A stretch of 29,594 nucleotides of DNA from a virus. The notes beneath the pieces are model-generated. The model did no database searches. It was not told the origin of the DNA and saw only the letters and a program-made list of their open reading frames with translations. Location: positions 1-29,594 of IMG/VR virus record IMGVR_UViG_3300010938_000112. The stretch is one strand, 5' to 3'. This document shows positions 1 through 29,594 of this stretch, in pieces (within the stretch, counting starts at the first letter, position 1; every line of letters starts with the position of its first letter). The position numbers were made by a program, and so were the translations under genes.

Positions 1-7
1 TTTCTGT

Positions 8-319
8 CTAGATCTTAAAACCCTTCTTAATCTTCTCGCATGACAAGATAGGGCTAGTCTTAAACCACTTCCCTGTCATATTCATACCTACGATCCAAAC
101 CAGAGTTGAATCCGACAGTAAGTCTTTTCCACCTACAACCATGAACTCAGCCTTATCGATAGCCAGCATCTCATCTGGGTATCCCATACTAGACTTGACC
201 TTTGCTCCTGTCTTTACCAAGGTGTACTTACTGTCAAAGTCAATCTCAGAAAGTCCTACCAGAGTCGCAACTCTTTTTATTTCTGACTTAGATGCGGTTG
301 AGTTCGGGTGTATGTTCAT
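8..319 (-). CDS. Hypothetical protein, 103 aa
   Basis: I do not recognise this protein. It is a soluble-looking mixed alpha/beta product with no membrane segment and no obvious catalytic motif. The ATG at 317-319 is preceded by a strong GGAGG five bases upstream, which settles the start. It is the last leftward gene before the window edge and follows the phosphoesterase gene after a gap of 23 bases, so it probably belongs to the same transcript. The function is unknown; the reading frame itself is well supported by the ribosome site and the tight packing. Confidence 0.75.
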   Translation of the reverse strand: MNIHPNSTASKSEIKRVATLVGLSEIDFDSKYTLVKTGAKVKSSMGYPDEMLAIDKAEFMVVGGKDLLSDSTLVWIVGMNMTGKWFKTSPILSCEKIKKGFKI

Positions 320-342
320 ATCATCCTCCGGTTCTTAATATA

Positions 343-1002
343 CTATCTTTGACCGATTTGGTCAAGCAAATCTTTTGCAAAAGTATAAAGTGCCGTTTCA
401 GGTACCGGATACTCGTTCCAAACATCTACGCCAACATTAATCATAGGAAACTGTCCCAAACTGGGATCAGTGTATATTTTTGATCGCCAGTGTTGATGTA
501 CATGACCGTGTACAAGAATCTGATTTAGAATGGTTGGCTTCGGCCTAATCTCCATGAATCGCGGAGTATACTCACTGTTTGAATCTTCTTGATAAGGGAG
601 ATGGCAAAGCTGTGCTGCAATCTTGTCTTCTTCTGCTGCGTGCTCATTAAGCTGCAAAACAGTAGAAAACTTTTCTGGCAAGATAATGAATCCAGCATCT
701 TCGTAAAGCTTAAAACTGTTTTTCTTTTTCTCTTCGCTTTTCTTGTAAACTACTGAATGGCATTTATCGTGATTGCCAGGAATAAGATAAACAGTACCGT
801 TAAGGCGCTCTCGAACTTTGATAGCCCTTGTGTTGAGGGAGAAGTCGCCAAGGTAATATACCTCGTCACTCGGTTTAACAACCGTGTTCCATTTCTCAAT
901 AAGAGCTTCATTCATCTCCTCCACGCTTGCGTATTGCCTGTTAGGGCAGTACTTAAGAATATTTGAATGCCAAAAGTGATGATCGCTGGTGAAATATTTC
1001 AT
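343..1002 (-). CDS. Calcineurin-like metallophosphoesterase
   Basis: This 219-residue protein carries the ordered motifs of the two-metal calcineurin-like phosphoesterase fold: D7-x-H9 in SDHHFWH, GD at 52-53, GNHD at 76-79, a histidine at 134, and GHVH at 166-169. All expected metal ligands are present, so it should be an active phosphomonoesterase or phosphodiesterase; the substrate cannot be read from sequence. A conserved-looking segment, NVGVDVWNEYP, follows the last motif, as in stand-alone bacterial and phage members. The start overlaps the stop of the upstream HNH gene (ATGA), with an AGAAGAG ribosome site, which implies translational coupling. It may act on nucleotides or nucleic acid ends during infection (inference). 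Confidence 0.9.
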   Translation of the reverse strand: MKYFTSDHHFWHSNILKYCPNRQYASVEEMNEALIEKWNTVVKPSDEVYYLGDFSLNTRAIKVRERLNGTVYLIPGNHDKCHSVVYKKSEEKKKNSFKLYEDAGFIILPEKFSTVLQLNEHAAEEDKIAAQLCHLPYQEDSNSEYTPRFMEIRPKPTILNQILVHGHVHQHWRSKIYTDPSLGQFPMINVGVDVWNEYPVPETALYTFAKDLLDQIGQR

Positions 1003-1517
1003 AAATACTCTTCTTTTAGAAAGTTAGTTAGTGCAAACTTTCCTTGTAATTCAATGCACTTCTTATCATAAGCTCTTGCAGCTTCTTCGGCGGTATCAAA
1101 AATTCCAAGATGATAAGCTTTGCTACGGCCATTAATTCTTGTCCCTATTTGCGCAACGAATTTGTCTTTATTTTTAGGGTAGCGCGTTACCCCTTTAAAA
1201 CCAGTAGAGTTTCTTTTATGCTTTTTTCTAAATCTATTGTTTTCGTCGCGGTGAATAAGTTCCAGATTCTCCCTGCGATTGTCAAAAACATTATGATTTT
1301 TGTGGTTTACATGGTAAGTATTGTCACCGTTATAATTTAGTATTAAACGACCAATATAAACTTTTTTGCCGTCTTTGTACCCGCGAACAGTTTCGTAAGT
1401 TTTGCTAGAGCCAATCTGTACATACCATTTATAAGAACTTACTAACTCAAAATCCTCATCGTCTACGATAAGTTCCCTACCTTTAGCGCGACTACCGTTG
1501 ATTTTAACAGTCTTCAT
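999..1517 (-). CDS. HNH homing endonuclease with C-terminal AP2 domain
   Basis: This 172-residue protein has an HNH_3-type nuclease core around residues 60-86 (H69, NH at 71-72, DN at 79-80, NL at 84-85). An AP2-like DNA-binding domain follows at about 106-166, starting STGFKGV and including the typical AARAYD motif. The combination is characteristic of free-standing phage homing endonucleases that cut DNA and spread themselves by recombination. GGGAGGG five bases upstream supports the start. The gene is wedged between two small genes with overlaps at both ends, so it is not inside an intron here. Nuclease residues are intact, so it is probably active. Confidence 0.9.
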   Translation of the reverse strand: MKTVKINGSRAKGRELIVDDEDFELVSSYKWYVQIGSSKTYETVRGYKDGKKVYIGRLILNYNGDNTYHVNHKNHNVFDNRRENLELIHRDENNRFRKKHKRNSTGFKGVTRYPKNKDKFVAQIGTRINGRSKAYHLGIFDTAEEAARAYDKKCIELQGKFALTNFLKEEYL

Positions 1518-1734
1518 AAAAACCCTCCCACAGCTTCTTCTTGTTGAAATGGTGCCTGATGACTACTTTGCCGTCAATAAAAATTACAACTTCGCCTCGT
1601 AATGAACCGTATCGATGGCTGGTCTTTGTAAAACGACCAACCACCTCCTCTATCTCATCGGGAGCTAAGCCTGTTATCTCGCAGGCTCGCTCTAGATTAC
1701 TTTCGTCCGACAGATAGAAGGTTTCTACTATCAT
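1504..1734 (-). CDS. Hypothetical protein, 76 aa
   Basis: This is a small protein of unknown function. The N-terminal half looks like a short helical unit and the C-terminal half like a beta hairpin (EVVIFIDGKVVIRHHF). Its ATG overlaps the TGA of the AAA+ ATPase gene, and its own end overlaps the start of the HNH gene by 14 bases, so it is translated as part of one operon. Direct coupling to the ATPase suggests a possible partner or adaptor role, but that is inference from position only. Confidence 0.7.
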   Translation of the reverse strand: MIVETFYLSDESNLERACEITGLAPDEIEEVVGRFTKTSHRYGSLRGEVVIFIDGKVVIRHHFNKKKLWEGFYEDC

Positions 1735-2645
1735 CGCTCAACCTCATCAGAGACATCTGGAATCCATTCATCTTCAGTTTCAGATTCGTCATCCATTCCA
1801 GCTAGGCTTTTAGTTTTTCGTAGGCGTGCAATAACTCTTTCAAACGGCTCTTGCAGCAAATGGCAAGATTGAATGATCTCTTTTAAATCATCAATACTCA
1901 TGCCTTCGCTGCTTTTAGACCAAAGGTCAATGTGAGGGTAATCTTTACCCAGCTTAACTTCGAGGTAATATCGTCTAGCAGTCAAGTTAGGAAGTTTGAT
2001 CTCCACGGTTTGTGAAAATCGGCCTGGACGAAGGAATCGTGGTGGTACTTTTTGAATGAAGTTTGTAGTTCCGAGGCAAATCGTATTTGGTCGTTGCATT
2101 TGCCCATCAAGGAACACTAGAAGCTGGTGTTCGTTTCGGGCGATTATCTCATCAATCTCTTCAAAGATTAAAACAAGAAGCGAGTCTGGATTAGTGTCCT
2201 TAAGCCAGTTTAGAATAAACTCCAGCATCTGCACTCCATCGGCGCCGGCTTGCGCAGTCTTGCGGTCGATGAAGATGCAGATAGCTTCATTATCTTTAAC
2301 TGCAGCTTTAGCGATACGATTTACTAGACAAGTTTTACCACTCCCAGGCACACCGTACATAAGCACGTTTCTTTTGTACAAAAACCCAAGATCCTCATAT
2401 CCCTGACGCACCTTCAAGAATCGACCCATAACTCTCAAGATCTCTTGATACTCAGCATTTGGTAGATCAATCAGCTCATCATGCTTAAGTTCAGTCTCAT
2501 ATAGATAAACCTGCTTTCTCTCTGTATCAAAATCAATACGGTAGATACCTGGCAGAAGCTCATCCTGCTTATTGTGTACCCTGCGTGTGATGTAGTACTT
2601 ATCGTTCTCTTTTGAGTAACCGTCGTAGCTTCTATCTTTCTTCAT
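1731..2645 (-). CDS. AAA+ ATPase
   Basis: This 304-residue protein has a single AAA+ module: Walker A GVPGSGKT at 98-105, a Walker B region ending in FEEID at 161-165, sensor-1 TTN at 193-195, and RPGRF at 206-210 holding the arginine finger. Residues 1-80 form a substrate- or partner-specific N-terminal domain, and the last 25 residues are strongly acidic. The arrangement resembles ATPases of the FtsH, proteasome-cap or CbbX type that remodel proteins; no peptidase domain is attached. A sigma70-like promoter lies directly upstream (2665-2693), giving a predicted leader of about 13 bases with only a weak GGGG ribosome site. The target of the ATPase is not evident. Confidence 0.88.
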   Translation of the reverse strand: MKKDRSYDGYSKENDKYYITRRVHNKQDELLPGIYRIDFDTERKQVYLYETELKHDELIDLPNAEYQEILRVMGRFLKVRQGYEDLGFLYKRNVLMYGVPGSGKTCLVNRIAKAAVKDNEAICIFIDRKTAQAGADGVQMLEFILNWLKDTNPDSLLVLIFEEIDEIIARNEHQLLVFLDGQMQRPNTICLGTTNFIQKVPPRFLRPGRFSQTVEIKLPNLTARRYYLEVKLGKDYPHIDLWSKSSEGMSIDDLKEIIQSCHLLQEPFERVIARLRKTKSLAGMDDESETEDEWIPDVSDEVER

Positions 2646-2664
2646 TCAGAACCCCAATCTTAAA

Positions 2665-2693
2665 ATCATAATATACTTAACTATTTCTGTCAA
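2665..2693 (-). promoter_or_regulatory. Sigma70-like promoter for the AAA+ ATPase operon
   Basis: On the minus strand TTGACA (2693-2688) is followed by a 17-base spacer and TATGAT (2670-2665). This is a near-consensus host-type promoter. The predicted start is near 2658, 13 bases before the ATPase ATG. The -35 box overlaps the end of the upstream gene. Confidence 0.7.
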
Positions 2694-2923
2694 ACATTAA
2701 ATCCAGCTTTTCTTAGTCGAGCATGCTCGTAGGAAAGGGTTGCGGCTAGGTAGAATTGTTCGTAGTCTCCATAAGAAACTAGGTTCTGTTTCAAAAGAAG
2801 ACGAAACATATTCTCAACCTCGTTTAGAACGAGTTGATCGGCGTTTGACACGTTTGGCCAACCTAGGCTTTTTAGGTAATTTTCCATCACGGCTTTTATC
2901 TGCGCTTTTCTTTGCGGCAGCAT
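2690..2923 (-). CDS. Hypothetical protein, 77 aa
   Basis: This is a small helical protein of unknown function. I chose the ATG at 2921-2923 because a GGGAAAGGGGGG purine tract precedes it; the in-frame codon 12 residues upstream lacks a comparable site. With this start the first 110 bases overlap the 3' part of the upstream gene (2814-3074) in another frame. The overlap is unusually long for this otherwise tightly but modestly overlapping operon. The downstream promoter at 2665-2693 overlaps its stop codon. Confidence 0.6.
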   Translation of the reverse strand: MLPQRKAQIKAVMENYLKSLGWPNVSNADQLVLNEVENMFRLLLKQNLVSYGDYEQFYLAATLSYEHARLRKAGFNV

Positions 2924-3074
2924 TGTCCCCCCTTTCCCACTGAAAGAGTTTTGCGACAAGGATTACCTTGGCCACCGTATTCTGGTCTGTACCTGCAAGT
3001 CTTGCAACATCTTTAATAAAGTTGATCGTCTTTAGGTCTAGCATTACCTGAACTTTTACTCTGTTATCTTTCAT
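2814..3074 (-). CDS. Putative ribbon-helix-helix-like protein with basic tail
   Basis: This 86-residue protein starts with a segment, residues 6-43, that reads like a ribbon-helix-helix unit: a short beta strand (VKVQVML), a helix (INFIKDVARLAG), a turn, and a second helix (NTVAKVILVAKLF). From residue 50 it becomes a lysine- and arginine-rich tail, which would suit nucleic-acid binding. AAAGGAG precedes the ATG, and the ATG overlaps the SET gene stop. The basic tail is encoded by the same DNA that encodes the start of the next gene in another frame, so part of its composition may be imposed by that overlap. Regulatory function is inferred, not shown. Confidence 0.6.
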   Translation of the reverse strand: MKDNRVKVQVMLDLKTINFIKDVARLAGTDQNTVAKVILVAKLFQWERGDNAAAKKSADKSRDGKLPKKPRLAKRVKRRSTRSKRG

Positions 3075-3421
3075 GAAGGCTCCTTTGGATCGTACCCATA
3101 ATCGATCTTTAACTCGGTTCCTGCTGGGATATTCTTTAACGCGTATACTTTGAGCTTAGGAAATCCGTTCTCATCCGTTGTAAGTTCGTAGTCACAGTTA
3201 GGTCTAGTGGAGTGGTTGATAAGCGAGCTTTTACCTAAAGCGATGGCACAACACATAAAGGCGTCTTCATACGCAAAAGCGTATCGCTTGATCACTAACG
3301 ACTTATCGTAGTCGTTTGCTGGAAGCAATAGAAGATCATCAACCAAAACGGTTTGACCTTTCTTAATAGGGCGAGTCGTAAAAACCCCCCTGCCGAACTT
3401 ACTCTTTTGTACCTTTACCAT
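3071..3421 (-). CDS. SET-domain protein (putative lysine methyltransferase)
   Basis: This 116-residue protein is a minimal SET domain. Visible hallmarks are GRGVF at 10-14 (S-adenosylmethionine-binding side), INHS at 68-71 followed by PN at 74-75, the IPAGTEL turn at 98-104, and DYG at 107-109 with the catalytic-type tyrosine. The post-SET cysteine cluster is absent, as in other short bacterial and phage members. Family members methylate protein lysines using S-adenosylmethionine; the substrate here is unknown. GGAGAG precedes the ATG. It is coupled to the putative basic DNA-binding protein downstream, which would be an attractive lysine-rich substrate, but that is inference. Confidence 0.85.
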   Translation of the reverse strand: MVKVQKSKFGRGVFTTRPIKKGQTVLVDDLLLLPANDYDKSLVIKRYAFAYEDAFMCCAIALGKSSLINHSTRPNCDYELTTDENGFPKLKVYALKNIPAGTELKIDYGYDPKEPS

Positions 3422-3451
3422 GTCTCTCCAAAATATCTAGATAAAGCTCTT

Positions 3452-3464
3452 CTAGCTTAGCTAG
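3452..3464. repeat. 13-bp perfect palindrome upstream of SET gene
   Basis: CTAGCT-T-AGCTAG is a perfect inverted repeat in the 51-base gap upstream of the SET gene. It resembles the arms of the larger inverted repeat at 11372-11415, which also use CTAGCTTA and TAAGCTAG. It could be an operator or a small RNA hairpin. Confidence 0.5.
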
Positions 3465-3472
3465 GGTTCTGG

Positions 3473-3673
3473 TCACGCTCTACCTACCAGGCTAGGTGTG
3501 ACCTCAATATAAAGAAGTCCACCATTCTCATCGCAAATCATGTATCTCTCGCCTGGGTCCAAACTAATTTGACACCAAAGCCTAGCCTCTTCCACTGAAG
3601 GAAAAAAGCTCTCTCCGTGAGCTTCTTTAGCGTCCTCAAAGCTTTCACCCATGATTACGACATAAAGTTTCAT
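3473..3673 (-). CDS. Hypothetical protein, 66 aa
   Basis: This is a small protein of unknown function that looks like a compact alpha/beta fold, with the pattern strand (KLYVVIMG), helix (SVEEARLWCQ), strand (RYMICDE), strand (LLYIEVT). There is no catalytic signature. The ATG overlaps the stop of the upstream gene (ATGA) with a weak GTGGA site, so expression probably depends on translational coupling. A 51-base gap with a palindrome separates its end from the SET gene start. Confidence 0.65.
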   Translation of the reverse strand: MKLYVVIMGESFEDAKEAHGESFFPSVEEARLWCQISLDPGERYMICDENGGLLYIEVTPSLVGRA

Positions 3674-3882
3674 TCCACATACTCCGCTTGTACTCTCATG
3701 AGTACCGCGTCATGGTTAATAAAATCTGGATCTGCGCTTACGATCTTGATGAAGCGCAGTCCAGTATTCTGCTTTTCAAACATGAAACGCACAGCAGCTT
3801 CCGTGCTGTAAAGATCGTAACAATTTTTTACACCCATCAAGTCACGAGTAGTGACTCGGAAATCTACTGTGACGCTTCGCAT
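3670..3882 (-). CDS. Hypothetical protein, 70 aa
   Basis: This is a small unknown protein with alternating beta and helical segments (VTVDFRVTTR, then STEAAVRFMFE, then RFIKIVSAD). GGAGG four bases before the ATG gives a firm start. The start overlaps the stop of the HTH gene upstream (TAATG) and its end overlaps the next gene (ATGA), so it sits in the middle of a coupled operon. Its fold pattern is loosely similar to its 66-residue neighbour, which may reflect shared small-protein architecture rather than homology. Confidence 0.65.
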   Translation of the reverse strand: MRSVTVDFRVTTRDLMGVKNCYDLYSTEAAVRFMFEKQNTGLRFIKIVSADPDFINHDAVLMRVQAEYVE

Positions 3883-4376
3883 TATGCCTCCACACCAAGT
3901 TCGCGCTTGATGATTCGGCTGATGTAAGATCGGCTGACTTTACGACGAAAGCGGCGAGCAATCTTAGCTACGCTGAAACCCTCGCAAAACAAAGCAACCA
4001 TCTTCTCGATCTGAGCAGCAGTCAGTCCGCGCTTTTGAGTCTTAGGATACGTTCCTGCTCTGATAGGGCGCAGGTTAACTACTCGGTTATCGGTGCTCTT
4101 GCGATTCTTGTGCAAGATGACCGTGTTCGTCAAAAGCTTAGAAATCAAGGTGCCGGTTGCACCTTCATTCAAGGCCTCTCGAACAGCGATAGCACGAGCT
4201 ACTACCAGCTTCTTTCCGCGATACCGTACAACAGTGTAACCATGTCTATCGCTGCCTACAGTGCGGAACTTGCCGTCTGAGCCTTTCTTTTGAACTGTTC
4301 CGTTTTTCAAGAAACGATAGCTTCGATCTTGAGCAAGCTTAACTAAAAGCTTATTGTTTTGTGCTGATGTGACCAT
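3882..4376 (-). CDS. HNH-like protein with C-terminal helix-turn-helix
   Basis: This 164-residue protein has an HNH_3-like segment at about 45-104 (RGKKLVVARAIAVRE, then LHKN with H89 and N91, DN at 96-97, NL at 101-102). The usual NH dyad reads LH, so one conserved position has changed. Residues 118-158 form a basic helix-turn-helix typical of resolvase or transposase DNA-binding domains (SVAKIARRF, SRSYISRIIKRE). It is probably a homing endonuclease or a domesticated DNA-binding derivative. AGGAGGG precedes the ATG. Compare the canonical HNH-AP2 gene at 999-1517, which keeps the intact dyad. Confidence 0.75.
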   Translation of the reverse strand: MVTSAQNNKLLVKLAQDRSYRFLKNGTVQKKGSDGKFRTVGSDRHGYTVVRYRGKKLVVARAIAVREALNEGATGTLISKLLTNTVILHKNRKSTDNRVVNLRPIRAGTYPKTQKRGLTAAQIEKMVALFCEGFSVAKIARRFRRKVSRSYISRIIKRELGVEA

Positions 4377-4406
4377 AAATCCCTCCTTATGGGTTTGTTA
4401 TTAAAA

Positions 4407-4673
4407 CTATTCTTCTTCCTCATGTTTGTTGAGTTGTTTAGGCGCAGCAAAGTTAAATCCAGTATCTGAAGGTTCTAAAGCTTTAACCTTTTCGTTTTTG
4501 GCTTTCTTGTAGATTGCCTCTTTAGTAATCTTGTTGAAGCTTTTTAGTTTGTAAACTTCAACCGCAAAGTTACCATCAGCATTCATCCTACTTCCCACTT
4601 TACGAAAAGTTTTAGGCGGCGTTTCGTAGTTCCAACTTAGCTCTGAATCTCCGATACCTTTAACCTTGATCAT
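4407..4673 (-). CDS. Hypothetical protein, 88 aa
   Basis: This is an unknown, lysine-rich soluble protein ending in an acidic run (KHEEEE). No motif is recognised. GAGGAGG four bases upstream fixes the ATG, which overlaps the stop of the preceding membrane-protein gene. A 30-base gap separates it from the HNH/HTH gene downstream, with that gene's own strong ribosome site inside the gap. Confidence 0.7.
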   Translation of the reverse strand: MIKVKGIGDSELSWNYETPPKTFRKVGSRMNADGNFAVEVYKLKSFNKITKEAIYKKAKNEKVKALEPSDTGFNFAAPKQLNKHEEEE

Positions 4674-4885
4674 CTTGCCTCCTCTTTCTTTTCTAACCGC
4701 TTAGATACCTTAATGTCAAACAATTTAATAAAAAAGTTTTCAGGCGTCTCAATACCTAACACAACATCACTCATCGCTGCGTTGTAACCAGTTTCGTATC
4801 CACGATTCCATGCCTCAAGATGAGACAGCAAAAGTATCAAACCTATAATTATTGACAAATATACTAGCCTAATTATTCTTTTCAT
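4670..4885 (-). CDS. Small membrane-anchored protein, 71 aa
   Basis: Residues 6-21 are a hydrophobic stretch (RLVYLSIIIGLILLLS) after a basic start (MKRII), consistent with a single N-terminal transmembrane anchor or uncleaved signal. The remaining 50 residues are polar and end in a charged, helical segment. The function is unknown. The start site has only a weak AGGA ten bases upstream. The next gene upstream is on the opposite strand, so this gene either has its own promoter near 4886-4930 or is reached by read-through antisense to the gene at 4900-5229. Confidence 0.65.
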   Translation of the reverse strand: MKRIIRLVYLSIIIGLILLLSHLEAWNRGYETGYNAAMSDVVLGIETPENFFIKLFDIKVSKRLEKKEEAR

Positions 4886-4893
4886 GATATAGT
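4885..4893 (+). promoter_or_regulatory. Extended -10 promoter for the 4900 gene
   Basis: TG-a-TATAGT is an extended -10 element with no good -35 partner. Standard spacing would put transcription start at A4900, the first base of the ATG, which predicts a leaderless mRNA. Confidence 0.4.
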
Positions 4894-4899
4894 TTTCCT

Positions 4900-5229
4900 A
4901 TGACTATTGGTCCGTTAATATTAGCATTATGTTTAAACATTAAATCGCAGTACGAACTTGCTTGTAAAACTGCACTTGAACAAGCTGCCGTGCAAACAGG
5001 CATAGAAGCTAATTTAGACACTACACGCAGAAAATGGGAAAAGAAAGCCATACAGTACGTCAACCCTTCAATGACTACCCAGATGATAGGCGGTGCGGCT
5101 GTATACATAGTTCGTTTTATAAATGGACAAAATGCAACATTCGCAGTACCAAATCCAACTAGGACCGGAGCTACATCTATGACTATCGGTAAAGAAGAAG
5201 TTGGTGTGGTTTGGCGCATAGATTTTTAA
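4900..5229 (+). CDS. Orphan rightward hypothetical protein, 109 aa
   Basis: This is the only rightward gene inside the leftward block. The protein starts with a hydrophobic stretch (ILALCLNI, residues 7-14), continues with a helical charged region to about residue 55, and ends with a beta-rich part (AAVYIVRF, ATFAVPN). The function is unknown; the N-terminus could be a weak signal segment, but C11 does not sit in a proper lipobox. There is no ribosome site before the ATG. It ends convergently with the glycosylase-like gene, sharing bases 5226-5229. The opposite strand is also open, so coding direction is inferred from protein quality and the promoter-like element. Confidence 0.6.
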   Translation: MTIGPLILALCLNIKSQYELACKTALEQAAVQTGIEANLDTTRRKWEKKAIQYVNPSMTTQMIGGAAVYIVRFINGQNATFAVPNPTRTGATSMTIGKEEVGVVWRIDF

Positions 5230-5588
5230 GATACAATCCATCTTTTACACTGTTGAAGTAACTCTGCCACAAACTTTTTGTTGTTCAATTTTCTGTTGCG
5301 TCCAGAGGGATGCGGTAAGCAGAAAAAATTGGCAACGCCAAGATGCTCAAGAGCTTTCTTAGCCTCGGTGCCTAAAGCGATGATCTTATAATGATCGAGC
5401 GTAGCTTGAATAACTAGGTTATGAAACGAAGGATCAACTCTATTAATCATGACAATCTTAGAGTTTTCCAATCCCATAGCCTTTAACCACTGCTGAATAG
5501 TAGTAAAAGACTTGGTGCCTACAAAAGCGACATTAGGATCTTTATTCTTACTAGAGGGTTTATCGCCCACCAAAAGAATCTTAAGCAT
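5226..5588 (-). CDS. Uracil-DNA-glycosylase-superfamily-like protein
   Basis: This 120-residue protein looks like a shortened member of the uracil-DNA glycosylase fold. It has LLVGDKPSSKN at 5-15 (the water-activating and uracil-binding loop region), a central strand KIVMINR at 44-50, KIIALGTEAKKAL at 68-80, and HPSGRNRK at 93-100, which matches the HPS-type DNA-intercalating loop near the C-terminus. Superfamily members are usually near 200 residues, so this is a minimal version; it might repair deaminated bases, recognise a modified base, or be inactive. The ATG at 5586-5588 overlaps the upstream stop by 8 bases and follows GGAAG; earlier in-frame starts are possible. Confidence 0.65.
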   Translation of the reverse strand: MLKILLVGDKPSSKNKDPNVAFVGTKSFTTIQQWLKAMGLENSKIVMINRVDPSFHNLVIQATLDHYKIIALGTEAKKALEHLGVANFFCLPHPSGRNRKLNNKKFVAELLQQCKRWIVS

Positions 5589-5823
5589 CGTAACGCCCAC
5601 TTCCTTCGCCGCCCTCATCGATGCGAGATAAGCGAACTTGCTCTAGAAGAACCGTGTGAAGCTCTACATATGCTCCAATTGCTCCCCTGATTGCTTGTTT
5701 GATATTTTCGTCCTGCTCGGTATCAAGCTTTTCTCTTAAGTTTTCTACAGCAGTTACTAAAAACTGTAACAAGCGAAGGGCCGAAAACTTATCTTCTGGT
5801 TTTACAAGTACTGCATCTTTCAT
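5581..5823 (-). CDS. Hypothetical protein, 80 aa
   Basis: This is an all-helical, acidic protein of unknown function. I chose the ATG at 5821-5823 because GAGAGG lies five bases upstream; a GTG two codons earlier overlaps the deformylase stop and is too close to the purine tract. It lies between the deformylase and the glycosylase-like gene, overlapping the latter by 8 bases. No DNA-binding or catalytic motif is visible. Confidence 0.65.
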   Translation of the reverse strand: MKDAVLVKPEDKFSALRLLQFLVTAVENLREKLDTEQDENIKQAIRGAIGAYVELHTVLLEQVRLSRIDEGGEGSGRYDA

Positions 5824-5825
5824 GT

Positions 5826-6272
5826 TCACCTCTCTAAAAATGTTAGACCGTTTAAATGGTCAATCTCGTGTAAAATTATCCTGGCTTGTAGTCCAGAAAA
5901 TTGCTCTTCTCGAACTACATTGTCTAAACCTCTATACCGAACTGCTATAGTTTCGTAACGCTTTACATGCTTGTATAGCTTTGGAAAACTCAAACAACCC
6001 TCAAGTCCGACCTTTGTTTTTGGAAGCTTGTTCGTAACAAAGGGGTTAAACATCACCAAAGGTCCTGTACCATCGTCTACAACTATAAGACGAATCTCAA
6101 GACCGACTTGCGGAGTTGACAAACCAACGCCCTTGCTTTGATACATGGTACGAAGCATCTTCTCCGCTATAGCTTTATGCTCGTCAGTAATCCAATGCAC
6201 CTCTTCCGTAAGCTTCTTTTTAAGCCTGGGGTCTGGGTGCAGGACTAGTTTGTAAACATCACTTTGCTCCAC
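5826..6272 (-). CDS. def: Peptide deformylase
   Basis: This 148-residue protein removes the formyl group from the N-terminal methionine of new proteins. All three family motifs are present: GVGLSTPQ at 48-55, EGCLSFP at 91-97 with the metal-binding cysteine C93, and HEIDH at 135-139 with two metal-binding histidines and the catalytic glutamate. It stops soon after the third motif, like other compact phage and marine-virus deformylases, and lacks the longer C-terminal tail of cellular enzymes. The start is GTG, nine bases after GGAGA, overlapping the exonuclease gene by 14 bases. It should act on nascent phage or host proteins at the ribosome. Confidence 0.93.
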   Translation of the reverse strand: MEQSDVYKLVLHPDPRLKKKLTEEVHWITDEHKAIAEKMLRTMYQSKGVGLSTPQVGLEIRLIVVDDGTGPLVMFNPFVTNKLPKTKVGLEGCLSFPKLYKHVKRYETIAVRYRGLDNVVREEQFSGLQARIILHEIDHLNGLTFLER

Positions 6273-6828
6273 GACGCATAGTCTCCAAAAGCTGCTCTAG
6301 CACCTGAACCGTCATCAAAACATCTCCATCTGCAGTGTGGGCCGCTGAAGTGTTAATGTTAAAGTGCTCAGCCACAGAAGACAGGCTTCCTGACACTTCG
6401 CTAGGGATCAGCCCTGCAGCAATGCACGCCCGAGTAATGGTACCTGTATCCAAGGTTCGATAGGATACAAACTTGTTCCAAGTGTTCTTGCTCATCAAGT
6501 GCTCTTGAATCTTCATGATGTCAAACACGACATTGTGGCCGACTGGAATCAACTTTGTACTTCCTAGGATGCTGTTGCCATTCAAGAATGAGTAGAGCTT
6601 TGTTCCTGCCTCTTTGTAGGTAATGGCTCGCTTGTCGTGAGTTTTAAGATCAATTCCGTTTACCTGCAAAGCTTGGCCTGTAACGATGTACTGTCCATTG
6701 TCAGGTTTGACCTCTAGGTAAAGGTTGTCAAGCTCTTCAAAGTTCTCGTTCAGAACCATAAAGTAAGCAGTAAGTAACGAGGCGCCTTCGAATCCTCCAG
6801 TTTCAGTATCAAGTGCTAAGTATTTCAT
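6259..6828 (-). CDS. DEDDh 3'-5' exonuclease (DnaQ-like)
   Basis: This 189-residue protein carries the exonuclease motifs of the DnaQ / RNase T superfamily: D7 and E9 in DTETGG (ExoI), D103 in GHNVVFDI (ExoII), and H164 and D169 in AHTADGDV (ExoIIIepsilon). These four acidic residues plus histidine bind two metal ions and cleave nucleotides from 3' ends. No polymerase or helicase domain is attached, so it is a stand-alone nuclease for DNA processing, repair or host DNA turnover. GAAAGG precedes the ATG. It is followed by deformylase in an overlapping arrangement, consistent with an operon. Confidence 0.92.
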   Translation of the reverse strand: MKYLALDTETGGFEGASLLTAYFMVLNENFEELDNLYLEVKPDNGQYIVTGQALQVNGIDLKTHDKRAITYKEAGTKLYSFLNGNSILGSTKLIPVGHNVVFDIMKIQEHLMSKNTWNKFVSYRTLDTGTITRACIAAGLIPSEVSGSLSSVAEHFNINTSAAHTADGDVLMTVQVLEQLLETMRRGAK

Positions 6829-6840
6829 GATGCGCCTTTC

Positions 6841-7692
6841 TTAAAATTTCAGCTTTAGTGCTGAAGAGTTTTTAATTCCATCTCGTTTCTTATCGTAAGA
6901 TCCCAAAGTCGTAGTGATACTTGCGTGACCAGCAAAATCAGCGACATTTCGCGGAGACTCACCGTTTTCCAGTAACTGAGAGATTGCTGTGGCGCGGCAT
7001 GAGTGTGGGGATACCCTGCGAGTAACCCCAGCAAGCTTTGCATACTTTTTTACGGTATTGAAGATGGTGTGGTCTTTAACGCCAAGCAAAGAGCCAAAAG
7101 GTCTGGCAACTGTTTGATAGTTCACCAAAGCTTGTTGAAGTTTGGGGTGACAAGGGATCATCCTGAACTTTCCGCCTTTACCAAAAACCCTGATGACCAT
7201 CACGCCGTCCACCAAAGATAGATCTGAATCTAAAAGTTGAGCGGCTTCAGATCGACGAAGGCCAGCAAAGAATAAGAGGCTAAGTATCAAATGATCCCGA
7301 ACATCGCGCTCAGAAAGCTTAAGTATCTTTTTGACTTCTTCATCGGTAAACGCCTGAGTAGGATCTTTAACAGAGGTCTTGGGAAGCTTTACACCGGCAA
7401 ATGGATCTGTGTTCAGTACGCCTTGTCCTCGCACGAAGTCTGTAAAGCTCCTAATAGCTGACATCTTTCGATTAATAGAAGCCGGAGCAAGTCCAGAAGC
7501 TACTAGCGAGTCTCGATACTCTAAAACATGCTGCCTGGTGATGTCCGTGGCCTCGTTAGGCCCAAACCTCATAAAAGCCTGAAGATCCTTCTGATATGCC
7601 TTTCGCGTATTCTCAGAACCTAATCCCATCAAGAACGCGGTGACATAATAATGTATTGAAGTTGTACTTGGCGCCACTGATAAACCTTGCAT
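6841..7692 (-). CDS. Tyrosine recombinase (XerC/D-like integrase)
   Basis: This 283-residue protein has an N-terminal SAM-like core-binding domain (about 10-105) and a C-terminal catalytic domain with the full active site: R146 in GLRRSE, K172 or K175 in GKGGK, H230 and R233 in HSCRA, H256 in GHASI, and nucleophile Y266. Length and layout match XerC/XerD rather than lambda-type integrases with an arm-binding domain. It may resolve genome multimers, act at a host dif-like site, or integrate the phage; no attachment site is recognisable next to it. GGGAGG four bases upstream fixes the ATG, and a promoter-like element lies at 7710-7738. Confidence 0.92.
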   Translation of the reverse strand: MQGLSVAPSTTSIHYYVTAFLMGLGSENTRKAYQKDLQAFMRFGPNEATDITRQHVLEYRDSLVASGLAPASINRKMSAIRSFTDFVRGQGVLNTDPFAGVKLPKTSVKDPTQAFTDEEVKKILKLSERDVRDHLILSLLFFAGLRRSEAAQLLDSDLSLVDGVMVIRVFGKGGKFRMIPCHPKLQQALVNYQTVARPFGSLLGVKDHTIFNTVKKYAKLAGVTRRVSPHSCRATAISQLLENGESPRNVADFAGHASITTTLGSYDKKRDGIKNSSALKLKF

Positions 7693-7709
7693 AAAGCCTC
7701 CCTATATTG

Positions 7710-7738
7710 ATCATCACATACCCTAGTAATTCAGTCAA
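7710..7738 (-). promoter_or_regulatory. Promoter for the recombinase gene
   Basis: On the minus strand TTGACT (7738-7733) is followed 17 bases later by GATGAT (7715-7710), with an extended TG one base before the -10 box. The predicted start is near 7703, just upstream of the recombinase ribosome site. The -35 region is part of a 19-base sequence repeated at 8297-8315. Confidence 0.5.
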
Positions 7739-7741
7739 GAA

Positions 7742-8041
7742 TTATTTTAAGTGTTCCATTGAGATGACCATATCGGGGGTTTCGTCTTCATCTTCTTCGT
7801 TTTGCTTCTCAAAGGTAACCTCGTAGCCTGCAGCGATTAAATCAGCTTTAGCTAACTCAGCGCCCCACATGAAGTCATCTTCAGCTATAGGGACATAAGC
7901 TCGTACTACACCGTCTTCTACCATCTTTTCGATGGCCATCTGAGCCTGAGCTAAGATGTTAGCTTTCACGGCTGCTTTACGCTTAAGGGCGTTTTTCTTA
8001 GCTTTTTTGATTGCTACTTTTGCTTGGATTAGCTTAACCAT
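7742..8041 (-). CDS. Hypothetical protein, 99 aa
   Basis: This is an unknown protein with a strongly basic N-terminal helix (residues 1-30, many lysines and alanines) and an acidic C-terminal tail (NEEDEDE near 80-88). The basic end could contact nucleic acid. It follows the zinc-finger gene after three bases and has only a weak ribosome site, so it is probably translated by coupling. Its stop lies within the repeated promoter sequence 7733-7751. Confidence 0.65.
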   Translation of the reverse strand: MVKLIQAKVAIKKAKKNALKRKAAVKANILAQAQMAIEKMVEDGVVRAYVPIAEDDFMWGAELAKADLIAAGYEVTFEKQNEEDEDETPDMVISMEHLK

Positions 8042-8044
8042 TGG

Positions 8045-8254
8045 CTACCGCCTTTCTTTTTCGCGGTGTTGATTTAGATCAATTACTTCAGCAAAGGGTT
8101 GATGAGGTACGATATGATGAAACCCATTCTCATCAGGCTTCTCAGAAAGAACGCCTATAGAACCGCAGTATTCACACTCATCCTGATGCAGGACTCCGTA
8201 CATCGAGTGTTTTGGAACTTGAATCCATTTATGCTTACAGTTTTTAGGGTCCAT
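8045..8254 (-). CDS. Small putative zinc-finger protein, 69 aa
   Basis: The ATG at 8252-8254 is preceded by AGGAGGA at ideal spacing, so I use it rather than an upstream in-frame start. The protein has C6 and H8 (NCKH) and C27 and C30 (CEYC), a CxH...CxxC set that could bind one zinc ion. The remainder is short and polar. Phage proteins of this kind are often bound to RNA polymerase or DNA, but no specific role can be assigned here. Confidence 0.65.
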   Translation of the reverse strand: MDPKNCKHKWIQVPKHSMYGVLHQDECEYCGSIGVLSEKPDENGFHHIVPHQPFAEVIDLNQHREKERR

Positions 8255-8294
8255 GCGATCTCCTCCTAAGATCATCGTGCATGATGGTGTAAGG

Positions 8295-8465
8295 TTAGTC
8301 AAGAATTATATTAAGAAAACCTCTTTTTCTGAGCCATGCTTGAGTGGCTTGAATATAGCAATATGTCCTAAATTGAGAATCGTCCATTTTTAAGGCTCTT
8401 GGATTAAGATCAACATGCAGCTTTATAGCTAAAGAGCGAATTTGCTCTAAGTCGGCCTTAGTCAT
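8295..8465 (-). CDS. Hypothetical protein, 56 aa
   Basis: This is a small helical protein of unknown function. Two starts are plausible: ATG at 8465, six bases after AAGGG and immediately after the thyX stop, and ATG at 8498 inside thyX, seven bases after a strong GGGGAGG. I give the shorter form because it overlaps less. Its last codons and stop are embedded in the 19-base repeated promoter-like sequence at 8297-8315. Confidence 0.55.
   Translation of the reverse strand: MTKADLEQIRSLAIKLHVDLNPRALKMDDSQFRTYCYIQATQAWLRKRGFLNIILD
8297..8315 (-). repeat. 19-bp intergenic repeat with promoter -35 box
   Basis: The 19 bases at 8297-8315 match 7733-7751 at 18 positions. Both copies contain TTGACT on the minus strand and both are followed by GATGATC further on. 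The copies overlap gene ends in different reading frames, so DNA rather than protein sequence is being kept. Here GATGAT lies about 20 bases from TTGACT, which is longer than ideal. Confidence 0.55.
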
Positions 8466-8467
8466 TA

Positions 8468-9148
8468 TTACCCTTGGATCGTTGTTGGACTGGTCCATCC
8501 CAAAGCCTCCCCGATAATTGGCAACTCTTTTACGAAGAGATCTCTGATGGCCAATGCGATTTCTTGGTGTTCTTTTTGAGTACCGTTTCCACAGCGTAGC
8601 TGCAGATAGTGAATCCAACTACGAATAGAGCCGTTCATGTACAGGCGCGTGGTGGTAGACAAAGGAAGAAGGAATCTGGCTTGCTCTTTGGCTATACCTC
8701 TTGCTAAGGCCTGTTTATACTTTTCCATACACTGCTTGTTATGTTCTTCTTGTAGCCGTTGAAACCAATCTTTGTCATGCTGCTCCATGTCGTCATTTGA
8801 GTTCTGGCGATTTTTTGGATCTTGTGATCTGGCTTCGTAAACTTCAATACTTTGAACCGCTGCATATCTTTGCGAAAACTCTTGAAAAGAAAACGAGCGA
8901 TGTCGCAAAATCTGAGCAGCGATTGCTCGTGAGGTTTCAATCTCAAATACCATATTTGCCATCTCAAAGATAGAAACATGACCATGCTTCAAGCAGTAAT
9001 CTAAAAGTTTGGTGTTACCAGAAGTTTGATTTGCAGGGTTAGAGACTCTGGCACAATACATAATCAAATTTTCTGATCCGACTGACGAAAGTTCTTTTTT
9101 AAGATCTTCGTTGCAGATTACAGTTTTAGCTATTAGTCGAACTTTCAT
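8468..9148 (-). CDS. thyX: Flavin-dependent thymidylate synthase ThyX
   Basis: This 226-residue enzyme makes dTMP from dUMP using methylenetetrahydrofolate and a reduced flavin, supplying thymidylate for phage DNA replication. The diagnostic RHRx7SxR motif is at 82-94 (RHRSFSFQEFSQR), followed by the usual tyrosine. A second conserved region, with NGSIRSWIHYLQLR and acidic/glutamine residues, lies near 172-200 and contributes substrate-binding arginines. Length is typical for phage ThyX. The ATG has GAGG six bases upstream and overlaps the preceding gene by 23 bases. Confidence 0.95.
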   Translation of the reverse strand: MKVRLIAKTVICNEDLKKELSSVGSENLIMYCARVSNPANQTSGNTKLLDYCLKHGHVSIFEMANMVFEIETSRAIAAQILRHRSFSFQEFSQRYAAVQSIEVYEARSQDPKNRQNSNDDMEQHDKDWFQRLQEEHNKQCMEKYKQALARGIAKEQARFLLPLSTTTRLYMNGSIRSWIHYLQLRCGNGTQKEHQEIALAIRDLFVKELPIIGEALGWTSPTTIQG

Positions 9149-9329
9149 CCATAACCTCGTATTGCTCTTTTAAGATCTCAACTGCCATAGCATAAGCTCC
9201 GTTTCTAAAATACCAATGCTGAACATTCAAGTGTGACTCTTCTCTCAGATTATGTTCTTTTCTAGTTAAGCGCTCAGCCGCGTCCATAGTTAGTTTTATA
9301 AACTCATCCTTACTGATCTTCTTTTTCAT
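9126..9329 (-). CDS. Hypothetical protein, 67 aa
   Basis: This is a small, highly charged, mostly helical protein of unknown function, with a short aromatic patch (HWYFRNGAYAMA) at about residues 38-49. GAGGG precedes the ATG at close spacing. Its 3' end overlaps the start of thyX by 23 bases in another frame, implying coupled translation with thymidylate synthase. Confidence 0.65.
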   Translation of the reverse strand: MKKKISKDEFIKLTMDAAERLTRKEHNLREESHLNVQHWYFRNGAYAMAVEILKEQYEVMDESSTNS

Positions 9330-9335
9330 AAACCC

Positions 9336-9902
9336 TCAATCCCACCAGCATTGGTGATATTTAGCCATAATGTTAAAAAGCCATCTAACATCTCGCTCTC
9401 TTTGAGCGGCATCTAGCTTGTAAGCAATTCTAAACTCTTCGCGCTCTTGAGCTTTTTCTTCTTCTGTAACCGCGTTAGGCCTTTTAAGCTCAACTCGACT
9501 AGCACCGTTAGGTATTTCTTTACCTTCTTCGTCAGTTCGGTGCCAAACCCACTCACACTCTCCCCACTTCTTATCATGAAGATCCGTAAAATAGTGGTAA
9601 TCTCTAGAATTAATCTTTTTTAATAGCTTGATACAAATCCGTAGGCTTTGATTAGTGGTTTTATCTGGAACATGATATCCGCTATCAATCTCTTTCTGCA
9701 TTCTTTTTAACTTAAACTCAATAAGCTCAAATAAGTAGCAGTAATCCCAGTCGTAAGAGTTCCAACCGTGGGCCGCGAAATCAAATGACCTTTTTACCCT
9801 TCGTAGAAAAGATCGAATAGTTCCTGTCAAATCAGAAATCTTATCTCGAAGCCAACCTTTTGACTCCCAAAAGTTATTTGCGACCGCCTTACTGTTGAAC
9901 AT
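9336..9902 (-). CDS. Hypothetical protein, 188 aa
   Basis: This unknown protein is rich in tryptophan and aromatic residues. It has a basic N-terminal third (IRSFLRRVKRSF), a helical segment around the motif DWDYCYLFELIEFKLKRM at about 51-68, and a C-terminal helix ending YHQCWWD. Such aromatic-rich proteins occur repeatedly in large phage genomes without assigned function. GAGGC precedes the ATG. Its start overlaps the end of the next gene upstream by 14 bases. Confidence 0.7.
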   Translation of the reverse strand: MFNSKAVANNFWESKGWLRDKISDLTGTIRSFLRRVKRSFDFAAHGWNSYDWDYCYLFELIEFKLKRMQKEIDSGYHVPDKTTNQSLRICIKLLKKINSRDYHYFTDLHDKKWGECEWVWHRTDEEGKEIPNGASRVELKRPNAVTEEEKAQEREEFRIAYKLDAAQRERDVRWLFNIMAKYHQCWWD

Positions 9903-10149
9903 TTTCAGCCTCCCATTTGCGCATATCTACAAAAACGCCGTAGACTCTGCGGTGCATTTTTTGGTTGTCTTTGTTTAAAAGTGTAGTATCAAACTGTGCC
10001 ATCACAAAAAGAACTTTTCTTAACGAAAAGTGATTAGCCCAAAATTCGGCATCTTTTCTAGATGTGCAAACTTCAGACCAGAGGTTTGAATTAGTGATCT
10101 TGATCTTATCAGAATCAGGAGATTGAATCAAAATCTTTAGGTTATCCAT
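9889..10149 (-). CDS. Hypothetical protein, 86 aa
   Basis: This is a small unknown protein. A GTG start at 10161 is possible, but the ATG at 10149 follows GAGG by about ten bases and overlaps the aminotransferase stop by 8 bases, so I favour it. It contains a hydrophobic segment (RKVLFVMAQF) in the middle but no clear transmembrane helix. It is the first gene downstream of the aminotransferase and probably shares its transcript. Confidence 0.65.
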   Translation of the reverse strand: MDNLKILIQSPDSDKIKITNSNLWSEVCTSRKDAEFWANHFSLRKVLFVMAQFDTTLLNKDNQKMHRRVYGVFVDMRKWEAENVQQ

Positions 10150-11062
10150 TTCTTTTAACACCTCGAGTGTCTAATCTTAGATTGTATAATGCCGCTCTAG
10201 TTACCGATCCAGGTTGACCGTCGCCGATCTCTCTTCCATCAACTTTAATAATTGGAACCACTTCTACATAAGTTCCAGTCATAAAAAGTTCATCTGCCGT
10301 ATAAATATCTGCTTTAGTTAATCTACGTTCAATAACTTGATAGCCAGCTTCTGAAAGCTTACTTGCTACGTACATGCGAGTCAAGCCAGAAAGTATTGAG
10401 CCTGTCTGAGGTGGAGTAAATACTGTTTTATTCTTGACCATGAATATATTTGCGATGCTAGCTTCCACAATATAACCGTCATTGTCGCAAAAAAGAACCT
10501 CGTCTACACCCTCGAACTCATGCTTGCAGTTGTGAAGAACCGCATAGTTTGAAGTAGTTTTAGCTTGCATCTGATACTGAGGGTAGCCGCGAGGAGTGGC
10601 TGAAATTCTAGCTGTGATACCTACATCATTATTGGGTGCGTTTAAAGGAAACGCGTAGATATCCATGTTTATGGCAGAAGTCTGTGCTCTGACCGATTCC
10701 GCATCTTGAGTTGTATAAGCAATTGGGCGAAGGTAAAGATCACCTCCACCACAAGATTCTACAAGCTCATTACAGGCCTTAATAAGTTCCGCCTCAGTGT
10801 AAGGAATTTTTATGTTTAAGATTTTTGCTGAGTTAAAAAGTCGTTGAATATGCGAAGCTAAAAGCCAAATCTTAGTTGAACCGTCTTCTTGTCTGTAAGC
10901 CCTAATACCTTCCCAAACAGCAGGTGCGCCATAATGAAGAACAAAGTTTAAACTGTCTATTGCTGTTTTCTTAGATGAAATAGTTCCGTTCGACCAAACG
11001 CGCATTTGAGATGCGCTTTTTTGTCTAAGTTTTTGAAACTTTGCTTTTAATCCGCCGCTCAC
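10142..11062 (-). CDS. ilvE: Branched-chain amino-acid aminotransferase-like (fold type IV PLP enzyme)
   Basis: This 306-residue protein matches class IV aminotransferases. NFVLHYG at 39-45 and EGIRAY at 51-56 form the substrate side, LRPIAY at 111-116 is conserved, and K168 in QAKTTSNY is the PLP-binding lysine. E200 in VEASIANIF and SILSGLTR at 222-229 complete the cofactor site. It should interconvert leucine, isoleucine or valine with their 2-oxo acids; D-amino-acid transaminase is the main alternative. I chose GTG at 11062 (GGAGG four bases upstream); ATG 11110 and TTG 11119 would add residues not typical of the family and have poorer ribosome sites. The gene is preceded by a structured leader and a promoter. 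Confidence 0.88.
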   Translation of the reverse strand: MSGGLKAKFQKLRQKSASQMRVWSNGTISSKKTAIDSLNFVLHYGAPAVWEGIRAYRQEDGSTKIWLLASHIQRLFNSAKILNIKIPYTEAELIKACNELVESCGGGDLYLRPIAYTTQDAESVRAQTSAINMDIYAFPLNAPNNDVGITARISATPRGYPQYQMQAKTTSNYAVLHNCKHEFEGVDEVLFCDNDGYIVEASIANIFMVKNKTVFTPPQTGSILSGLTRMYVASKLSEAGYQVIERRLTKADIYTADELFMTGTYVEVVPIIKVDGREIGDGQPGSVTRAALYNLRLDTRGVKRNG

Positions 11063-11226
11063 ACTTCCTCCAAAAACGTACTGATCAGACGCTACTCTGA
11101 CTAGAACCATCTTCGCCAACCGCGCCTACGTCCAGGCTTAGTACGCGTCTCCAGTAAACCGCTCCCCACCACGGATTTTCACCGTGCCAAAGCTTAGTCC
11201 GTTTACAGCTTTCCGCGACGCGGCAC
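11063..11226 (-). promoter_or_regulatory. Structured 5' leader RNA upstream of ilvE (candidate riboswitch)
   Basis: Counting leader base 1 as 11226, the RNA can form a nested rod. P1 pairs 5-10 with 78-83 (CGCGUC/GACGCG), P2 pairs 21-26 with 68-73 (GUAAAC/GUUUAC), P3a pairs 34-38 with 62-66 and P3b pairs 41-45 with 53-57 (CACGG/CCGUG, loop UGAAAAU). Two more hairpins follow: 90-93 with 100-103 and 127-131 with 138-142. ACUAAGC occurs twice (29-35, 85-91). Alternative pairings exist: the 5' GUGCC with GGCAC, and CGCG at 80-83 with 103-106, so switching is possible. The ribosome site GGAGG is at 156-160. The GGUGAAAAUCC hairpin superficially recalls cobalamin leaders, but the rest of that consensus is missing. 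Confidence 0.6.
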
Positions 11227-11230
11227 ATGA

Positions 11231-11244
11231 CCAGTTTAAACTGG
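11231..11244. repeat. 14-bp perfect palindrome, candidate operator
   Basis: CCAGTTTAAACTGG is a perfect palindrome covering the -10 box of the leftward promoter at 11233-11261. A repressor bound here would block the aminotransferase leader transcript. Confidence 0.55.
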
Positions 11245-11261
11245 ATTGAAAAATAGGTCAA
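11233..11261 (-). promoter_or_regulatory. Promoter for the structured leader and ilvE
   Basis: On the minus strand TTGACC (11261-11256), a 17-base spacer and TAAACT (11238-11233) form a sigma70-like promoter. The predicted start is G at 11226, exactly where the structured leader begins. A perfect palindrome overlaps the -10 box. Confidence 0.5.
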
Positions 11262-11371
11262 GGACTGAATTTAACTTTTGTAGGTCAACCACTCGGCGGC
11301 GGAACTTTGTCCACCTTGGATTTGATTTTGATTTGTGTTTTAAAATTTGTCTTACCTTATTTTGATTAAAT

Positions 11372-11415
11372 GAGAAGCTAGCTTAAGTTGAATAAGCTTA
11401 AGCTAGTAGCTTCTT
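11372..11415. repeat. Large inverted repeat / hairpin
   Basis: The arms at 11372-11387 and 11397-11415 pair over about 15 positions, including one terminal wobble pair, with a three-base bulge and a nine-base loop. The core arms read CTAGCTTAAG and CTTAAGCTAG. No T tract follows on either strand, so it is not a standard terminator; an operator or mRNA-stabilising hairpin is more likely. Confidence 0.6.
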
Positions 11416-11428
11416 CATATAGGTTATT

Positions 11429-11443
11429 AACTATCAGATAGTT
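11429..11443. repeat. 15-bp palindrome, candidate operator
   Basis: AACTATC-A-GATAGTT is a perfect inverted repeat around one central base. It lies about 22 bases downstream of the leftward -10 box at 11465-11470, where a bound repressor could hinder transcription. Confidence 0.45.
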
Positions 11444-11464
11444 TACATATACAGAAGCTAATAT

Positions 11465-11494
11465 ATTATTACCACCGATTTACAGAGTTGTCAA
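11465..11494 (-). promoter_or_regulatory. Leftward distal promoter
   Basis: On the minus strand TTGACA (11494-11489) is followed 18 bases later by AATAAT (11470-11465). The predicted start is near 11458. The transcript would cross the large hairpin and read into the structured leader of ilvE, giving a leader of roughly 400 bases. Confidence 0.5.
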
Positions 11495-11514
11495 GTCCTT
11501 AGCGTATTAAATTA

Positions 11515-11529
11515 TGACGCATATCGTCA
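11515..11529. repeat. 15-bp inverted repeat, candidate operator
   Basis: TGACG and CGTCA flank a five-base centre between the leftward and rightward promoters. This placement would allow one regulator to affect both directions. Confidence 0.4.
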
Positions 11530-11551
11530 AAAGTTGAGAGAGTTTAGCAAC

Positions 11552-11580
11552 TTGACTAAATTGCTTATCTCGTCTAAATT
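11552..11580 (+). promoter_or_regulatory. Rightward promoter for the sigma-like gene
   Basis: TTGACT (11552-11557), a 17-base spacer and TAAATT (11575-11580) form a sigma70-like promoter. Standard spacing puts the start at A11587, the first base of the ATG, so the transcript would be leaderless; no ribosome site precedes the ATG. Confidence 0.55.
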
Positions 11581-11586
11581 TGAGAC

Positions 11587-11844
11587 ATGAGTGCAAAAAT
11601 TGTACATAAAGATGCTTGTAGATGTCAGGAAGATCCGGATGCTTGGTGGATAAACTCTCCTGAGCACTACAATTGTTTCTTTACTTATATGCGGTTAAAC
11701 GCTCGTCCTCACACCCTAGCGGAGATAGCAAAGCTACTAGAAATGTCCATAGCTGCGGTAACTTCCATAGAGAAGAAGGCCATAGTTAAAGCAAAACGAA
11801 AGCTTATAGAGCTTGAGAAAGTAAAAAAGCTATCTGGTTTGTGA
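11587..11844 (+). CDS. Sigma-70 region-4-like small DNA-binding protein
   Basis: This 85-residue protein consists of little more than a helix-turn-helix resembling sigma factor region 4.2: TLAEIAKLLEMS at 43-54, then a turn and the recognition helix AAVTSIEKKAIVKAKRKL at 56-73. The pattern with IEKKA is characteristic of sigma70 C-termini that read the -35 box. Regions 2 and 3 are absent, so it cannot open promoters alone; it may act as an activator, anti-sigma-like competitor or autoregulator. The N-terminus has a CxC (C11, C13) and a tryptophan pair. As the first gene of the rightward arm it is well placed to control the structural genes. The start has no ribosome site and appears leaderless. 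Confidence 0.72.
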   Translation: MSAKIVHKDACRCQEDPDAWWINSPEHYNCFFTYMRLNARPHTLAEIAKLLEMSIAAVTSIEKKAIVKAKRKLIELEKVKKLSGL

Positions 11845-11848
11845 TAAT
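11840..11848 (+). promoter_or_regulatory. Extended -10 promoter for the head operon
   Basis: TG-t-GATAAT overlaps the stop codon of the sigma-like gene and has no good -35 box. The predicted start near 11855 gives a leader of 36 bases holding a GGCGT/ACGCC hairpin (11860-11879) and the GAGGT ribosome site of the protease gene. Confidence 0.4.
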
Positions 11849-11890
11849 CTATTTCTTGAGGCGTTAAAAAACTTACGCCCGAGGTCATTT

Positions 11891-12748
11891 GTGTCTGAAG
11901 ATAAAATTATTAAATCTTTTCAATTTCATATCCCAGTAGAGCTAGAGAAATCTAAAAATGCTGATGGCGATGAAGAATGGGCAATCAAAGGTATCGCATC
12001 TACACCAGACGCAGACCTTCAAGGTGAAATAGTTGATCAAAATGGTCTAGATATCTCATTGTTAAAGGCTGGTCGGGGATTGTTTAATGTCGATCACCAG
12101 AAAGGACCAGAGAATGTAATCGGTCAGATCGAAGATGCTGACTTTATTACTCATGAAGGTCAAAAAGCTCTGTTAGTAAAAGGCTATCTATTTAAACATC
12201 AAGAAAGAGCTAAAGCTTTCTATAACATCTTGAAATCACTTAAGAAAAGCGCTGGACCTCGCGTACACATGAGTATTGAAGGGAAGATCTTGCAGAGAGA
12301 TCCAATCAATCGTCAAGTTATTCGAAAAGCAAGAGTTGACAAGGTAGCTTTGACCTTGGACCCTGTAAATCCCTTCACCTACGTAGACCTTGCAAAATCC
12401 TTGGCATCTGGTAAGTTGGAAGATATTCCAGAGCCAGCATACATTTCCGCTGAGAGGTCAGAGCTTGAGAGCATGATTCAGGGAGCAGTAGAAAAGGCGA
12501 TGGCAGCCGGTGCAGGTGGTACGAAAGCTCCTGCTCAACGAACAGGTGGCGAAGCAATGACGAAGGAGTCGTTAGACGCTAAGCTCAAGCACATAGCCAA
12601 AAAAGACAAAAAAAGTCAAAAACGAGTGTTAAAATCAATCATGCAGCGCTTATGTGAGTTGCATCCTGAAGAAGATCCAGTTGATCTTTTGAAGGTTCTC
12701 GCATCGAGGCTCAAGAGCATTGAAGGAGACAAAAATGTCGGAAGCTAA
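11891..12748 (+). CDS. Prohead maturation protease
   Basis: This 285-residue protein has the layout of a caudovirus prohead protease of the herpesvirus assemblin fold. Conserved features are the substrate-loop region IASTPDADLQGEIVD (35-49), H69 in NVDHQKG, S128 in VHMSIEGKI, and the strand KVALTLDPVNP at 151-161. H69 and S128 are the expected catalytic pair. The protease domain ends near 170; residues 185-285 form a charged helical extension of scaffold type. It should cleave scaffold and capsid proteins during head maturation. The start is GTG with GAGGT five bases upstream, and the end overlaps the scaffold-like gene by 14 bases. Confidence 0.85.
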   Translation: MSEDKIIKSFQFHIPVELEKSKNADGDEEWAIKGIASTPDADLQGEIVDQNGLDISLLKAGRGLFNVDHQKGPENVIGQIEDADFITHEGQKALLVKGYLFKHQERAKAFYNILKSLKKSAGPRVHMSIEGKILQRDPINRQVIRKARVDKVALTLDPVNPFTYVDLAKSLASGKLEDIPEPAYISAERSELESMIQGAVEKAMAAGAGGTKAPAQRTGGEAMTKESLDAKLKHIAKKDKKSQKRVLKSIMQRLCELHPEEDPVDLLKVLASRLKSIEGDKNVGS

Positions 12749-13613
12749 AAAGAAAATGACTGAAGAAGAGATTCTAAAGTCAATCGATGCGATCATCGAT
12801 GAAACTCTTGGAACTGAAGAGCAACCTGCTGAAGAAGCAAAAGAAGAGGTTGCTAAGAGTGAAGAGTCAAAAGATACAGACAAAGACGCTAACGGCGGAA
12901 AAGATAAAATTAAGTCTGGTTCTCCGATGAGTGCAGAGCAAGCTGAAAAAGCTAAAGCTAAAAAATCTGAAGACGAAAAAGAAGACGAAGAGGACGAGAA
13001 AGAAGAAAAGTCCTGCAAGAAGTCTGAAGAACAAGAGTCTGATCTTCAAAAAGCTGATAAAGAAGCAATGAAAGAAATTGCTGATAAAGAGGCTAAAGAA
13101 GAAGTAAAAGAGCACGAAAAAGATATGCATAAGAAGAAGATGAAAAAGTCTTTGGAAGAGTTGTCTGATGTTTTGGATTCTGAAGAGCTTGAGCTTATTA
13201 AAGCTTGGCGCGAAGAGTCTGAGCAAGCTGAAAAAGAAGTTTCTACTGATGTTGCAAAGTCAGTTGTTCAAGCTATCAGTACTCAAATCGAAGACTTGAA
13301 AAAAGCTTTCGACGCTCGTTTGAACGAGAAAGACAGCTTGATCAAGTCTATGTCTGATGAAATTAAAAAACTTTCCTCACAGCCAGCTCACAGTGGCCAA
13401 GCAGTAAGTACCCTTGAGACTCTTGAGAAAGGTGGTTCTAGCGAAACTATTCTTTCAAAATCTCAAGTATTGGATACAATGCTTGATCTTCAGAAAGCAG
13501 GTAAAGGAATCACCTCTCAGCACATCGCTGAATTCGAAGTTACCAAAAATTTGAGTAACCCAGTAGTTCGTGCGCTTGTGATGGAAGAAGTTAAAAAGCG
13601 ACATTCAAACTAA
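12735..13613 (+). CDS. Scaffold-like, highly charged head assembly protein
   Basis: This 292-residue protein is dominated by glutamate, lysine and aspartate with heptad-like helical stretches, especially residues 40-200, which suggests long coiled coils. Its position between the prohead protease and the capsid gene, and its composition, fit an internal scaffold that is cleaved and removed. The C-terminal 50 residues (about 240-292) are less charged and could be the capsid-binding end. I chose the ATG at 12735 because GAAGGAG lies six bases upstream; an earlier TTG has no such site. No catalytic motif is present. Confidence 0.78.
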   Translation: MSEAKKKMTEEEILKSIDAIIDETLGTEEQPAEEAKEEVAKSEESKDTDKDANGGKDKIKSGSPMSAEQAEKAKAKKSEDEKEDEEDEKEEKSCKKSEEQESDLQKADKEAMKEIADKEAKEEVKEHEKDMHKKKMKKSLEELSDVLDSEELELIKAWREESEQAEKEVSTDVAKSVVQAISTQIEDLKKAFDARLNEKDSLIKSMSDEIKKLSSQPAHSGQAVSTLETLEKGGSSETILSKSQVLDTMLDLQKAGKGITSQHIAEFEVTKNLSNPVVRALVMEEVKKRHSN

Positions 13614-13635
13614 AAGGTTTTATTAAGGAGAACCT

Positions 13636-15093
13636 ATGAACCAATACAATTTCGTAAATTTTGGAGAGGGATTCGGCGCGACTACTGCGAACGAAGTTGA
13701 TGAACTCAACAAAGCCCTCGAAGCAGGCACTTCCTATGCCGGTGCCCCCAACACCCGAACTGGTGGTGGAGCGCTTCAAGTAGAATCTTTGGATTCTTCT
13801 CTGAAGTCTGTCACTTATGAGATGAAACATCTCAAGTTGTGGCCGATGATCGATAAAGATCAAGCTTTCAACACTATCGAAGAATATAACCGAACTGATG
13901 CTTACGGTGATCAAGGCCGTGGCTTCATTAGGGAAGGCGCTCTTCCTCGATCTGAAGATGCTTCTTACAGCCGCCAGATCCAAAGAGTGCGTTTCATCGG
14001 CGTCACTCGTGAGTTGACTCATGTGTACACGCTTGTTCGAAACGCTCACGGCGATGCCATCGCTCGTGAAATCAAGAACGGCACCATGCGAATCCTTGAG
14101 ATCGTAGAGCGTGCGTTGACTTCTGGTCGTGGACACTATGCGTCTGCTTCTGGAGTTTTTGACGGCGCTGACTCAGCCATCCTTGATGAAGACGTTGCTT
14201 GGGAAGGTCTTGATAAGCAGATACGCAAAGGTAACACTGATGCTTCTGCTAGAGCTAAGGCTTTCACTGGTTACGGTGTTGAAGAAGATGTTATCCGTGA
14301 CATCCGTGGCGATGTTATGGATTCTGATCTTCTTGAAGATGCTGCCCGAGTTGTTGGTGAAAACTTTGGTGTTCCGTCTGTAATGTTGATGGATACTAAA
14401 GCTCACTCTGACCTTGGCCGTCAGTTCTTCCCTAAAGAGCGTATCAACCCAATGGGTGTTGCCTCTGGTAAAGCTGGTTTCGTACTCCAGTCTTTCGTAG
14501 CCGCTGCTGGCGAATTCCAGTTGATGTCTAGCGTGTTCCAGCGCCCCAAGCGCACTCCTGCCGCTCCGTTGGCTGGAATCGCTGCTCCCGCAGCTCCTAC
14601 TTTGTCTGTAGCTGTTGACGCTCTCTCAAAGATGACTGCTGCTGATGCTGGTACTTACACTTATCGTGTAACTGCTATCACTGAGGCAGGCGAAGGCCCT
14701 GTTTCTCCAGTTTCTGCTCCTCAGGCAGTTGTTGCTGGCGAACGAGTGAATGTTGCTATCGCTGGTGTTGCTGGTGCCATCGCTTACGCTGTATACCGCT
14801 CTCCTAAGAACTCTGCAGTTGGACACGAGTTTATTGCGCTCGTAGCTCCTGCAGCAGTTGGCGGCGCGGCCACCCTTCGCGATCTTAACCATAAGCTTCC
14901 TGGTCTTTCTCAGGCTTATCTGTTGACTAAAGATGCAGAAGCCCTTCGCTTCAAGCAATTGGCTCCGTTGATGAAGATGGATCTTGCTGTTATCGCTACT
15001 GCGTACCGCTGGATGCAGCTCTTGTACGGAACCCCGATTGTTTATGCTCCTCGCAAGCACTTCCTTATTGAAAATATTGGAAGGTCTGCATAA
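13636..15093 (+). CDS. Major capsid protein with inserted Ig/FN3-like domain
   Basis: This 485-residue protein resembles HK97-fold capsid proteins of large myoviruses. The N-terminal part has LDSSLKSVTYEMKHLKLWPMI at about 52-72, then EEYNRTDAYGDQGRGFIREG (about 82-101), matching the N-arm and E-loop region. The fold resumes at 430-485 with MKMDLAVIATAYRWMQLLYG. Between about 309 and 425 sits an Ig or fibronectin-III-like domain (alanine/proline linker, then TYTYRVTAITEAGEGPVSP), which would project from the capsid surface. AAGGAG precedes the ATG. G, C and codon use here are richer than in neighbouring genes, as expected for a highly expressed product. A terminator follows. Confidence 0.9.
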   Translation: MNQYNFVNFGEGFGATTANEVDELNKALEAGTSYAGAPNTRTGGGALQVESLDSSLKSVTYEMKHLKLWPMIDKDQAFNTIEEYNRTDAYGDQGRGFIREGALPRSEDASYSRQIQRVRFIGVTRELTHVYTLVRNAHGDAIAREIKNGTMRILEIVERALTSGRGHYASASGVFDGADSAILDEDVAWEGLDKQIRKGNTDASARAKAFTGYGVEEDVIRDIRGDVMDSDLLEDAARVVGENFGVPSVMLMDTKAHSDLGRQFFPKERINPMGVASGKAGFVLQSFVAAAGEFQLMSSVFQRPKRTPAAPLAGIAAPAAPTLSVAVDALSKMTAADAGTYTYRVTAITEAGEGPVSPVSAPQAVVAGERVNVAIAGVAGAIAYAVYRSPKNSAVGHEFIALVAPAAVGGAATLRDLNHKLPGLSQAYLLTKDAEALRFKQLAPLMKMDLAVIATAYRWMQLLYGTPIVYAPRKHFLIENIGRSA

Positions 15094-15119
15094 TCTGAAC
15101 TAAAAATTTAGATTGTAGA

Positions 15120-15145
15120 AGGGCTGGGTAAAACCGGCCCTTTTG
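15120..15145 (+). terminator. Intrinsic terminator after the capsid gene
   Basis: AGGGCTGG (15120-15127) pairs with CCGGCCCT (15134-15141) over eight base pairs with one wobble and a GTAAAA loop, followed by a short T run. It separates the head operon from the small-RNA unit. Confidence 0.8.
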
Positions 15146-15156
15146 CTTCGTAGAGG

Positions 15157-15186
15157 TTGAAAACCTTCTTTTTTTAGTGTTATATT
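15157..15186 (+). promoter_or_regulatory. Promoter for the small RNA
   Basis: TTGAAA (15157-15162), an 18-base spacer and TATATT (15181-15186) with an extended TG one base before the -10 box form a convincing promoter. The predicted start is A15193 or G15194. Confidence 0.65.
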
Positions 15187-15192
15187 AATACT

Positions 15193-15278
15193 AGGACCGC
15201 AATGGTCTCGTGATCACCCCCCAAAAACAGATCACTTCCTCCTCCTTGGCCCCTGGCGTTCTGTCAGGGGCTTTTTTT
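15193..15278 (+). ncRNA. Candidate small RNA with anti-Shine-Dalgarno tail
   Basis: The unit has its own promoter and terminator and no ORF of useful length, predicting an RNA of about 86 nt. Hairpin 1 pairs GGACC (15194-15198) with GGUCU (15204-15208). Hairpin 2 pairs GUGAUC (15210-15215) with GAUCAC (15230-15235) around a loop of C6A5. A single-stranded tract UUCCUCCUCCUU (15236-15247) follows, and then the terminator hairpin. The segment GAUCAC followed by CCUCCUU echoes the universal 3' end of 16S rRNA (GAUCACCUCCUU), with a five-base insertion. It could pair with Shine-Dalgarno sites or bind a translation factor. Expression is inferred from signals only. Confidence 0.68.
15249..15278 (+). 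terminator. Intrinsic terminator of the small RNA
   Basis: GCCCCTG (15249-15255) pairs with CAGGGGC (15265-15271) and is followed by seven T residues. This is a strong classical terminator that ends the small RNA and insulates the next gene. Confidence 0.9.
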
Positions 15279-15306
15279 ATAAAGACGCTTGCCTTTATGA
15301 TAAACT

Positions 15307-15315
15307 TGATATAAC
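15307..15315 (+). promoter_or_regulatory. Extended -10 promoter for the 15325 gene
   Basis: TG-a-TATAAC lies ten bases before the ATG and directly after the small-RNA terminator. Transcription would start between 15322 and 15325, leaving no room for a ribosome site. Confidence 0.5.
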
Positions 15316-15324
15316 CTGTGGTGT

Positions 15325-15612
15325 ATGAAAGAGTTCAAAACAGACAACCTAGCTTTATGCCCATTTTTAGAAATGTATGGCTTAAAGTTCCTGCGTACCG
15401 AGGTTTCTGTAGGTAAGTATGATAAACCTACAGTTTTATTCGTGTTTCAGGATAATCTAGGACAAGGAAGAGATCTTCAACTAGATTTTATGAGGTCTGA
15501 TTTCAAGAGGTACAGGGATTTACTTTTCTTTTTTAGAAATGAGATTGAAAAGGTAAATCGAACTATCACAAAAAAGAAGTCTTCACTAGAAGACGAATTA
15601 AACGAGGAATAA
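15325..15612 (+). CDS. DUF5659-like hypothetical protein, 95 aa
   Basis: This small protein has the pattern of phage DUF5659-like proteins: an N-terminal FKTDNLALCPFLEMYGLKFL, a strand pair containing TVLFVFQD, a short loop with a conserved-looking aspartate region, and a helix with RYRDLLFFFRNEI. Such proteins commonly sit near head genes of large phages; their role is unknown. No ribosome site precedes the ATG, and a -10 box ends ten bases upstream, so translation is probably leaderless. It starts the second rightward transcription unit after the terminator. Confidence 0.7.
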   Translation: MKEFKTDNLALCPFLEMYGLKFLRTEVSVGKYDKPTVLFVFQDNLGQGRDLQLDFMRSDFKRYRDLLFFFRNEIEKVNRTITKKKSSLEDELNEE

Positions 15613-15613
15613 G

Positions 15614-16006
15614 ATGAGCAACCAACAAACTAATCTTAGAAAAGCTTCTAGAAATCCAAGCTCGATTGCTAATGATCAGCACAACGACGCTTCGGGAGTA
15701 AGCCGTTCTACAAATGGCGAAATTATAGCGCTAGATTTAATTATACCAGATTCAAGTTTAGCTGATGGAGTAGATGTTCCTGAGAGAGGAACGCTAAGAG
15801 CTTGTAATACCAGCGGCTCAACTCAGTTTTTGTGGATAGGAGATCACGACGCAGTCCCTGTTTCCGCTCCCACCATCGCTAATGGCATAGCTCTTCCACC
15901 TAACCATGTTGCAATGTTGTTTACTGGCCTAGCTTCGAATGATCAAAAATCCTTAAGAATTAAATCTTCAAACGCAGCCGTACAAGTCGCGATCTGTAAA
16001 CCTTAA
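15614..16006 (+). CDS. Putative virion protein, 130 aa
   Basis: This is a beta-rich, serine- and alanine-rich protein without a catalytic motif. Residues 1-40 are polar and likely flexible; residues 41-130 show alternating hydrophobic strands (GEIIALDLIIP, TQFLWIGD, HVAMLFTGL, AVQVAICKP), which suggests a compact jelly-roll or Ig-type fold. GAGGA precedes the ATG. It is the first of four consecutive beta-rich genes leading to the fibre gene, so a head decoration or fibre-attachment role is plausible but unproven. Confidence 0.68.
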   Translation: MSNQQTNLRKASRNPSSIANDQHNDASGVSRSTNGEIIALDLIIPDSSLADGVDVPERGTLRACNTSGSTQFLWIGDHDAVPVSAPTIANGIALPPNHVAMLFTGLASNDQKSLRIKSSNAAVQVAICKP

Positions 16007-16017
16007 TAGAGGTCTAG

Positions 16018-16530
16018 ATGCCTAATCGAAGGCTTAGAGGAAATCAGATCACAGATCCTCGAACAATAGCACAAAATGAGCACGAAGAAAATATCGATGC
16101 CAAAAGAGTTACTATTGTCGATGAGAATGGAGAAGCCGGTTTAGGCTCTACTCCAGAAAAACCAATAAACGTAAAGCTATCTGATGGCTCTATATCTATT
16201 GGTACGGTAAATGGAGAATTAGAGGTTCAATTATCCCATAAAGATAATGTAGCCGATCCAGGCGATGTTGCTGATTCTGTGAGAATTGGTGATGGCGTAA
16301 ATGAAGCAAAAATTACTAAAGCTGCCGTAGGCGAACAAACAGGTTTAAATACCGTAAGTATAAATAGCCTTTTTAGTAAACCATACAACAAGCTTTCAAT
16401 ATTAGCAAAAAATGATGACGGAGATCCGCTGTCTATTCAAACTTCGTACTTAGGAACTCCAGTGCAATTAGCAACTTTAGTTTATGATGTTGATGGCGAC
16501 TTACAAGATGTAGAAGTGAGTGACGTTTAA
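16018..16530 (+). CDS. Putative virion protein, 170 aa
   Basis: This unknown protein is rich in beta strands and glycine/aspartate turns (KPINVKLSDGSISIGTVNGELEVQLS). The C-terminal half contains PYNKLSILAKNDDGDPLSI and repeated VDGDLQDVEV-type turns, resembling sandwich domains of structural proteins. AGAGG precedes the ATG. Its stop overlaps the next start (TAATG), so the two are translationally coupled. Confidence 0.68.
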   Translation: MPNRRLRGNQITDPRTIAQNEHEENIDAKRVTIVDENGEAGLGSTPEKPINVKLSDGSISIGTVNGELEVQLSHKDNVADPGDVADSVRIGDGVNEAKITKAAVGEQTGLNTVSINSLFSKPYNKLSILAKNDDGDPLSIQTSYLGTPVQLATLVYDVDGDLQDVEVSDV

Positions 16531-16739
16531 TGTCTTTACCTGTTAAACCAAAAAAGAAAATTGTGATAAATCCTACGACTGGAACTCTTGATTTAGTTAC
16601 GGATAATAATTTTAGTTATGAGTCTGTTCCTGAAAATAAAAAACTACTTGTTTCTAAAAATATGCAAATGACAGTACACGAAGATTTTGAAGTTGAAGGC
16701 GAGCTAAGACTTGATGGGTCTTTGATCGTGGAGGAATAA
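16530..16739 (+). CDS. Small putative fibre-associated protein, 69 aa
   Basis: This is a short protein with a basic N-terminus (KPKKKIVINP) and a C-terminal series of short strands (MQMTVHEDFEVEGELRLDGSLIVEE) that looks like rungs of a beta-helix or beta-prism. The pattern is common in phage fibre and spike segments. It is coupled at both ends (TAATG), joining a beta-rich virion gene to the fibre gene, which supports a role in the same appendage. Confidence 0.65.
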   Translation: MSLPVKPKKKIVINPTTGTLDLVTDNNFSYESVPENKKLLVSKNMQMTVHEDFEVEGELRLDGSLIVEE

Positions 16740-17878
16740 TGTCAAGAATTAGAATGGCTCAGACTAGTGAAGCTTCTGTACCAACTCCTCCAGTTGGAAA
16801 AGCTACAATTTTTCTTGATTCAGCAGATGGCGCATTTAAAGCCAAATTTTCAAATAACTCTATCGTCACTCTTAGTGTTACAGATGAGTATATTGCTGAT
16901 TTAGTTGGTAATTTGATTGATAGTTCTACTAGCATCACAGCAAATTATGATGATGCTAATGATGTATTAACTTTTGATGTTTTATACGGAACTCCAATCA
17001 CACAAAATCCAGATCAAACAAATACTGCTGGTGTCAACAATACGGCTGCTAGATCAGATCACACCCACAATATTCCTACTGCTACAGCGGTTGGATTAAA
17101 TGCGAATTCTACAAATACTCAAGGCGCTTCAACTTCTTTTTCAAGAGCGGATCATACGCACGATTTATCAACTGGAGCAGTTTCTACACAGACTCCAGAT
17201 CAAACAAACGCTGAAGGTACTTCTGCAAATTTAGCCAGAGCGGATCATATTCACAATATCCCAACTGGAGTTCCATCGACTATTGGAACAGCAAACGCAC
17301 AAGGTACTGCGAGTGCTTTTGCAAGACAGGATCACATCCATAACCATGGAGCGCAAACCGACCCGACACATCACGCTGCTGTGACAACAACAAATAACGG
17401 TTTCATGTCGGCTGCAGATAAGGTGATCTTAAATAGGTTGCGTACAGGTTTTTTACAGTACACAAATACCGCAGCAGCTACAAACAATACCGTAACTTAT
17501 GCTAATTTAACTTTAGATAATAACATCAACAGTTTTGCAAACGAATTTTTTACGAAAGTTAGTGCGACAGAATACAGAGTAGACTTTACAGGAAGAATTC
17601 GTTTAAGCTACTCTGTAACTATCACAGAAGCAGGTAACAACCGTGGCAGTTTCGTAAGGGTAACTAGAAATGGAGTTGGGATAACTGACACAGAGCGTCA
17701 AACTGCAGGCTCTAGTGCTAATTCTGCTTCTACAGCGGCTATTACAATTATTTTAGAAGTTACCAGTGGAGATCTATTTACTCTGCAATTTAGATCTAGC
17801 ATAGCAGGTAACGCAGCAACTGTACCTATTGCTAAAGCCAGCATGCTTATGGAAATTTACACGTTGGGGTTAACATAA
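16739..17878 (+). CDS. Fibre protein with HxH metal-binding repeats
   Basis: This 379-residue protein is a fibre of the head or tail. Residues 1-90 form an attachment region. Residues 90-215 contain four repeats of about 31 residues, each ending in a DHxH motif (HxH at 108-110, 139-141, 170-172 and 199-201) preceded by AR or SR. In trimeric phage fibres such HxH motifs hold metal ions along the axis. GFMSAADKVILNRL (221-234) is a common linker in front of receptor-binding tips. Residues 238-379 form a beta-rich C1q/jelly-roll-like knob. GAGGA precedes the ATG. Adjacent genes suggest a head- or neck-attached fibre, but tail location is not excluded. Confidence 0.85.
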   Translation: MSRIRMAQTSEASVPTPPVGKATIFLDSADGAFKAKFSNNSIVTLSVTDEYIADLVGNLIDSSTSITANYDDANDVLTFDVLYGTPITQNPDQTNTAGVNNTAARSDHTHNIPTATAVGLNANSTNTQGASTSFSRADHTHDLSTGAVSTQTPDQTNAEGTSANLARADHIHNIPTGVPSTIGTANAQGTASAFARQDHIHNHGAQTDPTHHAAVTTTNNGFMSAADKVILNRLRTGFLQYTNTAAATNNTVTYANLTLDNNINSFANEFFTKVSATEYRVDFTGRIRLSYSVTITEAGNNRGSFVRVTRNGVGITDTERQTAGSSANSASTAAITIILEVTSGDLFTLQFRSSIAGNAATVPIAKASMLMEIYTLGLT

Positions 17879-17879
17879 T

Positions 17880-18398
17880 ATGATTTATGAATTTGAAAAA
17901 CTTGTAAATTTTGAAAAACTTAACTTGGAGATCAAAGCTTCTTCTCTAGGCTCTTTTTTTGAGGGGTTGATAACATCAGATGCATCTTTAAAAGTTGTTA
18001 TGAATGCAGAGCTGTCAATTGCTCAGCAGGCGACTCTTTCGGAGATTATAGCGGCTCACTCAAATAGCCCATCTATAGCTCAGATAGTCAGGACCAAAAG
18101 AGAGGAAGCTCAAACTTTTGGAAAGGCAGCCTTTGACCAGTTTATTGAAGAGAATATTGCCCTCGGCATTACTCAGTTAGGATTAACGAGCCATGTTAGG
18201 AAAGCTTGCAGGGAAGTTTCAGACGCAGTACTTTCTGGTTCTTTATATGACGCTATCGAAGAGATTTCAAAACTAGATCCAACAGTCTTAGACCCTATTA
18301 TACTGTCCGCACCTCGGCTACTTTATTTTAGAAATAAGATAGAAAACTACCTTCAGGTGCCAAACGCAACAACCTGGAATCAATCCAAGACTTGGTAA
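17880..18398 (+). CDS. Hypothetical fibre-associated protein (ENxxLGIT family)
   Basis: This 172-residue, mostly helical protein is of unknown function. A distinctive stretch, FIEENIALGIT at about residues 84-94, is shared with the C-terminal half of the protein at 18565-19008, and the following helices also align, so the two are paralogous. Phage genes of this type often follow fibre genes and may act in fibre assembly (inference). The start has only a weak GGGG upstream and lies two bases after the fibre stop. It ends just before the decayed papain-like copy. Confidence 0.65.
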   Translation: MIYEFEKLVNFEKLNLEIKASSLGSFFEGLITSDASLKVVMNAELSIAQQATLSEIIAAHSNSPSIAQIVRTKREEAQTFGKAAFDQFIEENIALGITQLGLTSHVRKACREVSDAVLSGSLYDAIEEISKLDPTVLDPIILSAPRLLYFRNKIENYLQVPNATTWNQSKTW

Positions 18399-18400
18399 TT

Positions 18401-18583
18401 ATGTCAATAATGGTAGGGTTTTCAAAAGCAAGAAGCTACAATCCACTTTCAAGCCTAATTAGGTGGCGGATTGGCAAACCTTATTCACATGTATTCGTAG
18501 CATGGAAATCTGACAAAATTAGTAGAGTATTAATCTATCATGCTGCTTATGGAACAGTACACTTATGTCTATGGCCAGAATGA
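18401..18583 (+). pseudogene. Frameshifted copy of the permuted papain-like gene
   Basis: The 60 residues here align with the N-terminal half of the intact protein at 19008-19508 (VGFS, KPYSHVFVAWKSDKISRVL, YHAA). A single missing base near 18560 changes the frame: the intact gene reads ttcttg where this copy reads ttatg. The homology continues in the next frame inside the ORF at 18565-19008 up to a CVDLAGE motif and then stops. The catalytic cysteine region is lost. An alternative start near 18410 would align better with the intact N-terminus. Confidence 0.75.
18503..18532 (+). repeat. 30-bp exact repeat shared with 19110-19139
   Basis: Thirty identical bases occur at 18503-18532 and 19110-19139, inside the decayed and intact papain-like copies. 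Flanking bases are also similar, so the duplication is recent or was homogenised by gene conversion. Confidence 0.85.
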
Positions 18584-19008
18584 CGTCTCGTTCTGAGATT
18601 GTAAAGGTTTATGAACTAACTGTTACAGAAGGCCAGAAAACAGCCCTAATTCAGCCTTGTGTGGATCTAGCAGGTGAGGAGTTAGGTTGGGTATTGGTAG
18701 GGAATCAACTTCAGCCTTCTGAAAGTGAGATGCCCGATCTACCTAAGCTTATTAAATCTAGAATTAAGTACTATCAGGATAATGCAAGTGAACTTCTTAG
18801 AGACCTTTACGCCGAAAATACCCTATTAGGCATCACGGTAGAGCAGTCAGATCAAATGTTTGAAGATTTTGCTGATGTTTTAACTAGGATTCGAGAAGGC
18901 GCGTGGCCTACAGCCTTACACAGGCTTTCTCAAAAGCGACCTTCTGGATTCGTAACACAAGAGGCGATAAACCGCTGGTCAGCTATTATAGCCTCTAGGA
19001 TGTTGTAA
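18565..19008 (+). CDS. Chimeric remnant ORF, 147 aa
   Basis: This reading frame combines two remnants. Residues 1-45 continue the broken papain-like copy (VKVYELTVTEGQKTALIQPCVDLAGEELGW aligns with KAYEVEIENQQHVKLMQRCIDLAGESYGY in the intact gene). Residues 50-147 resemble the C-terminal half of the upstream protein at 17880-18398, including YAENTLLGIT. The start ATG has no clear ribosome site and overlaps the end of the broken frame by 19 bases, so translation would depend on re-initiation. It may be a non-functional scar or a new fused protein. Confidence 0.55.
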   Translation: MSMARMTSRSEIVKVYELTVTEGQKTALIQPCVDLAGEELGWVLVGNQLQPSESEMPDLPKLIKSRIKYYQDNASELLRDLYAENTLLGITVEQSDQMFEDFADVLTRIREGAWPTALHRLSQKRPSGFVTQEAINRWSAIIASRML

Positions 19009-19508
19009 TGAAACTTATTGTTGGATTCTCAAGTCCTAAGTCTTGGAAAGTGGGTGCTGAAGCCATAAAGTTTTGGATTAAAAAACCCTACTCTCATGTT
19101 TTTGTAGCTTGGAAATCTGACAAAATTAGTAGAGTATTAGTCTATCACGCCGCTCATGGAAGCGTTCATTTCTTGTCTATGGACAGGATGCTCAAAGAGA
19201 ATAACCTTATAAAGGCTTATGAGGTTGAAATTGAAAATCAGCAGCATGTAAAACTTATGCAGCGCTGTATAGACCTTGCAGGCGAAAGTTATGGTTATAA
19301 GGAATTAGCCAAGATCGCTATCAAAGATGCTTGTGATTTACTTGGATTTCAGTGTAAAATAATAAACAATAGCCGTGGTTATATTTGTTCTGAGCTGCTA
19401 GCAGAACTCCTACTTGAGCTAGGGGCAAAGTTTGATAGGCCGTCTTTTTTAGTACGACCTGACCACATAGAAGAAGCTCTAAAACAAATGAATAGTGTAG
19501 AAGTGTAG
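19008..19508 (+). CDS. Permuted papain-like (YiiX/NlpC-type) putative hydrolase
   Basis: This 166-residue protein looks like a circularly permuted papain-fold enzyme. H30 in KPYSHVFVAW would be the catalytic histidine, and C127 in YICSELLAELL the nucleophile, the order expected for the permuted group (YiiX / YaeF-type). Family members cleave amide or thioester bonds, including peptidoglycan or lipid substrates. Next to holin-like and M15 peptidase genes it may assist cell-wall passage, or it could be a virion-associated enzyme. AGGA precedes the ATG, which overlaps the upstream stop (TAATG). A broken copy lies at 18401-18583. Confidence 0.72.
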   Translation: MKLIVGFSSPKSWKVGAEAIKFWIKKPYSHVFVAWKSDKISRVLVYHAAHGSVHFLSMDRMLKENNLIKAYEVEIENQQHVKLMQRCIDLAGESYGYKELAKIAIKDACDLLGFQCKIINNSRGYICSELLAELLLELGAKFDRPSFLVRPDHIEEALKQMNSVEV

Positions 19509-19515
19509 AGGGCTT

Positions 19516-19908
19516 ATGAGTAAGCTTGATGAACAGTTAATTGCCAGAATGCTAGATAAGCTAGATAAAACCCACGAAGTAGTAATCTCTTTGGATAAAA
19601 AGCTAGATTTACATGTTTTTCGAACTGAGCAAGAGTTTGAGGCTATAAGGGTTTTAGACGCGCATCAAAACGAGCTTTTGGCCGAACACTCCAAAAGAAG
19701 CGATAGGCTGGAAGCTGACAATAAGCTTCGAGAAGCTGCTCTTAGAAAAGAAGTGTCAGAAAAGGTTCAAATGCTTGATAAACGCGTATCTGTTTTGGAA
19801 ACTCCATGGAAGTGGATTCTAACTACTAAGAAGGGTATCATTTGGCTTGCAGCCGTAGCCACTGCGGTAGCAGGTATTGTAGAGTTTATCAAGCTTTTAG
19901 GAGGTTAA
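19516..19908 (+). CDS. Holin-like coiled-coil membrane protein, 130 aa
   Basis: Residues 1-95 form a long charged coiled coil, and residues 107-126 are a hydrophobic membrane segment (KGIIWLAAVATAVAGIVEFI) close to the C-terminus. This layout matches XhlA-type phage haemolysin/holin-associated proteins, which work with an endolysin at the membrane. An M15 peptidase gene two genes downstream supports a lysis function. AGAGGG precedes the ATG. A spanin-like or structural anchor role is the main alternative. Confidence 0.7.
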   Translation: MSKLDEQLIARMLDKLDKTHEVVISLDKKLDLHVFRTEQEFEAIRVLDAHQNELLAEHSKRSDRLEADNKLREAALRKEVSEKVQMLDKRVSVLETPWKWILTTKKGIIWLAAVATAVAGIVEFIKLLGG

Positions 19909-19909
19909 T

Positions 19910-20290
19910 GTGGTACTAACTTTAGATGTTGTATCCAGCAATCCTCAATTAAATTCGCATTCATTGGGAAAAGTATTTAGGTTTGCTTCAGGTCAAACTG
20001 CAAGAGTTATCTTGCGTCTATGGCAAGCAGACAAAAAGATCCGTTACATTCCAGATCAAACAGCCGTTATTACAGTTGATTTAAAGCGCTCAGATAACAC
20101 TATTTTAACTAAGACTTGTGCTTTTACTTTTACCGACGATAGATCAATCGTAGAGTTTGAGCTATCTGCACTTGAGACATCACAAATTATTGGGCAGAAT
20201 TTAGTTGTAAAAATTGTAGAAGGGTTGGATACTAAGTTTGCGGTATTGCAGTTTGGTCTGCAAAAAGTTATACTTGATGGAAGTTGCTAA
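19910..20290 (+). CDS. Hypothetical beta-rich protein, 126 aa
   Basis: This unknown protein consists mainly of amphipathic beta strands (ARVILRLWQ, AVITVDLKRSD, SIVEFELSAL, NLVVKIVEGL, AVLQFGLQKVIL), resembling a small Ig-like or baseplate wedge-type sandwich. It starts with GTG, five bases after GGAGG, directly after the holin-like stop. Its stop overlaps the endolysin start (TAATG). It sits inside the lysis cassette, yet its fold suggests a virion component. Confidence 0.7.
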   Translation: MVLTLDVVSSNPQLNSHSLGKVFRFASGQTARVILRLWQADKKIRYIPDQTAVITVDLKRSDNTILTKTCAFTFTDDRSIVEFELSALETSQIIGQNLVVKIVEGLDTKFAVLQFGLQKVILDGSC

Positions 20291-20697
20291 TGGCTAAGTT
20301 AAGAGCATTTAAGAAAAAAGCAAATGTACAACTCACTAAAAATTTTAATAGTAGTGAGTTTGATTGCTCTTGCTCTAAATGCTCTGAGACTATAATCGAC
20401 TTGGATCACGTAGAAAATCTTCAAAAGCTTAGAGAGCGACTTGGAAAATCAATTAAGATCACTTCAGCTTATCGCTGTTCTGATTACAATAAAGCCGTTG
20501 GTGGAGCTACAAGCTCTAGGCATGTAGTCGGCGACGCAACAGATATCACTGTAGTAGGCCTAACTCCTGACCAAGTAGCTGATATTTGCGAGCCAAGTTT
20601 TAATGGTCTTGGACGCTATGATACTTTTACGCACATCGATAGCAGGCCTCTTACAGCAAAGAGCAAGGCTCGTTGGGATTTTAGGAAGAAAAAATGA
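20290..20697 (+). CDS. Peptidase M15-like endolysin, 135 aa
   Basis: This protein is a minimal M15_3-type D-alanyl or L-alanyl-D-glutamate peptidase, predicted to cut the peptide stems of peptidoglycan. Zinc ligands are visible as H78 and D85 in SRHVVGDATD and H115 in FTHID, with the conserved SAYRC at 59-63 and GLGRY at 106-110. The ATG at 20290 overlaps the upstream stop; a TTG two codons earlier is less likely. No signal peptide or separate cell-wall-binding domain is present, so export would depend on a holin. A CxC...C cluster (C26, C28, C31) near the N-terminus is unusual and could bind metal. Confidence 0.88.
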   Translation: MAKLRAFKKKANVQLTKNFNSSEFDCSCSKCSETIIDLDHVENLQKLRERLGKSIKITSAYRCSDYNKAVGGATSSRHVVGDATDITVVGLTPDQVADICEPSFNGLGRYDTFTHIDSRPLTAKSKARWDFRKKK

Positions 20698-20954
20698 AAA
20701 CTTACAGCAAAGTTGAACAACTAGAGGCAGACTTAGAGTACGCAAGAAAGAACCCGAACGACATCTTGTTTTTTGAGCGTATGCTTGAGAAATATAAGAA
20801 TTCTGATACGCAAGTACAGAAAGCTCTAAAGGTTCTTTTGATGGATAGAATGTTGGAGTTTAATCCGATATTCTTAATTGAAAAAGTGGCAGAAGAAAAT
20901 CCACAAAAGATGATCTACTGCAACACACAAGAAGACCCCTTCTTTAGGGTTTAG
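20694..20954 (+). CDS. Hypothetical protein, 86 aa
   Basis: This is a small, mainly helical protein of unknown function (YSKVEQLEADLEYARKNP, then LFFERMLEKY). GGAAG precedes the ATG, which overlaps the endolysin stop by four bases. It links the lysis genes to the connector genes on the same transcript. No membrane segment or catalytic residue pattern is visible. Confidence 0.68.
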   Translation: MKTYSKVEQLEADLEYARKNPNDILFFERMLEKYKNSDTQVQKALKVLLMDRMLEFNPIFLIEKVAEENPQKMIYCNTQEDPFFRV

Positions 20955-20963
20955 GAATAAAAA

Positions 20964-21755
20964 ATGAGTTTTCAGTTCCCTCCAAATGCAATTTCTTCTG
21001 CTGGCTTTTCAAGAGCGGAAGGTCTTATTACGCCTGAGCAATTAAAGTTGCGCTATCTTTTTGGTATTGACATGACAGACGTCAAAGGAAATCCGATTCC
21101 TGATGAAGTTTACCAACATCACATTAATGCTGCAGTTTCGTATGTTGAGCACAAGTTGGATGTTGTTATCTTTCCGACCGAAATCGTAGACAAGCACGAT
21201 TACCGAGCCGTTGATTATCAAGAGTTCAACTTTTTACAATTAAAAAAGCGACCTGTTAAAGAGGTTACATCCCTAAAAGCAAAGTTTCCTAATAACAGAG
21301 AACTTGTGAACTTTCCTCCAGAGTGGTTTGTTGTTGAAAAGGAGGCTGCGCAGGTACAACTAGCTCCGGTTCAGGGCACCTTCAATAGCCTGGTAATTAC
21401 CCAGGGCGGCAGCTACATTCCTATTATCTTTGGATCTAAAGATCACTGGCCGCACATGTTTGAAGTCACCTACACAGCAGGATTTTGTAACGATCAGATT
21501 CCTGTTATTCTTAATGAGATGATTGGTCTACAAGCCTCAATCTCTTTATTTGAGATGTTAGGTGATATCACTCTAGGAACTCCCATTGCCAGTGAGAATG
21601 TTAACATGGACGGCGCCGGAGTTGGTAAAGCCACAACAGCTTCGTCAAACTCAGGTCTTTACTCTGCTCGAATTGAATCTTATAGAAAAAAACTTGAAGA
21701 GTACATTAAAGTAGCGCACAAATACTATAACGGCTTTGCGTTTACAGTGCCATAA
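20964..21755 (+). CDS. Head-tail connector/adaptor protein, 263 aa
   Basis: The N-terminal part (about 20-75) has LITPEQLKLRYLFGIDM, an EVYQHHINAAVSYVEHKLDVVI helix, and a following FPTEI segment, the pattern of adaptor proteins of the HK97 gp6-like fold in large myoviruses. The middle contains beta strands and the C-terminal 60 residues are helical (YSARIESYRKKLEEYIKVAHKYY). Such proteins form the ring between portal and neck. TAGGAA precedes the ATG. Assignment rests on fold pattern and position, not on a diagnostic motif. Confidence 0.65.
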   Translation: MSFQFPPNAISSAGFSRAEGLITPEQLKLRYLFGIDMTDVKGNPIPDEVYQHHINAAVSYVEHKLDVVIFPTEIVDKHDYRAVDYQEFNFLQLKKRPVKEVTSLKAKFPNNRELVNFPPEWFVVEKEAAQVQLAPVQGTFNSLVITQGGSYIPIIFGSKDHWPHMFEVTYTAGFCNDQIPVILNEMIGLQASISLFEMLGDITLGTPIASENVNMDGAGVGKATTASSNSGLYSARIESYRKKLEEYIKVAHKYYNGFAFTVP

Positions 21756-21761
21756 GGATTT

Positions 21762-22418
21762 ATGAAAACACCAAAAACTTTTGTAAAAGATTTTCTAGCC
21801 AAGTCTTACGATTTTCCAAATTCGCAGATCATCATTGATGCTAAAGATCAACAAGCTGCAGAAGAAGGAATTCCAAAGCCTTTTTTAGATAAACTTGCTT
21901 CTCAAATAAAGAAGGGCGAGCAGGTTCATAAAATTACCCTTCAAAAGGGAGTTTTGACTTTAGCTAACAAAGATGCAGGCCTTTTTAGCGGATTCTTTCA
22001 AGATGAGGCTGGTCAGATAGTTGAAAAGTTTGACGCTCATACTCTTGCCATGGTCGCTAAAACCCTTATGGTTAAAGGTTGTCTTGGTGATTATGATCTT
22101 ACACAGTCAGAAGGCGAGGATATGGAAGCTAAGCCGGTAGTCGCTGCGCCTGCTCAAGGTATGTCTCTTAAGATCAAGTTTGGTGATGTGGAGTTAGAGC
22201 TTCGAAAATCTATTAAAGCTTTCATAGACGATTTTAAACATAAAAAGGCTGACCGAGAAGTTATTCGCAAAGCGCTTAAATCTTGGAGACGCAATCAAAA
22301 GTTTGCAGATTATAAATCAGACTCTGAAGCTGCTCAAGTTTTACTGACTGATTGGGATCTCTATAAAGAATCTTTTCAGCAAACCTTGTTTGCGATTAAA
22401 CAAATGTCGAGGAAGTAA
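21762..22418 (+). CDS. Putative virion protein, 218 aa
   Basis: This is an unknown soluble protein with a lysine-rich helical C-terminal third. Residues 30-115 are mixed alpha/beta with an EEGIPKPFLDKLASQIKKGE segment; residues 120-150 are a flexible alanine/proline link before a compact strand pair (LKIKFGDVELEL). AAGGA precedes the ATG and the gene is coupled to the next by TAATG. It belongs to a four-gene block between adaptor and neck genes. Confidence 0.65.
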   Translation: MKTPKTFVKDFLAKSYDFPNSQIIIDAKDQQAAEEGIPKPFLDKLASQIKKGEQVHKITLQKGVLTLANKDAGLFSGFFQDEAGQIVEKFDAHTLAMVAKTLMVKGCLGDYDLTQSEGEDMEAKPVVAAPAQGMSLKIKFGDVELELRKSIKAFIDDFKHKKADREVIRKALKSWRRNQKFADYKSDSEAAQVLLTDWDLYKESFQQTLFAIKQMSRK

Positions 22419-23197
22419 TGTCAACCATCAAGGATTTCATAAAATCCCGAAAGCTTGCCAAGCTCAAGGAAACCTTGATAAAAGGTAAGATGCCTGAGCA
22501 GGGCACTTATATTACTTTATTCAACAATGATTACAAAGTCTTAACTCAGCCAGACTCTAAGATTTGTATCCTAGAGGACATAAAAGCCAATAAGTTTGCC
22601 TACCCTCGCGAGAAGCTCTTAGCAATGTTGAGTAAATCACTAGAGAATAACGAACTTGAGAAGGCCGATGGACCAAGAGTTTTATCAGGCCCTAATAAGC
22701 TTGTAGCTCAGATAGGTGAGAATGTCAAAAGCCCTAGCTCAAAGCCGCCAGCATCTGGTAATATGAAGCAAGGAGATCCTGTAGGCACTATTAGGAACGG
22801 TCGTAAAAAGGTCGTAAGTAAGCGTACAGGGAAGACTATGTGGGTTAATATATCTACAGGCGAGGCTCATGACTCCCACGAGGACTCTTCTCCTAAACAA
22901 ACTGCTGGAGAAGACGCCAAACGGCAAACTGAGATGTTTTTTGACTCGCTTAAAGATAAGCTACACCCTGCAGATAAAATGAAACTTCAGCGGCAGATGG
23001 GTGAGCTAATTGAGTTAAAGCAACGAGTTATGAACATGTTAGATACAGCTCACCAAGATGATAGAAGCAAGCTTCCAGAGGCTGCCCTGACTAGAAAGAA
23101 AGTTTTTGCTCTGCAGGACGAGTATAGATTCGCCATGAAGAAATTCAAAGAAGATCTAATAGCTTCTGCTCAACGGAGAAAAAAGGAAGGATTGTAA
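22418..23197 (+). CDS. Putative virion protein with basic RNG/KRTGK segment, 259 aa
   Basis: This is an unknown, basic protein. The N-terminal 80 residues are a small globular part. Residues 85-155 are low-complexity with the segment GTIRNGRKKVVSKRTGK (123-139) followed by MWVNISTGE, a motif style that recurs in phage head-associated proteins. The last 90 residues are helical and likely coiled-coil. AGGAAG precedes the ATG. It is coupled to its neighbours (TAATG at both ends), suggesting co-assembly. Confidence 0.65.
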   Translation: MSTIKDFIKSRKLAKLKETLIKGKMPEQGTYITLFNNDYKVLTQPDSKICILEDIKANKFAYPREKLLAMLSKSLENNELEKADGPRVLSGPNKLVAQIGENVKSPSSKPPASGNMKQGDPVGTIRNGRKKVVSKRTGKTMWVNISTGEAHDSHEDSSPKQTAGEDAKRQTEMFFDSLKDKLHPADKMKLQRQMGELIELKQRVMNMLDTAHQDDRSKLPEAALTRKKVFALQDEYRFAMKKFKEDLIASAQRRKKEGL

Positions 23198-24006
23198 TGG
23201 ACTCTAAACAAAAGATTAAGAAGCTTGTCCAAAAGCTCAAAGCTGAGCGTAAAAAGATGGATGAGCCAAAAGCCCCAAAAGAAAGCAAGAAGAAAGAGCA
23301 AGCGGATAAACCTGAAAAAGAACAGGCCCCAGTTTATGTTGGTCCCAAAGGTGGGAAGTATATCCAGACTAAAACTGGAAAACGAAAGTACAAAAGCCCA
23401 GATTCAAAACCAGCTCAAAAAGATGACGCTAAAAAATCAATGATTTTAACAGAGGAGAAAAGAGTGGAAAAGCAAATTTCAGATTACGATGTAGCAATGT
23501 CCTTAGACGCTATGATGCGAGCAGCGCAGGCTAAGCAAGATAAGGAGATGATGAAACGCTGTATGGAAGAAGTGCAAAAGCGTAAAAAACAGATTTCTTC
23601 TTTAATGAAAGACTTGAACATGAAAAAGTCTGAAGAAGTTAAAAAACGGGTTGCAGGACGCTTAGCAAAAGCTTTTAGTGAAAAGGCGATTACAGACTCT
23701 GATCGTCAAAAGCTTATTGCTGTTGATGTACTTTTGAAAGCTTTGCAAACAGTTGCTTCAGAAGCTGAGCAAGTCAAAGAAGCTGCTGGAACAGAGATTG
23801 TAGAAACTAAGAAAGAAGTTAAGTTTGCTGATGGCTTGTTTCAAGATTACAGCATTGGCTCTGTTTTGTTTCACGGCAAAGAAGGCACAATCATAGCTAA
23901 TGCTAAACGACCGCCGCAAGATTATGTAGCAAACGGAAGCAAGATTAATAACAAAGTTTACACAGAAGAAGAGCTTAAAGCAGAAATTGCCGCACAAAAG
24001 AAGTGA
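23197..24006 (+). CDS. Putative virion protein with VGPKGGKYIQTKTGK motif, 269 aa
   Basis: This is a highly charged protein of unknown function. Residues 1-45 are a lysine/glutamate-rich helix; residues 47-66 hold the motif VGPKGGKYIQTKTGKRKY, a short strand-turn-strand sequence seen in many unrelated phage head proteins. Residues 90-200 are helical. The C-terminal part (about 210-269) is a small domain with VLFHGKEGTIIANAKRP, resembling a compact SH3-like barrel. AAGGAAGG precedes the ATG. Confidence 0.65.
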   Translation: MDSKQKIKKLVQKLKAERKKMDEPKAPKESKKKEQADKPEKEQAPVYVGPKGGKYIQTKTGKRKYKSPDSKPAQKDDAKKSMILTEEKRVEKQISDYDVAMSLDAMMRAAQAKQDKEMMKRCMEEVQKRKKQISSLMKDLNMKKSEEVKKRVAGRLAKAFSEKAITDSDRQKLIAVDVLLKALQTVASEAEQVKEAAGTEIVETKKEVKFADGLFQDYSIGSVLFHGKEGTIIANAKRPPQDYVANGSKINNKVYTEEELKAEIAAQKK

Positions 24007-24785
24007 AAGATTTAATCTTAGACCTAGAAGAGGATATCTATTATCAGGAGTACGCCGAAGCTTTAAGCAAAGGCGATATTACGCCTGATCATGATGAAGA
24101 GCTTTTTCTAGCCATGAAAGATCAATTTCCTAACTGGCCTAAAATGAATGATGATGAGCTTGCTGAAGCGATTGAAAAAGCCAAACCTTTTCACGGCTAC
24201 AACAAGAAGCGCCATTCACCCACCGGCGGCCTAAATGCCAAGTTTCGCGAGAAGTACAATCGAGAAACTGGATCAAACTTAAAAGCCCCTGTAACGGAGA
24301 ATAATCCAAAAGGAAAACGAGCTGCAAGAAGAAAAAGCTTTTGTGCTCGAATGTCGGGAGTAAAAGGACCGACTTCCAAAGATGGAAAATTAACTCCAAA
24401 AGGAGCCGCGCTAAAACGCTGGAGATGCTCAATGAAAAAATCCTTATCTGATGCAGTTCATGAAATCTTTAAAAAGATGTCTGAAGATCTTCGTCAAGAG
24501 TTTTTAAACAATCAACAGTTACAAAACTATGTAATTGAGAAAGCTAAGAGCCGTTGCTGGGCAGGATATAAACCCACTCCAGGTAAAAAACCTTACTCTG
24601 AAGGTTCTTGTCAATCTGTTAGTAAAGCAGAAGATAAGAAAAAGCTTGTTGAAGAGCATAAGCGTTTAGTGAATGTTCTTGAGTCTCCCTCTCATGCGGA
24701 CGACAAAAAAGAAGCTAAGATTCAACGCAAAGAGCTTAAAGAGTATGTAAAAGCTTATAAAGCAAGGAAACTTGAAGTTGAGTAA
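24003..24785 (+). CDS. Putative virion protein with DUF6321-like domain, 260 aa
   Basis: This protein has two recognisable phage signatures. Residues 71-143 carry a DUF6321-like domain, starting HSPTGGLNAK and containing RETGSNLKAPVT and KSFCARM at 111-117. Residues 184-203 carry a second cysteine motif, RCWAGYKPTPGKKPYSEGSC, also frequent in phage head-region proteins. The final 50 residues are helical and charged. The function of both motifs is unknown. The start is GTG, overlapping the preceding stop (GTGA), with only a weak purine site, so it is probably coupled. The cysteines C114, C142, C185 and C203 might bind metal. Confidence 0.72.
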   Translation: MKDLILDLEEDIYYQEYAEALSKGDITPDHDEELFLAMKDQFPNWPKMNDDELAEAIEKAKPFHGYNKKRHSPTGGLNAKFREKYNRETGSNLKAPVTENNPKGKRAARRKSFCARMSGVKGPTSKDGKLTPKGAALKRWRCSMKKSLSDAVHEIFKKMSEDLRQEFLNNQQLQNYVIEKAKSRCWAGYKPTPGKKPYSEGSCQSVSKAEDKKKLVEEHKRLVNVLESPSHADDKKEAKIQRKELKEYVKAYKARKLEVE

Positions 24786-25575
24786 ACCAGTAACACGCGG
24801 TATTGATGTTACTCGACTTGACCAGTTAGTTAAGGATCTGGGAGTTCGAGTCAGAGTTTGGAAGTCAACGACTTGCCCAAACATGACTTCTATTGAATCT
24901 TTTGACCATGATCCTAACTGTCCTGTTTGCGAAAATAATATGATTGATTTTGACTGCTTTGAGACTATGGCTTTGTTTCAACAGCAAGAATTAATTGAGC
25001 AATTTAAGGTTCATGGAACTTTTAGCATTGACGAAGTAATGGCGACTTTTAGAGTTGGAGTTAGTCTTCAAACATTCTCTAGAGTAGATCTTCTTGATTT
25101 TAAAGAAAATTTCTACGAGCTAGTTCAGCGTCAAGATACGCCGATGTCTGGTCCCATCGTCGATAAACTAAAGTATCCAGCTTGCGAAGTAAATGCTGTG
25201 TTTGTTGTTAGAAACAATCAAACTGTTAGGTTTCATCATGGAACAGATTTTGACTTAGATCAAAACGGCTCTATTAGATGGCTTGGAACAAACAGACCGC
25301 TTGATCGTGAGATCATGTCTATCTACTACAAGTACCACCCTGTTTTTAGAGTTACCAAGGCAGTACATAGAGACCGCTTTTCTCAGTATAATGTGGCCAA
25401 AGATTTAGCTAACTCTGACATCCCACAAAGCGCCTATAAAGTTGTAGGCGATAAAACCTATGTCAAACTTCCTGAAACTTGGATCTTGCGTCGAGACTAC
25501 CTATTAGATAGAAAAGATAAAGCTACTGGTCAGGTTTTACGAAGAAACGACGACTACGATCCAAATGAAAATTAA
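24778..25575 (+). CDS. Putative neck/virion protein with zinc-ribbon-like N-terminus
   Basis: This 265-residue protein has C33, H44, C48 and C51 in TTCPN...HDPNCPVC, a likely zinc-binding knuckle near the N-terminus. The rest is beta-rich with strands such as EVNAVFVVRNNQTVRF and EIMSIYYKYHPVFRV, which suggests a head-completion or neck protein, as do its neighbours. The start is TTG; the codon at 24778 follows AAGGAA by nine bases and is preferred to the TTG at 24772, which is too close. Its 3' end overlaps the next gene by 11 bases. Confidence 0.7.
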   Translation: MSKPVTRGIDVTRLDQLVKDLGVRVRVWKSTTCPNMTSIESFDHDPNCPVCENNMIDFDCFETMALFQQQELIEQFKVHGTFSIDEVMATFRVGVSLQTFSRVDLLDFKENFYELVQRQDTPMSGPIVDKLKYPACEVNAVFVVRNNQTVRFHHGTDFDLDQNGSIRWLGTNRPLDREIMSIYYKYHPVFRVTKAVHRDRFSQYNVAKDLANSDIPQSAYKVVGDKTYVKLPETWILRRDYLLDRKDKATGQVLRRNDDYDPNEN

Positions 25576-26269
25576 AGCAAAGCTGGAATTATCAGCCGAT
25601 CAACTTGTATCTGGTTTTAAAGAGAAGCTTGCTCTCATAGGTAGTGCTACGGCTTCTGCTTTGTATGATAGAGGTCGTCAGCTTGCAAGCCAAAGTTTTG
25701 GTCGTAGTGGATTTGCTAAATGGAATGCTGGGTATAAGTTTTCTAAAATTGACGATGGCATTTATGTCATCTCAGTCGAAGGTAAGCTTGCCAACATGAT
25801 GGAGGATGGCATCAAGACCGGAGAGATCAGTAAAATGATCATGGAAGGTCCTCGTGCTCAGTATAATAGAGGTCAAAAAAAGAACTATGTAGATGTGCCC
25901 ATCGGCAAAGACGCCGATTCAAGCGGGACCATTAGCATTCAAGGTCAAAAGTTACAAGTTCAGTCATTTAAAAGTGCAGACGATCTGATGGCTGCTTTCT
26001 CTAAACCAGAGAAGAAGCAAGTTAAGTTTTCAGCTCGTCCGGGGATCAGAGAAGAGGAAAGAATAGTTCAAAGGGCCAAGGCAATAGATGGGCTAATTAG
26101 ATCTCAGAAGCCTAACTCAACCCAGACTTCTTACATGGTTCTTCGCAGGGTTACAGAAAACTCCATATGGCCTTCTAACCCATACGAGGGCCAAGACATC
26201 CTTGGTAAGTTGGACTTGGAAATTCAGAAAACATTTGATACTATAGTTGAAAGGCTTATAGGAGCATAA
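25565..26269 (+). CDS. Tail-completion / neck protein (HK97 gp10-like)
   Basis: This 234-residue protein resembles gp10-like neck proteins: an N-terminal helix region with SADQLVSGFKEKLALIG, a basic middle, and a C-terminal motif with VLRRVTENSIWPSNPYEGQD followed by a helix LEIQKTFDTIVERL. This ending is typical for proteins at the head-tail interface. It precedes a likely tail-terminator gene. The ATG has no clear ribosome site and overlaps the upstream gene by 11 bases, which suggests coupled translation. Confidence 0.68.
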   Translation: MKIKAKLELSADQLVSGFKEKLALIGSATASALYDRGRQLASQSFGRSGFAKWNAGYKFSKIDDGIYVISVEGKLANMMEDGIKTGEISKMIMEGPRAQYNRGQKKNYVDVPIGKDADSSGTISIQGQKLQVQSFKSADDLMAAFSKPEKKQVKFSARPGIREEERIVQRAKAIDGLIRSQKPNSTQTSYMVLRRVTENSIWPSNPYEGQDILGKLDLEIQKTFDTIVERLIGA

Positions 26270-27193
26270 ATGTCAGCGCCGCTAACAGAGTTTACAATCG
26301 AAACGGTTATTAGGGATGGTTTGGGCAATCTCCGAGCTAATCCTGTCGCTTTTGATGATCTGTTTAGCAAGTTTCGCTCTACCTTCTTTAATAATCAGTA
26401 TGGGCAAGATCACATCAACAAGCTTAAAACCTACATTCAAAATAACCAAGTTAGAATAGTACACTCTTTTGCTCAAGTACCTACTGCTGTTCCTTGTATC
26501 TCGATACAGATCGTTAAGAGTTCGGAAACCCCTAAGCTTCAACAGTTTAGTAATGAGGCAGAGGATGTAGATACGCCCATAACGCCTATTGTTAGGATTG
26601 CAGATGTGCAACCCCTTAGCTATGATACCGTGTCAGGAAAGCTTCAGTTAGATCCAGGTACCGACCTTTCTAACCTATGCCCAGGTATGATCTTTAAGGA
26701 TTCGAACGGTGTAGAATTCACAATCCGTAGTGGAAACAGTAACTTAGCGGGAAATAAGTATATTAATATAGGCTCGGGTGGAGAACCGGAACTGACGCTG
26801 CCTGGGGATATCATATCCAGTATAGGTAATCAGAGGGTGTCTAGGCGCATGATTCGCTTAGAGGAGACCATCTCCCTCGGAGTTCATGCCAAAAATGATG
26901 TACATATCGCTAAGTACCTTTATTATATTTTGACTTATATCTTAAAGTCTCGAATGGACGCTTTAATTAATCGAGGAATTCATTTAGACTATGGTATAGG
27001 CGGTATCTTTGATAGAGTTGACGAATATCAAGGTGAGAATGTATTTAGCCGGTTTATCGAGGTCAACTGTATTACGGAGTTTGACTGGGACCAAGAGCAG
27101 GTGGCTTTGGTCGATTGCTTCGACCTAACGGTTAGGGCGCCAGATGGAGTTACGCCAACTTCCACAACCAAGACTAGTCCAACAGATTCCTAA
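26270..27193 (+). CDS. Putative tail terminator protein, 307 aa
   Basis: The protein begins with an alpha/beta region and contains an insertion-like beta domain at about 100-185 (TPITPIVRIADVQPLSYD and GMIFKDSNGVEFTIRS), followed by EETISLGVHAKN and a helix KYLYYILTYILKSRMDAL. This pattern and its place just before the tail sheath gene match tail terminators of large myoviruses, which cap the finished tail. GGAG precedes the ATG. The final 20 residues are a serine/threonine-rich tail. The assignment is by fold pattern and order, not a diagnostic motif. Confidence 0.6.
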   Translation: MSAPLTEFTIETVIRDGLGNLRANPVAFDDLFSKFRSTFFNNQYGQDHINKLKTYIQNNQVRIVHSFAQVPTAVPCISIQIVKSSETPKLQQFSNEAEDVDTPITPIVRIADVQPLSYDTVSGKLQLDPGTDLSNLCPGMIFKDSNGVEFTIRSGNSNLAGNKYINIGSGGEPELTLPGDIISSIGNQRVSRRMIRLEETISLGVHAKNDVHIAKYLYYILTYILKSRMDALINRGIHLDYGIGGIFDRVDEYQGENVFSRFIEVNCITEFDWDQEQVALVDCFDLTVRAPDGVTPTSTTKTSPTDS

Positions 27194-27240
27194 TACGGTG
27201 AAAAGGCGTCATTTGCTGTGGTAAACTACAGGGTGTAATA

Positions 27241-27465
27241 ATGAAGGATAAGAAACTAAAAAAAGAACAAGCAGAAGCTGATAAGCTAATAGAAGCAGCT
27301 AAGGATTCTGAAGAGGTTGTCGAATTCGACATATATTTTCAAATCCTGTTAAAAGATAGGTTAGTTCAGTCTCATCACAAGCCTGCAATGCGACTTTACG
27401 CAGAACAGGCAGGAAAACTGAACGCAACTAAATCAGAGTTTGAAAAGCTCTTTAAGTCCTACTAA
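27241..27465 (+). CDS. Hypothetical protein, 74 aa
   Basis: This is a small helical, charged protein of unknown function, with no membrane segment. AGGGTG precedes the ATG. The 47-base gap upstream holds a small hairpin (CTGTGG/CTACAG, 27216-27231) and a weak extended -10 element (TG-g-TAAACT, 27219-27227), so a local promoter for the tail genes is possible but weakly supported. Confidence 0.65.
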   Translation: MKDKKLKKEQAEADKLIEAAKDSEEVVEFDIYFQILLKDRLVQSHHKPAMRLYAEQAGKLNATKSEFEKLFKSY

Positions 27466-27476
27466 GAGGAGAAAAA

Positions 27477-29285
27477 ATGGCAATCAAGGTAAATTTTAAC
27501 GGTGCCAGTATCGCTAAGCCTGGGGCGTACTCTCAGACAAAAGTAAATCTGTCCGGCGGTTTTCCGCTTTCTGCTACTGGAGTCGTGGCAATTATCGGCG
27601 AAGCGCTCGGCGGCGCTCCCGGCTCTGTTGACGGTGTACAAACTTTCACAAGCGAAGATCTTGCAGCTCTTACTGAGAAGTACAAGTCTGGTCCGATTGT
27701 TGACGCAGCGCGTATGCTGATTGCTCCTGCTCGTGACAATCGAGTAGCAAACGGCGCATCTTTGATTCGAGTTTACAAAACTAATGCAAGTACTCAAGCT
27801 CAAAGAATGCTTTTGAATGCAGCTTCTGATGGCTTGTTGTTACTCAAATCTTTGAATTACGGCGAAGACGAAAATCTTATCAGCGTTTCCGTGGCAAATG
27901 GAAGCTCTCCTGACAATAAAGTTATCACTCTCAAAAAAGGCGGTTTAACAGAAACTCTTCCCGAAAACGCATATCAATCAGTGATCTCTATTCAGTATAC
28001 GGGCGCAGACCCAGTTTGTACTGTAAAAGTTAAGTTGGTTTCTGGAGCGAAAGCTTTGGTTCTTAAAACCGGTTCGACGCCTGCAGATGATCTGACGATT
28101 CCTTTGGCAAACAAAACTGTAGCTGACCTTGTTGCTTTGGTTGATGCTTCTCCTGTGTACACAGCAAGCTCCGCTCTGCCTAAACCTGCTCAAGTTGCAG
28201 CTTCTGATCTTGATTGGGTTATTACTCCGGTAAGCGTTATTTCTGCTGCTATTTTAAGAAAGGCTCAAAAAGAACTTGCAGATATTATCAATGCAAATTC
28301 AAGTTTAGTTTCTGCCGAGATTCAATCTGAAGTTGAGGGATTACCAGCTAACTTAGCTGCTAGCTTGTTGTCGGGTGGCGCTCGTGGAGCTTCTGCCAAC
28401 TCGAATTTTCAAGCCGGTTTTGATGCCTTGCTTGCACAACGATGCAACATCGTTGTTCCTCTTGTAGCACGAGATGCTTCAGCTTTGATTCCACTTGGCG
28501 AAACAGATCCTGCTTCTACTTTCACAGTAGACGCAATCAATTTGCAAGCTTTGACTCACTGTATTACAGCTTCAAATACCAAAAACCGATCTGAGCGAAA
28601 CTGTTATGTTGCTAAAAAAGCTTCTTTTGCAGCCACTCAAACCGCAGCTCAAAACTTGAATCACGAAAGAGCTTCTATGCTCTTCCAAGATGTTGAGATT
28701 TTGGGCGCAGATGGCAGCTTGAAGTTTGTAGATCCTTGGGGAGCTTCTTGTCTAGTAGCTGGAATCCAAGCCGGAACTCCAGTTGGAACTCCTGCAACAT
28801 TTAAGTTCATCAATGCTAACGCAATCAAGCACCAGGATTACAACTCAAAAACTCAGATTGACTTAGCAATTGATGCAGGCCTTCTTCCTCTTGAGCAAGC
28901 TGATAGCGGAGGCTTCCGAGTAGTAGTTCACAACACTACTTATGGAGTTGATCCTAACTTCGTATTTAATCGAGTATCTGTTCTTGAAGCTGCTGACTAT
29001 GTTGCTTACAACTTGCGTCAACAACTTGAAGCGATCTTTGTTGGTAACAAAGCTGCTACAGGAACTGCACAAGCAATCCGAAACGCTGTTATTGCTATCA
29101 TGGATTCTTTCTTGCGAGCTGATATCATTGTTGGCGATGATACTAACGGCGGAAAAGGATTTAAAGATCTATTGGTTAGCTTGAGCGGTAATACTGCTTT
29201 GATCGATATTACTATCACTCCTGTACAAGGTGTTGACTTCATCTTGAGCAGAATTACTCTAGACAATATTCGTCAGAGTGCATAA
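27477..29285 (+). CDS. Contractile tail sheath protein
   Basis: This 602-residue protein is the tail sheath that contracts during DNA delivery. The start, MAIKVNFNGASIAKPGAYSQ, with VAIIGEALGGAPG at about 37-49, is the typical sheath N-terminus. A variable middle domain (about 110-290) follows, and the conserved C-terminal domain from about 470 includes NFVFNRVSVLEAADYVAYNLRQQLEAIFVG, which makes the inter-subunit contacts. AGAGGAG precedes the ATG. It is the strongest evidence that this phage is a myovirus. The following gene at 29591 is in the expected position for the tail tube. Confidence 0.9.
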   Translation: MAIKVNFNGASIAKPGAYSQTKVNLSGGFPLSATGVVAIIGEALGGAPGSVDGVQTFTSEDLAALTEKYKSGPIVDAARMLIAPARDNRVANGASLIRVYKTNASTQAQRMLLNAASDGLLLLKSLNYGEDENLISVSVANGSSPDNKVITLKKGGLTETLPENAYQSVISIQYTGADPVCTVKVKLVSGAKALVLKTGSTPADDLTIPLANKTVADLVALVDASPVYTASSALPKPAQVAASDLDWVITPVSVISAAILRKAQKELADIINANSSLVSAEIQSEVEGLPANLAASLLSGGARGASANSNFQAGFDALLAQRCNIVVPLVARDASALIPLGETDPASTFTVDAINLQALTHCITASNTKNRSERNCYVAKKASFAATQTAAQNLNHERASMLFQDVEILGADGSLKFVDPWGASCLVAGIQAGTPVGTPATFKFINANAIKHQDYNSKTQIDLAIDAGLLPLEQADSGGFRVVVHNTTYGVDPNFVFNRVSVLEAADYVAYNLRQQLEAIFVGNKAATGTAQAIRNAVIAIMDSFLRADIIVGDDTNGGKGFKDLLVSLSGNTALIDITITPVQGVDFILSRITLDNIRQSA

Positions 29286-29296
29286 GGTAGGTAACT

Positions 29297-29578
29297 ATGG
29301 CTTTAACTAAAAAGCAACAAAAAGAGCTAGAGATCATGCTTTGCGACAAAAAAGCCGCAAAAGAAATGATCGAAGCCATGGATTTAGACGGCGTTCTTTC
29401 AAAAAGAACGGAAGGAGCTTTAGCAATCGGCTTGGGTAGCAAAAAGCTAGCTGCTGATGTTAAAACTCAAATTGAGGCTTCTACTGGAAGTGTTAGCAAA
29501 CAAAACGAAGAAGTTCTTGACATCGCTATGGCTTCAAAAAAGTCTGGTGACGCTCTTGAAGCTGAGATCGAGTCGTAA
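29297..29578 (+). CDS. Hypothetical protein, 93 aa
   Basis: This unknown protein is alanine-, lysine- and glutamate-rich and almost wholly helical. It shows an internal repeat-like pattern: IGLGSKKLAADVKTQIE and IAMASKKSGDALEAEIE align, with a spacing of about 29 residues. GGTAGG precedes the ATG. Sitting between the sheath and the next tail gene, it may be a small tail-assembly protein. Confidence 0.68.
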   Translation: MALTKKQQKELEIMLCDKKAAKEMIEAMDLDGVLSKRTEGALAIGLGSKKLAADVKTQIEASTGSVSKQNEEVLDIAMASKKSGDALEAEIES

Positions 29579-29590
29579 TAGGAGAATAAG

Positions 29591-29594
29591 ATGA
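29591..29594 (+). CDS. Start of next tail gene (partial)
   Basis: An ATG at 29591-29593, with AGGAGA upstream, begins a gene cut off by the window edge. By order in myoviruses the tail tube protein is expected here, but no protein sequence is available. Confidence 0.35.

Follow-up and report, generated by a model that had tools for sequence, protein, structure and literature searches.

The leader of the ilvE-like aminotransferase gene in a 29,594-nucleotide virus sequence (the window, meaning the whole stretch of DNA that was analyzed) belongs to a family of structured RNAs that is common to dozens of otherwise unrelated phages, precedes very different genes, and is previously uncatalogued, lying outside Rfam 15 and the open literature. 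The family comprises 53 matches in 47 sequences, including uncultured phages, bacterial-genome contigs, and named phages. On balance, we lean toward a general, modular phage noncoding RNA that is independent of the gene behind it and would bind a host or phage factor. That phages with little else in common conserve this fold, which lies outside Rfam, is a sign that its function is needed by many phages, and the presence of members in cultured Pseudomonas and Ochrobactrum phages makes deletion, pull-down, and RNA-seq experiments feasible at once.

The window locus and the conserved fold

The aminotransferase gene is the first of a minus-strand run of about 28 ORFs that extends over ~11 kb to position 8. 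The plus strand encodes a sigma-region-4 protein, a head protease, a major head protein, and contractile-tail genes, and the capsid relatives of the window phage are SPO1-like phages. The minus-strand run also contains thyX (8468-9148) and a tyrosine integrase gene (6841-7692), and this thyX/integrase/aminotransferase run belongs to a phage with an SPO1-like head. A strong inverted repeat (AGCTAGCTTAAGTTGAATAAGCTTAAGCTAG, positions 11368 to 11410) separates the divergent transcription units.

The initial annotation placed a leader at 11063 to 11226. The leader is real, but that span takes in the Shine-Dalgarno sequence; the RNA itself runs from 11227 to 11077 on the minus strand (covariance model R1, 60.9 bits, E = 3.4e-12, search within the window) and ends 15 nt 5' of the aminotransferase GTG (start at 11062) (Table 1). 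Its GC content reaches 56%, compared with about 35 to 40% in its surroundings. As annotated, it begins at a predicted promoter start, since the RNA lies at the expected +1 of TTGACC-N17-TAAACT. The related records L003, L004, L009, and L010 keep TTGAC at the same distance from the RNA. A GTTCCGC(CGC) motif upstream of the promoter (11290 to 11305) occurs at the same place in L004, L009, L010, and L029 and is perhaps an operator, kept even in L029, which is without the RNA.

Table 1. Coordinates of the window locus and of csrA-domain genes in other records (window positions unless a record is named)
Feature	Position	Strand	Remarks
Promoter	11233-11261	-	-35 TTGACC 11261-11256, 17-nt spacer, -10 TAAACT 11238-11233; sigma-70-like
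Structured RNA, window member	11077-11227	-	covariance model R1 match
P1 5' strand UGUGCCG	11221-11227	-	pairs with 11083-11077
CG linker	11220-11219	-	between P1 and P2
P2 5' strand UCGCG	11214-11218	-	model alignment
Internal loop, 5' side GAAAGCU	11207-11213	-	(near-)invariant across the family
P3 5' strand GUAAAC	11201-11206	-	partner GUUUAC 11159-11154
Variable P4 domain	11160-11200	-	hairpin CACGG..CCGUG
P3 3' strand GUUUAC	11154-11159	-	
Internal loop, 3' side UGGAGA	11148-11153	-	conserved
P2 3' strand CGCGU	11143-11147	-	
Variable P5/P6 domain	11102-11142	-	about 70 nt less than in L003
P7 hairpin GUCAG-AGUAGCGU-CUGAU	11084-11101	-	conserved octaloop
P1 3' strand CAGUACG	11077-11083	-	directly abuts P7
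Shine-Dalgarno GGAGG	11067-11071	-	from sequence
ilvE-like class IV aminotransferase gene	10142-11062	-	Pfam Aminotran_4, E = 1.7e-45
csrA-domain gene	L032: 7393-7575	+	
csrA-domain gene	L111: 1735-2106	+	
csrA-domain gene	L109: 2734-3105	+	
csrA-domain genes	L107, L110		

The first relatives carried related aminotransferases (L003, 98% identical; L004, 71%), and in both the promoter is kept, as is part of the leader. The capsid gene led to two more, L009 and L010. Alignment of the leaders by hand yielded P1, P2, P3, and P7, with P1 appearing as GUGCUG/CAGCAC, GUACGG/CCGUAC, GUGCGGC/GUCGCAC, and GUGUGG/CCACAC and P3 of L004 as GCGAU/GUCGC. In the architecture of the family, P1 closes both ends and is followed by CG, P2, a conserved loop, an optional P3, variable domains, and the P7 hairpin, which has the loop NGU[A/C]GCGN and is stacked directly on P1. 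The conserved loop, GAAAGC(U).../...(UGG)AGA, is invariant or nearly so across the family, and the RNAs are about 100 to 230 nt long.

At the level of sequence comparison, this common fold is proven by compensatory changes. In an alignment of 17 members (A5), 99.7% of the cells were paired, double changes occurred at 15 of 21 pairs, and the covariation score was 0.714, compared with 0.177 for shuffled alignments, none of which equaled it; slid controls gave 29 to 45%. The 53-member alignment, which was fitted to the model, had 99.0% of cells paired, double changes at 20 of 21 pairs (P2 included), and a covariation score of 0.689 versus 0.185 for shuffled alignments (reached by 0 of 500 shuffles). 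RNAalifold returned the same four helices without prompting. P1, P2, P3, and P7 thus covary among homologs, in line with the structured leader that the initial annotation had proposed. P2 had been fixed by the first search pattern and, once freed, appeared as GUGUG/CACAC and GCACG/CGUGC. P7 and a complementary P1 were located at the predicted place in 31 of 33 distinct matches to the first kind of pattern, compared with 3 of 990 for shuffled downstream DNA; as P1 and P7 (and not P3 and P2) were part of the parsing rule in this count, the argument rests on the shuffled-DNA control together with P3 and P2. In POI1126, PotUPM1, Orimi01, Persinger, D14H, and L098 (a bacterial-genome sequence), P2 is reduced to a minimal hairpin (e.g., GCGUG-GAAAGCAGA-CACGC), which shows P3/P4 to be optional and the GAAAGC...AGA loop to be the part that stays fixed.

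Single-sequence folding did not set the window leader apart from dinucleotide shuffles (z = -0.64), and L004 was not significant either (z = -1.69). The folding energy of one sequence would have dismissed the element, and comparative evidence was decisive. The nested rod of the initial annotation is a minimum-energy rod without P1 and hence unlike the conserved fold, and its mutually exclusive pairings gain no support from the homologs. The ACUAAGC repeat pointed out there is absent as a conserved feature from L003, despite the 98%-identical aminotransferase, and is probably due to chance.

The window copy itself forms six of seven P1 pairs with one C.A mismatch, compared with a perfect P1 in L003 and L004, and four of five P2 pairs. 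Both sides of the conserved loop are present, and the P7 loop AGUAGCGU conforms to NGUMGCGN, with P1 following immediately. The P5/P6 domains of L003 and L004 are about 70 to 100 nt longer. The window copy may be reduced or slightly decayed.

Members and their genomic settings

A conserved-core pattern, for which we estimated about 0.03 chance matches, matched two bacterial-genome contigs (an Armatimonadota MAG and Gammaproteobacteria F7). A looser pattern matched 32 viral contigs, and a pattern with P2 free matched 18, six of them new (L092 to L097). Among named phages, the covariance model matched Ochrobactrum phage POI1126, Pseudomonas phages PotUPM1 and Orimi01, Persinger, AUS531phi, vB_PaeS-D14H, vB_PaeS-D14P, and one more P. 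aeruginosa phage. Matches were found in 1 of 201 genomes from the phylum of bacterial genome G009 and in 3 of 274 from the class of G010, one of which (L099, from genome G048) is without P7 and is a doubtful member. L010, for which the model E value was only 0.02, was treated as a relative solely by its position and P1. The window leader had no BLASTN match among named phages and no exact 20-mer match among viral contigs, and the canonical member gave only chance-level matches to plasmids and 5,426 E. coli genomes.

The genes that follow the RNA in sense encode a GroEL-like chaperonin, a RecA-like protein, a helicase, a dNMP kinase, IlvE, and many unknown proteins. In about a dozen members, P1 is followed by the start codon after 14 to 31 nt. 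Of the next long ORFs, 38 are in sense and 7 antisense; of the previous ones, 30 share the strand of the RNA and 18 are on the opposite strand. A -10 hexamer is enriched just upstream (at least five of six matches in 33% versus 7%). The RNA usually, though not always, opens a transcription unit. The Persinger copy is located 3' of the integrase gene, with the next gene, gp27, convergent to it. Phages carry one to three copies, with two or three in 11 of 34 positive records and neighboring or tandem copies in L041, L042, L054, and L096.

A few members are located in tRNA arrays. In POI1126, the RNA has tRNA-Met 172 nt before it and tRNA-Gln 6 nt after it, and in L004 and L010 tRNA-Met is placed between the RNA and the aminotransferase gene. 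Just upstream of the RNA in Orimi01 (L100, about 800 to 1000), a stretch with GGGTTCGAATCCC and a long acceptor-like stem resembles a tRNA, although ARAGORN made no tRNA call there. In L029, a 65-aa ORF (3825-4022, plus strand) sits right behind the promoter, in the place of the RNA.

Relation to known RNAs

Neither the window nor its relatives match any Rfam 15 family at the gathering threshold, and a permissive Rfam scan of the canonical member L060, sub-threshold matches included, was empty; the description of the leader as unrecognized therefore holds. A window match to group II intron D1-D4-2 (RF01999) was sub-threshold and at chance level (E = 4), the canonical member had none, and this assignment was rejected. 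The conserved sequences appear in no open-access paper; phage RNA candidates have been catalogued automatically on a large scale, and a prior listing in the subscription or preprint literature is possible. The RNA is unannotated in the named carrier phages, and several copies overlap "hypothetical protein" calls (e.g., XAI70718.1 in Orimi01).

Like GOLLD and ROOL, the family belongs to the large structured noncoding RNAs of bacteria and phages. GOLLD and ROOL also occur close to tRNAs, but they are several times longer, and the family had no Rfam match to either. Phage T4 RNA C (species 1 RNA) is likewise a stable phage RNA in a tRNA array and has AGUAGCGU twice; we rejected it as a member, as its model score was only 11.6 bits and its architecture is not that of the family. 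Its relatives (ZX13, LC53, and a Proteus phage) are without P1-CG-P7 and consist of one long hairpin plus a T-arm. The relatives of RNA C occur in tRNA arrays of other Straboviridae (L113, 1409-1547, minus strand; L114 to L116), and the T-arm is conserved; the middle part of RNA C is a single long hairpin.

HK022 put (putL/putR) is also a phage RNA behind early promoters, independent of the gene and present in few copies per genome (PMC9378689). The put RNA is about 70 nt with two stem-loops, acts in cis, and does not have to be tethered to the transcript (PMC9378689). The family RNA differs in its length, its closure by P1, and its other conserved loops, a distinction drawn from the description of put, and some of its copies are without a sense gene behind them.

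Candidate functions

The fixed core and the conserved loop pair suggest that a common factor would bind there. In the mechanism that we slightly favor, the RNA would fold while being transcribed, either where a phage transcription unit begins or within a tRNA array. The core of P1, CG, P2 with the GAAAGC/AGA loop, and P7 with the NGUMGCGN octaloop would bear the freely varying P3 to P6, and the loop pair would bind the same host or phage factor whichever gene follows. The RNA would thus be a discrete molecule, possibly released from its transcript, that acts in trans or during transcription, rather than a gene-specific switch. Whether it is a new, compact RNA machine by which many tailed phages of different bacteria take over a common host process (RNA polymerase, the ribosome, RNA decay, or a defense system), the core being fixed and the side domains free to evolve, seems to us evenly balanced. 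We rank the discrete RNA module first, antitermination of the put type second, and an element of the mRNA end third. The strong bias of the next gene toward the sense strand, like the 14-to-31-nt spacing, is equally compatible with a cis-acting leader.

Under put-like antitermination, the nascent RNA would bind RNA polymerase in cis and carry it past the terminators and pauses of the operon. The location of the RNA at transcription-unit starts regardless of gene identity, the one to three copies per phage, its position next to repressor or early recombination operons in Pseudomonas phages, and the roughly 11 kb of minus-strand ORFs that it heads in the window are all consistent with this possibility. 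We nevertheless consider it a live but rather unlikely alternative, given the larger, P1-closed RNA (as compared by description), the antisense orientation of the next long ORF in 7 of 45 cases, Persinger included, and tandem copies that would be superfluous.

Still less probable is a 5' element for mRNA stability or translation, in which P1 would seal the 5' end against decay and present the Shine-Dalgarno sequence just behind it. P1 does begin near the expected +1 and often lies 14 to 31 nt before a start codon, but such an element would not need conserved loops and fails where copies precede tRNAs, another copy, or convergent genes.

An RNA that titrates or is controlled by CsrA is a live but quite improbable reading. 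The Gammaproteobacteria contig L032 and four P. aeruginosa phages ("bci", CsrA E = 1e-24) do have a gene with a CsrA domain close upstream of the RNA, and L043 and L044 have one at most about 3.5 kb away. GGA motifs are hardly enriched (4.75 per RNA versus 4.45 in mononucleotide shuffles), only 22 of 52 members have GGA at the P7 loop, and in the short flanks searched no csrA was found near most members. A CsrB/RsmZ-type CsrA sponge, which has many GGA motifs in hairpin loops, was rejected because the count is near the shuffled level. In the four P. aeruginosa phages, the products of these genes bear the name "bacteriophage control infection" or that of a global regulatory protein.

The gene independence of the RNA excludes a pathway-specific switch as the function of the family. 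We therefore give almost no credence to a riboswitch or attenuator that controls ilvE in response to branched-chain amino acids, 2-oxo acids, or PLP: the RNA directly precedes ilvE in the window and L003, but the more distant L029, in which the gene order is the same and the aminotransferase 54% identical, has no copy, tRNA-Met intervenes in L004 and L010, the next gene faces the RNA in Persinger, and other members precede unrelated genes with no single-pathway association. These points leave the initial proposal that the leader controls the aminotransferase by sensing an amino acid, a cofactor, or the translation state unsupported. Between tRNA-Met and the aminotransferase gene, L004 (2900-2985) and L010 (7260-7320, minus strand) carry a GC-rich self-complementary element that may be another structured RNA.
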